A stretch of DNA of 64,000 bases from contig NZ_VOUA01000003.1 in the NCBI RefSeq assembly GCF_024372725.1, positions 186,001 to 250,000 of the forward strand, in the 5' to 3' direction. Below, in pieces: positions 1 to 64,000 of the stretch. The notes under the pieces are model-generated. The model made no database searches. It saw only the letters and a program-made list of their open reading frames with translations, and was not told where the DNA came from. The position numbers were made by a program, and so were the translations under genes. Position 1 is the stretch's first letter. Each line of letters starts with the position of its first letter. Source of the DNA: Methanosarcina sp. KYL-1. Its GTDB lineage: Archaea; Halobacteriota; Methanosarcinia; Methanosarcinales; Methanosarcinaceae.

Positions 1-1
1 C

Positions 2-2047
2 ACCGAGCAGGGTTATCTTGATTATATTGTTCAGGACTGGGCTTGCTGGGATGACACCTATCAGTTTATCGAAGACCAGAACCAGCAGTACATCGACGTG
101 GACCTCCAGAATGAGACGCTTGCCGGGATTAACGTTAACATCATGCTTTTTGTTAACGATTCCGGGACACTTGTTTATGCAAAATCCGTGGATATCGAGA
201 CTGCGGAAGAAAAACCGGTGCCTGAAGGGCTGCTGAAACTGATAGAAGACGGGGCTCTCCTGACAGAGGGGGAAGATGACTCCATAAGTGGTTTTGTCCT
301 GCTTGACGAGGACCCCATGTTTATTGCGTGTCACCCTATCCTCACGACGAAGTACGAAGGGCCAGCCAAGGGGACTCTGGTTTTTGGGAGATATTTTGAC
401 AGTGCCCTTCTCGAGTCCTTTAAAGAAGTTACCTGCTCTTCCCTTTTCATGTACAGAGCTGACGAAAATCTCCCTCCTGACTTCCAGAATCAATATGCGC
501 AAGTTTCCAAAACTCCCGGTGGGATAGTGGTTGAGCCCCTCAGCGAAGAAAGGGTGGCAGGTTATTTTGAGTTAAGGGATATAGCAGACCAGCCTGCCCT
601 CATCATCCGGGCGGATTTTCCGAGGGAACTGTATTCACACGGCAAGAAAACCCTTGACTACATGTATTTTTTCCTGCTTTTAACCGGGCTTCTGACAGGG
701 GTAGGAGTCAAGTTTGCCCTTGACAGGCTCTTCATTTCCAGGTTAATCGAAATTGACGATTTCGTAACGAATGTCAGGTCCGAAAAAGACCTGTCCAAGA
801 AGCTTGAACTCAAGGACAACGACGAACTGTTCAGGCTGTCTCGTGAGATTAACGGCATGCTGAACGAGATAGACCTTGCAGAGCAGGAACTGAAGGCCCA
901 GGAACGAGAAAAGAAGGTCCTCCTCGACTCTCTTAACGAACTGGTTGTTTTTGTGGACCCGAGCCTGAACATAATATGGGCAAACAAGGCTGCCCTCGAA
1001 CATATGGAAATGAACCTTGAGGAGGCTGTAGGGACCTACCAGAAAGCCGCTCCCGGAATAAGCAGGCGCCTCGTGGAGTACCTGCAGCTCGAACCGGCTT
1101 TTGTGACAGGAGGGAAAAAATCCGGGGAATTCACAGCCGAAGACGGAAAGGTATGGTTTGCCCAGGCAATTCCCGTGGCTGACGAAGAGGGAAATATCAT
1201 AGGGATCCTGGAAACCTGGTGGGATATCACAGAAAGGAAGAAGGCCGAGAAACTTTTTCAGGAAAAGCAGATTGCAGAGGTCGCAAATCGCACTAAGAGC
1301 GAGTTTCTGGCAAATATGAGCCACGAACTCAGGACCCCCCTGAACTCAATAATAGGGTTTTCGGACCTTTTGTATGAGCAGGCCTTCGGGGAGCTGAATG
1401 AAAAACAGCTAAAATCAGTAGGGAACATCTCAAGGAGTGGAAAACATCTCCTCAATCTTATCAATGACATCCTGGACCTTTCAAAAATAGAAGCCGGAAA
1501 ACTGGAACTGGATTACAGGGAATTCAGGCTCGTTAGTAAGCTCAATATGGTAAAAACCCTGCTCTCACCAATCGCAGACAGGAAAAATATTGAAATTGAA
1601 ATTGCTGTGGACAGCAAACTCACCAGCATCCGGGCGGATGAGGACCGCTTCATTCAGGTCTTGTATAACCTTCTTGACAACGCCATAAAATTCTCCGATG
1701 AAAAAGGTCTCGTGAAGGTAGGGGCGAGGAAAAAAGGGGACATGGTGGAAATAACGGTTAAAGATACGGGAATCGGAATCAAGACCGAGGACCAGAAAAA
1801 GCTCTTCAAACCGTTCAGCCAGGTTGATTCCTTTGCCTCCAAAAAATTCCAGGGAACAGGACTCGGCCTCTCACTGGTTAAGAAGATCGTCCACCTGCAT
1901 GGCGGGTATGTCTGGTTCAGGAGCAATGTGGGAGAGGGCAGCACCTTTGCCTTTACAATTCCTATAAACGGCGATGGGGGAAGTGCCGACAGCGGCGAAC
2001 TGGAACAAAAAGGAGCAGAAGGTAATGAGGAGCAGCAATCCAGCTGA
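2..2047 (+). CDS. CHASE4-HAMP-PAS sensor histidine kinase, 5' end outside window
   Basis: The reading frame is open from base 2, so the N-terminus (first membrane segment and start of the sensor) lies upstream. The visible part has an extracellular CHASE4-type sensor ending near base 640, a membrane helix (about 658-720), a HAMP linker, a PAS domain (about 900-1230), a HisKA domain with MSHELRTPLN (phospho-acceptor His codon 1322-1324) and a HATPase_c domain with the N box and GTGLGL near 1856. It is a clear paralogue of the kinase at 12594, matching it through all domains, so a membrane-bound kinase sensing an external signal is a safe inference; the ligand is unknown. No response regulator is adjacent, as is common for archaeal kinases. 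The last 20-odd residues (acidic, Gln-rich) are absent from the paralogue and run into a transposase relic, so the native C-terminus may have been replaced. Confidence 0.9.
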   Translation, partial: TEQGYLDYIVQDWACWDDTYQFIEDQNQQYIDVDLQNETLAGINVNIMLFVNDSGTLVYAKSVDIETAEEKPVPEGLLKLIEDGALLTEGEDDSISGFVLLDEDPMFIACHPILTTKYEGPAKGTLVFGRYFDSALLESFKEVTCSSLFMYRADENLPPDFQNQYAQVSKTPGGIVVEPLSEERVAGYFELRDIADQPALIIRADFPRELYSHGKKTLDYMYFFLLLTGLLTGVGVKFALDRLFISRLIEIDDFVTNVRSEKDLSKKLELKDNDELFRLSREINGMLNEIDLAEQELKAQEREKKVLLDSLNELVVFVDPSLNIIWANKAALEHMEMNLEEAVGTYQKAAPGISRRLVEYLQLEPAFVTGGKKSGEFTAEDGKVWFAQAIPVADEEGNIIGILETWWDITERKKAEKLFQEKQIAEVANRTKSEFLANMSHELRTPLNSIIGFSDLLYEQAFGELNEKQLKSVGNISRSGKHLLNLINDILDLSKIEAGKLELDYREFRLVSKLNMVKTLLSPIADRKNIEIEIAVDSKLTSIRADEDRFIQVLYNLLDNAIKFSDEKGLVKVGARKKGDMVEITVKDTGIGIKTEDQKKLFKPFSQVDSFASKKFQGTGLGLSLVKKIVHLHGGYVWFRSNVGEGSTFAFTIPINGDGGSADSGELEQKGAEGNEEQQSS

Positions 2048-2315
2048 TCATATTTTGTTTTGGTAGAAAACAACTGATCAAACTAAGTGGATAACCGCTT
2101 TGCTGCCCCTGATTTTGGATTTTCTCTGAACTCACAGAGCTTCACATAAAAGTCCCAGTATCTGTCCAGAAAAGCTTCCATCTTTTTCATGATAAGGCAC
2201 TATTGGACTTAATTTCTTGTAGTTTCTTCCATCATGAATCCAGCAAAGAGCATGATTGTATGTAATTTGCTTGGATTGGCGTGCATCATCACTCAGACTC
2301 TACTTTTAAAGAGAA
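2038..2315 (-). pseudogene. Transposase relic, C-terminal DDE part
   Basis: Minus-strand translation reads SLSDDARQSKQITYNHALCW, then IHDGRNYKKLSPIVPYHEK, shifts frame near 2190, continues as MEAFLDRYWDFYVKLCEF and RENPKSGAAKRLST, hits an in-frame TAG at 2083-2085, and goes on as FDQLFSTKTKYDQLD. This looks like the catalytic core (DDA..F...CW.H) of an IS66-like DDE transposase. The frameshift and the stop show that it is inactive. Methanosarcina can decode UAG as pyrrolysine, but the separate frameshift still makes this a relic. Its end overlaps the last codons of the upstream kinase gene. The IS family is inferred from motif memory and was not searched. Confidence 0.65.
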
Positions 2316-2864
2316 AATGAGAACGATAGCAACAGACGCTAAAATCACTAATTTAACGGAAAAATGGTCCTAATAATAGCGATTTTGCATGACTTGTACA
2401 TATTTTTAGGATTTAAAATCGATATGAGTAGAGCCCACGCCACTTAATACTAATTTGAAGTTGGTAGTACATTTCACTTTCAAATCATTGGCCTTTTTAT
2501 AATAATTCATAATACATTATGGTGATTTGGCAGAGTTATTTCTGCCAATATATCTCACAAATCAAGACAATTATCCTAAATAGGCAAGACTTTATGAATT
2601 GACCAAACTCAAACATTGAAAATATTTTTTTCATAATCAGTAGGGCCAGTTTTATGATTTTTGTATTTTAGGTACTACGTATTTTCAATAGCAAGAGGAC
2701 CATTCAGCCGATATCTCTGACTTTCCGCAGATGTTCTTGAAAAAATGACGAAAATTGAAAATACATCTGCGGAAAGTGGGATCTCTTTGAAACTAGGGTC
2801 AGAAGGGCGATACTCGATTCTTGTTAGGAACTGTAAAATAAGCAGCATAATGCGGATTACAAAG

Positions 2865-3014
2865 GATCTTTGGTTCTGAAACATTAGCAACGTGGTTAAG
2901 AGTGATAATAAGAGATCTGATTCCAGGACCAAATTCACCTTCAATACCCTGTGGCAATCCAGCAGAATATGTTTTGTGCTCAGAAGGGGAATTAAATGTC
3001 TCTATTCTATGCAA
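2865..3014 (-). pseudogene. Transposase relic, N-terminal fragment
   Basis: The minus strand encodes MHRIETFNSPSEHKTYSAGL followed by PQGIEGEFGPGIRSL and NHVANVSEPKI. This resembles the segment before the catalytic core in IS66-like transposases (an 'EFGP.I.ALV..L.HV..MS..KI' pattern). The similarity stops at about 2865. Strand and order match the C-terminal relic at 2038-2315, so both are probably pieces of one element that lost its middle. The 550 bases between them are AT-rich and hold no open frame I can assign. Confidence 0.45.
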
Positions 3015-3416
3015 AAAGCAACCCCTCCCCCCTCTCCAAACACTAAAAAGTAAATAACAAAGAATAATTACGCACTTTGTATAATTATTAGTTAAGTTGG
3101 AAAGTTAATTAAAGGAAATTGAAAAAACTTAAATTCAGGTTAAAAAGAACAGCATTTATGAGAAATCCGCATTCAAGCAACCAATATAAAAAATATGGGT
3201 ATAAATATTGCATATAGAATTTTCCAAACTTTTTAACGTTACAAAAATTAAATAAAAAACAAAATATTTAATAAGCTATAACACAAACTGTGAATAAAGG
3301 AAAACAGAGTTTGTATCAGGAAAGTTGAAGGACTTATTTTTTATAGACCGGAAATTGCTGGTGGGACAGACAGTCGACTGGACTTATGTTAACAGCAGGA
3401 ATAAGTTGGTGAAAAC
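3015..3416. other. AT-rich gap upstream of the HEAT gene
   Basis: No gene is seen. The sequence is strongly AT-rich, with several TATA-like stretches (for example ataaatattgcatata near 3195-3215). It presumably carries the promoter of the HEAT-repeat gene, but no single TATA box stands out. Confidence 0.4.
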
Positions 3417-6305
3417 GTGATCGACCAGGAAACCCTACACGACAGGACTTTAAATCCCTTTATGGAGGAGAAAATCGATACACTGAGCCAGTTGAGTGCT
3501 AATTTTGAATTCCTTCCTGATAGGGAGCAGGCTTTCGATTATATGCTCAGGCTCTCCTCAGATAAGGACAACCTTGTAGCGGAAACTGCAGTCAAAGCTC
3601 TTGAAGTGGTTTATCCTCATGTGCCGGATAGGATAAAGCTCTGGACGAAACTTGCAGGCCTCACGGCCAGTCCGGCTCCGGGGGTGCAGAAGGCAGCGGT
3701 GCATGCCCTTGCTTCCTCCTATACCCTTATGCCCGGAGAACAGAGGGTCTGGAACGACTTTCTGAAACTTGCGGGTTCCGGAACCGATTCTGTAAAGGAA
3801 TATGCTTTTTCCTGCCTCAAATCGGTTTTCCCTCTGATCCCTGATAAAACACAGGCATGGAAAGACCTGTTTGAGCTGAGGGAGTCTGCAGACATTAACA
3901 CCAGGGTTGAGGCTACCCGAGCTCTCGGGGTGGTATTTTCGCACGTTGAAGACCAGGATGTAGCCTGGAAAGAGCTCTTCAAGCTTGCTCTGGAAGAGAG
4001 AGGAACTCTCCAGAAAGAAGCTTTTGAAGCCCTTGCTTCCGCTTTTATCCGTTCCCGGAATAAAGAAAAGGAATGGCAGGACCTTTTAGGGCTGATTGCC
4101 TCTGAAAAGGGGACTCTCCGGCGGCGTGCGGCAGATACCATGTTTCTGGTTTTTCCTCACCTTCCTGACAGGAATAGAGCCTGGTCTACCCTTCTACGAC
4201 TCAGCGGAGTCGCAGACAGTCATGTGAGGAACAGGGCAGCGGACTCCATTGCTTCGTTATTCCCGCACCTTGAGGATAAAGACAGTGCCTGGGAAGACCT
4301 TACCGAACTTGCGGGAAGTAAAGTTAGCTATGTACGGGGAAGAGCTGCCGACACCCTTGTCCAGGCTTTTCCACACCTCTCCGACAAGAAAAAAGCATGG
4401 GAAGACCTCCTTATCCTGACAGCCGAAAGCCATAGTTATGTGATCAGGCGGGCAATGCATGCCCTCGCTTCTGCCTATCCTTACCTTGCTTCCGATGAGG
4501 AAGCTTCTGAAGAATTCTCAAAAATTACAAGAAATCCTACCTTTGCCCGCAGGAGTGTAGCGTATTCCCTCGCTTCTGTCTTCAAGGAAGGAAATGCAAA
4601 AGGACCGGGAAACCCGGAAAAACAACTCTGTATAGAACTTTTGAAACTTGCGATAGATGAGGACAGTTATGTCCGGATGGATGCTGCCGACTCCCTTGCA
4701 TTGGCTTTCCCGCACCTGCCGGAAAAGAAAAGGATCTGTAACAGACTGCTAAACCTTTCAGCACACCCCAACCCCATAATTCGGAAGGGTGCATCCGTGT
4801 CCCTCCGATCTCTCTTTTCCCTGCAAGGAGACCAAAATACAGGCATGAACGAAGGTTCAGAGAAGGACATGGAAGCAGGTTCAGAACAGAACATAAAAGC
4901 AGGTTCAGAACAGGACATAAAAGCAATCCTGGGACAAGAAATTATGACAGATGTCTGGGAAGAGGTTTTGCGGATGGGTGTCGACCATGAATCCTCTGTC
5001 CGCAAGGATGCTGCCGACCTTCTCTCCCTGGTTCTCCCCCGGCTGGAAGATAAAACGAGTATCTTTTACAACCTTTCCGCTCTCTGTTCAGGACCGGACA
5101 ATTACCTCCGGAAAAGTGCATCGGACCTGCTCGTTCTGGCCTTCCCCTTAGCAGAGGATAAACAGGACGCCTGGGGCCGACTTGTGCAGCTTTCATCCCA
5201 CTGGGATAAAGATGTCCGGAAAGGAGCCGCAAAGGCTTTTGCTCCTTCTTTTCCGCTGGTCCCGAACAAAAATAAAGCCTGGGCTGATCTCCTGTCCCTT
5301 ACAAACCACAGGGACAATTCTGTCCAGAGGGCAGCTGCCCGGACCTTTGAGTCTGCCTATACGTTGCATCCCGACCCTCATCAGGCCCTGGAGAGCCTTG
5401 AGAAACTAACAGGTTCGGAGCGCGCTTATGTGCGGAAGTATGCTTTCCGCTCCCTCGGCATAGCCTCCCTCCATGCCGCGGCAAAGGCAAAATCCGAAGC
5501 CGAATACATGGGCAGGCTTAAAGAAGCCGTCCTGGATTTCAGGAATTCGGCCAAAACAGCTTCCAACCACCCCCTTCCAGGCTTCTACCTGAACTTCTAC
5601 GAAGCCTTCCTGAACCTTCTGTCTGCCGGATCTTCCGGAAAATTCTCCGTTTCTTCTGATCCTTCCGAGATCGGCAGGGAAGAGTCCGATAAGTACTTTT
5701 CAGCCATGGTCTGTGAAATGGGAGATGCAGACGAAATCGACGCCCTCTCCAGGACATTCAGGAAGTTTGAAAAAATCCTTCAGGACGCTGCCAAACCCGA
5801 CTCAATCGACCTTGCTTTTAGGAAGAAGCTTCTTGAATCTTCTCTCCGGATCTTTGAGGATTCCTGCGCCCTTTTCGAGCGGGCTGAAGAAGAAGTCGTC
5901 CTTTCAAAGAAATTTGAGCAAAAAGGACATCCTGCCCTAAAGCAGCAGGTCTCGGAACAGAGGTTGAAAGACACCCTTGAGGAAATCAGGGAAAAAGCCC
6001 GTTTTGCCTGCTTCCTGGTAAAAGGCACTTCCTCCGAAGAAATCGCCTCTGCAGTCAGCCGTGAAGTCCGGGACTGGACCTTCGAAACCCCGGCCGACAA
6101 AAAAGTCCTCATGCAAAAAATGGAATCTCTCGAAAAAATCATCCGGATAAATATTCCCGAAAGCCCTGAAAACAGCCACATCTTCGACCGCCTTGAGGAC
6201 ATCAGGAACGAAAAACATCTCCTTTCACGCTGCAGGATAGTAGCCCGCCTCGTAGGCCAGGTGCCAATGGCTATGATCCCGGCCGAAAGGGCGATTGGCT
6301 TTTGA
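3417..6305 (+). CDS. Giant HEAT-repeat protein
   Basis: A 962-residue protein built mainly of degenerate helical repeats of about 33-36 residues with consensus 'DK..AW.DLL.LA....S.VR..AAD.L...FPHLP', running from about residue 20 to 680. Such HEAT solenoids are protein-binding scaffolds; no catalytic motif is visible. A low-complexity insert with GSEQ(D/N)IKA-type repeats sits near residues 476-510. The last 280 residues are predicted helical and non-repetitive, ending with a conserved-looking RCRIVARLVGQVPMAMIP. There is no signal peptide, so it is probably cytoplasmic. The start is a GTG at 3417 just after a weak GGTG ribosome-binding site. A broken copy of the tail lies at 11025-11243. The partner is unknown. 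Confidence 0.85.
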   Translation: MIDQETLHDRTLNPFMEEKIDTLSQLSANFEFLPDREQAFDYMLRLSSDKDNLVAETAVKALEVVYPHVPDRIKLWTKLAGLTASPAPGVQKAAVHALASSYTLMPGEQRVWNDFLKLAGSGTDSVKEYAFSCLKSVFPLIPDKTQAWKDLFELRESADINTRVEATRALGVVFSHVEDQDVAWKELFKLALEERGTLQKEAFEALASAFIRSRNKEKEWQDLLGLIASEKGTLRRRAADTMFLVFPHLPDRNRAWSTLLRLSGVADSHVRNRAADSIASLFPHLEDKDSAWEDLTELAGSKVSYVRGRAADTLVQAFPHLSDKKKAWEDLLILTAESHSYVIRRAMHALASAYPYLASDEEASEEFSKITRNPTFARRSVAYSLASVFKEGNAKGPGNPEKQLCIELLKLAIDEDSYVRMDAADSLALAFPHLPEKKRICNRLLNLSAHPNPIIRKGASVSLRSLFSLQGDQNTGMNEGSEKDMEAGSEQNIKAGSEQDIKAILGQEIMTDVWEEVLRMGVDHESSVRKDAADLLSLVLPRLEDKTSIFYNLSALCSGPDNYLRKSASDLLVLAFPLAEDKQDAWGRLVQLSSHWDKDVRKGAAKAFAPSFPLVPNKNKAWADLLSLTNHRDNSVQRAAARTFESAYTLHPDPHQALESLEKLTGSERAYVRKYAFRSLGIASLHAAAKAKSEAEYMGRLKEAVLDFRNSAKTASNHPLPGFYLNFYEAFLNLLSAGSSGKFSVSSDPSEIGREESDKYFSAMVCEMGDADEIDALSRTFRKFEKILQDAAKPDSIDLAFRKKLLESSLRIFEDSCALFERAEEEVVLSKKFEQKGHPALKQQVSEQRLKDTLEEIREKARFACFLVKGTSSEEIASAVSREVRDWTFETPADKKVLMQKMESLEKIIRINIPESPENSHIFDRLEDIRNEKHLLSRCRIVARLVGQVPMAMIPAERAIGF

Positions 6306-6416
6306 AAGTCTTAAGAAAGGTTAATGAAAGGTTAGTGAAAGGGCCCCGAATATGCCCTGGAATTTTCTTTTTTTACTCGAAAACCCAGATAAAAAAGAAA
6401 TTATGTCTTAGCACCT

Positions 6417-6842
6417 GCTTTCGGCAGGTCGACATTTAATTTTTGATGATTTCTAAAGATGGCGATTTTTAAATAATGCCCCATAATTGTGTATCCTACG
6501 TTCGGCAGGTCGACATAAGAAATCAGAATATTTTTCTTGATGCCGTTTTTGAACATTAGCTAACTATATATTAGGTTTAAAGTTAGTTAACTTGTGGCTC
6601 AACTCCCAAGACATATGTAAGCACTAAATCATTTTTTCATTAAAGTTTAGCATGAGAGCTTAATAATTAGTCATATGTAAACCTAAAAACTACACATAAT
6701 TATAGAGCATCATTTCAAAATCGCCATCATCAAAATTATTAGAATATAAATGTCGACCTGCCGAGAGTAAGGTGTATAGTTGTCAGGTTTACATATGGTC
6801 CAAACATAATCTCTCATACTAAACTTTAAGGAAAAATTAAAC
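6417..6842. repeat. Interleaved inverted-repeat cluster upstream of sugE
   Basis: Two different imperfect repeats, each about 55-70 bases, occur in opposite orientations. Repeat A starts with CGGCAGGTCGACATTTA at 6421 and contains GATGGCGATTTT; its inverted copy is at about 6711-6768. A short direct copy of the A end (TTCGGCAGGTCGACATA) is at 6502. Repeat B (TTAAAGTTTAGCATGAGAGC, then CATATGTAAACCT) lies at about 6630-6695, with an inverted copy at about 6776-6838. The order is A, A-end, B, inverted A, inverted B. No ORF is present. This may be remains of a MITE-like element or a structured leader or operator region; the role is unknown. Confidence 0.7.
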
Positions 6843-6862
6843 GGTGGTATTTTGACAAAGGG

Positions 6863-6870
6863 TATAAATA
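6863..6870 (+). promoter_or_regulatory. TATA box of the SugE gene
   Basis: TATAAATA, preceded by a purine-rich stretch, lies about 58-64 bases before the start codon. This predicts transcription start near 6893 and a leader of about 30 nt. It lies just downstream of the inverted-repeat cluster. Confidence 0.55.
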
Positions 6871-6926
6871 AAACTTAGGCACACTTAGCTTTTAATATTT
6901 ATTAAAAACACTAAAACGTGATGTAT

Positions 6927-7244
6927 ATGGAATGGATATACTTATTAATTGCAGGAATATTTGAAACTGGATGGGCAGTTGGACTGAAATATAGTGATGG
7001 ATTAACCAAGTTTTATCCAACGATGTTTACAGTAATTACTTTAATTTTGAGCATGTATTTATTGGAAAGAGCTTTGAGAACATTGCCCGTTGGAACAGCC
7101 TATGCTGTCTGGACAGGTATTGGAATCATTGGAACAACCTTATTGGGAATAGTCCTTTTCAACGAATCAATGAATTTGTCCAGGATTTTTTTCATTGGAC
7201 TAATTGCTGTTGGTATTGGTGGCTTAAAACTGGTATCTGCCTGA
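6927..7244 (+). CDS. sugE: SugE/Gdx-type small multidrug-resistance transporter
   Basis: A four-helix SMR protein of 105 residues, the usual family length when the third possible start is used (GTG 6918 and ATG 6921 are also in frame). With this start the essential proton/substrate-coupling glutamate is Glu13 (AGIFETGW). The SugE/Gdx signature WAVGLKYSDG and the motif PVGTAYAVWTGIG are present. This places it in the guanidinium-exporter (Gdx) branch rather than the EmrE branch, so export of guanidinium or small quaternary cations is the likely role; substrate choice is inferred. It works as an antiparallel dimer in the membrane. A GbsR-like regulator follows 52 bases downstream and may control it. 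Confidence 0.88.
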   Translation: MEWIYLLIAGIFETGWAVGLKYSDGLTKFYPTMFTVITLILSMYLLERALRTLPVGTAYAVWTGIGIIGTTLLGIVLFNESMNLSRIFFIGLIAVGIGGLKLVSA

Positions 7245-7296
7245 TGCACATAAGCCCAATATATTAAAGAAACATTCAGATTCATAGAGGAGAAAA

Positions 7297-7785
7297 ATGC
7301 CTGATATTGAAAAAAAAATAATTGACATTGGTCATGAGATCTTTAAAAGCTATGGAGTTGATAATTCCACTGCACAAATTCTATCGATACTTAATTTTGA
7401 GCCCAATGAGATAAGTATGGAGGAACTGGCAGAGAGGACCGGGTATAGCCTTGCTTCTATCAGCCTTAAGATAAAAAATATAGAACATTTTTGGGGTATA
7501 AAAAGAATACATAAGCCCGGATCCCGCAAGACATACCTGCTTATGGAAAAAAACCTGCTAGATGCTTTTGCTATCCAGATAAGGAATGGTTTTGCGACTG
7601 AATTAGACATTGCAAAAACGAAAATAACTCCTCTCATAGAAGAATACAGGTGCAATGTCACTACTCAAGAACAAAAAATCAAACTCCATACGTATGAAAA
7701 TTATCTATTAGAAATCAATAAATTTGAAGTTTTGATTCATCATATATACGGCCAAATCGATCAATTAAAAAATAATTATGTTTAA
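7297..7785 (+). CDS. GbsR/MarR-like winged-helix regulator
   Basis: A 162-residue protein with an N-terminal winged-helix DNA-binding domain (about residues 20-90: MEELAERTGYSLASISLKI, then a wing with KPGSRKTYLL) and a C-terminal helical part likely to dimerise. The arrangement is that of archaeal GbsR-type regulators, which often control uptake or export of small amines such as choline or betaine. It follows the SugE gene on the same strand after a short gap with a GGAG-type ribosome-binding site (gaggag before ATG), so co-transcription and control of sugE are reasonable inferences. No ligand site can be read. Confidence 0.75.
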   Translation: MPDIEKKIIDIGHEIFKSYGVDNSTAQILSILNFEPNEISMEELAERTGYSLASISLKIKNIEHFWGIKRIHKPGSRKTYLLMEKNLLDAFAIQIRNGFATELDIAKTKITPLIEEYRCNVTTQEQKIKLHTYENYLLEINKFEVLIHHIYGQIDQLKNNYV

Positions 7786-7834
7786 GCTGTCACTAACTCC
7801 CTTTCGAATGAACTTTTAATATTTTCCGGTTCCA

Positions 7835-9316
7835 TCATTTCCGGGTAACCCATTCAACTACATTGTTGATTTCTGAAATGTCGCCACTTAGAGGGTTATA
7901 TGTCCAATTCTGATCAAAAACACCTTCATCAACACGCTGAGTGCCAAAACTACCGACGGACAATGAAAAAAAGCGATTACCCTCTTGTTTTTGCTTTTTG
8001 CACCGGGAAACAATATCAGAAGATAAACCATAGAGAACAAAATCTGAAATAACCAGTAAATCCGCTTTTTTGTAATCAGCTTCCGACATCATCCGTACCC
8101 CCTCGTATAAAGCCGGTGCAACGTTGGTGCCCCCATGAAAACTCATTTTAAGAAAGTCTATCAAATCCTGAATGCCTTTCGGAGGGGTAAGATCAAGGGT
8201 CTCTATTGAAGTACTGAAATTGATCAAATAACAGTTTCTCTTTTGGGAAACCGCCCGGGATGACAAACTAAGAGTTAATGCTTTAGCGATATTCTCCGGA
8301 GCCCCGGACATAGATCGGCTTGTATCAACACAAATAATTATCGGCCCCATCTTGTCATCAACAATGCTTACGGTCTTCTGAATATCCTCTTCAATGATTT
8401 CTGTTTCGTCGCCCTGTTTGGAAAAACACATCAGCCGATTTTCAACATATTTCAGGTCGAAAAGCAACGCAATATCAGGGTCACTTAATAGAGCCAATTC
8501 CTGTGGAATAACATTTTCTAAATCTCTACCAAGCTTAATACCAACAATCTCTTCATTGGAATGTATATCGGGTTTTATAACAGAGTATTGAACGGTTGAA
8601 TTAATAATCTCTGTGCGACGAGATTGTTGTTCTTTACTTAATCTTCCCATTAATTCACATAAATTACGGACGCTTTCATTATTTTTCAGATATTCTGCCC
8701 ATTGTTTAAGGAAAGATATGTCTTGCGTACATAATTTGCCAACACTTGAATCCCACAAAAGTCCAGGCTCAATACCCAGCTCATCAAATACCTTTTTCAT
8801 TTGCTGTAAAGGTTCAAGCCATTCTTTTACCTCTTTTAACAATTGTTCCCGGCGATTCTGGATTTCTTTGAGTTGCCATTCAAGTAATTGTTTTTCATAC
8901 TCTTGTCTCCATGCTTCCTGCTCATTCCTGCGAATAGCATTAAGGTCTTCTATGATTGACTCTTTCTCCTTTTCCGTCTCTTCCTCCAGCTTTTTTTCCA
9001 CATCAAGTGTTTTTTCTTCCCAAAAAATAACATCTGCGGATGGTTTGAGTGATTTATATCCCTCTAAATCGCTCATAATTGATTCTTCACACCCGCCATG
9101 TGCCTTAAAATCCCATTCCGCGGAAACCAATTTAGACCGATGTCTTTCAAAAGGGTTTGCGTTTTCTAAATAATTGCGAGTTGATTTTTCCCAGTAACTA
9201 ATTTTTCTACTCAATTTTTTTTCAAGTTCTCCACTGGTTAGATCGGGAAAATCTTTTGAACAAAGAGCATCGACTAATTCCTTTGTTTTAGCAATTTCAC
9301 GATTCGGAGATTGCAT
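7835..9316 (-). CDS. ViaA-like VWA-domain protein
   Basis: About 493 residues from the ATG at 9316 (the frame is open to 9349, but this start overlaps the upstream gene by only 20 bases). The N-terminal two thirds are charged and helical (coiled-coil around residues 100-175). The C-terminal part is a von Willebrand A domain with a complete MIDAS: Asp331-x-Ser333-x-Ser335 (DTSRS), Thr397 (GGTN) and Asp425 (ISDF). Paired with the MoxR ATPase upstream it matches the RavA-ViaA system, in which the VWA partner binds client proteins and the AAA+ partner remodels them. In bacteria this system acts on respiratory and membrane complexes. The client in this archaeon is unknown. Confidence 0.85.
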   Translation of the reverse strand: MQSPNREIAKTKELVDALCSKDFPDLTSGELEKKLSRKISYWEKSTRNYLENANPFERHRSKLVSAEWDFKAHGGCEESIMSDLEGYKSLKPSADVIFWEEKTLDVEKKLEEETEKEKESIIEDLNAIRRNEQEAWRQEYEKQLLEWQLKEIQNRREQLLKEVKEWLEPLQQMKKVFDELGIEPGLLWDSSVGKLCTQDISFLKQWAEYLKNNESVRNLCELMGRLSKEQQSRRTEIINSTVQYSVIKPDIHSNEEIVGIKLGRDLENVIPQELALLSDPDIALLFDLKYVENRLMCFSKQGDETEIIEEDIQKTVSIVDDKMGPIIICVDTSRSMSGAPENIAKALTLSLSSRAVSQKRNCYLINFSTSIETLDLTPPKGIQDLIDFLKMSFHGGTNVAPALYEGVRMMSEADYKKADLLVISDFVLYGLSSDIVSRCKKQKQEGNRFFSLSVGSFGTQRVDEGVFDQNWTYNPLSGDISEINNVVEWVTRK

Positions 9317-10709
9317 AAGATTGCACCTTTTCCAGCAAATGCTCGGCATTCAATTTGTGGTTTTCCAAATCTTTAAGAAAAGAGCTGGATATATCAAGCA
9401 CTAATTCTCTTTTTTCTGAAGGTACAAAGGGTGTTTCATTCGATTTTTTTTGAATGGTGAGATAAGATTTTGTGTCATCAATAATTTCCAGAAGTGAACT
9501 CAAAGAATCTTCACAAGCTTTAACAAAAGTATCTTTAGTCCTTGGGTCCACAGCCTTTTGAGTCCCCTTTCTAATTTTTATGGGTGGAGTTGAATCAAAC
9601 CATTTGGTAAATGAATCGTTGTCATAACCGGATTTCCCACTATAATTAAGCACATCTTCTGTTATCTCGGTGTCGTAAATATTTTCCGTATAAAAGAATG
9701 TATCAGAGATACCTTTTTCAAGATCCTTATGGTTCAATTCCCAGCTATTTAACTTCTCATTGTTAGCGCCGCCAAACTGTTTCACACAGTTTTCAATTAT
9801 TTCATTAATCTGCTCTCTATTTTGTTCAAGTGTCCACAAACAATGTCGTAATATAAGGGTATCAACGGGTATTACCTCAGTGCGGTCACACAAAAATGCA
9901 GATGTTTTCAAAATGAGTGCAATTTTCTGCCACCTGCGATCAGAAACATAAACCGCAATTTTGGGATTATCTTTATTAAATTCATCAAGTGAAACTCTGA
10001 TTGAATTTATGATGGTAAATACTTCTCTGGAAATTTTTACATTAACGATTTCCCTGGAAAGTTGCTCAAACTCATCGTGAGAAAACTGTAGTCCGTCCGG
10101 AATTTCAATGTCAGCAGAGACAGCCCCTCCCTCCAATAGTTTTTCAAAATTCTCTCTCTCTTCCATAGGATTTACTATTATTCGCATTACAAAGCGATCA
10201 TAGAGAGCTTCTAATCCTTGATTGGGTGGCGGAGTCTCATTACTTGCAGCAATCAATGCTTTTAATGGAACTTTTTCGTCTTTTCCGCCATTGCAATAAA
10301 TTCTCTCATTTATAATAGTCAATAGTGTGTTTAAAATAGCCGGACTGCTTTTCCATATCTCATCAAGAAAAGCAAAGTCAGCAGTGGGTAAGTAGCCTTC
10401 CGTTTTGCGAATGTAATTGTCCTGTTTTAGTTCTCGAATACTTACAGGTCCAAAAACATCTTCAGGAGTGCTGAATCTTTGCATCAGATACTCAAAATGA
10501 GTTGCATCTTTAAACACCTTTGATATACGACGGGCAATTAGACTTTTCGCTGTGCCTGGCAAGCCATATAAAAAAATTGGCTGCCCTGAAAGGGCTGAAA
10601 GAAGAGAAACTGCAACGATCTCTTCTCGTTCGTACAGTCCATCAGAAAGGATAACAATTAAATCCGTAACTCTCGTTTTCATGGAAATATTTGCTTGCTG
10701 ATGACTCAT
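9297..10709 (-). CDS. ravA: RavA-like MoxR AAA+ ATPase
   Basis: A 470-residue AAA+ protein of the MoxR/RavA type. Walker A is GLPGTAKS (residues 49-56), Walker B is AFLDE (113-117), sensor 1 is in LIAASNE and an arginine-finger region follows (ALYDRFVMR). The C-terminal third is less conserved, as in RavA. It overlaps the start of the ViaA-like gene by about 20 bases, so the two are translationally coupled. AAA+ rings of this class act as chaperones that insert cofactors or remodel metal enzymes with a VWA partner. The start MSHQQ fits the end of homology. An AT-rich region with TATATATA and two palindromes lies upstream. Confidence 0.87.
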   Translation of the reverse strand: MSHQQANISMKTRVTDLIVILSDGLYEREEIVAVSLLSALSGQPIFLYGLPGTAKSLIARRISKVFKDATHFEYLMQRFSTPEDVFGPVSIRELKQDNYIRKTEGYLPTADFAFLDEIWKSSPAILNTLLTIINERIYCNGGKDEKVPLKALIAASNETPPPNQGLEALYDRFVMRIIVNPMEERENFEKLLEGGAVSADIEIPDGLQFSHDEFEQLSREIVNVKISREVFTIINSIRVSLDEFNKDNPKIAVYVSDRRWQKIALILKTSAFLCDRTEVIPVDTLILRHCLWTLEQNREQINEIIENCVKQFGGANNEKLNSWELNHKDLEKGISDTFFYTENIYDTEITEDVLNYSGKSGYDNDSFTKWFDSTPPIKIRKGTQKAVDPRTKDTFVKACEDSLSSLLEIIDDTKSYLTIQKKSNETPFVPSEKRELVLDISSSFLKDLENHKLNAEHLLEKVQSYAISES

Positions 10710-10894
10710 TTTTGATTTCCGCCCATTTAATATTCATTTGACCCTATAATTAAGGGAGTTTCATTCATTATTTTAGTAGTCCCTGTTTTTGAATCACGTT
10801 CATCTACCATTAAAATCACCCGAAGAAAGGTTATCGAGTTAACTACTATATATATACACTTATATTTTATTTTTAATATTTATCGATTTATACG

Positions 10895-10933
10895 TTGACG
10901 TTATACCGTCAAAGGTGTTTACATATATGTAAA
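10895..10933. promoter_or_regulatory. Two palindromes upstream of ravA
   Basis: TTGACG-TTATAC-CGTCAA (10895-10912) and the perfect 16-base palindrome TTTACATATATGTAAA (10918-10933) sit about 190-220 bases before the ravA start. Their spacing and symmetry look like operator sites, but their distance from the likely TATA element (near 10850) leaves the target open. Confidence 0.35.
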
Positions 10934-11024
10934 GAGGTCTGGAGCACGGTTTTCAGGTGAATATCCAAAAACTTGATTTCATTCGTCAAGTGCGTAAGTC
11001 CTAAGAACAAAACTCTCTATCCAT

Positions 11025-11243
11025 GCAAAGAAGTTTGTGAAAAAGGAGTACCCTGCCCTTTCGATAAAGCTGTAGGAGCAAAAGATGAAAGAAACCCTTA
11101 AGGAAATCCGGAATAAAGCCCGGCTTGCCTGCCTTGAAGAAATAAGGAACGAGAAATATCCCCTTGCCCGCTGCAGGAAAGTAGCCCTGCTTGTAGGTCA
11201 GTTACCGGCAGCCATGATCCCGGCAAAATGTGAATATAGGTAA
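11025..11243 (+). pseudogene. Broken copy of the HEAT-protein C-terminus
   Basis: The frame reads AKKFVKKEYPALSIKL, an in-frame TAG (11073-11075), then EQKMKETLKEIRNKARLAC, LEEIRNEKYPLARCRKVALL and VGQLPAAMIPAKCEYR. This aligns along its length with the end of the HEAT protein at 3417-6305 (KKFEQKGHPALKQ, then LKDTLEEIREKARFAC, then LEDIRNEKHLLSRCR). About 60 residues are missing between RLAC and LEEI. It is therefore a truncated, internally deleted duplicate. A 52-residue frame from the ATG at 11085 remains open. UAG can mean pyrrolysine in Methanosarcina, but the missing front and the deletion argue for decay. Confidence 0.8.
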
Positions 11244-11495
11244 ATGGATCAACTATTATATTTTTCCTGTGACTGAAAATCCATCAAATTTGAAGAGGAT
11301 GCGAGAATCCTGAATGAAAACGTAAAAGAAATGAAGACCGCTATTTCAGCCCGGAACTTAAAATGTGAGTTCTCCAATTTCTTTATCCAGGTCAACACTC
11401 AGGCGGGCAAGTTTTTCATCCCTTCCCTGCAGGTCCAAAAGCTCATCGAGCAAGAACACTTCGCAGCGGTTTTTGCCTTTCCTGTGTTTTCCAAT

Positions 11496-11990
11496 CTAAT
11501 CATAGTCAAAACAAAGGCTATCGTAACCCGCTACATATCCGAACCATTCCGGAGGAACAGGGAGAGCTGAAAAAAGGGGTATTGCAGTTTCGAAATAGTT
11601 CCTGCATTCCTTTTTTTTGGAGAGCTGGCACCAATTGTCTATCATGAACTTTATTTTTTGGGCTTTAACCGTGAAAGCAAGGGGGTAGATTTTGCAGAGG
11701 AGGGGCTTAAATTCCGCACACTCGCACCTGTCAGTTTCCGTGTTTAAAAAAGGGCACAACTCTCCTAATTTTAATACATAGATTTGGGTCCCGTCATCCA
11801 TTTCCAGGATATCCAGGTACCGGGCTTCGAATTCTGAAACACTTATGCCCATTTTCCCTGCCATGTATTCTTTTTCACCGGGGAGCAGGGTCCCGACTTT
11901 TTTATGCTCACATGCCCCTCCGCATTTTCTGCAAATCTTGAAAGTATTTTTAGTACTTCCGCTAAAAATATTATGAAATTTTTCGAACAT
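11496..11990 (-). CDS. YkgJ-type CxxCxxxC cluster protein
   Basis: A 164-residue cysteine-rich cytoplasmic protein from the ATG at 11990 (an upstream TTG extension to 12041 has no support). It carries the YkgJ pattern: an N-terminal CRKCGGACE, then LCPFL....DRCECAEFKPLLC. In this family the cysteines bind a metal, zinc or an iron-sulfur cluster. The function in archaea is not established. The gene stands alone. The 250 bases between it and the HEAT-tail relic hold only a short, unconvincing plus-strand frame. Confidence 0.75.
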   Translation of the reverse strand: MFEKFHNIFSGSTKNTFKICRKCGGACEHKKVGTLLPGEKEYMAGKMGISVSEFEARYLDILEMDDGTQIYVLKLGELCPFLNTETDRCECAEFKPLLCKIYPLAFTVKAQKIKFMIDNWCQLSKKKECRNYFETAIPLFSALPVPPEWFGYVAGYDSLCFDYD

Positions 11991-12041
11991 GTGAACTGGT
12001 ATTTTTTTAAAGATCAACCTCGAACCTCTGCCTGGCAACAA

Positions 12042-12593
12042 AATATAATTGGTTGTATTTTTCTGGAATTATATTTACGTCTATGCTTTCTGCGCGTTTT
12101 TTTGTCATGTTTATGCAATAAATGCGCAGGTTCGATCTGAATCTAAAACGGGGTGATACAGCGCCTGGTGCCTTATGAAAAGTAAAAAGAGTTCATGCAG
12201 AAAAATATACAATGTAATCATGAATTTTTTTCAGAATTTAAGCTGCATATATCAGGCTGCATAATTTAAGTTGCCGCAGGTCCGGGTAGTCAACCGGAAG
12301 TCCCTCTTTCCAGCAGGTCCTGAAGCAGCCAATGCAGCCAATACAGCCAATGCAGCTGCTTCATCTTAAATTATAAAAAATATTTCGTCTGTCATTAAGG
12401 AATCTTTATATATATCTCAATTTTATTTTTATGAACAAGTGTATTGAAGTTGAGCCTCGTGGGCCAGAGTAAAGTTTTTTCCTGTTATCCTGAGACAGGT
12501 GTATCATTTCGGTCTGGCAATTGGTTCGTAGCTGTTTATGCTGGGTAATGGCATTATGCTGTAAATGGTTGTTTCTGCTGCGGGTGAATATTA
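12042..12593. other. Gap with probable promoter of the CHASE4 kinase
   Basis: No gene is seen. A TATA-like CTTTATATATATC lies near 12410, which would give the kinase a leader of about 150 nt. A short run of AGCCAATGCAGCCAATACAG direct repeats sits at 12330-12355. Confidence 0.4.
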
Positions 12594-14738
12594 ATGGATC
12601 TCGGTAAAAAACTGATGGTTATTATTTTCGTAATGTTCGGTCTATTAATCACCCTTTTGATAGCTGCTTCCCATACCGTCCTCCTGTCGAGCTTTTCCGG
12701 CCTGGAGACCCGGGATACTATGGAGAATACGGAAAGAGTCCAGTATGCTATTGCAAGTGAGGCTTCATATCTTGACAAGACCGCTATGGACTGGGCTTAT
12801 TGGGACGATACCTGCGGATTTGTCAGGACCCTGGACCCCGGATATATCCAGTCAAACCTGGGGGACGATACTCTCTTCGAACTCGACCTGAACCTCATGC
12901 TCTTTATTAATGAATCCGGGGTCCCGGTCTACGCGAAGTCCATGGACCTTGTAAATGAGGAGGCTGTTCCCGTGCCCCCGGGTGTCCTGGAAAGGGTTGG
13001 CAGTGGCCTTCTTGTAACCCGGGACAGTACGGACAGCATAGCGGGAGTAATCCTGCTTGAAGAAGGCCCGATGCTTGTTATCGGCCGCCCTATCCTCAAC
13101 AGCCTCGAGGAAGGTCCCGTAAGGGGGACTCTCATCCTGGGGAAGTACCTTGATGATGTTTTCATAGAATCCCTTGAAGAGCGCACCCAATCCTCCTTAT
13201 CTCTCTTTACGGTTGAGGAAGAGATGCCCCCGGATCTTCGGGAAATATTCGATGAAGCTCTCCTGAAAATCGTGGTAAACCCTCTGGGAGAGGAGCGGAT
13301 AGCCGGGTATTTCGTGTTGAAAGATCCGGAAGAGAGCCCTGTGGCTCTGGTGAGGACCGATTATCCCCGTGACCTTTATGCCCAGGGAAAAAAGACCCTG
13401 TATTGCATGTACGGCTTCCTGCTGCTGAGCGTGGTGCTTGTGGGGACCGCAACAAAACTCAGCCTGGACCGCCTCCTTGTCCTGAGGCTGATTGCTGTCG
13501 ACAATTTCCTGAATAAGGTGAAAAAGGAAAAAGACCTGTCCAGGCGGCTTGAAATTGAGGGAGATGACGAGATCCACAGGCTTTCCGGGGGCATCAACGA
13601 GATGCTTGCCAGCATAAGGCTTGCAGAACAGGAGAGCAAAGCCAGGGAACACGAAAAAAAGTTTATCCTGGATTCCCTTGAAGAAATGGTGGTACTTCAG
13701 GACCCGGATTTTAAAATCCTCTGGGCGAACAGGGCGGCCCTGGAACTGCTGAAAATGGAGCTGGAAGACCTCAAAGGGCTTACCGGCAGGGACCTTGAGG
13801 CTATGGGCAGGCTATTTTTCACAAATCCAGGGTGTTTGCAGTTTTCGGCTGACGGCAGCTGGCCGGGTGGGGAATTCGAATCCCCGGAAGGAAAGACCTG
13901 GCTCTTCCGGTCAAAACCCGTCAGAGACGAAGCCGGGAATATAGTTGCCGTTCTGGTGACCGGAATGGAAATTACGGACCGGAAAAACTACGAATTGGAA
14001 CTCTTCCGGGAAAAACAGAATGCTGAGAAAGCGAACCGTGCAAAGAGCGAGTTTCTTGCAAACATGAGCCATGAACTGAGGACTCCCTTAAATTCGGTTA
14101 TAGGTTTTTCGGATATCCTTTCCGAGCAGGTCTTCGGGGAATTGAACGGAAAACAGTTGAAATACGTCCGGAACATCTCCATAAGCGGAAAACATCTTTT
14201 AAAAATCATAAACGAGATCCTGGACCTCTCGAAGGTAGAATCCGGGAAGTTTGAACTGAATTACAGCAGGTTCAGGCTGGCTGAAGCATTTGAGGAAGTC
14301 AGGGAGATGCTTTTCCCCCTGGCAGCAGGAAAAGGGATAACGGTTGAACTCAACATTGACAGGTGCCTGTCCGAAATCTCTGCAGACAGGGCCAGGTTTG
14401 TGCAGGTCCTCTGCAACCTCATGGAAAATGCCATCAAGTTCTCAAACGAAGACGGGCAGGTAAGGGTCGAAGCGTCCCCCAGGGCCGGCCTGGTCGAAAT
14501 CTCGGTATCTGACGACGGGATCGGCATTGCAGAGGAGGACCATGAAAAGCTCTTCAAACCCTTCAGCCAGATCGATTCCTCCTCTTCCAAAATATATCCG
14601 GGGACCGGACTTGGCCTGGCTCTTGTAAAAGAAGTAGTGCAGCTCCACGGAGGCAGCGTCTGGTTTAAAAGTGAAGCCGGAAAGGGGAGCACCTTCGGGT
14701 TTTCTATCCCAATAAACGGCTGGGGTGAAAACCTCTAA
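12594..14738 (+). CDS. CHASE4-HAMP-PAS sensor histidine kinase
   Basis: 714 residues. An N-terminal membrane helix (about 7-30) is followed by an extracellular CHASE4-type sensor (about 45-265, beginning with MDWAYWDDT), a second membrane helix (about 270-292), HAMP (about 293-345), PAS (about 355-465), HisKA with phospho-acceptor His493 in MSHELRTPLN, and HATPase_c (N box NLMENAIKF, G boxes DDGIGI and GTGLGLAL). It is a full-length paralogue of the truncated kinase at the window start and shows what that one lacks. The ATG at 12594 gives the expected short cytoplasmic N-terminus. No partner regulator is next to it. The neighbouring ABC operon is convergent, so co-expression is not implied. 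Confidence 0.92.
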   Translation: MDLGKKLMVIIFVMFGLLITLLIAASHTVLLSSFSGLETRDTMENTERVQYAIASEASYLDKTAMDWAYWDDTCGFVRTLDPGYIQSNLGDDTLFELDLNLMLFINESGVPVYAKSMDLVNEEAVPVPPGVLERVGSGLLVTRDSTDSIAGVILLEEGPMLVIGRPILNSLEEGPVRGTLILGKYLDDVFIESLEERTQSSLSLFTVEEEMPPDLREIFDEALLKIVVNPLGEERIAGYFVLKDPEESPVALVRTDYPRDLYAQGKKTLYCMYGFLLLSVVLVGTATKLSLDRLLVLRLIAVDNFLNKVKKEKDLSRRLEIEGDDEIHRLSGGINEMLASIRLAEQESKAREHEKKFILDSLEEMVVLQDPDFKILWANRAALELLKMELEDLKGLTGRDLEAMGRLFFTNPGCLQFSADGSWPGGEFESPEGKTWLFRSKPVRDEAGNIVAVLVTGMEITDRKNYELELFREKQNAEKANRAKSEFLANMSHELRTPLNSVIGFSDILSEQVFGELNGKQLKYVRNISISGKHLLKIINEILDLSKVESGKFELNYSRFRLAEAFEEVREMLFPLAAGKGITVELNIDRCLSEISADRARFVQVLCNLMENAIKFSNEDGQVRVEASPRAGLVEISVSDDGIGIAEEDHEKLFKPFSQIDSSSSKIYPGTGLGLALVKEVVQLHGGSVWFKSEAGKGSTFGFSIPINGWGENL

Positions 14739-14794
14739 ACGATCTCACCCCCGACACAGGCATGCTTTACAAAAACCGTTTTACAAAAACAGGA

Positions 14795-15898
14795 TTATTC
14801 CTTAACTGCCTGTTCGCTCCTGCTGCCCTGGTAACTTTCAGGGAGCTTCTGCCAGGAAACAGGGGCGTCTCCACTCCGGGCTCCCAGGTCAAGGAAGTAC
14901 TCGTTGTTGTAGTAATACCAGACTTCCACAGCCGGGTACGAGCTATCGCGGTACTCCTCATACGCTATTTTTGAGGTATCCACGGGGACAAGTTCGGAAT
15001 TTTCCTCGTCATAGTAAGGCCCGCCTGTAGGGTCAAGAGGGAACCAGATGCCGTCCTCGCAGACCTCAACCCAGGCATGCCCGCCTGAAACTTCCCCGAA
15101 ATCGGCTTCTCCTACGGCTACCCTCACCGTGCTCTCATCGTATTCTTCCGATGCGATCAGGAGGGAGGCAAGGGTGTTTGCCTGCTCCTCGCAGTCGCTT
15201 ACAGGTTCTCCGGGTATGGGGTTTTTGGAGTAGTCAGGGGTCTCTTCCAGGAACTCTACCGGGGTCAGCCATTTCTCTTTCATGCCGTTGAGGGCTTCGT
15301 CCGACACCCATGCCCAGGAAAGGGCGGCTTCATATATCTCATATTTATCGTCAAGGCCGTTTTCTTCGAGATAGGCGCTTACGGCCTCATCATCAGGGGT
15401 AACATAGGCCTGGGAGTAAGATCCGGCTTCCTGCTGAAGGTTCTGGTTTGGGTTCGGGTTTTGATTCCGATTCTGGTTTTCCAGAACGCGGGTCAGTTCT
15501 TCCCTATCAAGCACTTCCCTGTTGGCCGGGCTTCCTCCCTGGAAGAAAGGATGTATCTGTTTGTTTTGTTCGCTGTCCAACCCGGGCCGGATGTTTTGCG
15601 GGATATTACCGTTACCGGCAGGTGCAGGGAGCTTAAATCCTTCAGGATAGTTGCGAACTTGCATGATTCGGCTTTCGCTTTCACTCTCAATGGCGAATAT
15701 CCAGCTGCTGTGCTGCATTGCAGAGTTCCGGGCTTCGGTGCAGAGCATGTCGTAAATTGCCTCATACTCAGTTTCGCACTCAGTTTCCGGGCCATTTCCG
15801 GAATTTCCTGTTCCCAGGATTCCGCCGGCGCAGGCCGAAGCTGTCAATATAGCCAGCACCAGAAGGGCAGCCGGGAGAATAATAGCGATTCTTTTCAT
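14795..15898 (-). CDS. Secreted transglutaminase-like protein
   Basis: 367 residues with a signal sequence (hydrophobic core about residues 4-22, ending SACAGG). A low-complexity Asn/Pro/Gln linker lies around residues 140-160. The C-terminal half is a transglutaminase-like cysteine-protease fold with the triad Cys236 (SDCEEQA), His274 (SGGHAW) and Asp289 (FPLDPTGG). Members cleave or crosslink peptide substrates outside the cell; the substrate here is unknown. It is the last gene downstream of the MacB-like ABC operon, 132 bases after the permease on the same strand, so it may be co-transcribed and act on the surface layer with that system. Confidence 0.82.
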   Translation of the reverse strand: MKRIAIILPAALLVLAILTASACAGGILGTGNSGNGPETECETEYEAIYDMLCTEARNSAMQHSSWIFAIESESESRIMQVRNYPEGFKLPAPAGNGNIPQNIRPGLDSEQNKQIHPFFQGGSPANREVLDREELTRVLENQNRNQNPNPNQNLQQEAGSYSQAYVTPDDEAVSAYLEENGLDDKYEIYEAALSWAWVSDEALNGMKEKWLTPVEFLEETPDYSKNPIPGEPVSDCEEQANTLASLLIASEEYDESTVRVAVGEADFGEVSGGHAWVEVCEDGIWFPLDPTGGPYYDEENSELVPVDTSKIAYEEYRDSSYPAVEVWYYYNNEYFLDLGARSGDAPVSWQKLPESYQGSRSEQAVKE

Positions 15899-16030
15899 GC
15901 AGATTCCTGCCCCCTATCCTTCTTGACCTTCCATTTTCGCTATCTACATCTTGTTTTTTCAATAAACCGGTTAAAAAGGGCTGTAGACCCTTTCTTTTCA
16001 ACTTCTCTTTCCAATTTCTATCTTTTCAAA

Positions 16031-17278
16031 TCACTCGTACCGCAGGGCGTCCACGGGTTTCAGTTTCGAAGCCCTGTATGCCGGGACCGCTCCCGATAGC
16101 ACCCCGATCAGGACCGCGAGGCCAAGCCCGAAAGCCATCAGGTCTGGAGAAAGGCCTGTACCTGCCCCGCTTCCTCCTCTCATCAGGGTCACGCCCAGAT
16201 AAGGGAACAGTGTGGAAACAAACCCTCCGAGCATCACCCCGAAGACTCCTCCTACGAATCCGACCATCGCGGAGTTGACAACAAAGATCATCAGGATGTC
16301 CCGGTTTTTGGCCCCTATGGCTTTCATTGTGCCGATTTCCTTTGTCTTTTCAAGCACCGAGGTAAACATCGTGTTTGCAATCCCTACGGCTCCGACAAGC
16401 AGGGACACGGCGGCAATGGCCCCCAGGAAGAGGGTCATGGAACTGGTCATTTCGGTTACCGACTCTGCCATGGACAGCGAGGATGATAAGCTAAAGTCCC
16501 TGTCTTTTTCCTGGTGGATCTGGCGGGAGACCATCAATCTCTCTTCGATTTCCTCGATTGTGGGGTCCACAAGGTCTTCACTTTCGACCTTGACCACGAT
16601 GGAATCGAAAACATCTTCTTCCGCATCTTCAATCAGGTTGACTGCCGCATCGAGCGGCATGTAGATCTTCCGATCTTCACTACCGCCTTCCTCTTCCAGG
16701 ACCCCGACAACCCTCACGGACTTGCCGTTGACCGTTATAACCTGGTTGACCCCTATTTCCTGGTCGAAAATTTCCGTGGCAATACTGCTTCCTATGACCG
16801 CTACGTTCTTATCGGCAGGCTCGAGCAGCCTTCCTGACCCCACTTCCAGGGTGTTCATGTACTGCCAGACCTGGGGGTCCACTCCCGTGATGGAAAGAGT
16901 TGCGGTTTCTCCGGCGTAGTCCACTTCTTCACTCCCTGAGATCTGGGTGTCAATGTACAGTACGCCGTCTATCCCCTGGAGCGCGTCAACGTCGTCATCG
17001 GTCAGTTCGGCGTCTGTGGATGAAGAGCCTCCGCCCCCGGGCCCTCCCGGCCCGGGCATCCTTGATTGGGCACCTGAGTAACCCGGTGTAATGGTAATTT
17101 TCGTCAGGTCCATGTCGGCAAGCCTGCTCTGGACCTGGGCCTCCATGGCATCCCCCAGGGAGATAATCCCGACCACAGCTCCTACCCCTATGACAATCCC
17201 GATGATGGTCAGCCAGCTTCGCAGTTTGCTGTGCAGGAGCATATTCAGGGCCATTTTAACGTAGGTTGCGTTTCTCAT
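16031..17278 (-). CDS. MacB/FtsX-type ABC transporter permease
   Basis: 415 residues with the MacB layout: one N-terminal membrane helix (about 18-42, RSWLTIIGIVIGVGAVVGII), a large extracytoplasmic MacB_PCD domain (about 45-270) and three helices at the C-terminus (about 283-405) forming the FtsX domain, with the conserved KTKEIGTMKAIGAKN loop. A Gly/Ser-rich stretch occurs near residues 75-88. Permeases of this class move no solute themselves but couple ATP use to work outside the membrane (lipoprotein, peptide or drug transfer). It partners the ATPase at 18732 and probably the exoprotein between them. Confidence 0.9.
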   Translation of the reverse strand: MRNATYVKMALNMLLHSKLRSWLTIIGIVIGVGAVVGIISLGDAMEAQVQSRLADMDLTKITITPGYSGAQSRMPGPGGPGGGGSSSTDAELTDDDVDALQGIDGVLYIDTQISGSEEVDYAGETATLSITGVDPQVWQYMNTLEVGSGRLLEPADKNVAVIGSSIATEIFDQEIGVNQVITVNGKSVRVVGVLEEEGGSEDRKIYMPLDAAVNLIEDAEEDVFDSIVVKVESEDLVDPTIEEIEERLMVSRQIHQEKDRDFSLSSSLSMAESVTEMTSSMTLFLGAIAAVSLLVGAVGIANTMFTSVLEKTKEIGTMKAIGAKNRDILMIFVVNSAMVGFVGGVFGVMLGGFVSTLFPYLGVTLMRGGSGAGTGLSPDLMAFGLGLAVLIGVLSGAVPAYRASKLKPVDALRYE

Positions 17279-17361
17279 TGCGCATCCCTCCGGTTTTTAC
17301 TGGCTTTCATGTTTCCGGTTCTTTTCAATTTCATTTTTCCGTATCATAGCTCACTTATTCC

Positions 17362-18729
17362 TCACTTATTCAGAATTCCGAAGCTGTATTTCCCTTCCCC
17401 GGATTCTTTTTCTTCGGAGCCTTTCTTACTCTGTTTTTGCCTGCGGTAGAGGAAGACTCCTGCGCCTGCAACTATAACTACCAGGGCATAGTAAACGTAG
17501 GAACTGGTCCCGCTGCTTGTGCCTGCTCCGGGCCTGCTTGTGCTTCCTTCAACTCCCGTGGGGGCTGTAATCTCTACCTTTACGTCCTTTAAAACCGTGA
17601 TCCGTTCTCCTTTTGAATCCGTGTATTCAATCTGGACTTCCAGGGACGGCCTGCCGCCGAAAGCTGCAGCTTTTGCTGTCCCGGCATCTGAGGACTCTCC
17701 GGATTCAGAAACTGAGGCCTGTGTACTCATAACATCGAAAGATGTGATCGTGTAGTCTCCTTTCTCAAGGTTTCCCACAATTGTGGAGGAACTTCCGCTT
17801 GTCCTGAAGTTTTCCTGCTCCGGGATCGATACCTTTACGGAATATGCCTGGTTGTTGCCCACGTTTGCTACGGAAAGGGAGATTTCCCCGGCGTCGCTTT
17901 CCGAGAAGGAAACATCGAAATCGGTTTCTCCGCCGACGAAGAGCCCTGCAGTGGTCTCAATGGTGTTGGTATTGGATTCGTAGTCTTCAAAGGTCAGGTT
18001 TATGTCGAGGGTATAGAGCCCCGGGTCTGCATTTACGTCTGCCATGACCGTGTAGGCAACCGTTACGGACTCATCGGGTTCCAGGTACTTGATGTACTTG
18101 GTGTTGTCCGAGTAGACCGGCAGGATTACGCCTTCGGGGTCTTCCCAGGAGATGACCATGTTTTTCAGGGGAGAGTTTCCGGTATTTGTGATGATGAATT
18201 CAAGGGGTTCTTCCGTTGCCAGGTCGATGTTTGCCTTGTTTATGGTCACGATCTGGGCGTATTCTTTTCCCCTTATCTCTAGCTCGATGGTTTTTGTGCT
18301 GGTGATGGTTTTTGCCGATGACCCGTCCCCGCTTGTTGCAGTTGTGGTGATGTCTATTTCGTATATTCCCTCGGAAGCCCCGGCATCGGTCATGAGCTTG
18401 AATTTCAGGACGGCTGCGTCATCATCATCCTGTCTGGCGTTCAGGTAGGATATCTCTTTTGTCAGGCTCTCTCCGGATACTTTGCCAAACGGGTATTCGG
18501 GTTTTATTTCGACAGAGATGTCTTCCAGATTATTGGTTCCTACGTTTTGCACACTGAGAGTAAGCTCCACGGTTTCTCCGGGTCGGGCAGCATCAGGGTT
18601 CTGGTTTATCAGCTCTACCTGCACGGCTGAGGATTCTATCAGGCCCGTGGCAGCAAGGGCAGTTCCGGTGCTCAGCGAATTTATTGCCAAAAAAAGCACC
18701 AGGACCGTTAACAAGGAAAACTTTTTCAT
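17362..18729 (-). CDS. COG1361/CARDB surface protein of the ABC operon
   Basis: 455 residues: a signal peptide (about 1-27), two or more CARDB/NEW3-type beta-sandwich domains (patterns such as 'RPGETVELTLSVQNVGTNNL' and 'FIITNTGNSPLKNM'), a Ser/Gly/Thr-rich linker (about 400-420) and a C-terminal membrane anchor (YYALVVIVAGAGVFLY) followed by a Lys-rich tail. It is thus a type-I anchored extracellular protein. The gene starts two bases after the stop of the ATPase gene, so translation is coupled. In archaeal genomes such proteins commonly sit between a LolD-like ATPase and a MacB-like permease, probably as the extracytoplasmic partner; the exact role is unknown. Confidence 0.88.
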   Translation of the reverse strand: MKKFSLLTVLVLFLAINSLSTGTALAATGLIESSAVQVELINQNPDAARPGETVELTLSVQNVGTNNLEDISVEIKPEYPFGKVSGESLTKEISYLNARQDDDDAAVLKFKLMTDAGASEGIYEIDITTTATSGDGSSAKTITSTKTIELEIRGKEYAQIVTINKANIDLATEEPLEFIITNTGNSPLKNMVISWEDPEGVILPVYSDNTKYIKYLEPDESVTVAYTVMADVNADPGLYTLDINLTFEDYESNTNTIETTAGLFVGGETDFDVSFSESDAGEISLSVANVGNNQAYSVKVSIPEQENFRTSGSSSTIVGNLEKGDYTITSFDVMSTQASVSESGESSDAGTAKAAAFGGRPSLEVQIEYTDSKGERITVLKDVKVEITAPTGVEGSTSRPGAGTSSGTSSYVYYALVVIVAGAGVFLYRRQKQSKKGSEEKESGEGKYSFGILNK

Positions 18730-18731
18730 TC

Positions 18732-19718
18732 TTATTCCTCCATTTCGTTTTTTTCTGCATGTTTTTCTGCATGTTTTTCTGCATGTTTTTCTGCATGTTC
18801 GATTTTCTCTATCTCCCCGTCCCTGATGTACACGACTCTCGTCGCATATTTTACCAGTTCCAGGTCATGGGTTACAATGATGATCGTCTTGCCTTCCTGC
18901 TCGTGCAGCTTTTCAAGAAATTCCAGAATGTAATTCCCTGTCTTGCTGTCCAGGTTCCCGGTGGGCTCATCTGCGAGGATCACGGGCGGGTTTACGGCCA
19001 GGGACCGGGCTATTGCCACCCTCTGCCGCTGTCCTCCTGAGAGCTGGGAAGGCAGGTTTTTCTTCTTATCCGAGAGCCCGACGATGTCTAACAGGTATTC
19101 GGCCCTCCTTCTGGCCTTTCCCGGGTCCATCTCCTGAAACTCCAGGGGCAGGGTGACGTTTTCCAGGGTGCCCAGGGTTGGGATCAGGTTGAAGCTCTGG
19201 AAAATGAAGCCTATCATCTGTCCCCTGATCCTGGCAAGTTCCGATTCGTCCAGTTCGGAAATGTCCCTGTCTTGCAGGAAGACCGCCCCCCTCGAAGGCA
19301 GGTCCAGGCAGCCCAGCAGGTTCATAAGCGTACTTTTCCCGCTCCCGCTTGGCCCGAGCACCACCACGAACTCCCCTTCATAGATCTCCAGGTCAATGCC
19401 TTTGAGGGCTGCAAACTCAACCTCTCCCATCTGGTAGATTTTCCAGACATCGGTCAGTTTGATAAGGGGAGTCGTTCCGTTGCTAAGAGCTGCGGTTTTC
19501 ACGGCTGCACCGGAACCTTTAAAGGAATCTCCAGATTGACTTCCGGATGAACTGTCAGATGGACCGTTTCCCGAATCATCCCCTGAATCCGAATCCTGCT
19601 CGCTGTCCGATTCGCTGTAGAAATCCGCCGCTCTTTCGAGCGACTGCAGGAATTTTCGGGGATCCAGTGTTGTTTTTAGTGTCTCTATTGCTTCAGAAAG
19701 TGTCATACATAACCTCAT
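18732..19718 (-). CDS. MacB/LolD-type ABC transporter ATP-binding protein
   Basis: 328 residues. Walker A is GPSGSGKST (122-130), the signature is [10 protein letters not shown], Walker B is [13 protein letters not shown] and the switch His is in IIIVTHD. Two features are unusual. There is an N-terminal extension of about 85 residues with an acidic Ser/Asp-rich stretch ([16 protein letters not shown]). The C-terminus is a tandem HAEK repeat (four copies, encoded by a 15-base minisatellite at 18748-18800). An in-frame ATG at 19706 is an alternative start. It is the first gene of a minus-strand operon with the exoprotein and permease. Confidence 0.9.
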
Positions 19719-19785
19719 AATTATATTCGCACAGGTTCCGGGTTACAGGAGTGCGGTTTTGTTTTCTCATCTGTCCTATTTTGTC

Positions 19786-19945
19786 CGGTGTCTTTTTTAT
19801 GTGGATTTACTTTTTTATGTGGATTTACTTTTTTATGTGGATTTATGCTGATTTATGTGGGTTTTTGAATTGGTTTGATGTTTAATCGTGAATTGGTGGT
19901 TTATCGTGAATTGGTGGTTTATCGTGGGTTAACGGTTTAATCATG
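19786..19945. repeat. Two minisatellites upstream of the ABC operon
   Basis: A 21-base unit (CTTTTTTATGTGGATTTA type) is repeated about three times at 19790-19850, and a 19-base unit (GGTTTATCGTGAATTGGT type) about three times at 19886-19935. They lie between the ABC operon start and the stem-loop series, so they would fall in the leader if transcription begins further upstream. Confidence 0.7.
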
Positions 19946-19950
19946 AGTTG

Positions 19951-20187
19951 ATGAGGCACCCGCGAGGTGTAAGGTGCCTCATTGCAGGGGGTTTTCATCT
20001 CTTGTGGCTGCCTCTTCCCTCCGGTTTTACGGGGATTTAAAGGAGGCTTCAGGTGTTCGTTTCTTATTTTGTATCCCCGCCATGGATGAGCCGCTTACCG
20101 AGGTGAAAGGCGGCTCACCTGTATTTCTTGTATGGGTGGAGTTATTGACTGACTGTGCAGGAGGGATTGTTTGAGGCAGTCAACCCC
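19951..20187. other. Three consecutive stem-loops
   Basis: Hairpin 1: GAGGCACC...GGTGCCTC (19951-19979). Hairpin 2: TGAGCCGC...GCGGCTCA (20085-20116). Hairpin 3: TTGACTG...CAGTCAA (about 20145-20186). Loops 1 and 2 share the motif CGAGGTG followed by A-rich bases. No convincing ORF covers them. Read on the minus strand, they would lie in the leader of the ABC operon. Confidence 0.55.
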
Positions 20188-20338
20188 CTCATTGGCATTT
20201 AATAATAAAAGCATACTTAAAGGAAAAGAGGGAATTTGAGGGATAAATTTAGCAATGAAGCTTTTTTAGGGGTTTTTTGATTAATTTATTCTTTAATATG
20301 ACTTGAAAATAGAATTAAATCTCCGATAAAGTTTTATG

Positions 20339-20476
20339 GCCCGGGGAGGCGGCTTCACCAGGCAAGGAGCCGGCTTGTTTTGAAGTGGCTCAATGCCCTG
20401 AAACCGTTAATACGCTGCTGTTCAGGTCCCCGGGCTCTCATCGGCCGCCGCAGCGGCCGGCCTTTTCCTGAAAAAA
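20339..20476 (+). ncRNA. Candidate structured RNA with terminator-like hairpin
   Basis: A closing stem of nine perfect pairs (GCCCGGGGA 20339-20347 with TCCCCGGGC 20427-20435) encloses a second stem directly abutting it (CCTGAA 20397-20402 with TTCAGG 20421-20426). A third, interrupted helix is also enclosed: AGGCA..GAGCC (about 20359-20371) with GGCTC..TGCC (about 20387-20397). Immediately downstream is CGGCCGC-CGCA-GCGGCCG followed by GCCTTTTCC, a hairpin plus T-tract. The minus strand would fold nearly as well, so strand is inferred from the T-tract. The hairpin is a relative of the first hairpin in the composite repeats at 24.8, 33.4 and 53.5 kb. No known RNA family is recognised. Confidence 0.45.
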
Positions 20477-20507
20477 ATTAAAAGTAGAATCAAACAGTAA
20501 ATTCGGG

Positions 20508-20600
20508 TTTGGGCTTTTTGCTGTCCACATTATACTGCACTGGAGATGGATAACATGAAAGACAAAGAATCTTTTCAGAAAAGAAAATGGAAGTAAATAG
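20508..20600 (+). pseudogene. Relic of a DUF4405-like membrane protein
   Basis: The frame reads FGLFAVHIILHWRWIT, then an in-frame TGA, then KTKNLFRKENGSK and TAG. It matches the C-terminal part of the intact gene at 29125 (FFIIHMALHSKWIT, then TKNLFRRENGRK), and the DNA similarity continues across the stop. Only the last helix survives, so this is a decayed fragment of a second copy. Confidence 0.7.
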
Positions 20601-20764
20601 ACTGAAATTAGAGAGAGGCTATATTTCCACGGATTTATCCTGGTATAATTCAGGGAAATCCTGGTTATTCAGATGTACAAAAGAGTTATTCATGTATACA
20701 AAAAGTTCATTCTTGTATACAAAAAAGTTACTCAAATATACTGCATAAGAATCAAAGTTGCTCT

Positions 20765-20960
20765 GGCGCACCCCGCTGCAAGCAACTGGGTATGTTCGCG
20801 CCACCGCTGCAAATTCCGTAAAAGGAGATATTAAACATAATACGGTTTAGTTCGAGCAGAAGTCAACAAACAAAAAATGGATTCGATAAATCGTATTATC
20901 ATCAACGGTTCTCGGGGAAGCGTTCATCCCCGCAGCAAGCTGCGGGGTATTCGACTGAAA
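20765..20960 (+). repeat. Two GC-rich palindromic repeats
   Basis: CACCCCGCTGCAAGCAACTG with GGTATGTTCG (about 20768-20798) and CATCCCCGCAGCAAGCTGCG with GGGTATTCG (about 20924-20952) are variants of one hairpin (the CCCCGC...GCGGGG core is perfect in the second). They resemble in layout the second hairpin of the composite repeats. A group of TATACAAAAA-GTT direct repeats lies just before them (20672-20735). No gene is seen. Confidence 0.55.
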
Positions 20961-21037
20961 TAAAAGTACTGAAACAGTCCGGAATGTCAGATAGTACGAA
21001 ATGTCAGATCATGCAGAATGCCGGACCCCCGAAAATC

Positions 21038-22285
21038 TTATTTTTTCTCATCCCTAAGGATCACAACATTTCCTCTGCCCCTTTTAAACTTTTCAATCAG
21101 TTCTCTCCGCTCAAGGTCGGCAAGCATAAGGCTGACTTTCCCTTCGGAGTACTTCAACCGGCTGCGGAGATCTTTCTGTGTGATCCTGCCGCCCTGGCCC
21201 CGGATTATGTCCATGATTTCCTGGAGGTCGGCGGGGAGGGGGAGGGGCTTTTTTGGAGCCGGGGGTTCGGCTGCGGAAGTATCTGCAGGTTCCGGTGGGA
21301 GGGCTTCCGGAATTTTCTTTTCGGGCACTGGCCCGGTAATTTCTGTTTTTAGTCCGGGTTCGGTAATTTCCTTTTCAGGCTCTGGCTCTGGAATTTCTGC
21401 TTTTAGTCCGGGTTCGGTAATTTCTTTTTCAGGCACCGGCTCGGCAATTTCTATTTTCGGTCCGGGCCCGGTAATTTCTTTTTCAGGTATTGGCTCGGAT
21501 ATTTCTGTTTCCTTCCTGAATTCGGGCATTCCGGCTTCCGGTTCCGTATACATTTCTCTGATTTCTTCCGTTTTTTCCTGTTCCGGCATTCCTGAATTCG
21601 TTTCAGGGGTTTTTGCCTGGGGCTCAGGAAGGTTTCCGGATGGAAGCTTCTCGGGTCCTGGTGCGGTTTCAGTCCGGTGTGCTTCTTTTTTCACCGGAAC
21701 TGCGATTTCCTCTTTGCTTTTTTGCTTTCGGGAGAACTTGTAGCCGCCAGCGAGCAGCAGAGTTAATAAAAGGGCTCCGAGAAGGTAGGAAGCAGTCGCG
21801 AAAGAGGCTTCGTTTCCAGAGGCATTTTCGCCGGTTTCACCGGGTTCGGCAGGACTTTCATCTGCGGTTTTATCGGGGGAGGCTGTGCTTTGCGTTCCTG
21901 TTTCCTGGTTTTCGGGCACTTCACCGGCCTCGGGGCTGTCCATGAGTTCTTCGGAATAGACAGGGAGGAGGAGGAGGTCGAGGACGTAGTTTCCTTCCCC
22001 TTCGATGGTTATTGTTTCTTCTGCCTGGTAGGTGAGGGTGCTGTTCTGGTAATAGCTGGCTGTGATAGTGTAATCTCCGGAGGCCAGTTCAAAGGAATAC
22101 AGCCCGTATTTTGCCACCATGGACTGGGAGGGTGTGGAGTTTACCTCGACCACCGCGTTGTCCAGGGGGTCGAAGGTGTCCCAGCCGTAGACTACTCCGT
22201 GGATGGTGGCGGGGATGTCTGCCGCGGCAGGTCCGGCCAGCATAAGTGCCGCAGCAATGCAGATGATATAAAGCCTCAGATTCAT
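21038..22285 (-). CDS. Membrane-anchored winged-helix protein with extracellular domain
   Basis: 415 residues in this order: signal peptide (about 1-22); an extracellular carboxypeptidase-regulatory-like beta domain (about 25-115, IPATIHGVVYGWDTFDPLDN); an acidic linker; one membrane helix (about 165-185, LLGALLLTLLLAGG); a long cytoplasmic Pro/Glu arm with repeats of the form 'EPxPEKEITEPGLK'; and a C-terminal winged helix (about 345-410, ITQKDLRSRLKYSEGKVSLM). This is the plan of a one-component membrane sensor that binds DNA directly. The target is unknown. It follows the lipoprotein gene by 57 bases on the same strand, so the two are probably an operon. Confidence 0.82.
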   Translation of the reverse strand: MNLRLYIICIAAALMLAGPAAADIPATIHGVVYGWDTFDPLDNAVVEVNSTPSQSMVAKYGLYSFELASGDYTITASYYQNSTLTYQAEETITIEGEGNYVLDLLLLPVYSEELMDSPEAGEVPENQETGTQSTASPDKTADESPAEPGETGENASGNEASFATASYLLGALLLTLLLAGGYKFSRKQKSKEEIAVPVKKEAHRTETAPGPEKLPSGNLPEPQAKTPETNSGMPEQEKTEEIREMYTEPEAGMPEFRKETEISEPIPEKEITGPGPKIEIAEPVPEKEITEPGLKAEIPEPEPEKEITEPGLKTEITGPVPEKKIPEALPPEPADTSAAEPPAPKKPLPLPADLQEIMDIIRGQGGRITQKDLRSRLKYSEGKVSLMLADLERRELIEKFKRGRGNVVILRDEKK

Positions 22286-22342
22286 GGTATCAGGAAACCC
22301 GGGGGTTCAGTTTCTTTTATTTTCCTGGCTGTCCCGGGTGGT

Positions 22343-23440
22343 TTAAGGGTTCCACTCAATAAATCTTTTTGTGTCAGAGGGCAGGGTCCCCGGCCCGGGC
22401 ATATGTGCCCCGGTCCTTATGTCTTCTGCCCTTTCAAAACCCGGATTATCCGGTGCGAACTCATGCGGGCCGTTCATTTTAAAGGACGTGTTTGCCCAGC
22501 TTTCTTCCTTCTTCGTCCCGTCGGCGCCTTCAATGGTGTATGTGCCGTTTCCGAAGAAAGTCGCGGCGCCCTTCCCTCCGGCTGCTGTAAGGGAGATGCT
22601 CCGGGCACTGAGCATGACTGTCTTGGAGGAGCCGGGGATTTTCACGTCCGCAGAGTGTATATTGTACAGGAGCACATTGTGGGGGCCTTCTTTTTGCTCT
22701 TCGAATGTGAAATCTCCTTTTATGTAAATTGCAGAGTCGCGGGAAATGTCCAGGATAGCCATTACCCCGTTTTCCAGGTGTGCATTGAGGGTGAAACTGC
22801 CTGTTAGGAAAGCTCTTCCGCTCCCCTCTGCATTGAGCCTGGAGCTTTCATTTAACTGTTCGGTCCCCGGCATAAGGCGCTGGAATTCCCCGAAGATCGC
22901 CTTCAGCACAATGTTAGCCTGTATCATGTTTTTCTGGGAGCGGACCAGATATTCCCTCTGGGTTTCGTAATTGTTTTCCTCCCCGGAAGCCGAATCGGCA
23001 AGTTCCCTGTACTTTTTTGCCTCCTCCACAAGACGGGTGTATTCCCCAAAGAGTTCCTGAAGCCTGCTGACGTCCTCACCGCTTGCCTGCAGCTGCTGAA
23101 TTCCAAACTCAAGCCTCAGGGAAATCTCCTCGGCTTTTTCGATATTGCTGTCAAGCAGGGCTGTCGCTTCTCTCAGGGCCCTGGAGTATTCCTGCGCAGA
23201 ATCCTCCGGGTTGAAGTCTCCGGAAGGCGGCCTCTCTTGATATGGATTATGGGGGTACTGCTGCTCCCCTGGCATCCCCGGCGCTCCTGAGTTCAGAAGC
23301 CCTGCATAAGGGAAAAAGATGCTCCTGTATATGTTTCCCGGAGCTTTATAGGTGAAAGGCTGTGCTTTTGCATCCACACAGCCTGAGTTTATGATAATTC
23401 CTGTAAGGATAAGGAGCAGGAATATGTATTTGATTTTCAT
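22343..23440 (-). CDS. Lipoprotein of unknown function
   Basis: 365 residues with a lipoprotein-like N-terminus (hydrophobic segment to NSGC, Cys about residue 21). A Pro-rich stretch (about 50-75) is followed by a helical, coiled-coil-prone middle (about 78-195) and a beta-rich C-terminal half (about 200-345). I do not recognise the family. Its position directly before the membrane-anchored winged-helix protein suggests that it may serve as an outside partner or target of that sensor. Confidence 0.7.
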   Translation of the reverse strand: MKIKYIFLLLILTGIIINSGCVDAKAQPFTYKAPGNIYRSIFFPYAGLLNSGAPGMPGEQQYPHNPYQERPPSGDFNPEDSAQEYSRALREATALLDSNIEKAEEISLRLEFGIQQLQASGEDVSRLQELFGEYTRLVEEAKKYRELADSASGEENNYETQREYLVRSQKNMIQANIVLKAIFGEFQRLMPGTEQLNESSRLNAEGSGRAFLTGSFTLNAHLENGVMAILDISRDSAIYIKGDFTFEEQKEGPHNVLLYNIHSADVKIPGSSKTVMLSARSISLTAAGGKGAATFFGNGTYTIEGADGTKKEESWANTSFKMNGPHEFAPDNPGFERAEDIRTGAHMPGPGTLPSDTKRFIEWNP

Positions 23441-23773
23441 GCGGGTTCACGTCCTCTGGCAAGAAACTTCAACAGCTTGAGAGCATTTTTTTATTTGAGT
23501 TCATATATTTTAATATTTGCTTCAGTTCCTGGAATCTTTCCTGGAATATTATACTTTTTTTGATCTATACTTTTTTGAAAGTTTACTTCTCGGCTATTTT
23601 TTGAAGAGAAGGGGTTGAAGAGAATCGAATAAGCCTGGGTAAGGACCATAGGCCGATATGGGGTCTGATGTACCACACATCATTTAATATGCAAGAGTAC
23701 TCCCATCGTTTAATATGCATAGGATCAGATTGGGCTTCATAGGGCTCTATAGGACCCAATAGGATCGATAAGA

Positions 23774-24184
23774 TCAAATAAATTCTCCGGGGACTTCCTT
23801 TCCCCTGAAACTTTCCGGGCTGTGCTGCCTGAGCGCCGTGAAGATAAAAGAAAAGTCCTGGTTCTTTTTTCCGGGCAGGAGGATGATTACCTTTTCCACG
23901 GCTTCGTAGACCTTTATTTCTCTTCCTTTCCGGCTCCACTTAACCTGCCTCACCCTGATCAGCCCGGCTTCGAGCAGGGAGTCCAGGTTGTATTTCAGGG
24001 TGTTCAGTCGGACCTCAAGTTCGTCCGCAAGGTCACCTGCGGACATGGACCTTCTTTCAAGCAGGTTCAGGATCTCTGTTGAGGTCTCGTTTGAAAGGAC
24101 CCTGACAATTTTCCTGGAATCTGCGGAAAGCGGGAGGATCAGTAGTTTTTCTTCATCCTGGCTCTCCACCCTGGCTTCAGGCAT
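23774..24184 (-). CDS. ArsR-like winged-helix regulator
   Basis: 136 residues with a central winged-helix domain (about 25-100): RKIVRVLSNETSTEILNLLE, MSAGDLADELEVRLNTLKYN, and a wing ending EIKVYEAVEKVIIL. It has no metal-binding cysteine motif. It is a typical small archaeal transcription regulator and lies upstream of the lipoprotein and sensor genes on the same strand, with a gap of about 330 bases. That gap holds AT-rich DNA and two TTTAATATGCA-containing direct repeats (about 23685-23720). Control of the downstream pair is possible but not shown. Confidence 0.8.
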   Translation of the reverse strand: MPEARVESQDEEKLLILPLSADSRKIVRVLSNETSTEILNLLERRSMSAGDLADELEVRLNTLKYNLDSLLEAGLIRVRQVKWSRKGREIKVYEAVEKVIILLPGKKNQDFSFIFTALRQHSPESFRGKEVPGEFI

Positions 24185-24784
24185 TTTTTTCTCTCCATTG
24201 ATTTTTTAATGTCGTTTATTTAAAATTCAAAAAAGCTTATTTCAATTCGTCTCTCCAGCTCGCGCCTTTCAGTTCTGGAGCGCACAGATCAGGAACACCC
24301 GGCAGCTGGCATGTGCAGGTAGGTATGTGATGTGGTGTCTCCAATCGTACGGTACGGATCTCGTACAGCACGGTTCTGTATGGTATTACTCTTCAGAGAT
24401 ACTCAATTTTCTGTATGGGGTTTTATTCCGGGTGTTCCCGACTGCAGGGCCTGTATTTGGATTTAATAATAAAAGCATACTTACTTTTTTAGGAGAATTG
24501 AAGATTTGAATTTCAAATTAAAACTTTAATGGTGCTTATTTGTCATTTTAATCCTTTACAATTCTTAAATGACCGCTTTAAAGTTCTATTGTTCCCTTTA
24601 ATTGTAAAATGGTTGATCTTTTTTTCCCATCTGTGGTATGGGCACAGGGTTTGAGGAGGTATACTCAGGTCTCAGGTCTCCGCTCTGCACCGGGCATTCA
24701 CTGAAGTTCTGCAGCAGTCATTACTAATTTTGGCTATTTCCCTGCTCCACACCAGATTTGAGCCGTCCTTTCGGCCAGGAAAGA

Positions 24785-25345
24785 AAAAAACGGAGGCCAA
24801 ACCTATACAACAGGATCCAGATGCTATTAAGAGAAGAGAACCCGATGCACGGAAAAATACTCCGGCTTGTCCGATCAATACTTCTCTTAACTCTGAAAAC
24901 CTTTTTTAGTCCCGTGTAAGAGGAAAAACCCCTGCCAGCTTGCCTGGCGGCGCCTTCCAAAAAGAAATAAAAAATATATCTGAAAAAGAATATTATCCAG
25001 GTTGTGGCGGTTAGCGCACTAATTTCAAATTGAATCCCTGTATTTATTCTGAACTCTTTCTTTCAGTCATCTGGCTACTCTTTTTGATTATCCCAATGTA
25101 CTTTTCAGTCATTTTGCTGTTATTTTTGGCTGGTTAAGCACATTTTTTCAGTCATCTGGCCGCTCCTTTTGGTTATTCCAATGCACTTTTCAGTCATCAG
25201 AGTGACTTTTTTATTCATCCATGTATACATCATGGAAAAGGCCGGTCAGCAAGCTGACCGGTGAGAGTGCCGGTACCTGAAAAGCAAATGAAAAAAGGTT
25301 TTATTTTTTTCGATTTAATCGAATAAATATCAACCGCGTAAGGTG
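24785..25345 (-). repeat. Composite noncoding repeat, copy 1
   Basis: Read on the minus strand it has five parts. (1) TTACGCGGTTGATATTTATT with CGATTAAA. (2) CTTTTCAGGTACCGGCACTC, leading into hairpin CCGGTCAGC-TT-GCTGACCGG and CCTTTTCC. (3) Degenerate GATGACTGAAAAG-type tandem repeats. (4) TTCAATTTGAAATTAGTGCG block. (5) GCCGCCAGGCAAGCTGGC hairpin and a tail with AAAAAAGGTTTTCAGAGTTA and GTATAGGTTTGGCCTCC. All five align in order with the plus strand at 53508-54235. There is no ORF. The flanks (24185-24784 and 25346-25759) are AT-rich and show no gene. Confidence 0.75.
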
Positions 25346-25759
25346 TACGACCCATTTAATTTCTGTCCTGGAAGGTAAACACGTCCTCGGGGCATTTCTC
25401 CGGCTGAAGGAGAACGGAATTTGTGCCCGCCACTTCAGGGATCAACAAATTTTTTATATGTCCCATTTTGTTCTGGGAATAAAGGTTTTTTAGCATCTTA
25501 ATAAGTATTATGAGTGATTTTTAAGCTTTATTAAAATATTGAAGCTTCAAAAAAGCTTATTTTCTAAATTAAATCTCTTTTTAAATCTTGTTTCTGAAAG
25601 TAAGCTTATATTTAAGCCTGCCAATTTTGGGAATGTCGACCGGCGAGAAGCCGACGAAACGATCCGTAACAGGTTGAAACGGAAAAAGGTACGGGACAAG
25701 CCGTAACAAACTGGAACGGAACAAAGTAAAACGTAACAAAGTAATTGACGGAGATTATT

Positions 25760-26605
25760 ATGAATACAAAATCAGTAAAATCAATCGCTCGCTTTGCGGT
25801 GGTGCTGATGGTCTTAAGCATCATTCCATCAGGCGCCTTTGCTGCAGATGATGGGACGTCTGCTGATGATACGGCAGCTGCAGACGGAACGAATAATATG
25901 AGATTTGAAAAAATGATGAGGGGTATGGGCCCGGGGGCTGACGGGGGCCGTGGAATGCCCGGAATGGGACCGGCGGGAATTTCCGGAAAAGGCATGATTG
26001 GAACCGTTGCCCTGGAATACGCAGATGAAGATTATTTCCCTGAAATTCAGGCAGCAATGCTTGAGTGCCTGGGCCAGCAGATCGAGAGGATGAACGACCA
26101 GCCGGAAATGCCTGAAGAAAAAGAGCTTCCCGAGGGTGTGGATGAAGAGGCAGCAGAAGCCAGGGCTGAAGCAAGAGCCGAAGCACAGGCTGAAAGGCTC
26201 GCTGAACTCAATGCCCTTTACGATGAAATCGAAGGTGCCGGGAACCTTGATGACCTCAAGGCAATAGCTTTCTCCCATGCAAAAGAAGGAATGAGCGATG
26301 CCATTGACAGGGAGATCGGAAGGTTCGAAACAATGACAGAAAACCTCGACTCAATTGAAAACGAAAACATCACCAAAGAATTACTGGCAGAAACCATTGA
26401 GGACCTACAGGCCCTTCAGGAACAGGTAGACAGTGCTGAAGACAGTGAAGCCCTCATGTCAATCGGAGAAGCCCTTCGGGGAATCAATGACGCCTTCCGG
26501 GAAGCAGCCGGAATTGAGCAGGGCGAAGGTCTGATGGGATCATGCCCGATGGACAAGCCGGACAGCTGTTCGATGAGGGTGCAGGGCAGGATGTCCCGCG
26601 CCTGA
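25760..26605 (+). CDS. Secreted helical protein with Met/Gly-rich segment
   Basis: 281 residues from the ATG at 25760, preceded by ACGGAGAT as ribosome-binding site (a TTG at 25745 is also in frame). A signal peptide (about 1-28, ending GAFAAD) is followed by a Met/Gly/Pro-rich stretch (about 50-82, GMGPGADGGRGMPGMGP). The rest is strongly helical and acidic (Glu/Ala-rich coiled coil, about 110-265) with Cys residues near the C-terminus (MGSCPMDKPDSC). No enzyme motif is present. The Met-rich segment could bind metal such as copper, but this is only a guess. A similar smaller protein follows at 27197. Confidence 0.7.
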   Translation: MNTKSVKSIARFAVVLMVLSIIPSGAFAADDGTSADDTAAADGTNNMRFEKMMRGMGPGADGGRGMPGMGPAGISGKGMIGTVALEYADEDYFPEIQAAMLECLGQQIERMNDQPEMPEEKELPEGVDEEAAEARAEARAEAQAERLAELNALYDEIEGAGNLDDLKAIAFSHAKEGMSDAIDREIGRFETMTENLDSIENENITKELLAETIEDLQALQEQVDSAEDSEALMSIGEALRGINDAFREAAGIEQGEGLMGSCPMDKPDSCSMRVQGRMSRA

Positions 26606-26874
26606 ACGGGAGTCTGACCTGAGGAAGCTGATCCCGAATAAGATTCACTGCTAACGGATAGAGTCCGGGGTACGCTTACCCTGCAGCTTCCAATAATAGG
26701 ATACCACGAACTGTACCTCAAAAAAGAGAAAAACCTGCAGAAAGCCACCAACACTGCAGAAAGCCACCAAAAATCCCCTCGATGAAAAACCACCACGTAA
26801 CACGTAGAAACCCACCCAAAATCAACCCCGATAAACCCAAAAAAGAAGCCCGCAAAAAACCCGAAAAGGAAAAC

Positions 26875-26992
26875 CACGAGAAAACCCAACAACAAAACAA
26901 CCCTGAGAAACCCAAAAAGGAAACCACGAGAAAACCCAGCAACAAAACAACCCTGAGAAACCAAAAAGAAACCCAACAAGAAAACCCAAACT
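26875..26992 (+). repeat. 50-base tandem repeat
   Basis: Two and a part copies of a 50-base unit (CACGAGAAAACCCAACAACA then AAACAACCCTGAGAAACCC). The surrounding 26700-27000 is A/C-rich low-complexity DNA. It is open in several frames (Lys/Pro/Asn-rich on plus, Phe/Gly-rich on minus), but this is composition, not coding evidence. Confidence 0.7.
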
Positions 26993-27196
26993 AAAAATCG
27001 GAAAAACCACATCAGAAACAGACCTCAGACCCAAAAGATGCCCTTGCAAAGACACCTGCCCGGGCTGCTGGAACTGAGATGGAATGATGGCTGGAATGTC
27101 TCATTCATTCGTTCCATCTCTCTTCCGGTATACGACCTGTATTTTCTCTTGTACTTTTAATTGCTGTGTTAATTGCTGTGCTTGAAGGTGAGATAC

Positions 27197-27862
27197 ATGA
27201 AGATTTTTTATAAGAGATTAAGTTTCAGGAAAATAATTCCCCTTTTTTCAGCTTTGTTAATTCTGTTCAGTGTAATTCCCTATTGCGGGATGGCAGAGGA
27301 AGAAGGGAATGTGCCGCGGTATCCGGCTTCGGATGAAGAAGCTTTTGGCATGATGAAGAGCCGGATGACCGAATCAATTGACAGCATGATAGGAAATCTT
27401 GAGGGCTCAATGGAAGACCTTGATGATGATCTGCTTGAGGATGCCGAAGGGCTTAAAGAAGGACTCGAATCAATAAAAGAAGATCTTGAAGCTGCTGGGA
27501 CGGATTCCGAACTGATGGAAATAAGGGATGAGCTTAACTCCTTAATAGAAGAGGCCCCCGAAGAGTTGAAGAGTATCCTCGGCCCTGCCGGTCAGATGGG
27601 TCAGGGTTCCGGATCTCCGGGAGACAGAGGGGAAATGCCTCCACAGGGCTTTAACGGGACCGAGAACCCTGAAATGATGCAGAACAAGAGCCAGGTAAGG
27701 GATGCGAACATGACAATGGAGGATAGGAAGATGCCCGGCCAGGCTCCCGGCGGAGAACGAGGAAACGGCAGTCAGATGAACGGCAGTGCTGAAGAAACCG
27801 GGTCCGAAAATGTCGGCTTTTTTGGGAGGCTCATCAACAGTATAAAGTCCCTTTTCAGCTAA
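27197..27862 (+). CDS. Secreted helical acidic protein
   Basis: 221 residues from the ATG at 27197 (ribosome-binding site AAGGTGAG just upstream). A signal peptide or N-terminal anchor (about 12-33, IIPLFSALLILFSVI) precedes a mature part with a helical Glu/Leu-rich segment (about 55-135, ESIDSMIGNLEGSMEDLDDD). This is followed by a Met/Gly/Pro/Asn-rich segment (about 140-205) and a hydrophobic tail (FFGRLINSIKSLFS). It has the same ingredients in a different order as the protein at 25760, and the signal peptides are alike, so they are probably related or act together. The family is not recognised. Confidence 0.68.
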   Translation: MKIFYKRLSFRKIIPLFSALLILFSVIPYCGMAEEEGNVPRYPASDEEAFGMMKSRMTESIDSMIGNLEGSMEDLDDDLLEDAEGLKEGLESIKEDLEAAGTDSELMEIRDELNSLIEEAPEELKSILGPAGQMGQGSGSPGDRGEMPPQGFNGTENPEMMQNKSQVRDANMTMEDRKMPGQAPGGERGNGSQMNGSAEETGSENVGFFGRLINSIKSLFS

Positions 27863-28097
27863 GAATTCCCATCAACTAAACAAGATATCCATGAATGAAA
27901 ATCCCCGTATACCCCGACTGAATTCCGGAACCTTCCACGAAAACTCGGGTAGGCGCTTTCCGGATTTTAGAACAGTTTTAAAACCTGTAGACTCCAGGAA
28001 GGTCCGGCTGGAGAAGATAGAAATGCCGGTCCGGGGTACAGGGATTTACGAAAATGGCTCACATGGCTGTGAAAGGCTCTGAAAATAAGCTTATCTT

Positions 28098-28272
28098 CTC
28101 CCTCTCATATTTTTTTCCTCTCATATTTTTTTCCTCTCATATTTTCTCCCTCTCATATTTTCTCCCTCTCATATTTTCTCCCTCTCATATTTTCTCCCTC
28201 TCATATTTTCTCCCTCTCATATTTTCTCCCTCTCATATTTTCTCCCTCTCATTTTCTCCCTCTCATTTTTCC
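28098..28272 (+). repeat. 17-base minisatellite
   Basis: About ten copies of TCTCCCTCTCATATTTT and close variants, with no spacers. A short hairpin CCGATGC-GAA-GCATCGG followed by CCTTTCCC lies just downstream (28361-28385); it resembles the first hairpin of the composite repeats (preceded by CTCA), but nothing else of that element follows. Confidence 0.85.
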
Positions 28273-28489
28273 CTTTCACGGAACTTTTTTTCCATGCCTG
28301 TGGAGGTGCAAACCCTCAAAAAACCGTTTTTCTTCCCGCTTTGCTAAACCCCGCAAACTCACCGATGCGAAGCATCGGCCTTTCCCGGAAAAGTACAAAA
28401 ATCGAGTTGTTTGAGCAGGAATTGTTTAGCTTGAGTGTCACTTATAAAAATTTAAGATAGAATTAAGCCATACAGCAGATATTTAAACA

Positions 28490-28804
28490 GTCTCATCTGA
28501 CAGTACGCTTAAAGTTTTGGATCTTAAAACCGGCAAGGAAGTCTACACCTTAACCGGTTATTCCTCCAAGGTCAGAGCGGTTTTCGCCGCCCCTGATGGA
28601 AATTATGCTGTTTCAGCCTCAAGTGACAATACGCTTAAAGTCTGGGATCTTAAAACCGGAAAGGAAGTGGCTGCTTTTGGTTGTGATAGTCCTTCTCTAT
28701 GTATTGTGTTCTCACCTGATAACACAATAATTGTTGCAGGGGAAGAAAGCGGAAGGTGCATTTTTTGCTTTTCAGGAGGGAAATGCCGGAAGGAAATGAA
28801 TTAA
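28490..28804 (+). pseudogene. WD40-repeat protein fragment
   Basis: The open frame begins after a stop at 28484-28486 with SSDSTLKVLDLKTGKEVYTL and contains the WD40 blade pattern twice (SASSDNTLKVWDLKTGKEV), ending after about two and a half blades. A propeller needs at least four and usually seven, so this is the 3' remnant of a longer gene. The nearly identical blade DNA sequences are typical of large bacterial- and methanosarcinal-type NACHT or kinase WD40 proteins. Confidence 0.75.
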
Positions 28805-29090
28805 AGCTTGAAAACAACCAAATTAAGATTATATTTGTTAATAAAACTTTATTTTTGTAATAAATCTTTAAAATTCCTTTAAACTTAAAATAAATTCCTT
28901 TTTTCATTCTTTTTCTGCAAGTATCTTTATTTCTTTTTCTGGCAATCAGGGGTATGGACAGCGGGAAGCTGGAAAACAGCATGACTGCGGCGGTCAATTG
29001 CCTGCCGGTCAATTAGCTGTAATATGGAAATCCGTCGAATCAATTAAACCAATCAAAGGAACTCTAATCAATTGAAGGAATTTTCAATGT

Positions 29091-29099
29091 TATATATAT
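29091..29099 (+). promoter_or_regulatory. TATA box of the DUF4405-like gene
   Basis: TATATATAT(T)TAAA about 26-34 bases before the ATG at 29125, which predicts a very short leader. Confidence 0.5.
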
Positions 29100-29124
29100 T
29101 TAAAAGTTAGAATGGTGTGAATAA

Positions 29125-29409
29125 ATGAAACGAATAACACTTAACTATCTGGTGGACCTCAGCCTTTTCGTCCAGTTTGTCCTGGTCGGGTATTCAGGGC
29201 TTTTATTGTTCTTTAACGACCACGGCACAGGCCCCTTCTGGAAGATGATCCATGAGAAGCTCGGGATCGTGATGCTGGTCTTTTTCATTATCCACATGGC
29301 GCTTCACTCGAAATGGATAACATGCACCACAAAGAACCTTTTCAGAAGGGAAAATGGGCGTAAAGAGGTTGACGTAAGAGGAATAAGCTGTACAGGTTCA
29401 TCGGATTAA
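29125..29409 (+). CDS. DUF4405-like small membrane protein
   Basis: 94 residues with two clear membrane helices (about 8-30 and 46-66) and histidines placed in or near them (DHGTG, HEKLG, IIHMALHSKW). This resembles the cytochrome b561-like DUF4405 family, where such histidines can ligate haem. A redox or haem role is inferred only from this. The C-terminus is basic and short. A second, decayed copy lies at 20508-20600. A putative 32-residue single-helix peptide follows 77 bases downstream. Confidence 0.7.
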   Translation: MKRITLNYLVDLSLFVQFVLVGYSGLLLFFNDHGTGPFWKMIHEKLGIVMLVFFIIHMALHSKWITCTTKNLFRRENGRKEVDVRGISCTGSSD

Positions 29410-29486
29410 AGGTAACGGGAGAAAGGGAAAATATTCCCTCGATTACGACATTCCCCCATCCCCTTTTTAACATAAAGGTGTTTTAC

Positions 29487-29585
29487 ATGAATTTAACCGG
29501 GAAAATTCCGATCTTTGTAACTCTTTTCCTCATGATAGTTATAGCCTTCAAACTCCTTGAAAAATGCCAGAGTGGCACTTTTTAA
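29487..29585 (+). CDS. Putative 32-residue membrane peptide
   Basis: MNLTGKIPIFVTLFLMIVIA followed by FKLLEKCQSGTF is one membrane helix with a short polar tail. AAGGTG lies eight bases before the ATG. Its place directly after the DUF4405-like gene on the same strand suggests a small subunit of the same membrane unit. It is below normal gene-calling length, and coding status rests on the ribosome-binding site and hydrophobicity. Confidence 0.4.
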   Translation: MNLTGKIPIFVTLFLMIVIAFKLLEKCQSGTF

Positions 29586-29881
29586 GCCGGGGTCCGGGTT
29601 TCCGAAAAGAGCTGAGTTTTCGAAAAATCCTGTATCCGGGCAGGAGTCTGTCGATAAACTGCGGTCGCCGATGAGTTGCAGGTTACACTGAGGCTTGCCC
29701 GGAGCGGGTTGGAATTTTTCGGATGCATTTAAAGGGGAAATGTGAGAAAAGTGGGGAGGTGAGGCTGGCGACTAGATCAGCTAAGCGAAATTCCCGGGCA
29801 TGCCAGCCTCCGGAATTGTCGGACTGCAGATTAACTGTTTGCCTGCAGGTGAAATTTTTTCTTTCCCTCTTAATTTCCCTT

Positions 29882-32035
29882 TTATCTTTTCAATCTCAGC
29901 CCGCAGAAGGGGCAGAAATTCGGATCGATCGGAAGGTCAAGAGAACTGGAGCAGGCCGGGCAGGACGGGACGTATTCCTCTTCTCTCGCATAACTTCTTT
30001 TTTGTGTGATTCCGATTGCTCCGTTTTTCCCCGAAATGCCGGGATAGTTTCCGGTCTTCAGGACTTTTGTCTGTCCTTCTGAGCCGCCGAAACAGTTAAC
30101 CTGGTCCTCAAAGTTAAGCTGGGGAGAGGCAGGCCCGGTAAACGAGCCACATGCTGTGCTTTCAGGAATGTATTCTTCTTCGTATTCTTCTGCTTCTTCC
30201 TCTTCTTCAAGTTTCATTACGGACTCGAATTCTTCCAGGGCATTTGTGCCGTTTATTCTCCCGAGGGCTCTTGCGGCTTCTATCCGGACATTAGGGTCTT
30301 CGTCCCTGAGGCAGTTCCTCAAAAGCCTCACAACATCCGAGCTTCCTATTTTTTCCAGGGCTTTTACCGCACTGCTCCGGACATCCCACCTGTGGTCATC
30401 CAGGGCTTTAATAAGTCCGGGCACCGTATCGGGTGTGCCTACTCTTCCGAGGGCTTCTACCGAGACTTTCCTTACATCCTTATCAGAAGCATCGAGCCCC
30501 ATAATGAGAATCGGTACAGACCTTGAGGTGCTCAGGGTATCTAAAAGGGCGTTTCTTGCTGCTACCCTCACGGAAGTATCAGGGTCATCGAGGGAATCCA
30601 GGAGATCCGAAATGGCTTTTGATGCATTGATTTTCACGGGGCTTTCGGTTGCAGCCTTTTTCTCTGAAATTTCAGAAACATCAGGAGTTATTCCAGGTAT
30701 TCCAGAGCCCTGCCATGCAGCTGATTTCTCAATGTTCTCAAGAGCTTTTAATGCAACCTTCCGGACGGAAGTATCAGGGTTGTCCAGGGCCACATTAAGG
30801 CCTGAAATGGCATCATGGGTCCCGATTTTCTCAAGGGCGCATACTGCAGTTCTCTGTACGGATACCTCAGGGTCGTCCAGGGCTTTTACAATGTCCGGGA
30901 CCGCGTCTTCTATTCCCAGTTCTCCCAGAGCTGCTACTGCGGCTTCTCGAACGGAGCTTTTTGAGTCCTTGAGGGCTTCAATAAGGCCCGATACAGCTTC
31001 AGGCGTGCCTGTCTTTTCAAGGCAGACTACAGCAGTTTCTCTGACCGAACTGTCCGGGTCCTTAAGGGATTTGATAAGCCCTGAAACGGCTCCGGGGGTG
31101 CCGCTGCTCCCAAGGGCGCTTACGATTGTCTTTCTCATGGCATTCTCATGGACGTCGAGGGCTTTGACAAGGCCCATAATTGCTTCGGGGGAATTGATTT
31201 TTCCGAGGGTTTCTACGGCCCTCCTCCGCAAATACCAGTCGGGATCATCAAGAGCCCTTATAAGACCTGATACAGCTTCAGGTGTGCCGATATTACAGAG
31301 GGCTTCTATTGAGGCTTTCCTCACGTCCCTGTCCGGAGCTCCGAACACTTTGATAAGCAAGGGCACTGAACCTGATACGGAGATTATTCTGCAGAGGGCT
31401 TCCGAAGCAGCTTCCTGTACCGGCAGCCTGGAGTCCCCCAGGGTTTCCAGCAGCTCAGGAACAGCTTCGCTTGCAGATATTTTTCCAAGGGAGTTCACAG
31501 CATACTGCCTGACCGAGTTGTCAGCGTCTTTCAGGGCTTTTACCAGCCCATGGATAGCCTCAGGTGTACCGATTTTTTCAAGGGCCACTACAGAAGCCTT
31601 CCTGACAAAAACTTCCGGGTGGTCAAGCGCTCCAATAAGGCAGGAGATTGCTTCTTTTGAACCTATTCTCAGGAGGGCTTTTACTGCTTCTTTTTGAACA
31701 AACTTATCAGGGTCATCAAAAACTTTTGGAAGGCCTGAAACTGCTTCAGGTGTTCCTATTTTCCCAAGAGCACTCACTGCAGCTTTTCTAATAGAACTCT
31801 CGGGGTCATCAAGCACTTCTACAAGGCCCGGGACTGCCTCAGGCGTGCCTATCTTTCCAAGGGCTTCTGCCGCAGCGGCCCGTACCTTCGGGTTAGTATT
31901 GCCCAGGGCTTTTACCAGGGCAGGAACTGCGCCCGAGTCCCCGATTTTTCCAAGCTCTTCTGCTGCTGTTACCCTTGTCCCTGCAAGAACAGAGTGCTCC
32001 AGCTTCTTTACCAGATTTTTTGTTTGGATTTCCAA
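29882..32035 (-). CDS. HEAT/PBS-lyase repeat protein with C-terminal zinc ribbon
   Basis: 717 residues. About 19 near-perfect 31-residue HEAT repeats ('DPDxSVRxAAVxALGKIGTPEAVSGLIKAL') fill residues 10-590, with one interruption (about 430-465). An acidic run (EEEEEAEEYEEEY) and a linker follow, then a C-terminal zinc ribbon with two CxxC pairs (CPACSS and CPFCG). This is a scaffold or interaction protein; the zinc ribbon may bind nucleic acid or protein. The repeat DNA (93-base period) creates long spurious frames on the opposite strand. It differs in repeat type from the HEAT protein at 3417. Confidence 0.88.
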   Translation of the reverse strand: MEIQTKNLVKKLEHSVLAGTRVTAAEELGKIGDSGAVPALVKALGNTNPKVRAAAAEALGKIGTPEAVPGLVEVLDDPESSIRKAAVSALGKIGTPEAVSGLPKVFDDPDKFVQKEAVKALLRIGSKEAISCLIGALDHPEVFVRKASVVALEKIGTPEAIHGLVKALKDADNSVRQYAVNSLGKISASEAVPELLETLGDSRLPVQEAASEALCRIISVSGSVPLLIKVFGAPDRDVRKASIEALCNIGTPEAVSGLIRALDDPDWYLRRRAVETLGKINSPEAIMGLVKALDVHENAMRKTIVSALGSSGTPGAVSGLIKSLKDPDSSVRETAVVCLEKTGTPEAVSGLIEALKDSKSSVREAAVAALGELGIEDAVPDIVKALDDPEVSVQRTAVCALEKIGTHDAISGLNVALDNPDTSVRKVALKALENIEKSAAWQGSGIPGITPDVSEISEKKAATESPVKINASKAISDLLDSLDDPDTSVRVAARNALLDTLSTSRSVPILIMGLDASDKDVRKVSVEALGRVGTPDTVPGLIKALDDHRWDVRSSAVKALEKIGSSDVVRLLRNCLRDEDPNVRIEAARALGRINGTNALEEFESVMKLEEEEEAEEYEEEYIPESTACGSFTGPASPQLNFEDQVNCFGGSEGQTKVLKTGNYPGISGKNGAIGITQKRSYAREEEYVPSCPACSSSLDLPIDPNFCPFCGLRLKR

Positions 32036-32544
32036 TTCCTTCCACCCCCATTTAGCACAAAGATTAATCTGGACTAATCTCTGGTCACATTTTAAATTGC
32101 TTTGAAAATTTATATACTTATACCTTAAAATTTAAGCAATTTTATTCAAGGTATATTTTTTTCGAAGCCGATACCGATAGCCAGAAGTAGCTGGGCTCTT
32201 TTTACGGCTATGCCTTCCCAACTGCATTCAGGCCTATAAACCCGAGAAAAACTCTATCCGGACCTAAGGTCCGAACCCCTTCTCACAATATATTATTCCT
32301 AATATATTGCTAACAGTAATATATTAAGTTTTATATATGGTTAAAACCAAATAATTTAAACAGTTCCCCCGTTTTGCAAGTTCTTACGGAAAAGAAAATA
32401 TCAAATTTTAAAATCAATAGTCATCAGAAGTGCTCCTGTGAACATCTATTCAGAAAATTTCAGAAAAGTATATGAAATTCGTTGAATAACAGGCACAAAA
32501 AAATGAAAGTGCATGGGCACTTTCATGCCAAGTAAAGGTTCATA
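32036..32544. other. AT-rich gap, no gene seen
   Basis: It contains promoter-like AT-rich DNA for the HEAT gene (reading minus; TTAAATTTTAAGGTATAAGT near 32130-32110) and inverted AATATATT motifs around 32290-32325. Nothing else can be supported. Confidence 0.35.
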
Positions 32545-33243
32545 TCAATAGAACGGAACGGTAAATGAAGGGAAGTAATAGTAAGCCACCAGCAGGATAA
32601 ATAAGCCAACTGCCGGCACGGTGATGTTGTCGTCTACGTTTTCTATCCTTTCGACAAATGAGCACAATATTCCCGCAAGAATCCCGGCAATACCCATTTT
32701 AGCGCCGATAATTATGCACAATACCAGCATACCCGCAGTGCCTTCCCAGGCTTTTGTCCGTTTGTTATACTTGAGGTTCCTTATTATTCCGGTTATCCCG
32801 TCCCCGTAAGCCATAAAAAGCACAGGTATTACTCCAAGCCAGAAGCTTTTGTCAATGTACCAGGTAAAAAGCACTATCAATCCCCAGCTCAGGGTGAAAT
32901 CTACCTCATATAAATTTTCAGGGTCCTGGAACCAGTAAATCAACCTGTCTGTTTTATGCGGGATATAAGTCGTAAAGGCAAACCCAAATGCCATCATTGC
33001 CGGCAAAATGGGTTCACGGGCAACAAAGGGCAGCAGCATTGCCGTCACCCCTCCTGCCAGGAAATGGATTGATTTTCTGGAAAAATATATTGAAGAATTG
33101 TTCGACCTTCCCTTTTTTAAAGCGAAGGTATAGACCTTCTTTGATAATACAAGCAGAACAAATAAATTCCAGATGGCCAGTACCGCAAATATGGGCAGGT
33201 CAGCAACTATGGACTCCCACGTTATTTGAAGCACAGCTTCCAT
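32545..33243 (-). CDS. Dolichol-kinase/phosphatidate-cytidylyltransferase-like membrane protein
   Basis: 232 residues with about six to seven membrane helices. The C-terminal half carries the motif AYGDGITGIIRN....KAWEGTAGML followed by SFVERIENVDDNITVP. This is the signature of the dolichol kinase (SEC59/VTE5/VTE6) branch of the CDP-alcohol cytidylyltransferase superfamily. These enzymes use CTP to phosphorylate or activate polyprenols. An archaeal role in phosphorylating polyprenol carriers or geranylgeraniol for lipid or glycan assembly is plausible; the exact substrate cannot be read. The gene stands alone. Confidence 0.8.
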   Translation of the reverse strand: MEAVLQITWESIVADLPIFAVLAIWNLFVLLVLSKKVYTFALKKGRSNNSSIYFSRKSIHFLAGGVTAMLLPFVAREPILPAMMAFGFAFTTYIPHKTDRLIYWFQDPENLYEVDFTLSWGLIVLFTWYIDKSFWLGVIPVLFMAYGDGITGIIRNLKYNKRTKAWEGTAGMLVLCIIIGAKMGIAGILAGILCSFVERIENVDDNITVPAVGLFILLVAYYYFPSFTVPFY

Positions 33244-33439
33244 GACACCCTGTATATCTTTCAGATATAAGGTTTTTTTGGATTTTTTTCAAAGTTTGTT
33301 CATCTGTTATTACATTATTTATATTTTAATCCGGGGAAAAGTTTGTATTTCAGTCCGGATAAAGTAACCGTAATTATATTGTTCAGTCATCCATGGAAAC
33401 CTTTTTCGACACCATTTTCGACACCATTTTCGACACCTT

Positions 33440-33905
33440 TTTCAGACACCTTTTTCAGGCACCTTCGCTCTCACCGGCTGCTTTGCAGCTGGTTTTTCCA
33501 AAGTATATTCGTATGCTAAAAAACTTATCATGATAACTTAAAACTGTATTGTAATAACTAAAAAGTTCATCCCGATGACTGACTATATTGGAATCTCCAA
33601 AATGAATAGCAGGCTGGCTGAAAAAATTGGGTTTGCCAAAGAAGGTAGAAAGTAAAAGCGATCTGAAGATAGTGAAAGCGATCTGAAGATAGTGAAAGCG
33701 ATCTGAAGTAACAGCAATCGGAAAAAAGGCAGGGATGTAAATAAAGCAAAGACCGATAAAGCCTGAAAAATACTCTTTTCCATATCTATGTTTTATTTCC
33801 TTTTGGGGAGGCGCCGCCAGGCAAGCTGGCGGGGGCATTCCTATAACTCCTAGACTGAAAACCTATTTTCGGAACAAGGGTAGTATTTCTTTGTTCAGGT
33901 ATATT
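33440..33905 (+). repeat. Composite noncoding repeat, copy 2
   Basis: It starts with TTTTTCAGGCACCTTCGCTC and TCACCGGCTGC-TTT-GCAGCTGG plus TTTTTCC (33452-33500). An AT-rich part follows with AATAACTAAAAAGTTCATCC and a 20-base tandem repeat (AGATAGTGAAAGCGATCTGA, three copies, 33650-33710). Next comes the second hairpin GGCGCCGCCAGGCAAGCTGG (33811-33835) and a tail with ACTGAAAACC. It has the same order of parts as the copies at 24785 and 53508, but a different internal tandem repeat. Direct ACACCATTTTCG repeats precede it (33410-33450). Confidence 0.7.
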
Positions 33906-33963
33906 TCTTTGTTCAGGTATGAGTCTAATGCTGTTTTTCTCAGTTTTAATGGAATGAACGGAA

Positions 33964-34365
33964 CTATACCAGATCCGAAATAAATAGAGGAATCTCATCA
34001 TCCCCAACGGTGAAACCACAATTCTTATAAAAATTAACTTTGTTTGAATATTAAATTACAACCTGTGTTCTACACCTGGAATATTTATCAGTCATCATTT
34101 TTACGAGAGTTGCACCGATTTTTTGCTTATGGTATTCCGGCCTGACTAAAAGGTAGTGATAGTAAACTGTCATAACCCCATCGGACAGGGCGTTCATGAG
34201 CCCAACCAATTTGTCCCCATCCCATGCTGTATAAACGGAATGTGAGTTTGCAATTGCTAACTGCAGTTCTTGCGGATACTTTGCCGACTCCCATTCAACA
34301 GACTTAAACAGAGAAACAAGCCTTTCTATTTCGATATTTTTATCATCAGAATATCTTATGTTCAT
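33964..34365 (-). pseudogene. GNAT acetyltransferase gene interrupted by TAA
   Basis: From the ATG at 34365 the protein reads MNIRYSDDKNIEIERLVSLF and shows the GNAT core: the acetyl-CoA site 'VRPEYHKQKIGATLVKMMTD'. It stops at an in-frame TAA (34051-34053) after TQVVI. The same frame goes on without another stop as YSNKVNFYKNCGFTVGDDEI and PLFISDLV, which is the normal GNAT end (the FY..CGF motif). A single nonsense change, or a sequencing error, thus removes the last part. The end lies about 60 bases beyond a composite repeat. An upstream extension to 34533 is open but runs over the neighbouring promoter and is not used here. Confidence 0.75.
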
Positions 34366-34478
34366 ACTTTTCCGTTTCCTTTCCTTATCCCTTACTTGCT
34401 TTCTTCTTGATGTTTTTCCTATAATTAATCCTTTTACTTTTATTATTTTATCTTTTTTCAAATAAAAATAGAAAGTGC

Positions 34479-34490
34479 TATATATTTTAT
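34479..34490 (+). promoter_or_regulatory. TATA box of cam
   Basis: CTATATATTTTAT, about 30-40 bases before the ATG. The ribosome-binding site CGGAGG (34508-34513) follows, so the leader is short. Confidence 0.5.
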
Positions 34491-34519
34491 ATTCTTCACA
34501 ATGTGAACGGAGGATTGTT

Positions 34520-35269
34520 ATGAGGTTTGACAAAAAGGTCTGTATAGTCCTTATTCTGTCCCTGGTGCTGGCCCTTGCCGGGAGCGGTTGCGTCTCCCAG
34601 GGAGAAGGAGCAGAAGAAGGAGAACACGCGGAAACTGCGGTCGAGGGTTCGGCCTCGAATGTCTGGGCGAATCCCGTGACCCCCTGGAATCCCGAACCGA
34701 CTGAGCCGACGATCGATTCGACTGCCTACATCCACCCCCAGGCGTCGGTTATCGGAGATGCGACGATCGGGGCCAGGGTCATGGTCTCTCCCTTCGCTTC
34801 GGTCCGGAGCGACGAAGGAATGCCGATTTTTGTCGGGGATGAAAGCAACATCCAGGACGGGGTTATACTCCACGCCCTTGAGACAATCGACGAAGAAGGC
34901 GAGCCTGTGGAAAGCCACATTATTGAAGTTGACGGGGAAGAATACGCTGTCTACGTGGGAGAACGGGTTTCCCTTGCCCACCAGGCCCAGATCCACGGCC
35001 CTGCTTACGTTGGCGATGATACTTTCATCGGCATGAAGGCGATGGTCTTCAAGGCAAAGGTCGGAAACAACTGCGTGCTTGAGCCTACTTCAGCTGCAAT
35101 CGGCGTGACCATCCCTGACGGCAGGTACGTCCCGGCAGGCACCGTGGTCACTTCCCAGGCCGAGGCTGACAAACTACCTGAAATAACGGACGACTACGCC
35201 TACAGGCACACCAACGAAGCCGTTGTGTACGTCAACGTCAACCTGGCCGACGGTTACAACGCAGTGTAA
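34520..35269 (+). CDS. cam: Gamma-class carbonic anhydrase, exported
   Basis: 249 residues; interconverts CO2 and bicarbonate. It is a left-handed beta-helix of hexapeptide repeats (for example ASVIGDATIGARVMVS). The three metal ligands are His118, His154 and His159, with the same 36/5 spacing as His81/His117/His122 of Methanosarcina thermophila Cam. The catalytic Glu62, Glu84 and structural Arg59 equivalents are Glu99, Glu121 and Arg96, and the acidic loop after Glu121 is present, which marks true Cam rather than CamH. The N-terminus is a lipoprotein-like signal (LALAGSGC, Cys24), so it acts outside the membrane, where it helps acetate-grown cells remove CO2. The ATG at 34520 has a strong CGGAGG site; an upstream in-frame start is not needed. 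Confidence 0.95.
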   Translation: MRFDKKVCIVLILSLVLALAGSGCVSQGEGAEEGEHAETAVEGSASNVWANPVTPWNPEPTEPTIDSTAYIHPQASVIGDATIGARVMVSPFASVRSDEGMPIFVGDESNIQDGVILHALETIDEEGEPVESHIIEVDGEEYAVYVGERVSLAHQAQIHGPAYVGDDTFIGMKAMVFKAKVGNNCVLEPTSAAIGVTIPDGRYVPAGTVVTSQAEADKLPEITDDYAYRHTNEAVVYVNVNLADGYNAV

Positions 35270-35407
35270 ATAATTTCCCGGACATCCATTCCCCCTCCTG
35301 CAATCAACTAAAAAATACGGATGTCCGGAGAAAAACGGATTTTTAAAAACGGATTTTTTCTGTTTTTTCTTTTCTATCTTTTCTTTCGGACTATTGATCG
35401 TTTTCGA

Positions 35408-36589
35408 TTACTCGTCCAGTCCTTTTCTTCCGAAAATGTAGTTTGCAACCCTCAGGGCATCCCGGCCTCCGGTCTCTTTTTCAGGGGAGTCGCTCAGTTT
35501 CACCACGGGGATGCCGTTGATGCTGTGCAGCTTTATGACCATGTTCAGGGGCGGGCTTTCCCGGAAAAACTCGGAGTTGTTGGTCAGGCTGGTCCCTATC
35601 CCGAAACTGCAGTTTATTTTGCCGCTGCAGTATTTTTTCAACTTTATTGCGTCTTCGGCGTTAAGGGCGTCACTGAAAACAACGACCTTTTTCATGGGGT
35701 CGATGCCCATTTTATTGTAGTGGGCGATCACCTTTTCCACAAAGACCAGGGGGTCTCCGCTGTCGTGGCGGACGCCGTCATAGATTTTTGAGAGTTTCAG
35801 GTTGAAGTCCTTGAAAAAGGCATCAGAGCCGAAGGTGTCGGTAAGGGCTATTCCCAGGTCTCCTTTATAGACCTCTACCCAGTTTTCAAAGGCAAAGCGG
35901 TTGGCATAGCGGAGCCCGACAAGGGCTGAAGTTCCCATGATCCATTCGTGTCCCACAGTCCCTATGGCTTTTAAGCCGTATTTCTTTGCAAAATAGACAT
36001 TGCTGGTGCCTGAAAGGTTTTTTATCCCGGTCAGGGCTTTCATGACGTGGTCGTGGAGTTCAAAGCTCCGCCGGCGCCTGGTCCCGAATTCTGAAAAAAG
36101 GCAGCCGTTTTCTTCAAGGGATTTTCCTATTTCAATGATCTTTTCCCCGTAGGCTTCAAGGCTCCCATTTCCATTCCACCCGGTTTCGATGGTGCTGAAG
36201 TATAGTTCGGAAACTGAGGCCATGAGCACAATTTCCCAGAGGATGGTGCTGTGCCAGGGGCCTTTGACCCGCATGTCCAGGCCCTTTTCTTCGGTGAGGC
36301 AGACTGTCACCTCTTCCGGCCTGAACCGGAAGTTTTTAAGGTACTCGAGGTACATGGGCTTAAGGTAAGGGCAGTGTTCCCGGAGCCAGTGGTACTCCTC
36401 ATCCGTCAGTGTTAATTTCGAGATGTCCTCGTCTATTACTCTCCTGAGTTCTTCAACAAAGCCTTCGGAAAAGCGCTGGGTTCCCCGATTGGTAAAGCGG
36501 TATTCTGCTTCGGCTTCGGGAAAGAGTTCCAGTACCGCCATCTGCATTGTGAATTTGTAAAGGTCATTGTCCAGTATTGATTCAATCAC
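35408..36589 (-). CDS. pncB: Nicotinate phosphoribosyltransferase
   Basis: 393 residues, full length for PncB. It makes nicotinate mononucleotide from nicotinate, PRPP and ATP in NAD salvage. Recognisable parts are the start [10 protein letters not shown], the phosphohistidine-region motif [10 protein letters not shown], the PRPP-site RHDSGDP and the C-terminal FGIGTSLTN. The gene is transcribed towards cam, with about 140 bases of gap. It has no operon partner. Confidence 0.93.
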
Positions 36590-36748
36590 GCGGGCCCTTC
36601 CTTCTTACGTTTTTAGTTTACTTATATGGAAGCGTTTCAGGATATATATTTATATGCATAACATGCTTAATTAGTATCGGAAGTACAACCATTCACATCT
36701 ATTCAAAAAATATCAAAAAATGTTCAAAAAATGAAATGAGGAGACAGT

Positions 36749-36997
36749 ATGGCATACAAGATTTTTATGGTAGAAAATTACGTGCTTCGCTACGACCGGA
36801 AAAATGAAAGGCCCTGGATCATCTTCCACTACAAGGAAGACGGGATATGGCGCAACGTCAACTGGTTCCCCCCAAAAGAAAATGCAGTATACATCGCGGA
36901 TATGCTCAGGAATGAGAAGCCAATTTACTGGGTGCCGGAAGGGGAATACCTGACCACTTCGGGAGAAGTCGTGGGAGAAGAAGAAAGCTCGGCCTGA
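36749..36997 (+). CDS. Small conserved-looking protein, function unknown
   Basis: 82 residues, rich in aromatic residues (RPWIIFHYKEDGIWRNVNWF), acidic at the end, with no cysteine and no membrane helix. GAGGAG lies eight bases before the ATG. Composition and codon use look like a real gene. The family is not recognised. Confidence 0.65.
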   Translation: MAYKIFMVENYVLRYDRKNERPWIIFHYKEDGIWRNVNWFPPKENAVYIADMLRNEKPIYWVPEGEYLTTSGEVVGEEESSA

Positions 36998-37090
36998 GGC
37001 ATGAGAAGTGAATCGGATATCAATAAACCTGATGTAAAGGCTTTTTTAGGGCTCAGCTTTTCCTTTTTTATGGCTCTTTCTTCCTTTTTT

Positions 37091-37222
37091 AGGGTCCTGT
37101 TTTCTCTGTTTTAGGGTCCTGTTTTCTCTGTTTTAGGGTCCTGTTTTCTCTGTTTTAGGGTCCTGTTTTCTCTGTTTTAGGGTCCTGTTTTCTCTGTTTT
37201 AGAGTCCTGTTTTTCCTGTTTT
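37091..37222 (+). repeat. 22-base minisatellite
   Basis: Five perfect copies of AGGGTCCTGTTTTCTCTGTT(TT) and a diverged sixth. It lies shortly after the small gene at 36749 and may sit at its transcript end, since the T-rich unit resembles archaeal termination signals. Confidence 0.88.
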
Positions 37223-37361
37223 TCCCAGAATATTTCCAGTACTCTGGAATCCCGGGGTGCAGGTTTGATTGTTTCCTCCCCAAACCCGGATCATCGGAAA
37301 ACTTTCCTGCCTTTTCTTAATAGAAGTTCCATAACCCTTAATTCTCCTTAAACAAATATCT

Positions 37362-37545
37362 CATAAAGGACTTAGATCTCATAAGGGACATGGATCTCAT
37401 AAGGGACATGGATCTCATAAGGGACATGGATCTCATAAGGGACATGGATCTCATAAGGGACATGGATCTCATAAGGGACATGGATCTCATAAGGGACATG
37501 GATCGCATAAGGAACTTTGAGATCTCATAAGGGACTTAGATCTAC
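37362..37545 (+). repeat. 18-base minisatellite before the methionine gamma-lyase gene
   Basis: About eight copies of ATCTCATAAGGGACATGG, with diverged copies at both ends (GACTTAGATCTCATAAGG). The array ends about 40 bases before the start codon of the next gene, so it replaces the normal promoter/leader region. Confidence 0.88.
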
Positions 37546-37585
37546 ATGAGGGATTTAAGGGACGTTTTTCAAGGGGGTTTTGGAA

Positions 37586-38770
37586 ATGAAAGATGCCATA
37601 AAGTTCGGGACAAAATGCGTGCATGCCGGGGAGAAACCTGACCCTGTTTTCGGGGCGCATACGACGCCGATATTCCAGACATCCACTTTCGTGTTCGAAA
37701 ATGCAGGGCAGGGGGCAGCACGGTTTTCGGGGGAGGAAGCCGGGTACGTGTACACCCGGATCCCACCTAACACGCCCACCCACTCTGTCCTGGCTGAAAA
37801 GGTTGCGGTACTTGAAGGCGGGGATGCAGGGCAGACCTTTGCTTCCGGGATGGCCGCAATCACGGCAGTCGTGCTTTCCCGCCTGAAACAGGGGGACCAC
37901 CTGATCTCAACGGACGTGGTCTACGGCTGCACCTACAGCCTCTTTCGGGAAGTGCTCCCGCGGCTCGGCATAGAGGTCAGTTTCATTGATACCTCAGACC
38001 TGGCAGCGGTGAAGGCCGCATTTAAAGAAAACACGGGGATGGTCTTTCTGGAAACGCCTGCCAACCCTACAATGACCGTCTGCGATATAGGAGAAATCGC
38101 CTGTATGGCCCGGGAGCATGGGGCCCTTTCAGTGGTCGATAACACCTTCTCAACGCCCTATTTCCAGAGGCCCCTTCAGCTTGGGGCTGATGTCTCCCTC
38201 AGCAGCTGCACCAAATATATCGGGGGGCATGCCGACCTGCTGGGGGGAATTGTTGTCGGGAGCCTGGATTTCATGCGGAGCCTGTACCCGGTTGTGGGGT
38301 ATACCGGAGGCATCATGGGTCCCCATGAAGCCTGGCTCTGCATAAGGGGGCTTAAGACCCTGCACCTCAGGATGGAAAGGCATGCTGGAAATGCCCTGAA
38401 GGTTGCGGAATTTTTGGAGGCACATCCGAAAATCGCCTGGGTCAGGTACCCCGGGCTTCCGAGCCACCCCCAGCACGCAGTTGCAAAAAAGCAGATGAGC
38501 GGGTACAGCGGGATGCTCTCTTTCGGGATCCTGGGCGGGGTTGAGGCCGGGCGCAGGCTCATGGACAGTGTCAGGCTCTGCTCCCTTGCCGTAAGCCTCG
38601 GGGCTACCGATACCCTTATCCAGCACCCGGCTTCTATGACCCATGCCTGCGTCCCTCTGGACGTCCGAAAAAGGGTGGGCATCACGGACGACCTGGTAAG
38701 GCTGTCAGTTGGCGTGGAAGACGCAGAAGACATAATCGCTGACCTGGAACAGGCCCTGGAAAAGGTTTGA
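37586..38770 (+). CDS. Methionine gamma-lyase-type PLP enzyme
   Basis: 394 residues of the Cys/Met-metabolism PLP family. The PLP lysine is Lys210 (SSCTKYIGGH), with the cofactor Asp in VVDNTFSTP. Cys115 in VVYGCTY corresponds to the Cys116 that marks methionine gamma-lyase and is replaced by other residues in most cystathionine lyases or synthases. Degradation of methionine to methanethiol, ammonia and 2-oxobutyrate is therefore favoured; O-acetylhomoserine sulfhydrylase or cystathionine gamma-synthase remain possible. Methanethiol would be directly usable by methanogens as a methylated sulfur compound. The ATG at 37586 follows GGGGG. A minisatellite lies immediately upstream. Confidence 0.85.
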   Translation: MKDAIKFGTKCVHAGEKPDPVFGAHTTPIFQTSTFVFENAGQGAARFSGEEAGYVYTRIPPNTPTHSVLAEKVAVLEGGDAGQTFASGMAAITAVVLSRLKQGDHLISTDVVYGCTYSLFREVLPRLGIEVSFIDTSDLAAVKAAFKENTGMVFLETPANPTMTVCDIGEIACMAREHGALSVVDNTFSTPYFQRPLQLGADVSLSSCTKYIGGHADLLGGIVVGSLDFMRSLYPVVGYTGGIMGPHEAWLCIRGLKTLHLRMERHAGNALKVAEFLEAHPKIAWVRYPGLPSHPQHAVAKKQMSGYSGMLSFGILGGVEAGRRLMDSVRLCSLAVSLGATDTLIQHPASMTHACVPLDVRKRVGITDDLVRLSVGVEDAEDIIADLEQALEKV

Positions 38771-38890
38771 AAGGGCGGGCAGGCCCTGACCATTTTTCAT
38801 TTTCGGAACCAGATAAGGTATATCTGACACAGGGATAATCTTATGCCTGCAGCACTTAAACAAAAGGCAGTATACAAAAGGGGGGATCTT

Positions 38891-39391
38891 ATGAAAGCAA
38901 TCATATTCGGAGCCGATGGTTTTGAAGACCTGGAACTTTTCTACCCTCACCAGCGTTTGAAGGAAAAAGGAATCACCGTACATGTCGCCTCGATGCAAAA
39001 GGGCCCCATAAGGGGAAAGCACGGGTATGAGATCGCAGCAGATCTCGCTTTCAGGGACGCGGACCCTGCTGACTACGACATCCTCGTGATAGCCGGAGGA
39101 AAAGGCCCGGAAAAGGTCAGGCTTGATAAAGCCGCCCTTGAAATCGTAAAACACTTTTTCAGGGAAAACAAACCGGTTGCTGCAATCTGCCACGGCCCCC
39201 AGGTCCTTATCTCCGCAGGAGTCATAAAGGCCCGGAAAGCCACCTGTTGGATAGGAATCAGGGATGACCTGATAGCCGCAGGAGCCCTTTACGAGGACAG
39301 CGAGGTTGTCGTGGACGGAAACCTTGTGACTTCAAGGCAGCCGTTTGACCTGTATGCCTTCGGAAGGGAGATGGTCAGGCTTTTAAAATGA
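38891..39391 (+). CDS. DJ-1/PfpI family protein
   Basis: 166 residues with the DJ-1/PfpI nucleophile elbow AAICHGPQVL (Cys about 103, His 104) and a conserved Glu near residue 12 (GFEDLE). Members are called intracellular proteases or deglycases that act on glycated or damaged proteins. The ATG at 38891 has GGGGGA before it; an in-frame upstream ATG at 38843 lies between genes and is less likely. The gene follows methionine gamma-lyase on the same strand after about 120 bases, so co-transcription is possible. Confidence 0.87.
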   Translation: MKAIIFGADGFEDLELFYPHQRLKEKGITVHVASMQKGPIRGKHGYEIAADLAFRDADPADYDILVIAGGKGPEKVRLDKAALEIVKHFFRENKPVAAICHGPQVLISAGVIKARKATCWIGIRDDLIAAGALYEDSEVVVDGNLVTSRQPFDLYAFGREMVRLLK

Positions 39392-39514
39392 ATGGGGTGC
39401 CGGAAGTGAAGGAAGTGATATAACTGTTAAAACCGTGTACAATGATTTTTCGAGAGTAGCATCCCGATAAAGAGTTGTGGGTGTTTGTGTCCCGGGTGAT
39501 TTGAGCAAATATAC

Positions 39515-39598
39515 GCATAGTTTCATGTATAGTTTCATGTATAGTTTCATGTATAGTTTCATGTATAGTTTCATGTATAGTTTCATGTATAGTTTCAC
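39515..39598 (+). repeat. 12-base minisatellite
   Basis: Seven copies of ATAGTTTCATGT, ending ATAGTTTCACGG. It lies between the DJ-1/PfpI gene and the promoter of rio2. Confidence 0.88.
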
Positions 39599-39640
39599 GG
39601 TTTTTCCAGTCCGAAATAGGATAAGCGTCCTGAGAGCGAT

Positions 39641-39650
39641 TATTTAAATA
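39641..39650 (+). promoter_or_regulatory. TATA box of rio2
   Basis: TATTTAAATA, 24-33 bases before the ATG, which predicts a leaderless or nearly leaderless transcript. There is no ribosome-binding site before the ATG, in agreement. Confidence 0.55.
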
Positions 39651-39673
39651 TCGAGGATTATATCTAATAGCAA

Positions 39674-40597
39674 ATGATCGACGAAGTGCTGAAAGTTTTT
39701 AAGGAGCTTGACAGGAAAGATTTCAGGATACTGATGGGTATCGAAACGGGAATGAAGCATTTTGAATGGGTGCCTGTGGAAGACGTAGGCAAATACAGCA
39801 AAATGCCCCTGGAAAAGCTGGAATACAGGATGCAGAAGCTGGTCAGGAAGAACCTTGTGGTCAGGACCACCCAGCCCTATGAAGGCTACCAGATCTATTT
39901 CGAAGGCTACGATGCCCTGGCCCTCAACACCTTTGTGAAAAGGAAGAGCATCAGCGCTATCGGAGACGAGGTGGGGGTAGGAAAGGAATCCGTAATCTAC
40001 GAAGCCATCAGGGAACCCGAACTTGCAATAGGGGGCCCCGTCCCTGTCATAATCAAATTCCACAGGGAAGGCAGGACCAGTTTCAAGCAGGTAAAAAGGG
40101 TCCGCGACCATCTCGGGGAAAGGGAACACTTCTCCTGGGTCTATGCAGCCCGCCTTGCCGCCCAGCGGGAATACGAAATCATGCAGACGCTTTACCCGAA
40201 GGTCTCCATCCCGAAACCCCTGGACCAGAGCAGGCACGCCATAGTCATGGAGGTGGCAGAAGGAAGCCTCCTTGCAAAGACAAAGCTTATCGAGCCCGAA
40301 TGGTACCTTGACGAGATCCTCCGCCAGGTAAAAATTACCTATTCTATGGGAGTCATTCACGCAGACCTCAGCGAATACAACATATTCGTTGCCGAAGACC
40401 GCGTCCAGTTAATCGACTGGCCCCAGTACGTCACCCCTGAGCACCCCCATGCCGACGAACTGCTCGAAAGGGACGTCTCGAACGTGCTGGCCCACTTTGC
40501 CCGGAAATACGGGATCAAAAGAGAACTCGGTGAGGTTATCGAAGAGATCAAAAGGGAATCGGGCAAAGGTGAAGAAGAAGCTGCAGGCGAGGCATAA
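39674..40597 (+). CDS. rio2: RIO2 atypical serine protein kinase/ATPase
   Basis: 307 residues. An N-terminal winged helix (about 1-90) typical of RIO2 precedes the RIO kinase domain: GVGKESVIY nucleotide loop, catalytic HADLSEYN and metal-binding LIDWPQ. RIO2 acts in the late maturation of the small ribosomal subunit. The C-terminal Glu/Lys-rich tail is short. The archaeal N-terminal start is fixed by the TATA box and by the domain edge. Confidence 0.93.
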   Translation: MIDEVLKVFKELDRKDFRILMGIETGMKHFEWVPVEDVGKYSKMPLEKLEYRMQKLVRKNLVVRTTQPYEGYQIYFEGYDALALNTFVKRKSISAIGDEVGVGKESVIYEAIREPELAIGGPVPVIIKFHREGRTSFKQVKRVRDHLGEREHFSWVYAARLAAQREYEIMQTLYPKVSIPKPLDQSRHAIVMEVAEGSLLAKTKLIEPEWYLDEILRQVKITYSMGVIHADLSEYNIFVAEDRVQLIDWPQYVTPEHPHADELLERDVSNVLAHFARKYGIKRELGEVIEEIKRESGKGEEEAAGEA

Positions 40598-40611
40598 ATT
40601 TCCCCGGCAAA

Positions 40612-43605
40612 TTAAATTATTTCCCGTCTACAGGGCATTATAATTGTGAATGTGCTTCCTTTTTCCACTTCACTTTTAACCCTTATTTCTCCACCATGCA
40701 TTTCAACGAATTTTTTGACTATCGTCAGGCCTAACCCTGTCCCGTTGTACATTCTGGAAAGCGAGGAATCAACCTGTTTAAAGGGTTCAAAAATTGTTTT
40801 TTGTTTATCCTCCGGAATTCCGATTCCGCTATCCCTTACTGATATTTCTATTATGTTTCTTGACTTTTTAGTCTCAACCTGTACGTATCCATTTTCGGGG
40901 GTAAATTTCAGGGCATTATTCACAAGGTTATGGAGAATTTGCTTGAACTTTATTTTATCTGCATATATCTCCAGGTTAAGAGGTTCGGCTGAGAAATCCA
41001 TGGATATTTTTTTAGAAGTGGCTAATGGAACTGCGATATTCTTTACATCTTCAAAAACATCTGCAACAGATACGGTTTCAAAAGATAGCGAAACATCTCC
41101 GGATTCTATTCTGGAAATATCGAGAATATCATTGATCAGGTTAAGAAGGTGGTTTCCACTTATGGAAATGTTGTTAAGATACTTCAATTGCCTTTCATTC
41201 AGGGGACCGAACATCTGGGTGAGCAATATATTGGAGTAACCTATTACCGAATTGAGAGGTGTTCGCAGTTCATGGCTCATCGTCGTGAGGAACTCACTTT
41301 TGGTTCGGTTAGCTTCCTCTGCATGGATTTTTGCGTTAACAAGAGCTTTTTCCGCCTCAGCCTTTTCAGTAACATCCCTGATACTCCATACACGGCCTTT
41401 AGTTATTCCATTGCTTATGAGCGGAGTTGATAGACTTTCAAATGTCCGTCCATCTTTAAAATGAATATAAGAATTATCGGTTTCATTTGAGCTGTAAATG
41501 GTCTGCTCCTTCAATACATACTCTTCAGGGCATTTCACCTGGCCTAAAAAAAAAGCAAATAACTTTTCGTAATTTTTAGTGCTGGCCAGAGCTTCAGGTA
41601 TTTTCAACATTTTGACAAGCTTTGAATTTGAAAAAAGGATTTTATGGTTTTTGTCAACAACAAAAATACCGTCAACAGTTGATTCAAAAATAGATTTTAG
41701 AATCGTGTCCCTATACTGGAGTTCCATTGAAGCCCGCTTTTGCTGAAGTGCAAGTGCATAAAGTGCGGCAACTTTTCTGATTGCTTCAAATTCGGAATCT
41801 GAATACCCGCGTTTTGAATTTGCAAGGGATATCTGTCCCATGAGTTCATCCCCGACAATTGCCGGGACACTTAAAAAATTGTTCAGGGAAATGTGCCCCT
41901 CGGGGGCTCCTCCTGATCCCGGATACATCTCCGGAGAATTTGTATAAAAGCCTTTTTTCGTGTTTAAAGAGTGGCCGAGTAATTTGGGATAAAGGCCATC
42001 CGGCCTTTTTGGAAAAGCAATTCTTTTAGCGTTTTCCTTTATGCTGCAATTTTCCATCATTCTGGTCAGAGTATGGCAGACGTTATCGCCGGTTTCGGGG
42101 TCAATGGAAGAAACATATCCGTGTTCGCTTCCTGTCAGCTCCTGAGAGACCGAAAGGACAATGTTTGCAATCGTCTCAATGGAATTATTCGGGTCTATCA
42201 GGGCATCTGCCAGTTCTGCAAGTGACCTGTTGACGGCAAGTTCCCATTTCAATTTATTTTTGGATTCTTTGTATTCGGTAATGTTCATTGAAAAAATTGC
42301 GAAATAGGACAATTGGTTGGATGAGTCATAAACGGGGTAGATGTTGTTGAGACAATAATGCCCACCTCGCATATCCTTAAACTTTACAGGTCTGCGCTCA
42401 GCCAGAGCGGAATCGAACATTTGTTTCCGAGAGTTCTTTATTTCTTCAGGAAGTAATCTATTGAGTTTACGCCCAATGCATTCTTCCGGTGTGGTCTTAA
42501 GCCGCCTGGCTGCGGTTTCATTAATATAAACAACTGTACTATCCGGCTCCACAAGAATCGCAGATTCTGTAATAGCATCCATCATCGAGCGCAAAAGTTT
42601 TTCATTTTCGAAAGCTTTTCTTTCGGCTTTCTTCTGGGCCGTGATATCTTTGAAAACACAATGTGTCTGCTTGAAACTGCCATCCTCGTTATAGGCTATT
42701 TTCCCGTCAATGACTATATTGATCCTTTTACCGTCTTTCCTTATCACTTCATATTCGGAGCCATGCGTTTCTCCCTGTGCCCCGAATTTGAGAAAATTCT
42801 GTTTGAATATTTCAACATACTCAGGTGCAAGAAAATCCCCTAACCACTTTCCAACGACTTCTTCGTAGGAATAACCGAGGTTTTCGAGCCATGTATTATT
42901 TACATCAATGAAATATCCGTATTCATCAAGGGAATGATAGCTCAGGGGAGCTTGCTGGAAAAGGAGTTTGAATCGGTTTTCAGCTTCAAGAAGGTCTTTT
43001 TTTGTGTAAATAGCTTGAATTTTTGTTGAAATGTGGGAGGCAATTGTTTCAATGGCAGAAACATTTTTAACTTTTTGTCCTTTCGGCACCAGAATGGAGA
43101 TGCTCCCAAAAACCTTCTCTTCGTTTGAAAAACCAATAACCCGGATGGAGTCGATGTTAAGAATCTCTTCAACTTTTTTACAGGAATCGGAGGGTACTTT
43201 TTTTGCCAGCAAGGCATGGAGGCCATCTTTAAAAGATTCAAGTTTGCCGCTTGTAAATAGGTGGCTATTTAACTCCATATCTTTCATCCGGAAGGAAATG
43301 TCATCAAGACCTTTTTCCGGAATGCCAGCCGCTTTCTCCGTCAAGCCCTCAAGCCCTATTGCTGCTCTTATCCTGACAGCATTTGTACTGCCATCATAAA
43401 GTGATACAATGACATAGCAATCCCTGTTTAACTTGTGAACGGCTTCTCCGGTTAACTCACATATGATGTCAGTATCTTCGAGCTGGTATGTTTTGGTTAA
43501 GATGTCGTTAACGACCTGAAGTTCATGCAGACGCTCGATATAATCAAATGAATTCGAACCGGTTTCAAATGGTTCGTTGTATCCGTTTTTATTGTGGCCG
43601 CTCAT
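40612..43605 (-). CDS. Cytoplasmic multi-domain PAS/GAF histidine kinase
   Basis: 997 residues, with no membrane helix. The order is a GAF-like domain (about 25-195), PAS (about 205-325), PAS (about 330-450), GAF (about 460-630), PAS (about 640-755), HisKA with His778 (MSHELRTPLN) and HATPase_c (ending with GTGLGLTI near residue 955). The second GAF (EHGYVSSIDPETGDNVCHTL) is of the type found in the Methanosarcina kinases MsmS and RdmS, where a GAF cysteine carries covalent haem; whether Cys here does so is not known. A redox or gas signal is therefore a possibility. It is convergent with rio2, with a gap of only 14 bases between the stops. Confidence 0.9.
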   Translation of the reverse strand: MSGHNKNGYNEPFETGSNSFDYIERLHELQVVNDILTKTYQLEDTDIICELTGEAVHKLNRDCYVIVSLYDGSTNAVRIRAAIGLEGLTEKAAGIPEKGLDDISFRMKDMELNSHLFTSGKLESFKDGLHALLAKKVPSDSCKKVEEILNIDSIRVIGFSNEEKVFGSISILVPKGQKVKNVSAIETIASHISTKIQAIYTKKDLLEAENRFKLLFQQAPLSYHSLDEYGYFIDVNNTWLENLGYSYEEVVGKWLGDFLAPEYVEIFKQNFLKFGAQGETHGSEYEVIRKDGKRINIVIDGKIAYNEDGSFKQTHCVFKDITAQKKAERKAFENEKLLRSMMDAITESAILVEPDSTVVYINETAARRLKTTPEECIGRKLNRLLPEEIKNSRKQMFDSALAERRPVKFKDMRGGHYCLNNIYPVYDSSNQLSYFAIFSMNITEYKESKNKLKWELAVNRSLAELADALIDPNNSIETIANIVLSVSQELTGSEHGYVSSIDPETGDNVCHTLTRMMENCSIKENAKRIAFPKRPDGLYPKLLGHSLNTKKGFYTNSPEMYPGSGGAPEGHISLNNFLSVPAIVGDELMGQISLANSKRGYSDSEFEAIRKVAALYALALQQKRASMELQYRDTILKSIFESTVDGIFVVDKNHKILFSNSKLVKMLKIPEALASTKNYEKLFAFFLGQVKCPEEYVLKEQTIYSSNETDNSYIHFKDGRTFESLSTPLISNGITKGRVWSIRDVTEKAEAEKALVNAKIHAEEANRTKSEFLTTMSHELRTPLNSVIGYSNILLTQMFGPLNERQLKYLNNISISGNHLLNLINDILDISRIESGDVSLSFETVSVADVFEDVKNIAVPLATSKKISMDFSAEPLNLEIYADKIKFKQILHNLVNNALKFTPENGYVQVETKKSRNIIEISVRDSGIGIPEDKQKTIFEPFKQVDSSLSRMYNGTGLGLTIVKKFVEMHGGEIRVKSEVEKGSTFTIIMPCRREII

Positions 43606-43838
43606 CCAGTATTTATCTCTTTGATTTTTATATATATAAGTTCTTGTTTATTATAGGATACTCTAGAAAAAAGCTAATTACCGGGCCTATTTTTCCGGGA
43701 AAGCTTAAAGGAGATAAATTTTAAAAGTTGAGGGTTAGCTGATACGAGAGGGGCAGAATCTGTGAGGGGGCAGAACCTGTGTGAAGATCAGGACTTTATA
43801 GATAGTACGAAATATATATAATGAAGGTAGAAAACAGT

Positions 43839-43849
43839 TAAATATATAT
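43839..43849 (+). promoter_or_regulatory. TATA box of the DUF460 gene
   Basis: TTAAATATATA, about 28-38 bases before the ATG at 43877; the leader is very short. On the other strand TATATATATAA near 43633-43643 would serve the kinase at 40612-43605. Confidence 0.5.
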
Positions 43850-43876
43850 CCAACAAAAAATAAAATATAGGTATTC

Positions 43877-45862
43877 ATGCAAAACAGGATTATCTATGGA
43901 ATTGACATTGCCCGGGGTTCTCCGCGGGCAAAGGAGCTTCCCAGGTATGCCCTGGCTGTTCTCAGGGACGGGGAAGTTTCCCACCACAGCATGCTCCGCC
44001 GCCAGAAGGTCCTTAATATGATCATAAGGGACCGGCCGGAGATAATTGCCGTGGACAATATCTTCGAGCTTGCTGCTGACAAAAGCGAGCTTCTAGCCAT
44101 CATGGGGCGCCTGCCTGACGGAGTGAAACTTGTCCAGGTAACAGGCGGGATGCACCTCGAACCCCTTATCAGGCTCGGGAAAAAACACGGGCTTTCCTTT
44201 GACCCGGCAAACCCCAATGAAGAAGCCGAAGCCTGTGCCCGCCTTGCGGATATGGGAGTCGGGCATGAGGTTTCCCTTTTTGAGGACATGACAAGGATCA
44301 AGGTCAGCAGGGCCCGCTCCCTCGGGCGGGGGGGCTGGAGCCAGAACCGCTACCGGAGAAAGGTCCACGGGGCGGTGATGGAGCGGAGCCGGGAGATCGA
44401 AAACGTCCTCAAGAGCCTTGCCCGGGAAAAGGGCATCAGGTTTGAAGCCGTAAACGTAAAAGGGTTCGGAGGCTACGTCCGCTCCGAATATACAGTCTAT
44501 GCGAAACGCGGAGAGATACCAATACACTCAATGGCCACCAGTGACGCGCAGGTAAGCGTAAAAAGCGTCGAACGCGACAAGATCCGCTATATCCCCCTCA
44601 AACAGAAGGAGCCCAGGCGCAAATTTACCATCGTGGGGATCGACCCCGGGACCACCGTGGGCATTGCCATCCTCTCCCTGGACGGGGACCTGCTCTTCTT
44701 GAAAAGCTTCCGGGGCATTGCCCCTGACGAAGTGGTCAAGTTAATTGCCGAATACGGAAAACCCGCTGTCATTGCCAGCGACGTGACCCCGATGCCGGGT
44801 TCGGTTGAAAAGATCAGGCGCAGTTTCAATGCAGTCCCTGCAAGCCCGGGGATGGAGGTCTCGGCCGAGGAAAAGATCTCCCTGGGAAAGACCTTCGGCT
44901 ACTCAAACGACCACGAGAGGGACGCCCTTACCGCAGCCCTCCTCACTTACAGGGGTTATAAGAACATCTTTACCCGGATTGAAAAGAAAGCGCCCGAAGG
45001 CGCAGATCTCGAACTCATCAAGCTGCGGGTAATTCAGGGAGATTCGATAGAGGCAGCTATCGAAAAAGTCCTTGCAGGGCCGGAGGAGCCGGAAAAAACC
45101 CGGAAAGCCCGGCTGCCTGAAAAGCCCGGGGAAGGGGCAGCCGATGAAACCCTCCTGAAAATGAGGGAGACCATCCAGCGGCAGGGGGATCAGGTCCAGA
45201 ACCTGCAGGAATACGTCGAGGAGTTAAAGCGGGAACTGGCTGCAAAAGACCGGAAACTCTCGAAGCTTGAGGCAAGGTTAAAAGGCTTCAAAAGGGATGC
45301 CTACGCTGAAGTCCGGAAGCAAAAAGAGATCCAGATCCGGGAAGGGACCATCGAGACCCTGAGAAACGAGCTAGGCAAAAAGAACAAAACCATAAAAGAG
45401 CTCAGGCGGAGGAACAACAAACTCCGTAAAATCCGTAAAATGGAAATCCGGGGCGAAGGTACCCCCGTCAAGGTCATTTCCGCCTTTACGAAGGAGTCCA
45501 TTGCCGAAACAAACGAGAAATACGGGCTCAAAGCAGGCGACGTCGTCTTCCTGGAAAACCCAAGCGGAGGCGGGGCCGCAACCGCCCAGCTCCTTGTGGA
45601 AGCCGGGATAAGAGCAGTCCTCATCCCCGAAGACATCTCCCATGCAGCCGAAGAGGTCTTTTTCAAAGGAGCCGTGCCCGTCTTAAAAGAAGTCCAGCTC
45701 GAGAGAGCCGACGACTTTGCAATGGCCGAGCCCGAAGCCCTGAAAACCGCCATTTCCGAATGGGAAAAAGCAGCCGAAAAAAGGCGCCAGAAAGCCAAAG
45801 AAGACGAATTGCAGAGCCTCTTTGACGAGTACAGGAGCGAGCGGAGGAGAGGGCTGATTTAA
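43877..45862 (+). CDS. DUF460 RNase H-like archaeal protein
   Basis: 661 residues. Two RNase H-fold segments are visible: an N-terminal one (GIDIARGSP, about 8-100) and a central RuvC-like one (IVGIDPGTTVGIAILSLDG, about 252-270, with a conserved DHERDA near residue 350 as in YqgF/RuvC nucleases). A coiled coil follows (about 425-530), then a C-terminal domain. The family is conserved in archaea and is suspected to act on RNA or DNA; no function is proven. It is probably cytoplasmic. The ATG is fixed by the TATA distance. Confidence 0.88.
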   Translation: MQNRIIYGIDIARGSPRAKELPRYALAVLRDGEVSHHSMLRRQKVLNMIIRDRPEIIAVDNIFELAADKSELLAIMGRLPDGVKLVQVTGGMHLEPLIRLGKKHGLSFDPANPNEEAEACARLADMGVGHEVSLFEDMTRIKVSRARSLGRGGWSQNRYRRKVHGAVMERSREIENVLKSLAREKGIRFEAVNVKGFGGYVRSEYTVYAKRGEIPIHSMATSDAQVSVKSVERDKIRYIPLKQKEPRRKFTIVGIDPGTTVGIAILSLDGDLLFLKSFRGIAPDEVVKLIAEYGKPAVIASDVTPMPGSVEKIRRSFNAVPASPGMEVSAEEKISLGKTFGYSNDHERDALTAALLTYRGYKNIFTRIEKKAPEGADLELIKLRVIQGDSIEAAIEKVLAGPEEPEKTRKARLPEKPGEGAADETLLKMRETIQRQGDQVQNLQEYVEELKRELAAKDRKLSKLEARLKGFKRDAYAEVRKQKEIQIREGTIETLRNELGKKNKTIKELRRRNNKLRKIRKMEIRGEGTPVKVISAFTKESIAETNEKYGLKAGDVVFLENPSGGGAATAQLLVEAGIRAVLIPEDISHAAEEVFFKGAVPVLKEVQLERADDFAMAEPEALKTAISEWEKAAEKRRQKAKEDELQSLFDEYRSERRRGLI

Positions 45863-45922
45863 AGCCCCCTAAAAAAGGCCCCCCTCCTTAAAAAAGGCGC
45901 CATTTTCTGTCAAAGAAAAACG

Positions 45923-46468
45923 TCATTTCCTGTCAAAGAAAATGTTCTTCCCCTTCACGCTCAGCGGGATCCCGAACGCCACGTCCGCATCCAGCAGCCC
46001 CGAGACCCTGGCAGCTGCTCCCAAAGTGTACATGACCCGGTTATCGATGCAGAGGTCTTTTGCCCTGGCAACGGCTGAGCCGACAGCTATCCCGAGGTCG
46101 GCGTACTTGAGCATGCAGTTGGGGCCCCGGAATTCTTCTTCTATTTTCTGCTGTGCAAGCATCTCTTTGCAGGTTGCAAAGCCGCAGGCTCCGCAGTTCA
46201 GGCCTGCAGCCCCGCTGGCTTTAACCCCTATAAGGACGGCAGCCCCGGCGTTCCTGAGGTTGCCTGCATCCCTTTTCAGGAAGGAAAAGCCTTCGCCTTT
46301 CCTGGAGGCGAGTTTTTCCATGGTAGAGGCAAGGACTTCGATGTCCTCTTTTTCGACCAGGGCCGTTACGATGTCGTCCACTCCTTTAGCCTTCGGGGCG
46401 GTCCGGGCGGCAAGAAGGATGCTTTTTGCAAGCGTTTCGAGCACTTCGGATTCGGGATTGAGAATCAT
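45923..46468 (-). CDS. DUF2148 ferredoxin-domain protein
   Basis: 181 residues. The cysteine pattern NCGACGFATCKEM with a later NCML is that of a [4Fe-4S]-binding CxxCxxxxC motif as in the CO dehydrogenase/acetyl-CoA synthase gamma-type iron-sulfur domain. The flanks match the DUF2148 family (AARTAPKAKGVDD at the N-terminus). A redox role in the cytoplasm is likely; partners are unknown. The gene is convergent with the DUF460 gene. Confidence 0.88.
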   Translation of the reverse strand: MILNPESEVLETLAKSILLAARTAPKAKGVDDIVTALVEKEDIEVLASTMEKLASRKGEGFSFLKRDAGNLRNAGAAVLIGVKASGAAGLNCGACGFATCKEMLAQQKIEEEFRGPNCMLKYADLGIAVGSAVARAKDLCIDNRVMYTLGAAARVSGLLDADVAFGIPLSVKGKNIFFDRK

Positions 46469-46573
46469 GTAGAGGTATTGGGGTTTTTCCGGCTTAAGGT
46501 TTTTCGATCTGCTTCACAGTACCAGAACTCTCACCGGGTGGCCGTCCACATAAAATATAAAATGACCGGATTT

Positions 46574-46672
46574 TAAAATTCAAGTCCTCTTGAGGGAGTG
46601 TAGCGAGCGAAAAGGATCGCGGACTGCAGAGCCGCAACTCTGCTGACGAAGGAGGCCGGCCTTTTCTTTAAA
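46574..46672. other. GC-rich palindromic segment in the gap
   Basis: GCAGAG-CCGCA-ACTCTGC (about 46626-46643) and an end GGCCGGCCTTTTC identical to the tail of the hairpins at 20.4 and 53.6 kb. It is probably another short intergenic repeat. The remaining gap to 46832 is AT-rich (TTATTTATATTTTATTG near 46775 is a likely promoter for the next gene). Confidence 0.45.
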
Positions 46673-46832
46673 GTAAATTGAAATTATTCAGGTATTTTGG
46701 AATAACATCAACCAACTAATAGAGGAAAACCGTACTTCAACAAAATAAATCTCATTTTTAAAATTATTACATAAGTTATTTATATTTTATTGATTCAAGT
46801 GTAAAAGTGACCAATAAATTTAGTGGGGGTCA

Positions 46833-47807
46833 ATGGAAGTGACAAGTAAAACAAGGTATAGATCCGGGAAAAGAAGGTACTATAAGTCTTACAAAAAACG
46901 AAAGTCGAATGAGGATATGGGCGATGGAGTAGCCATACTCATACTCTTAGGCGGTACTTTATTGATAATAGGAGCCATTATTCAGTTCATAATTACATAT
47001 TATTATGTTGTCATAATACTCGGATTAATAGCTTTGATTATCCATCTTAAATTCGCCAAAAGAAGATCAAATGACCCTCTGGATAAAAATTATTCCGAAT
47101 ATGAAGGCGCTGTCAACAGGATATATAATGTTCCTGAAGAAACAGTTTGGAATACAAACTCCTCCAGAAACAAAATCCCTACAAACAAAACACACAATAC
47201 TCCAATAAAATCTGTACTGAGAACCAGTTTTCCTTTTGAAGAAAATATACCATCTGAAGCTTATGAAGGTGAGTCTTTTACAAGACTGGAAAATCTCAAG
47301 GATTACAAATTGGATTCAAAGATTCACATTAATACTCATTTTGAACCGGACCAGACAAATGAAAGTGTTAAAAAGGGAGACGAATTCGAAAGATATGTTG
47401 TAGACCGGTTTAGGGATGAGTTTTTTTCTATTGTAGACTGGACAACTGATATGACCAGAAAACACAATCGTTTTGTTGAGTCAGAATGCAACCCTGACTT
47501 GGTGATTCGCCACAGGGAATCAAATGAAATTTTTTGTGTTGAATGCAAGTATCGATCTCGATTGGTGAATGGTGACTTTGCTTGGTCGTACCCTGACCAA
47601 ATGAATAGATACTTTTCTTTTGCGCAGGAAAGACAGATACTCTTTTACGTAGTATTAGGCCTTGAGGGCAGACCAAATTCTCCTGCAGAAGTATTTTGCG
47701 TACCCCTTGAGGTAGCCAAAAATCCGAAGCTTCCTATGCATTCGATACGGAAATACTATCATGATCCAAGAGAAGATTTTGTTTGGGAAAGCGGGATTTT
47801 GAGGTAA
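46833..47807 (+). CDS. Membrane-anchored PD-(D/E)XK nuclease-like protein
   Basis: 324 residues. A very basic N-terminus (about 1-27, TRYRSGKRRYYKSYKKRK) is followed by two adjacent membrane helices (about 32-70), a linker (about 75-180) and a nuclease-like domain. The domain shows the restriction-endonuclease core: a helix with Glu184/Glu186 (KGDEFERYV), Asp222 (NPDLVI) and Glu237-x-Lys239 (FCVECKYR). All catalytic positions are kept, so DNA cleavage is possible. Both termini probably face the cytoplasm. Codon use is more AT-rich than neighbouring housekeeping genes. Possible roles are defence or DNA processing at the membrane; nothing nearby settles this. Confidence 0.75.
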   Translation: MEVTSKTRYRSGKRRYYKSYKKRKSNEDMGDGVAILILLGGTLLIIGAIIQFIITYYYVVIILGLIALIIHLKFAKRRSNDPLDKNYSEYEGAVNRIYNVPEETVWNTNSSRNKIPTNKTHNTPIKSVLRTSFPFEENIPSEAYEGESFTRLENLKDYKLDSKIHINTHFEPDQTNESVKKGDEFERYVVDRFRDEFFSIVDWTTDMTRKHNRFVESECNPDLVIRHRESNEIFCVECKYRSRLVNGDFAWSYPDQMNRYFSFAQERQILFYVVLGLEGRPNSPAEVFCVPLEVAKNPKLPMHSIRKYYHDPREDFVWESGILR

Positions 47808-47885
47808 TCATGTACATAAGAAGGTCGCTTTATGCTTGGATTCAGATGAGAAGATTCATGGGTTTTAACACGTTTTCATTTTTGA

Positions 47886-47931
47886 AGCAGGTTGCTCCGA
47901 CTAAACGCTCTCAGCCGCCCGCCAACCTGCA
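47886..47931. terminator. Stem-loop between convergent genes
   Basis: GCAGGTTG...CAACCTGC, eight pairs with a long loop, between the stop of the nuclease-like gene and the end of the convergent aCPSF2 gene. It may mark the transcript ends. The rest of 47932-48141 holds no gene. Confidence 0.35.
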
Positions 47932-48141
47932 TAAAATAAAAAATAAGTATTGAAACCGGCGGTTAATTCTTCTTCTATTCACGCTTCTTACTCATGGCAG
48001 TTTTAACGAGCAGGCCTCGCTGGCGCTCGGAGAAATAACCACGGGAGACGGTAATAACGCCGCACCAGTTTTATTATTCCTCATAAATATGTCCATGGTT
48101 GATCAATTGTGATCAACCTTCGTTAAAAGCTGAAACCTTCG

Positions 48142-49383
48142 TTAAAAGCTGAAAGACTCCCCGATTGCAGGCGCATACGCTTCAACGCCGATTTCTTCAG
48201 AAATCCACTGTGCAAATGTTTCGGTCTTGTCCCCGTGCATTACAAAGACCCTTTCCGTGCCCTTGTTGCAGAAGTCCTTTACCAGCTGTTTCAGTTCCAG
48301 GTCGCCGCAGTGGGCGGAAAAGTCGTACTGCTCAACCTTCGGCTTTAAGGTAAGGACTTCCCCGTTGATTTCAATGAGCCTTTTTTCTGCGGCCAGCCTG
48401 CCGTTTGTGCCCTCAACCTGGTAGCCTGTGAGCAGGACCTTTGAGTCCGGGTCTTTGTAGAGCTTGCTAAGGTAGGAAAGGATGGGGCCTCCGTTCAGCA
48501 TCCCGGCGGTTGTAACAATGACCGAGGGCTCTTCCAGGACTGAGTCCCTTTTGTGCTCTTTTACGAGGGTTGCGTGATCGAAGGCCCTGTCAAGGAGCTC
48601 GGGGGTTTTAAGGTATTCGGGGTATTTTTTGAGGATCTTGTACACGTCTTTTCCCATGCCGTCCACATAGGGCCTGATCCCGTGGGCGTCCAGGAGCAGG
48701 AGGATTTCCTGGGTCCTGCCTATGGCAAAGGCAGGGATAAGTGCTGTCCCTCCCCGGTCCAGGGTTTCCCAGATCGATTCTATGAACCTCTCTTCGGTTT
48801 CTTTCCTGGGGGTGTGGTCTTCCCCGAAATAGGTGCTTTCGAGCACAAGGGAGTCTGCCTCAGGAAACGGCTCTGCCCCCGGGACCAGCCTCGTTTCTTT
48901 CAGGCTGAGGTCGCCTGTGTAAAAGAGGCTTTCTCCGGATTCGGCTTCCAGGTGGATTCCTGCGGCTCCCGGGATGTGCCCGGCTCCATAGAAACAGGCG
49001 CTGTACCCGTGGGTTTTAAACTGTTCCCCGTAGTCCTTTCTCCGGGTTAAGCGGCTGAGCTTTTGCAGGTCGTCAGGGTCAAAGGGGGCAACCCCCGAGA
49101 GGGTCCTTTCCGCGAGTTTCAGTGTGTCTCTCCCCAGGAGTTCGGTAAACTCGGCAGTAGGAGGGGTCATGAAGACTTCCGGGTTCATGTACATGAGGTT
49201 CGGGACTGCTCCGCAGTGGTCCAGGTGCCCGTGGGAGACGAGCACGGCTTTTGGTTCCATCCCGTTCATGGGGTACTCGGGAATATTCCCGGCCTTGATG
49301 CCGTAATCGAGCAGGATTTCTCCGTTGACAAGCAGTCCCGAACGTCCGACTTCCCTGCATCCGCCTTTAAATGTAAGCTCCAA
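48142..49383 (-). CDS. aCPSF2-type metallo-beta-lactamase/beta-CASP ribonuclease
   Basis: 413 residues. The metallo-beta-lactamase motif HGHLDH is at 51-56, further ligands are in GAGHIPGA and GDLS, and the beta-CASP region has ESTYFGED, PAFAIGRTQE and a C-terminal HCGD....HGD. There is no N-terminal KH domain, so it is the short archaeal CPSF-like nuclease (aCPSF2) that processes or degrades RNA. The stop region is duplicated: CCTTCGTTAAAAGCTGAAA occurs twice at 48118-48153, once covering the stop codon. Confidence 0.9.
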   Translation of the reverse strand: MELTFKGGCREVGRSGLLVNGEILLDYGIKAGNIPEYPMNGMEPKAVLVSHGHLDHCGAVPNLMYMNPEVFMTPPTAEFTELLGRDTLKLAERTLSGVAPFDPDDLQKLSRLTRRKDYGEQFKTHGYSACFYGAGHIPGAAGIHLEAESGESLFYTGDLSLKETRLVPGAEPFPEADSLVLESTYFGEDHTPRKETEERFIESIWETLDRGGTALIPAFAIGRTQEILLLLDAHGIRPYVDGMGKDVYKILKKYPEYLKTPELLDRAFDHATLVKEHKRDSVLEEPSVIVTTAGMLNGGPILSYLSKLYKDPDSKVLLTGYQVEGTNGRLAAEKRLIEINGEVLTLKPKVEQYDFSAHCGDLELKQLVKDFCNKGTERVFVMHGDKTETFAQWISEEIGVEAYAPAIGESFSF

Positions 49384-49633
49384 GATAAAACACTCCTTTC
49401 GCTAATTAAAAAATTGTTAAGTATGTAGAGTGGGTATGCCGGCCGCCATTCCTGGCAGTCGCCATGTTCTCTTAAAATAATTTTTTGAAAAACTGTTTGA
49501 AATTAGCCAGCTTAAATTAGCCGGCTTGAATTAGCCGGCTTACAGCCGTAAAAATTTCTAAGAAAAAAATGGACAGGCTTCAATAAATAACTATCTGACA
49601 GGAAAAATATTTTCAGTTGAACTAAAAATATTT

Positions 49634-51889
49634 TCAGCAGCTTTCGGCTTCCCCGCCGCAGGAGTCCTGCCAGTTTTTAATCTTTTTCACACTGATTTTC
49701 GTAAGCTTTGAAAGTTCCACTGGGTCGGCTCCGATCAGGTCTTCGACGCTGGAAATCCCTGCTTCCTCGAGCTTTTCAGCCGTGACCTTGCCCACTCCTT
49801 CAATGTCCTTGAGGGACTTCGGGCGCTCTTTTTTCGGCTGCTGGGCCTGCTCTTCTTTCTGGGCTTTCTGCCACTCGATGAAATTGCACTGGGGGCAGCC
49901 CAGGTCCCAGGGCCGCTTTCCGGTATTGATTATCCTCAGGTGGTACATCCCGTGCCCCTCACAGAACTTATCCGTGACCACGATCTGCCCGCTCCTGGGC
50001 AGGGGCAGGGAGAAGTTGCAGTTAGGGTAGTTGTTGCAGCCTATGAAACGGCCTCCCCTTTTCGAGCGGCGGACCATGAGCTCGTTTCCGCATTCGGGGC
50101 AGGTGCCTGTGATCTTGTCTTCCCGGAGGCCGGCATGAAGGGATTCCACGATCCTTTCCCTGTTCTTATCAAGTTCGGAAAAGACCTGTTTTAGCATTTC
50201 CCTTGACTCTTCGAGGGCAGTTTCTTCCGGGATCTGGCCTTCGGCAATCCTGTCCATGTTTTCCTCAAGGATACGGGTCATGTCAGGTTTCGTAATTGTG
50301 GGGGAATATTTTTCCAGGGTGTCCAGGACAGCAAAAGAGGTATTCGTGGGCTGCACGGGGTTGCCGTGGATGTAGGCCCTGGAATAGAGCTTGCTGATGA
50401 TCTCGTGCCTTGTGGCCTTGGTCCCGAGCCCGAGTTCTTCCATCATGTTGATAAGCCTTCCCTGCCCGTAGCGGCCCGGAGGCTGGGTCTCCTTGTCCAG
50501 CATCTCTTTTTTTGCCACCTTTAGCAAGTCCCCTTCCTTGAGTTCAGGAAGCAGCCTGTCTTCAGGGGCGTTATAGGGATAGTACCAGCGCCAGCCGGGC
50601 ACAACAAGCCTGGCTCCGTTTGCCCTGAACTCTTCTCCGTTGACGTCGAGCTTTATTTTCAGGGTTTCCCATTCGCTGGGTTCGGCAAAGGTTGCAAAAA
50701 AGCGCCTGACCACGAGTTCGTAGACCTTCCACTCGTCTTCTTTCAGCTCAGACTTTTGTGCCAGTGAAGCCGGGTAGATAGGGGGGTGGTCCGTGGTTTC
50801 TTTCTTCCCGCGGGTAGGGGTTAGCTCCTTTTTTGCAAGGAGGGCGTTTGCGTACTCCTCAAAAATGCCGGTCTTGAAAATCTCGATCTGGGCCCGCAGG
50901 TCGAGGGTATCCGGATAAACAGTATTGTCTGTCCTCGGGTAGGAGATGTACCCGTTAGTATAGAGAGACTCGGCTATGCGCATGGCGTTTGAAGGGCTGA
51001 GTCCGACAGCGTTTGCCGCGCTGATGAAGCCTGTGGTGTTGAATGGGGTAGGGGGCTGGTCGGCTCTTGTCCCCCTCTCGATTTCCCGTACTTCGGCTTT
51101 TTTCCCCAGTTTCTTGAATACGGTGGAAGCTTCTTCTTTATCCAGGAAGCGCCGGGTCGCGTGCTGGGCGGAAAACGATTCCCCTTTGTTGTTTTCCAGC
51201 TCGGCGTGGATTTCCCAGTACGGGGTGGGGACAAAGGCGTTCCTTTCTTTTTCCCGGTCCACTATGAGGGAAAGGGTAGGTGACTGCACCCTCCCGACGG
51301 AGAGGAACATCTTCCCGAGCCTGCCTGCGGCAAGGGAGATATAGCGGGTGAGGGCTGCGCCCCAGACCAGGTCGATGACCTGCCTGGAATGGCCGGCGTC
51401 TGCCAGGTTGAAGTCCACGCTGGTGGGGTTTGCAAAAGCAGTTTCGATGGCTTTCGGGGTTATGGCACTGTAGCGTACCCTGTTAAAAGTGGCATCAGGG
51501 TTTACTTTTTTTATGATATTGAGGGCTTCGACCCCTATGAGTTCTCCTTCCCGGTCGTAGTCAGTGCCGATTGTGACTCGTTCTGCCTCTTTTCCCAGGC
51601 TCTTTAAGGCCGTCACGATCTTCCGGTTGATGGGGGTCGTTATGATCTCGGCGTCTATGAGGGCTTTTGCATCGACTTTCTGCCAGTTGTTGTATTCTTT
51701 TGGGAAATCGATTCCCACAATATGGCCGGAAAGCCCTATAACCACGGTCTCCTGCTTATCCTTGCCGGAGCCTGCCTCATACCGGTAGGTATCCACGCCG
51801 CTGACCCTTTCCTTCTTAGGGCTTTTTGGTGCCAGAATCGCAGCTATCCTCCTGGCTGCGATATTTTTTTCCGTCACGATAAGGTGCAT
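49634..51889 (-). CDS. topA: Type IA DNA topoisomerase with zinc fingers and HhH tail
   Basis: 751 residues. The Toprim metal site is TDYDREGE (109-116), and the catalytic tyrosine is Tyr317 in YISYPRTDN. Two topoisomerase C-terminal zinc fingers follow (CPECG...C..YPNC about 600-635, and FCEGHG...CPQC about 650-680). The last 60 residues form a helix-hairpin-helix pair (IEGVGKVTAEKLEEAGI), which should add DNA binding. It relaxes negative supercoils in one-strand steps. The fused HhH tail is an archaeal variant rather than a defect. Confidence 0.94.
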   Translation of the reverse strand: MHLIVTEKNIAARRIAAILAPKSPKKERVSGVDTYRYEAGSGKDKQETVVIGLSGHIVGIDFPKEYNNWQKVDAKALIDAEIITTPINRKIVTALKSLGKEAERVTIGTDYDREGELIGVEALNIIKKVNPDATFNRVRYSAITPKAIETAFANPTSVDFNLADAGHSRQVIDLVWGAALTRYISLAAGRLGKMFLSVGRVQSPTLSLIVDREKERNAFVPTPYWEIHAELENNKGESFSAQHATRRFLDKEEASTVFKKLGKKAEVREIERGTRADQPPTPFNTTGFISAANAVGLSPSNAMRIAESLYTNGYISYPRTDNTVYPDTLDLRAQIEIFKTGIFEEYANALLAKKELTPTRGKKETTDHPPIYPASLAQKSELKEDEWKVYELVVRRFFATFAEPSEWETLKIKLDVNGEEFRANGARLVVPGWRWYYPYNAPEDRLLPELKEGDLLKVAKKEMLDKETQPPGRYGQGRLINMMEELGLGTKATRHEIISKLYSRAYIHGNPVQPTNTSFAVLDTLEKYSPTITKPDMTRILEENMDRIAEGQIPEETALEESREMLKQVFSELDKNRERIVESLHAGLREDKITGTCPECGNELMVRRSKRGGRFIGCNNYPNCNFSLPLPRSGQIVVTDKFCEGHGMYHLRIINTGKRPWDLGCPQCNFIEWQKAQKEEQAQQPKKERPKSLKDIEGVGKVTAEKLEEAGISSVEDLIGADPVELSKLTKISVKKIKNWQDSCGGEAESC

Positions 51890-52166
51890 TTAAAACTCCA
51901 GTGAAACTTCTCTTATATTTTATGGAGGAATTCCAACTACCCCGAAATTCCTGCCAGCCTGAGTCAAAGACTGGCCTTATTTCTTGAAGTTTCCTTTTGT
52001 AATATATATTTTTGGATTGAATCCAGAATTATACTGCCATCCGTATGTAAAATCATGACCTGATATAATTATCCCCGACTTTTTCCCTCTTTCGGACCCT
52101 CTGCCTTTCTTTCATCATTTTTTCATCATTCTTTTACCATTCTTTCATCTTTCTGTTATATTTCTA

Positions 52167-52643
52167 TTATATTTCTTTCATCAGCCTGAAAGCGAGTTCG
52201 ACAGCTTCTTCGGGAGTCTTTGCCCTGTGCACCCCCTCGATCTCCCACCTGGACTCAAGTACGATCACGGGCTTTCCCATCTTAAGGCCAAGCGCTATCT
52301 CCGAGAGGGTCCCGTATTCCCCGTCCACAGCTATCAGGGCGTCTGCAGACTGGGCGATAAGGGCGTTTCGGGCATGTCCCAGCCCGCTAAGGACGGCAAC
52401 GTCTATCCACGGGTTTGCATCTTCTCTCCGGCTGCCCGGGAGGACCCCCAGGGTAACTCCTCCTCCCCGCTTTGCCCCGCAGGCAGCAGCCTCCATAACC
52501 CCTCCGAGCCCCCCACAGATTAGCACGGCTCCTCTCCTTGCAATTTCCCTGCCCACTTTTTCGGCAAGGTTTTTCACGTATTCCCCGCAGGCCCCTGCCC
52601 CGATAACACCTACCTGTTTTTTGGGTCCGGTTTTCAAAAGCAA
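52167..52643 (-). CDS. TIGR00725/LOG-like Rossmann protein
   Basis: 158 residues with the Rossmann-type start VGVIGAGACG, the conserved LICGGLGGVMEAA and GGTSE-equivalent GEYGTLSEIALGL. These place it in the lysine-decarboxylase-like/LOG superfamily (TIGR00725 branch). LOG enzymes cleave nucleotide monophosphates; for this branch no reaction is proven. The start codon is a TTG at 52643, since no ATG lies in frame nearby; the frame is open upstream through a minisatellite, which makes the start uncertain. Confidence 0.78.
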   Translation of the reverse strand: MLLKTGPKKQVGVIGAGACGEYVKNLAEKVGREIARRGAVLICGGLGGVMEAAACGAKRGGGVTLGVLPGSRREDANPWIDVAVLSGLGHARNALIAQSADALIAVDGEYGTLSEIALGLKMGKPVIVLESRWEIEGVHRAKTPEEAVELAFRLMKEI

Positions 52644-52659
52644 TGCCTCATATGTGGTG

Positions 52660-52740
52660 GCTCGATGTATTGGTTCAGATGTATTGGTTCGGATGTGGTG
52701 GCTCGATGTATTGGTTCAGATGTATTGGTTCAGATGTAGT
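52660..52740 (-). repeat. 13/14-base minisatellite between tsr3 and the LOG-like gene
   Basis: Six units alternating between ACATCTGAACCAAT (14) and ACATCGAGCCACC (13), read on the minus strand. The first unit overlaps the stop codon of tsr3 (ATC TGA), so the array appears to have grown from the end of that gene. Confidence 0.85.
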
Positions 52741-53251
52741 GGCTCTGGATTTCCACAATTTCAGTGCTGTTTCTGGCTTTTGAGTAATCCTCCAGAGGTT
52801 CGTGGTTCAGCTCAAGGAAACTGTGTCCCCAGTTGAACTTCGAGAGGACTTTTTCGGCCTGCTCTTTGTATCCCAGGATGTAAAGGGCTGCAGCGAAGGC
52901 TTCGGCGGAATTGAGCTTTAAGGGCCTTCCGAAGTTAACCGGGTTGCCTGCAAGGAGGTAAGGCAGAGCCCTGTGCTGCAGGTCAAGCTTTTCCAGCTCC
53001 GGAAAGACCCTTTCGACCTCCTCCCAGGAGCAGTCAAGCACGATAATCCCCCTCCCCGGGTTGTCAGCCGGAGATAAGGCTTTTTCGGCAAAGGGATCCA
53101 TGAGAATTGCGGAGCGAGGCAGTTTCGAAACCTTATCAAAAAGGCGGGCAAGCTCGAAACGTGCCATTTTTCTTCCCGTGCATTTTTTCGGGTCGCACTG
53201 CCCGGCATGGTAAATATAAAGGGGAATGTCTCGTTGCTTTATCGAATTCAT
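52730..53251 (-). CDS. tsr3: Tsr3-type rRNA aminocarboxypropyltransferase
   Basis: 173 residues, the size of archaeal DUF367/Tsr3. It shows [16 protein letters not shown] at the N-terminus, LDCSWEEVE and the SAM-site region [20 protein letters not shown]. Tsr3 transfers the aminocarboxypropyl group of S-adenosylmethionine to a small-subunit rRNA base in ribosome maturation; in archaea this is known or inferred for 16S rRNA. It is the upstream gene of a pair with the LOG-like gene. A T-rich low-complexity run (TTTGTTTACC type, 53290-53400) precedes it. Confidence 0.9.
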
Positions 53252-53507
53252 CGGTGATCCTCTGGAATGTGAAGGTTACAGGTTTTATTTATTTCTTGTT
53301 CAGGTGTTTCCTTGTTTGTATGTTTCTTTGTTTACCTTTTCTTTGTTTACTTTCCTTTTTTACCTGTTTATTTACCTGTTTCGTTTGTTTATCTTTTTTC
53401 TTCTATCCCGAATAACAGGGAAATGCTTTGAGGCCCAAGAGCAGGGAACATGTCCTGGGGATATTTTCCTGAAAAAATAGATCGAGCTGTAATAGCTACG
53501 GTATTCA

Positions 53508-54235
53508 TCCACTTTACACGGTTGATATTTATTCGATTAAACAGAACAGAATAAAACTTTTTTCAATCTGCTTTTCAGGTACCGACACTCTCACCGGCCG
53601 CGAAGTCGGCCGGCCTTTTCTATAAAATGTATATGTAAGAGCAAAAGAGTAGCAGACTACTGAGTAGTATATTAGGATAACTCAAAAGGGCATTGTGATG
53701 ACTCAAAAGGGCATTGTGATGACTCAAAAGGGTATTGTGATAACCAAAAAGGGTATTGTGATGACCAAAAAGGGCATTGTGATGACTCAAAAGGGTATTG
53801 TGATGACCAAAAAGGGCATTGTGATGACCAAAAAGGGTCTGTGATGACCAAAAAGGGTATTGTGATGACCAAATAGGGTATGTGATAACCAAAAAGAGCC
53901 TCCGGTTGACTGAAAGGAAGAGTTCCGAAAAAAATACAGGAATTCAATTTGAAATTAGTGCACTAGCCGTCACAAACTAAAAAATATAAATATAGTTCTC
54001 ATCTATATTTTTTCATTTATATTTATCTTCCATATTTCTTTCATTTCTTTTTGGGGAGGCTCCGCCAGGCAAGCTGGCGGGGGTATTTTGTGACATTTGG
54101 ATTGAAAAAGGTTTTCGGGGTTAAGAGAAGCATTTCTCGATCCAGGCGGAGTATAAGTAAAATATTCTCCACAGTATTCTGGTTCATTCTCCACAGCATT
54201 CAGGTTCTTTTGAAAGTATTGGGTTTGGTCTTATG
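53508..54235 (+). repeat. Composite noncoding repeat, copy 3 (longest)
   Basis: Parts in order: TTTACACGGTTGATATTTAT (53512); CTTTTCAGGTACCGACACTC leading to hairpin CCGGCCG...CGGCCGG and CCTTTTC (53570-53620); about ten copies of a 21-base tandem repeat (GATGACCAAAAAGGGTATTGT type, 53680-53895); CAATTTGAAATTAGTGCACT block (53943-53970); hairpin CCGCCAGGCAAGCTGGCGG (54062-54082); and the tail AAAAGGTTTTCGGGGTTAAG to GTATTGGGTTTGGTC. The minus strand of 24785-25345 matches all of these in order, and 33440-33905 matches the main ones. No frame shared by the copies is coding. Confidence 0.78.
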
Positions 54236-54992
54236 ATTCTACCGCTATTCTTCTTCCTGCGGCAGGATGGCTATAAGCGCATTTTCTGTGGGAAAAAAGG
54301 TAGTAAGAAATTATTTACGGATACTTCAAAATAATAACTTCAAAATAATATCAACTGATCCACCGGGGGTCTATTAAGCCTTTTTTGAGAATTAAAAATG
54401 AACTAGTTTATATAAAATGGTTAATATATATTTATATATCACTACTCAAAATCTGATCAAATCCGATCAAATGTGAAAGGGCATTTAACATATATTGAAA
54501 CGTTGAAACAAAACAGGTACTAAAAACCCTTTCTCTATTTTGATGTAGTGATGCATAACTGAAGAATTTCAATATCGCCTGCGTCATGCCAGGTACCTGC
54601 AGCAGTGGAAATGATACCGTTTCAGCCCGTCACCTTTCGTAAAGGGTCTATCCCAAAAACGGGGATTGGCGGGACGAGCTGTATTACATTCGTGGTTTAT
54701 TCACCTATGCACTGCTCCCGGCAGGAGAACGTATCCGTCTTTATAAGTGGGGAAAGACGGTATTGCTTCTTGACTCTGGCTTTGTTATAGTTGCAATTAT
54801 CCCGGGATAGGGAGCCCGTGGTTAAGGAAAAATGGGAGATAAATGAGGCATCCGTTAAGACCTCCTTAACTACCTGAACCTGCACCTGAACCTGGGCAGC
54901 GTACAGAGCGGATGGTATTGACGTTGTACTGACGTTGTACTGAAGTTGTACTGACGGACAGGCACTCAAAGGAATTCTGGAGGTACAGATAA
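54236..54992. other. Gap upstream of the HdeD cluster
   Basis: There is AT-rich DNA with TATATATTTATATATC near 54425-54440. The GC-richer part 54560-54830 contains only a 61-codon frame I cannot assign. A small 12-base repeat (TGTACTGACGT type) lies at 54915-54955. The ribosome-binding site CTGGAGGT for the next gene is at 54978. Confidence 0.4.
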
Positions 54993-55541
54993 ATGGAACA
55001 AACAACTGCTGCAGCTTATGGGGGTGGGTATGAAGTACTGGATGTACCCTGGTGGGCAGTTCTTCTGGAGGGAATTGTCGCCCTCATTATAGGTTTATTC
55101 CTGTTATTCACCCCGGGAGCCACCACTGTGGTGCTTTTACAGGTTCTCGCAATCTTCTGGATTATCGGAGGCATCTTTTCGATCGTAGGGCTCCTGATAA
55201 ACAGGGAAAGCTGGTTCTGGAAGCTGGTGTCGGGTGTCCTGAGCATCCTTGCCGGAGCCGTGATACTGATTTACCCGGTCTTAAGCCCCTTCATCGTCCT
55301 TACATTATTCATCATCTTTATCGGGGTCTGGGCTATCATTGCCGGGGCTATCAAAGTCGCCTGGTCATTCAAGGGAGGCGGATGGGGGATGGGACTCCTG
55401 GGTGTCCTTACCATTATCCTGGGCTTGCTGTTACTGGTTAACCCGATGTCCGGTATCCTTGTCCTGCCGTGGATATTCGGGATTTTCCTGATTGCAGGAG
55501 GAATCGGGGGAATCATCGGAGGACTTAAAATGAGGTCCTGA
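54993..55541 (+). CDS. HdeD/DUF308 family membrane protein
   Basis: 182 residues with six membrane helices in three pairs; the repeated pattern ('W..LL.G...I..G..LL..P', 'ILAGAVILIYPVLSPFIVL') is that of HdeD/DUF308, linked to acid resistance in enteric bacteria. The archaeal role is not known. GGAGGT lies nine bases before the ATG. It is first in a same-strand series with short gaps (38 bases to the next gene), so it is probably the first gene of an operon. Confidence 0.85.
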   Translation: MEQTTAAAYGGGYEVLDVPWWAVLLEGIVALIIGLFLLFTPGATTVVLLQVLAIFWIIGGIFSIVGLLINRESWFWKLVSGVLSILAGAVILIYPVLSPFIVLTLFIIFIGVWAIIAGAIKVAWSFKGGGWGMGLLGVLTIILGLLLLVNPMSGILVLPWIFGIFLIAGGIGGIIGGLKMRS

Positions 55542-55579
55542 CGGGAGTAAAGGACCTGAAACATAAGGAGGTATACAAC

Positions 55580-55960
55580 ATGGAAAGACCAATCGGTGTT
55601 ACTATTCTGGCTATCGTATCTGTATTGCTGGCGGTTTTAAACGGTATTATAACGCTTCGCTTCCTGGGGTTTTTACCCTTTCTGGGGCCTCTTGATATCC
55701 GGACTTTCAACTTATGGTATGCCCTGCTGTATGGGCTGATGACCTACATATGGGTGTGGGTGGCTCGTATGCTCTGGCAGGTAGATCCGCAGGGCTGGAT
55801 GTTTCTGGCTGTTATTGCGGTATTCAATCTGTGCCTGGATTTTGTGATCCTGATTACAGGCGGTTCATGGTTTGACGTTAATTTCTCAGTCATAATTAAC
55901 GCCCTTATCCTCATCTATATCATGCTGCCGGGGGTGAGAGAGGCTTTCGGGACAGATTAA
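55580..55960 (+). CDS. Four-helix membrane protein, first tandem copy
   Basis: 126 residues with about four membrane helices and many aromatics (WYALLYGLMTYIWVWVARML). The family is not recognised. AAGGAGGT precedes the ATG. The protein at 56177 is about four-fifths identical and has the same length, so this is a recent tandem duplication. The two probably act in the same membrane process as the neighbouring HdeD protein. Confidence 0.8.
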   Translation: MERPIGVTILAIVSVLLAVLNGIITLRFLGFLPFLGPLDIRTFNLWYALLYGLMTYIWVWVARMLWQVDPQGWMFLAVIAVFNLCLDFVILITGGSWFDVNFSVIINALILIYIMLPGVREAFGTD

Positions 55961-55988
55961 ACATATTTGACCAAAAGGAGGCTGAGGG

Positions 55989-56132
55989 CTGAGAAACTTT
56001 GTTGTCTTCACAACCTCAGTCCTGCTCCTGCTGACCATTCTTCTGACAGTAACCCTCGTTCTTTCGCAGGTGTTCAGTTTTTTTCCTTATTTAGGGAGGA
56101 ATCGGGGCAGTCACCGAGAGCTAAATATGTGA
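55989..56132 (+). CDS. Possible 47-residue membrane peptide with CTG start
   Basis: The frame LRNFVVFTTSVLLLLTILLT, then VTLVLSQVFSFFPYLG and a polar tail, ends in TGA at 56130-56132. There is no ATG, GTG or TTG, but a strong AAAAGGAGG (55973-55981) lies seven bases before CTG 55989, directly after an upstream stop. One membrane helix is predicted. It may be a real small gene with a rare start, or a decayed one; the strong ribosome-binding site favours the former. Confidence 0.3.
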   Translation: MRNFVVFTTSVLLLLTILLTVTLVLSQVFSFFPYLGRNRGSHRELNM

Positions 56133-56176
56133 CCTGAAGAAGGAGTTTTTCAAGACAAAAATAAGGAGAAAGGAAT

Positions 56177-56557
56177 ATGGAAAGACCTATTGGTGTTACT
56201 ATTCTAGCCATTCTGGCTGTATTGCTGGCGTTTTTAAACGGAATTGCAATGCTTCGTTTTCTTGGATTTTTGCCATTTCTCGGGCCTCTGAACATCCGTA
56301 TTTTCAACCTCTGGTATGCCCTATTGTACGGCCTGCTCGCCTACATATGGGTGTGGGTGGCTCAGATGCTCTGGCAGGTAGACCCGCAGGCATGGCTCTT
56401 CCTCGCTGTCATTTCAGTCTTTAACCTGTGCCTGGCTTTTGTGGTGCTGGTTACCGGAGGCTCATGGTATGACGTTAATCTGTCAGTTATCGTTAACGCC
56501 CTTGTTCTTATCTACATCATGTTACCCGGGGTGAGGGAAGCATTCGGAAGAGATTAA
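56177..56557 (+). CDS. Four-helix membrane protein, second tandem copy
   Basis: 126 residues; a paralogue of the protein at 55580 (same start MERPIGVTILAI and same end MLPGVREAFG), differing mainly in conservative changes. AAGGAGAAAGG precedes the ATG. Retention of both full-length copies suggests selection for dosage or a heteromeric complex. The family is not recognised. Confidence 0.8.
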   Translation: MERPIGVTILAILAVLLAFLNGIAMLRFLGFLPFLGPLNIRIFNLWYALLYGLLAYIWVWVAQMLWQVDPQAWLFLAVISVFNLCLAFVVLVTGGSWYDVNLSVIVNALVLIYIMLPGVREAFGRD

Positions 56558-56752
56558 GGAGTGAAGATGAAGGCAAAAGATAATGATTTTCAGGAAGATC
56601 AAAAAGAGTTCCTGACCTTCTGTCCCTGCTTAATTACCTGGAGGAGCTCTGGCTGAAATGGATGACGGAAACTTGTCTGCCGCAACTGTGCCCTTTTCTT
56701 CCCATTTATCGGAGGCGGTAAGATAGAGAGAAAGACCGTACTTGTTGCACTC

Positions 56753-58324
56753 GTGCTTGCAATGTTCGTGCTCGTAATTGATACGACAATCATGAACGTT
56801 TCTATTTCGGCACTTATCAGTGATTTCAATACGAACGTAACCACCGTCCAGGGTGCCATTACCCTGTATGCACTTGTTATGGCATCCTTCATGATCACAG
56901 GGGGAAAGATAGGAGATATTATCGGGAGAAAACGGGCATTCAGGCTCGGACTGGTGATATACGGGGTGGGGTCTTTCCTGACGGCAATCAGCCCGACAAT
57001 AGGTGTGCTGTTTGTGGGCTGGTCGATCCTTGAAGGGCTTGGGGCAACTCTTGTCATGCCTGCCATCCAGACCCTCGTGACCTCAAACTATGAGGGGGAG
57101 GACCGTGCCATTGCTTACGGGATAATTGGTGGGGTCGTTGCAAGCGGAATTGCTCTTGGCCCTATCATAGGAGGCTGGCTGACAACTGCATACACCTGGC
57201 GGCTTGCCTTTGCCGGAGAGGTGGTGATCGTGATCATTGTCCTGGCGTTAAGCCGTGCTATCCTGGACGCACTTCTCGAGGCCGGAGAAGAACCGAAGCT
57301 GGATGTAATCGGGTCTATCCTCTCCGCGCTGGGAATGGGGCTTATCGTTTTTGGCGTACTGCTGGCAGGGACTTACGGCTGGTGGGAGGCACGCCAGACT
57401 TTCTCCATAGCAGGGATCGAAATTTCCCCGTTCGGCCTTTCCCCAACTCCCGTATTCATTGCAGCAGGAGCCGTTATCCTGCTGGGCTTTGCCGCCTGGG
57501 AACGCCATATCATCACCAGCGGAGGAATGCCGCTTGTAAGACTCGATGTGCTCAGGGACCGCAGGGTCACATCGGGAATCCTCATTCAGCTGGTCCAGAC
57601 CCTCCTTTTCGGGGGTTTCCTGTTCAGCATGGCCCTCTTCCTTCAGATCGTCCTGGGCTTAAACGCGATGCAGACCGGCTTTGTCTACCTGCCTCTTTCC
57701 ATACCGCTTTTGATCGCCTCGCTAACGGCATCCCGGCTCTCGATCTTCATTGCCCCGAAGCGCATCATCCAGGCCGGCCTGGTCATACTCCTGGCAGGGC
57801 TTTTCCTGGCTATCGCAACCATTGACGTGGAGGTCAGAGGGCTTGGCCTTATGACCGGGTTTGCCCTGATAGGGATAGGCGGGGGGCTTATAGCGTCCCA
57901 GGTGATGAACCTCGTTCTTTCCCAGGTCGTTCCCGAAAGGACAAGCGAGACGGCTGCCCTTATGGGCACTTCCCAGAACCTGGGCATGGCCATCGGGACT
58001 GCGCTTATGGGCTCTCTCCTGGTCGCAGGCCTGGCAGTAGGAGCCATTACCTTAATCGAGGACAGCACTGCCATTCCAGAGGACCTCAAGCCCGACCTGG
58101 TATCGGCAGTAGAAGAGAATGTGCAATTTTTGAGCGATGAGGAACTGCAGGCCGCTCTGGAAGGTGTCCCCCCCGACCTTGCCGAGGAAATCCTGAGGAT
58201 CAATGAAATATCCCGCATTCAGGGGATAAGAACTACCTTATTGGGGCTGGTGATCGTCACAATATTCGGCATAGTCATCTCGATTTTCCTGCCGCCTGAA
58301 ATCCTGGTCTCTAAAAAAGAATGA
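56753..58324 (+). CDS. DHA2-type MFS drug transporter, start uncertain
   Basis: At least 523 residues with 14 predicted membrane helices (DHA2 family). It has the motif IDTTIMNVSI in helix 1, GGKIGDIIGRKRAFRLG between helices 2 and 3, and the antiporter motif GPIIGGWL in helix 5. Export of drugs or other hydrophobic compounds by proton antiport is likely. The given start is the first standard one (GTG 56753), but it lies inside helix 1. The frame is open further upstream and codes ERKTVLVALVLAM, the normal helix-1 front. GGAGG (56711-56715) lies seven bases before an ATA (56723), so an ATA start or an ATG-to-ATA change is likely. The C-terminus LPPEILVSKKE is duplicated at 62334. Confidence 0.85.
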   Translation: MLAMFVLVIDTTIMNVSISALISDFNTNVTTVQGAITLYALVMASFMITGGKIGDIIGRKRAFRLGLVIYGVGSFLTAISPTIGVLFVGWSILEGLGATLVMPAIQTLVTSNYEGEDRAIAYGIIGGVVASGIALGPIIGGWLTTAYTWRLAFAGEVVIVIIVLALSRAILDALLEAGEEPKLDVIGSILSALGMGLIVFGVLLAGTYGWWEARQTFSIAGIEISPFGLSPTPVFIAAGAVILLGFAAWERHIITSGGMPLVRLDVLRDRRVTSGILIQLVQTLLFGGFLFSMALFLQIVLGLNAMQTGFVYLPLSIPLLIASLTASRLSIFIAPKRIIQAGLVILLAGLFLAIATIDVEVRGLGLMTGFALIGIGGGLIASQVMNLVLSQVVPERTSETAALMGTSQNLGMAIGTALMGSLLVAGLAVGAITLIEDSTAIPEDLKPDLVSAVEENVQFLSDEELQAALEGVPPDLAEEILRINEISRIQGIRTTLLGLVIVTIFGIVISIFLPPEILVSKKE

Positions 58325-58407
58325 AGCTTCAAACACGCCCGGATGAACCTCGGAATTTCGACCGGTCTTGAACATTCAGTACAGGGAATAATAGAGGGAA
58401 TCAAACA

Positions 58408-59394
58408 ATGGCAACCATAAATGAAGATGTGGAAGCAAGAATTGAAGCATTGATGGACGTCATGAGGGTCCCGCCCGGCAAGAAGATAAACCTGAGGAAG
58501 GACTACGACCCAGGCTTCACCGGCAAATGGATGACGAAAGCAGAAGCAAAAGAGACCCTGGCAATAGGCATCCAGAGGCTCGCCGAGATGCAGGACAAGC
58601 TCTGGGCCCAGAACCAGTATGCTCTGCTCATGGTCCTTCAGGCCCTCGATGCCGCAGGCAAGGACGGCACAATCAAGCACGTCATGTCGGGCGTCAACCC
58701 GCAGGGGGTCGATGTCTACAGTTTCAAGGCACCTTCCGGTGAGGAACGAGACCACGATTATATGTGGAGGAACTTCAAGGCCCTGCCTGCTCGCGGTGAC
58801 ATCGGAATTTTCAATCGTTCCTACTATGAAGAAGTCCTGGTTGTGCGCGTACATCCCGAGATCCTCACCGGCCAGCAGCTCCCTCCCGCACTGAAGGACG
58901 AGGGTATCTGGAAGCGGCGTTTCGAAGAGATCAACAACTTCGAGAAGTATCTGGTTGACAACGGCATTATTGTCGTCAAGTTCTTCCTCTACGTGTCCAA
59001 GGAGGCCCAGAGGGAGCGTTTCCTGAAGCGGACCATGTTGCCTGAGAAGAACTGGAAGTTCTCTGCAGCTGACATTAAAGAGCGGGCTCATTGGGACGAT
59101 TATATCGATGCCTACGAAGACATGTTCAACCATACAAGTACCGAGTGGGCACCCTGGTATATCGTACCTGCCGATCATAAGTGGTTCACACGGCTGGCTG
59201 TGGCGGCTGTGCTTTACTACACGATGAAGAAACTCAACCTTTCCTATCCTACCGTCAGCGAGGAGCAGAAACAAGCTTTGCTTGAGGCTAAGGAAGAGCT
59301 CGAGAGAGAAGGCGGCGGGCTGAAGAAGAAAACTGCCGTAAAAGCCGAAGCTGAGAGGAAAGGCGGGAAGAAAGGCAAGAAGAAGAAAAAGTAA
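58408..59394 (+). CDS. PPK2-family polyphosphate kinase
   Basis: 328 residues of the PPK2 family, which transfers phosphate between polyphosphate and nucleotides. Walker A is LDAAGKDGTIKHV (about 92-104), Walker B region is GIFNRSYYEEVL, and the lid region has two conserved arginines (RFLKRT). One PPK2 domain only, so class I or III (nucleoside diphosphate to triphosphate) is likely. The C-terminus is a Lys-rich tail (GGKKGKKKKK). Arginine codons CGC/CGT are more common than in the other genes of the window. It is placed between the MFS gene and the P-type ATPase; a link to ATP supply is inferred. Confidence 0.9.
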   Translation: MATINEDVEARIEALMDVMRVPPGKKINLRKDYDPGFTGKWMTKAEAKETLAIGIQRLAEMQDKLWAQNQYALLMVLQALDAAGKDGTIKHVMSGVNPQGVDVYSFKAPSGEERDHDYMWRNFKALPARGDIGIFNRSYYEEVLVVRVHPEILTGQQLPPALKDEGIWKRRFEEINNFEKYLVDNGIIVVKFFLYVSKEAQRERFLKRTMLPEKNWKFSAADIKERAHWDDYIDAYEDMFNHTSTEWAPWYIVPADHKWFTRLAVAAVLYYTMKKLNLSYPTVSEEQKQALLEAKEELEREGGGLKKKTAVKAEAERKGGKKGKKKKK

Positions 59395-59472
59395 AACCAC
59401 GCCGAAAAGCAGGGCATTCGCAGCCGGAGGACAACAGAGCCCCTGCACTCTTCGAACTCAAGGTGAAGAAAT

Positions 59473-62316
59473 ATGTCATCCAATCAAACCACATCGACGG
59501 GTCCGGCGCAAAAGGTGTCAGACGCTAAATGGTACGCGCTTACGCCCGCAGAAGTCGCCAGCCGGTTCCAGGTCGATCCTGGCAGGGGCTTGAGCACGGC
59601 TGAGGTGCAGCAGCGCTTGCAGCAGTATGGTCCGAATCACCTGGTGGAGATGAATAAAGAGCCGGGATGGCAGGCATTCCTGCGGCAGTACAAAGACCTG
59701 ATGCAAATCGTCCTCCTGTCGGCGGCGCTCATCAACCAGATATTCACAGGGAAGTGGGGAACCACGCTGGTTCTGGCGAGTCTGACCGTCTTCAACGCGA
59801 TGCTGGGCCTGCGCGGCGAATCCAAGGCTGCTGCCAGCCTGGCGGAGCTAGCCGGGACAATGAAAAGCATCACTCATGTGCGCCGGGATGGCGTGACGCA
59901 GGAAGTAGATATTGCGCAGGTGGTGCCGGGCGATGTCGTGTTGATGGAGGCTGGGGATGTCGTCCCTGCCGACGGACGCCTGTTTGTGACGGCTACGCTG
60001 GAAATCGAAGAAGCAGCTCTGACCGGGGAAAGCGTTGCCTCAGCCAAGAACAGCGAGGTTATAGACAGGGTCGAGGTACCCCTGGGTGACCGCCACAACA
60101 TGGCCTACATGAACACTTCAGTCACCAGAGGCCGAGGCGAGATGATTGTCACCACCACCGGCATGGGCACCGAGATGGGCCACATCGCCGACCTGCTCAA
60201 CAAGACAAAGGCGGATAAGACGCCCTTGCAGAAACAGCTCGACCGGCTGACGATGATCATTGCAGCGCTGGCAGGTCTTGCCTTCATCCTGATGGTCATA
60301 ATGGGACTTCACAACGGGCAGCCCCTGGACTCTATCTTCATTGCCGGCGTGGCTCTGGCTATTGCAGCCATCCCCACCGGTCTGCCGGTTGTGGTCATCA
60401 CCATGTATTCCACGGGTACGCGGGAGCTGGCGGCCCAGAATGCCATTGTCAAACGGCTGCCATCGGTGGAGACGCTTGGCTCGGTCTCAGCCATCTGCAC
60501 GGACAAGACCGGCACGCTGACGCTTAACAAGATGACAGCGGTAGAGTTCACTATTCCCGGCCAGAACCGCTATCATGTGACGGGCGAAGGCTACGGCACC
60601 GCGGGAGAGTTGAAACTGACCAGGGGCATTCCGCCCGGCCAGCCGTGGCAGAAAAATACAACGCCTTACAGTACTGAGGGTAAGATCCAGAGTGCAGGTG
60701 GGAAAAGGATCGATCTTGACCAGGTCTTGCTGCCCATGGCCCTGTGCGCCGACGCGCGGCTGGACGGTGAAACGCTGATTGGCGACCCCACCGAGGGCGC
60801 TCTGATCGTGCTGGCTGAGAAGGGGGGCATCCATGTGGACAGTGCGAGAGAGCTGTTCCCGCGTGTGGCTGAGGTGCCGTTCGATGCCGAATATAAGTTC
60901 ATGGCGACCTTCCATAACATGACAGATGAGCAGGGAAAGCCGGTTGTGCGTTGCTGCGTCAAGGGAGCGCCTGACGTGTTGATCGCCCGTGGTGGATATT
61001 ACTGGATCCCGGGGGGAGAACCGTTGGCAGTTAACGATGAAAATCGTCATCTGGCACTGGCAGAAAACGACCGCATGGCGGCCGCCGGTGAACGGGTCAT
61101 GGTCATGGCACGCCGGGACTTCGATCCGGCAACCTTCGATCCGAAAAGTAATCTGCTCGACCTGGTGCAGGACCTGACCCTTCTAGCGATGGTTGGAATA
61201 GTTGATCCGCCGCGAGGTGAGGCAAAGGATGCGATTGCCAGCTGCCACAGTGCCGGGATCCAGGTGCGTATGATCACGGGCGACCATGCGGTGACCGCCG
61301 CTGCCATAGGCCACGAACTGGGCATCGAAGGCCAGGCTTTGACAGGGGCAGAATTTGCCGCCATTCCTGATGAGCAGTTGAAGCCACAGCTGGATCAGAT
61401 CGGTGTGGTGGCCCGCGTGACCCCGGAGGACAAAATCCGGCTGGTGACCCTGCTCCAGCAGAAGGACAACATCGTGGCGATGACGGGTGATGGCGTTAAC
61501 GATGCCCCTGCGCTGAAGAAGGCCGACATTGGCGTGGCCATGGGCATCACAGGTACCGAAGTATCCAAGGACGCAGCTGTGATGATCCTGACCGACGACA
61601 ACTTCGCCACAATCGTCAAGGCGGTGGAGTATGGCCGGCACATCTACAACAACCTGTTCAACTTCGTCCGCTTCCAGATGGGACAGCTGGTGGCGTACAT
61701 CACATGCTACCTGCTGGCTGCTTTCTTCTTCGTACTCGGAGGAACCCCGTTTGGGGCGCTCGTCGTCCTGTTTCTGAACTTCCTTATCTCGGTTCCGGTG
61801 GCTATGGCACTGGGGTTCGACAAGCCGGCTTCAGGCCTGATGGAAAAGAAGCCCCGGCCGCTGAAACAGCCCCTCCTGTCAACTTCACAATGGGTACGCA
61901 TCGCCTTCCTCGGCATCCTTATGGCGATCGCCACGGTCTATCTGGAAGCGATCTACGAGGCTGCCGGCACGGCCACGGCGGCCACCATGGGCTTTGTGGC
62001 CTTCGCCTTACTCAGCATCTCCAGGGGGTTCAGCGTTCGCAGTGAGACCGATACCGCTTTTGACCGGGACATTATTCATGATCGAAACCAGCTGTCCCTC
62101 TATGGCCTGGCGTTGTTGATAACCATCCTGGCGACCGAGCTCGGCTTCCTGCAGCGTCTCCTGGGCCTGACCTCGCTGAGCGGAGACCAGTGGAGGATCT
62201 GCATCGCAGCTGCAATCGCCCTGCTGCTCGTTGACGAGGTCATCAAGGTCTTCCTGCGCAGCCGCCGCAGGCATGATACGGCAACTCCTGCCGCTGCAGC
62301 GCCAGCCAAGGTATAA
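59473..62316 (+). CDS. P-type cation ATPase, probably acquired from bacteria
   Basis: 947 residues with all P-type parts: cation-ATPase N-terminal domain, actuator TGES (ALTGESV), helix-4 motif AIPTGLPVVV, phosphorylation site DKTGT (Asp344), nucleotide domain KGAPD, hinge TGDGVNDAPALKKADIGVAMG, and C-terminal helices. Helix 4 has PTGLP rather than the Ca2+-type PEGLP, and helix 6 lacks a clear NxxxD, so the ion (H+, Na+, K+ or Ca2+) cannot be fixed. GC content and CGC/CTG-rich codons differ from the neighbouring archaeal genes, which indicates transfer. It starts 78 bases after PPK2, with GGTGAAG before the ATG. Confidence 0.9.
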   Translation: MSSNQTTSTGPAQKVSDAKWYALTPAEVASRFQVDPGRGLSTAEVQQRLQQYGPNHLVEMNKEPGWQAFLRQYKDLMQIVLLSAALINQIFTGKWGTTLVLASLTVFNAMLGLRGESKAAASLAELAGTMKSITHVRRDGVTQEVDIAQVVPGDVVLMEAGDVVPADGRLFVTATLEIEEAALTGESVASAKNSEVIDRVEVPLGDRHNMAYMNTSVTRGRGEMIVTTTGMGTEMGHIADLLNKTKADKTPLQKQLDRLTMIIAALAGLAFILMVIMGLHNGQPLDSIFIAGVALAIAAIPTGLPVVVITMYSTGTRELAAQNAIVKRLPSVETLGSVSAICTDKTGTLTLNKMTAVEFTIPGQNRYHVTGEGYGTAGELKLTRGIPPGQPWQKNTTPYSTEGKIQSAGGKRIDLDQVLLPMALCADARLDGETLIGDPTEGALIVLAEKGGIHVDSARELFPRVAEVPFDAEYKFMATFHNMTDEQGKPVVRCCVKGAPDVLIARGGYYWIPGGEPLAVNDENRHLALAENDRMAAAGERVMVMARRDFDPATFDPKSNLLDLVQDLTLLAMVGIVDPPRGEAKDAIASCHSAGIQVRMITGDHAVTAAAIGHELGIEGQALTGAEFAAIPDEQLKPQLDQIGVVARVTPEDKIRLVTLLQQKDNIVAMTGDGVNDAPALKKADIGVAMGITGTEVSKDAAVMILTDDNFATIVKAVEYGRHIYNNLFNFVRFQMGQLVAYITCYLLAAFFFVLGGTPFGALVVLFLNFLISVPVAMALGFDKPASGLMEKKPRPLKQPLLSTSQWVRIAFLGILMAIATVYLEAIYEAAGTATAATMGFVAFALLSISRGFSVRSETDTAFDRDIIHDRNQLSLYGLALLITILATELGFLQRLLGLTSLSGDQWRICIAAAIALLLVDEVIKVFLRSRRRHDTATPAAAAPAKV

Positions 62317-62333
62317 TCTGGAACATCTAAAAT

Positions 62334-62384
62334 GTCGTCTTGATCTTCCTGCCACCCGAAATCCCTGTGTCTAAAAAAGAATGA
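62334..62384 (+). pseudogene. Relic of a second MFS 3' end
   Basis: The frame VVLIFLPPEIPVSKKE plus TGA matches the last 16 residues and the stop of the MFS gene (VISIFLPPEILVSKKE) and is similar at DNA level over about 51 bases. It begins 18 bases after the ATPase stop. Only this end of the gene copy is left. Confidence 0.8.
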
Positions 62385-62435
62385 AAATTTGTTTGAGCTC
62401 AGATTTGAGCTCAGTTTTTTATTTTAGTTAATTCC

Positions 62436-62540
62436 GTTTTTTGTTTCTGCAATCACTTTTCAGTTTTTTATTTCTGCAATCACTTTTCAGTTTTTTATTT
62501 CTGCAATCACTTTTTTAGCTTTTTATTTCTGAAAACACTT
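62436..62540 (-). repeat. 27-base minisatellite grown from the fumarase gene end
   Basis: Three to four copies of CAGTTTTTTATTTCTGCAAT-CACTTTT. The last, diverged copy is the 3' end of the fumarase beta gene itself. On the minus strand each unit would code KVIAEIKN, a variant of the protein tail KVFSEIKS. Confidence 0.85.
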
Positions 62541-63114
62541 TCTCAGCCTTTTCCCTTACTTCCGCAAAAATGTCCCTGCCTTTCGAATCAATCCCCACGA
62601 TAAGGGGGCCGAACTCTTCCACCCTCAGGACCCAGACAGCTTCGGGCATCCCCAGGTCAAGCCAGTGGACGGTTTTTACTTCCTTTATCAGTTCCGCGGC
62701 AAGGGCTGCACAGCCTCCGGTGTAGGCAAGATAGACGCATTTGTCTTTCAAGGCTTCGGAAACATTTTTCATCCCTCCTTTCCCGATGATTGCCCGCACG
62801 TTGTGGGCTTCCAGGAGCGGGGGGGTCATCTTTGACATCCTGCCGCTGGTGGTGGGGCCGGCTGAAACCACTTTCCATTCGGGCTTACCTTCTTTTCCTT
62901 CCCCCGTTTGCTGCATGAGGGGGCCGCAGTGGTAAATCACCGCTCCTTCCAGGGAGAAAGGAAGCTCTTCTCCATTTTCTGCAAATTCCAGGATGCGGGC
63001 ATGGGCTTCGTCCCGGGCTGTCAGGATCTCTCCGGAAATATAGACTATGTCCCCGGCCTCGAGCTTCTTTACATCCTCTCCGCTCAGCGGGGTTTTCAGG
63101 TGCCATTCCATCAT
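62515..63114 (-). CDS. fumB: Fumarate hydratase class I, beta subunit
   Basis: 199 residues matching the C-terminal part of class I fumarase. It begins [18 protein letters not shown], contains GPTTSGRM and KGGM, and ends [18 protein letters not shown]. With the alpha subunit it interconverts fumarate and malate in the partial citric-acid cycle of methanogens. The ATG overlaps the stop of the alpha gene by four bases, so the subunits are translated together. The last codons are part of a minisatellite unit. Confidence 0.93.
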
Positions 63115-63953
63115 TCATCCCCTCCTAATACGATTGAAGCGTGCCGGTTCGCCCAGCACTGGATGTTCACTGCCACGGGAAGGGAAGCCGTGTGGCAGTG
63201 GGCGGTTTTTACGTGGACTGCAAGGGCGGTTGTACTGCCCCCAAGCCCCATGCACCCGATCCCGAGGGCGTTTACAGCATTCAGGATTTCCTTTTCAAAC
63301 TCGCTCATGGGAATGTCCAGGGGTTCTAAGAGAGCTTCTTTTGCAAGCCTGGCAGCTTTGTCAAAGGAACCTCCTATCCCCACCCCGAGTGTAAGGGGGG
63401 GACAGGGCATCCCGCCTGCGTTAATCACCGTTTCGAGCACGAAGTCTTTGATGCTCCCTACTTCGGTCGGGTTCAACATCCGAAGGGCGCTCATATTTTC
63501 CGAGCCCGCACCTTTCGGGGCAACCGTGATCTTCAGCTGCTTTCCGGGCACTAGTTTCCAGTTGATGTCCGGGATCCCTTTTCCTGTATTGTCCCCGCTG
63601 TTCCTGCGGGTCAGGGGGTCCACGGCATTGGGGCGGAGCGGGACTTCTTTAGTTGCAAGGGCAGCGGCTTCCCTGATTGCGGCCTCAAGGTCAAACCCTG
63701 GATGAAATTCGCTCCCGAGCTCCACGAAAAAGATCAGGATGCCTGTGTCCTGGCACATGGGCACGCCGTGGGTTTCGGCAATTTCGATGTTTTTCAGGAT
63801 TGCCTGTAACTGGGACTTTGCAACAGGGCTTTTTTCCCGGGCTTCGGCTTTTCGGATCGCATTTACAACATCATCGGAAAGTTCGGTTTCCGCTTTTCTG
63901 AGAAGGTCCACAAGAGACCGGATAAAAGTTTCACGGTTGATTTTCGAAGACAA
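63111..63953 (-). CDS. fumA: Fumarate hydratase class I, alpha subunit
   Basis: 280 residues; the [4Fe-4S] subunit of two-part class I fumarase. Conserved cysteines are visible in VPMCQDTG (Cys67) and GIGCMGLGG; a further motif is GGMPCPPL. The product is an oxygen-sensitive hydro-lyase in the cytoplasm. It is the first gene of the pair with the beta subunit. On the minus strand TTAAATTATAAG (about 63995-63984) lies 30-40 bases before the start and is a good TATA candidate. Confidence 0.93.
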
Positions 63954-64000
63954 AAGACCACCATTGTATGGGAGAATGGAATTTCTTATAATTTAAGAGC

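Follow-up and report, generated by a model that had tools for sequence, protein, structure and literature searches.

The intergenic DNA at positions 53,508-54,235 of the window, by which we mean the whole 64,000-nucleotide stretch analysed here from Methanosarcina sp. KYL-1, raises the question of what kind of element combines hairpins, a T-tract and tandem repeats between two genes. Methanosarcina is a main model of methanogen genetics, whereas most known composite repeats of intergenic DNA, BIME and BOX among them, come from bacteria. The initial annotation described three copies of one element, at 24785-25345 (minus), 33440-33905 (plus) and 53508-54235 (plus), here copies 1 to 3, and offered a MITE-like mobile element, a family of structured RNAs with a terminator, or a chromosome-organising repeat as explanations. 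Our best reading, to which we assign a probability of about one half, is that these are non-autonomous interspersed mosaic elements that spread as DNA and whose hairpin modules are kept close to gene 3' ends, where they may serve 3'-end formation or insulation.

Composite architecture and distribution

All three copies proved real and contain the same parts in the same order, as had been described: a left module (A), a spacer and a right module (B), with a central block in two of the three. Module A starts with the lead AAAACCTTTTTTCAATCTG, in which five or six T stand in a row, and continues with TTTTCAGGTACCGNCGCTCTCACCGG, a hairpin and CCTTTTCC. Module B consists of GGAGGCGCCGCCAGGCAAGCTGGCGGGGG, ~25 bases and then GATTGAAAAACGGTTTCCGGGGTCAAGGGAAGTATT; in this genome GGAG precedes its hairpin, a head that A does not have. 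In copy 3 (plus strand) the A model matched 53553-53629 (E = 3e-25), with the T-tract lead at 53553-53571 and hairpin 1 at 53594-53613, its stem pairing 53594-53600 with 53607-53613 ahead of CCTTTTCT; module B, at 54043-54134, holds hairpin 2 (CCGCCAG-GCAAG-CTGGCGG, 54062-54080). The corresponding A and B matches are 33433-33508 (E = 8e-15) and 33795-33887 on the plus strand for copy 2, and 25226-25302 (E = 2e-24) and 24877-24969 on the minus strand for copy 1, the B matches having E = 8e-21 to 7e-18. Because the models were built partly from these copies, the window E-values are not independent; independent support comes from the many further copies and the common order of parts. The central block around CAATTTGAAATTAGTGC, which had been noted in two copies, is present in copies 1 (24999-25069, minus) and 3 (53929-53980, plus) and in about eleven copies genome-wide. 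The element had been described as having no ORF; open reading frames within the copies gave no Pfam match, on which ground a coding function was rejected, and a tRNA/tmRNA search found none.

The number of copies was far larger than three. A DNA search found many relatives of the window copies within the same genome, and covariance models, proposed earlier as a check, gave ~135 A and 69 B matches in the 4.04-Mb genome (E <= 0.05); stretches around the matches were then used for closer analysis. The window itself contains further A modules at 20400-20476 (plus; a single module), 28321-28394 and 46494-46582. By position, the matches form ~23 A-B composites (A upstream, same strand), ~21 convergent A-A pairs and 2 clusters in reversed order; composites are mostly 0.3-0.75 kb long, and many modules are solitary. 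The partners of A-A pairs often belong to different A subfamilies, with differing leads and a common core, CTCTCACCGG-stem-CCGGCCTTTTCC. All composites checked were intergenic, and none of the modules checked lay within a gene as called by a simple codon-usage script.

Among 31 Methanosarcina genomes, matches at E <= 1e-4 were found in 26 for B and 28 for A; six other genera of the order, represented by seven genomes, contained none. B matches ranged from 0 to 61 per genome and A matches from 0 to 12 (15 at a looser threshold), except for 114 in this genome; counts elsewhere are lower bounds because the models were trained here. A scan of 84,980 species with the B core gave at least 80 matches, and those listed come without exception from records titled Methanosarcina, Methanosarcinaceae or unclassified Euryarchaeota, so that, by the matches listed, the family is likely restricted to Methanosarcina. 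The B core was absent from 2.9 million IMG/VR contigs, and viral carriage was rejected on this basis. The window copies thus belong to a large family of short non-coding repeats that is to date confined to Methanosarcina in the genomes searched and is apparently undescribed; no account of it was found in the open-access literature, subscription papers lying outside the scope of the search.

Inverted ends and spacer arrays

When the matrix of the A lead was run on the reverse complement of B, 26 of 30 copies matched, always at the same position (19-20); 23 of the 30 reversed B modules exceeded the 99th percentile of shuffles, whereas no module did so in the forward direction. The A model likewise matched the strand opposite B, in the window (E = 0.04) and in other species. 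These results indicate that A is related to reversed B and that the two modules face one another; since they share the lead at a fixed spacing, the A-B composite is bounded by imperfect terminal inverted repeats, each enclosing a hairpin. The inverted partner of the A lead in copy 3 is GATTGAAAAAGGTTTT (54100-54115, plus). These repeats, ~16-19 bp long, are clear across the family and weak in many single elements. Matching ends within an element were no closer than ends of different elements, and a within-element match was therefore rejected; the ends are a family-level feature, not fresh copies of each other. One element consists of two inward-facing hairpin modules, either A on the left with reversed B opposite or a pair of A modules that differ from each other. 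In the A-B form a related T-tract lead on the outer side of each module provides the imperfect inverted repeats, and the interior is a fast-changing spacer, here with a 21-bp palindromic array. Elsewhere in the genus B often has a different hairpin module, TTTTTGTCACGCTCGACGCAGGAGAGCGGTCTTTCC, 155-364 bp upstream (16 of 71 by a strict pattern), which indicates that the A-spacer-B plan predates the A type of this genome.

The tandem unit within the spacer had been thought to differ between copies. This is correct for additional repeats in single copies, such as GATCTGAAGATAGTGAAAGC in copy 2, but a degenerate unit of 21 bp, AAAAGGGCATTNNGATGACTGAAAAGG, is common to most A-B elements, its array in copy 3 spanning 53670-53899 (plus). 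Autocorrelation of the spacers reached 0.38-0.40 at lags 21 and 42 against a background of ~0.29, and the periodicity was seen at lags 21, 42, 63 and 84 in most A-B elements. Chance-level Rfam matches of C/D-box sRNAs on the array were rejected, as TGATGA is followed directly by CTGA with no guide between. Other intergenic tandem arrays, with unrelated units of 16, 22, 18 and 12 bp, lie at 28076-28299, 37040-37237, 37322-37537 and 39505-39612, and such arrays seem common in this genome. A 35-bp inverted repeat at 6418-6452 and 6733-6767 (83% complementary, 280 bp apart, ending in GTCGACCTGCCGA) is possibly a separate MITE-like element.

One alternative is a chromosome-organising or protein-docking repeat, in which the array of 21-bp palindromes would be an array of putative binding sites. 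The 21-bp period recurs across elements, GTCAT-N4-ATGAC occurs 12 times on both strands and never in mononucleotide shuffles, and the stems are perfect without strand bias. However, the arrays are degenerate and missing from several copies, and they were not seen in the other-species composites inspected, although BL5_bin.6 contains a similar array. Tandem arrays of unrelated units are, moreover, common in the intergenic DNA of the window, and repetition of one unit by itself raises a palindrome count. We regard this reading as unlikely.

Gains at orthologous intergenic gaps

Copy 3 lies between divergent genes, a Tsr3-type gene (52730-53251, minus) and a DUF308 gene (54993-55541, plus), which are adjacent in other species too. 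The gap between them is 1745 bp here, ~530-790 bp in nine others, 1208 bp in G003 and 3264 bp in G026. The sequence on either side of ~53422-54375 (plus; edges uncertain by tens of bases) aligns as adjoining blocks in this gap of ~ten other species. For copy 2, a gap of 1146 bp (segment 33285-34432, plus) compares with ~79 bp in most of >20 species. The segments of copies 2 and 3 are missing from the orthologous gaps and are therefore lineage-specific gains; the empty sites that the initial annotation had asked for were seen in comparisons between species. Copy 1 was rejected as a clean empty site: its gap varies between 271 and 1263 bp, further genes having been acquired at that place. Beside the DUF308 gene, a small gene of 126 aa is present as two tandem copies (55577-55876 and 56174-56473) that are 81% identical, and its copy number differs between species.

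The segment of copy 2 also holds a GNAT acetyltransferase gene (34051-34533, minus) that is absent from this gap in >20 species, which suggests that the gene was gained together with or beside the repeat; the gain thus possibly took place in several steps. The close relatives BL5_bin.6 and BM5_bin.6 carry an A or B module in opposite orientation within the gaps of copies 3 and 1, best read as independent arrivals, with inversion as a possibility. No target-site duplications or exact ends could be read at copies 2 and 3, whose flanks are too diverged to read the junctions. The closest relative over a long stretch is 76% identical, indicating that the copies are old, and recent movement was not seen. 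Dispersal as DNA is well supported.

A parent transposon with the same ends was looked for at the three Y1 transposase loci of this genome and was not found there. The flanks of these loci do not carry the family ends, on which ground an IS200/605 origin was rejected; no Y1 gene is flanked by the modules in a RAYT-like arrangement, and the sole A match lies outside the insertion sequence, beside its right end. On L283, near 3137-3205, an IS605-type element with tnpA and tnpB remnants directly adjoins an A-like module without the usual lead. An enzyme recognising single-strand hairpins could be the mobiliser, as a guess.

The MITE-like option is the best supported of those first offered: an inverted lead at both ends, empty orthologous sites and uneven copy number agree with it, although no target-site duplication or parent transposon was found. 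Archaeal MITEs (PMC10969869) are likewise short, non-coding and multicopy, with inverted ends and lineage-specific insertions, but the present family is strongly diverged, and we do not file it as a MITE because target duplication and parent could not be shown. It is also not filed as a PATE or REP member, since a defining feature of each was examined and does not hold here. PATEs of Haloquadratum (PMC3119063) are archaeal, transposase-free and heterogeneous, with palindromes near both ends, where hairpins 1 and 2 lie here, but they lack inverted terminal repeats and resemble the ends of host IS605, in contrast to the inverted lead seen here and to the IS605-type loci examined, which do not have these ends. 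REP/BIME systems with RAYT (PMC2817692) share alternating palindromic units at high copy, which this genome contains, as well as mosaics, >100 intergenic copies and palindromes kept by complementary changes, and have proposed roles in termination and chromosome organisation; the present family differs in being archaeal, in its longer modules with a T-tract lead, and in that no RAYT-like gene flanked by modules was found. REP palindromes have a conserved head of GTAG/GGAG type; of the present modules, B shows GGAG ahead of its hairpin in this genome and A shows no such head. Among pneumococcal repeats (PMC3049150), BOX has fixed end modules and variable inner repeats, SPRITE comprises terminator-like repeats enriched at gene 3' ends, and BOX, RUP and SPRITE all proliferated long ago; these are bacterial, no sequence relation to them is shown, and here both traits occur in one element. 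We class the family as a variant of the interspersed mosaic or MITE-like kind.

Hairpin retention and gene 3' ends

Compensatory change had been proposed for the stems. It is evident in hairpin 1, which is highly variable in sequence with 91% of cells paired over 29 copies, and in which 36 double-change cells were counted, a number reached by 0 of 500 shuffles, but not in hairpin 2, which is nearly invariant. The A stems of 74 copies contain 559 Watson-Crick pairs, 6 G-U and 9 A-C, so that the covariation gives no reason to favour RNA of this strand, and comparing the two mismatches as a test for the RNA strand gave no signal; upkeep of a DNA palindrome explains the covariation of hairpin 1 as well. 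Two close relatives have an orthologous A module with wholly different yet perfectly paired stems (window 20400-20476; L410), CCGGTCGTC-GAA-GACGACCGG in BM5_bin.6 and CGGCCGC-CGCA-GCGGCCG here, so the entire stem has been replaced with its pairing preserved. Elsewhere in this genome the same A stem occurs with loop GAA or loop TTC (e.g. C10:6588 and C17:14262), as though the hairpin had been inverted in one piece.

The B core shows 96% identity to the consensus in this genome, compared with 75% for the aligned remainder (p = 2e-9). At one locus (C6:126632), B adjoins the same gene end in six species, although the sequence upstream of it can no longer be aligned: of the hairpin columns 16 of 19 are invariant, compared with 16 of 250 upstream. 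Several further B loci are common to different species. Such retention is hard to explain otherwise than by selection acting on the hairpin in place, conversion between copies being the main alternative. A MITE-like or PATE-like family that is wholly selfish, serves the host in no way and is positioned only where insertions are tolerated would fit the empty sites, the strictly intergenic places, the inverted ends and the species-specific amplification. It is at odds with the conservation of the B hairpin at orthologous places and with the difference between core and remainder, since neutral relics would be expected to decay evenly, and we consider it possible but doubtful.

Outside this genome, in the other species, 39 of 51 B modules have a lead-side gene that runs toward them (44% expected, p = 2.8e-6), and 27 of 51 have such a gene on the far side (p = 0.2); B usually lies ~65-300 bp from the stop codon. 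The lead-side orientation holds in this genome for 30 of 45 B modules (p = 0.001) and 49 of 90 A modules (p = 0.02), A being only weakly tied to gene 3' ends. Copy 3 is an exception, located at no gene's 3' end. A simple convergent-terminator reading was rejected, as a same-strand gene precedes just 54% of A modules. Selection against insertion into promoters could alternatively produce the bias. In the accounts cited here, archaeal termination relies on U-tracts with the nuclease aCPSF1 (PMC8716108, PMC7515710).

The idea that these are structured RNAs or terminators is thus partly supported: B is kept at orthologous gene ends and oriented to gene 3' ends, but the covariation does not show RNA to be the molecule selected. 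Its strict form, in which structured RNAs or signals of the 3'-UTR or terminator type are inherited vertically and do not move, draws on this orientation, the covarying stem, the T-tracts beside hairpins and the B loci common to species. We find it quite unlikely, given the gains in this lineage at two sites, the ~46% of A modules without a preceding same-strand gene, the lack of a G-U excess over A-C, and Rfam 15, in which no curated family matched and searches at the gathering score and at E up to 10 gave chance-level matches only.

We return to mosaic elements with retained hairpin modules. Comparison of orthologous gaps shows that segments insert into intergenic DNA lineage by lineage, reaching very different copy numbers per species; the hairpin cores are kept after arrival as the remainder decays. 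Modules tend to lie beyond gene 3' ends, a bias stronger for B than for A, with the lead beside the stop codon and the hairpin further out. The T-tract and hairpin may end or stabilise transcripts, and could be kept because they help to end or trim transcripts and separate convergent transcription, in which case a mobile repeat would have been reused as a 3'-end module. More tentatively, and with less confidence than in the reading as a whole, the family might be a mobile mosaic of archaea, to date seen in Methanosarcina alone, that swaps its hairpins stem by entire stem, changing the sequence without losing the pairing, even where the site is orthologous. The hairpins would have been domesticated as signals for gene 3' ends or insulation, each species repeatedly rewiring gene ends with its own amplified module type.

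The family needs to be annotated, since some of the long intergenic DNA in Methanosarcina consists of it. With >100 modules in one archaeal genome, and with placed gains and conserved old copies in one genus, it lets the timing of the passage from mobile repeat to gene-end signal be tested directly.
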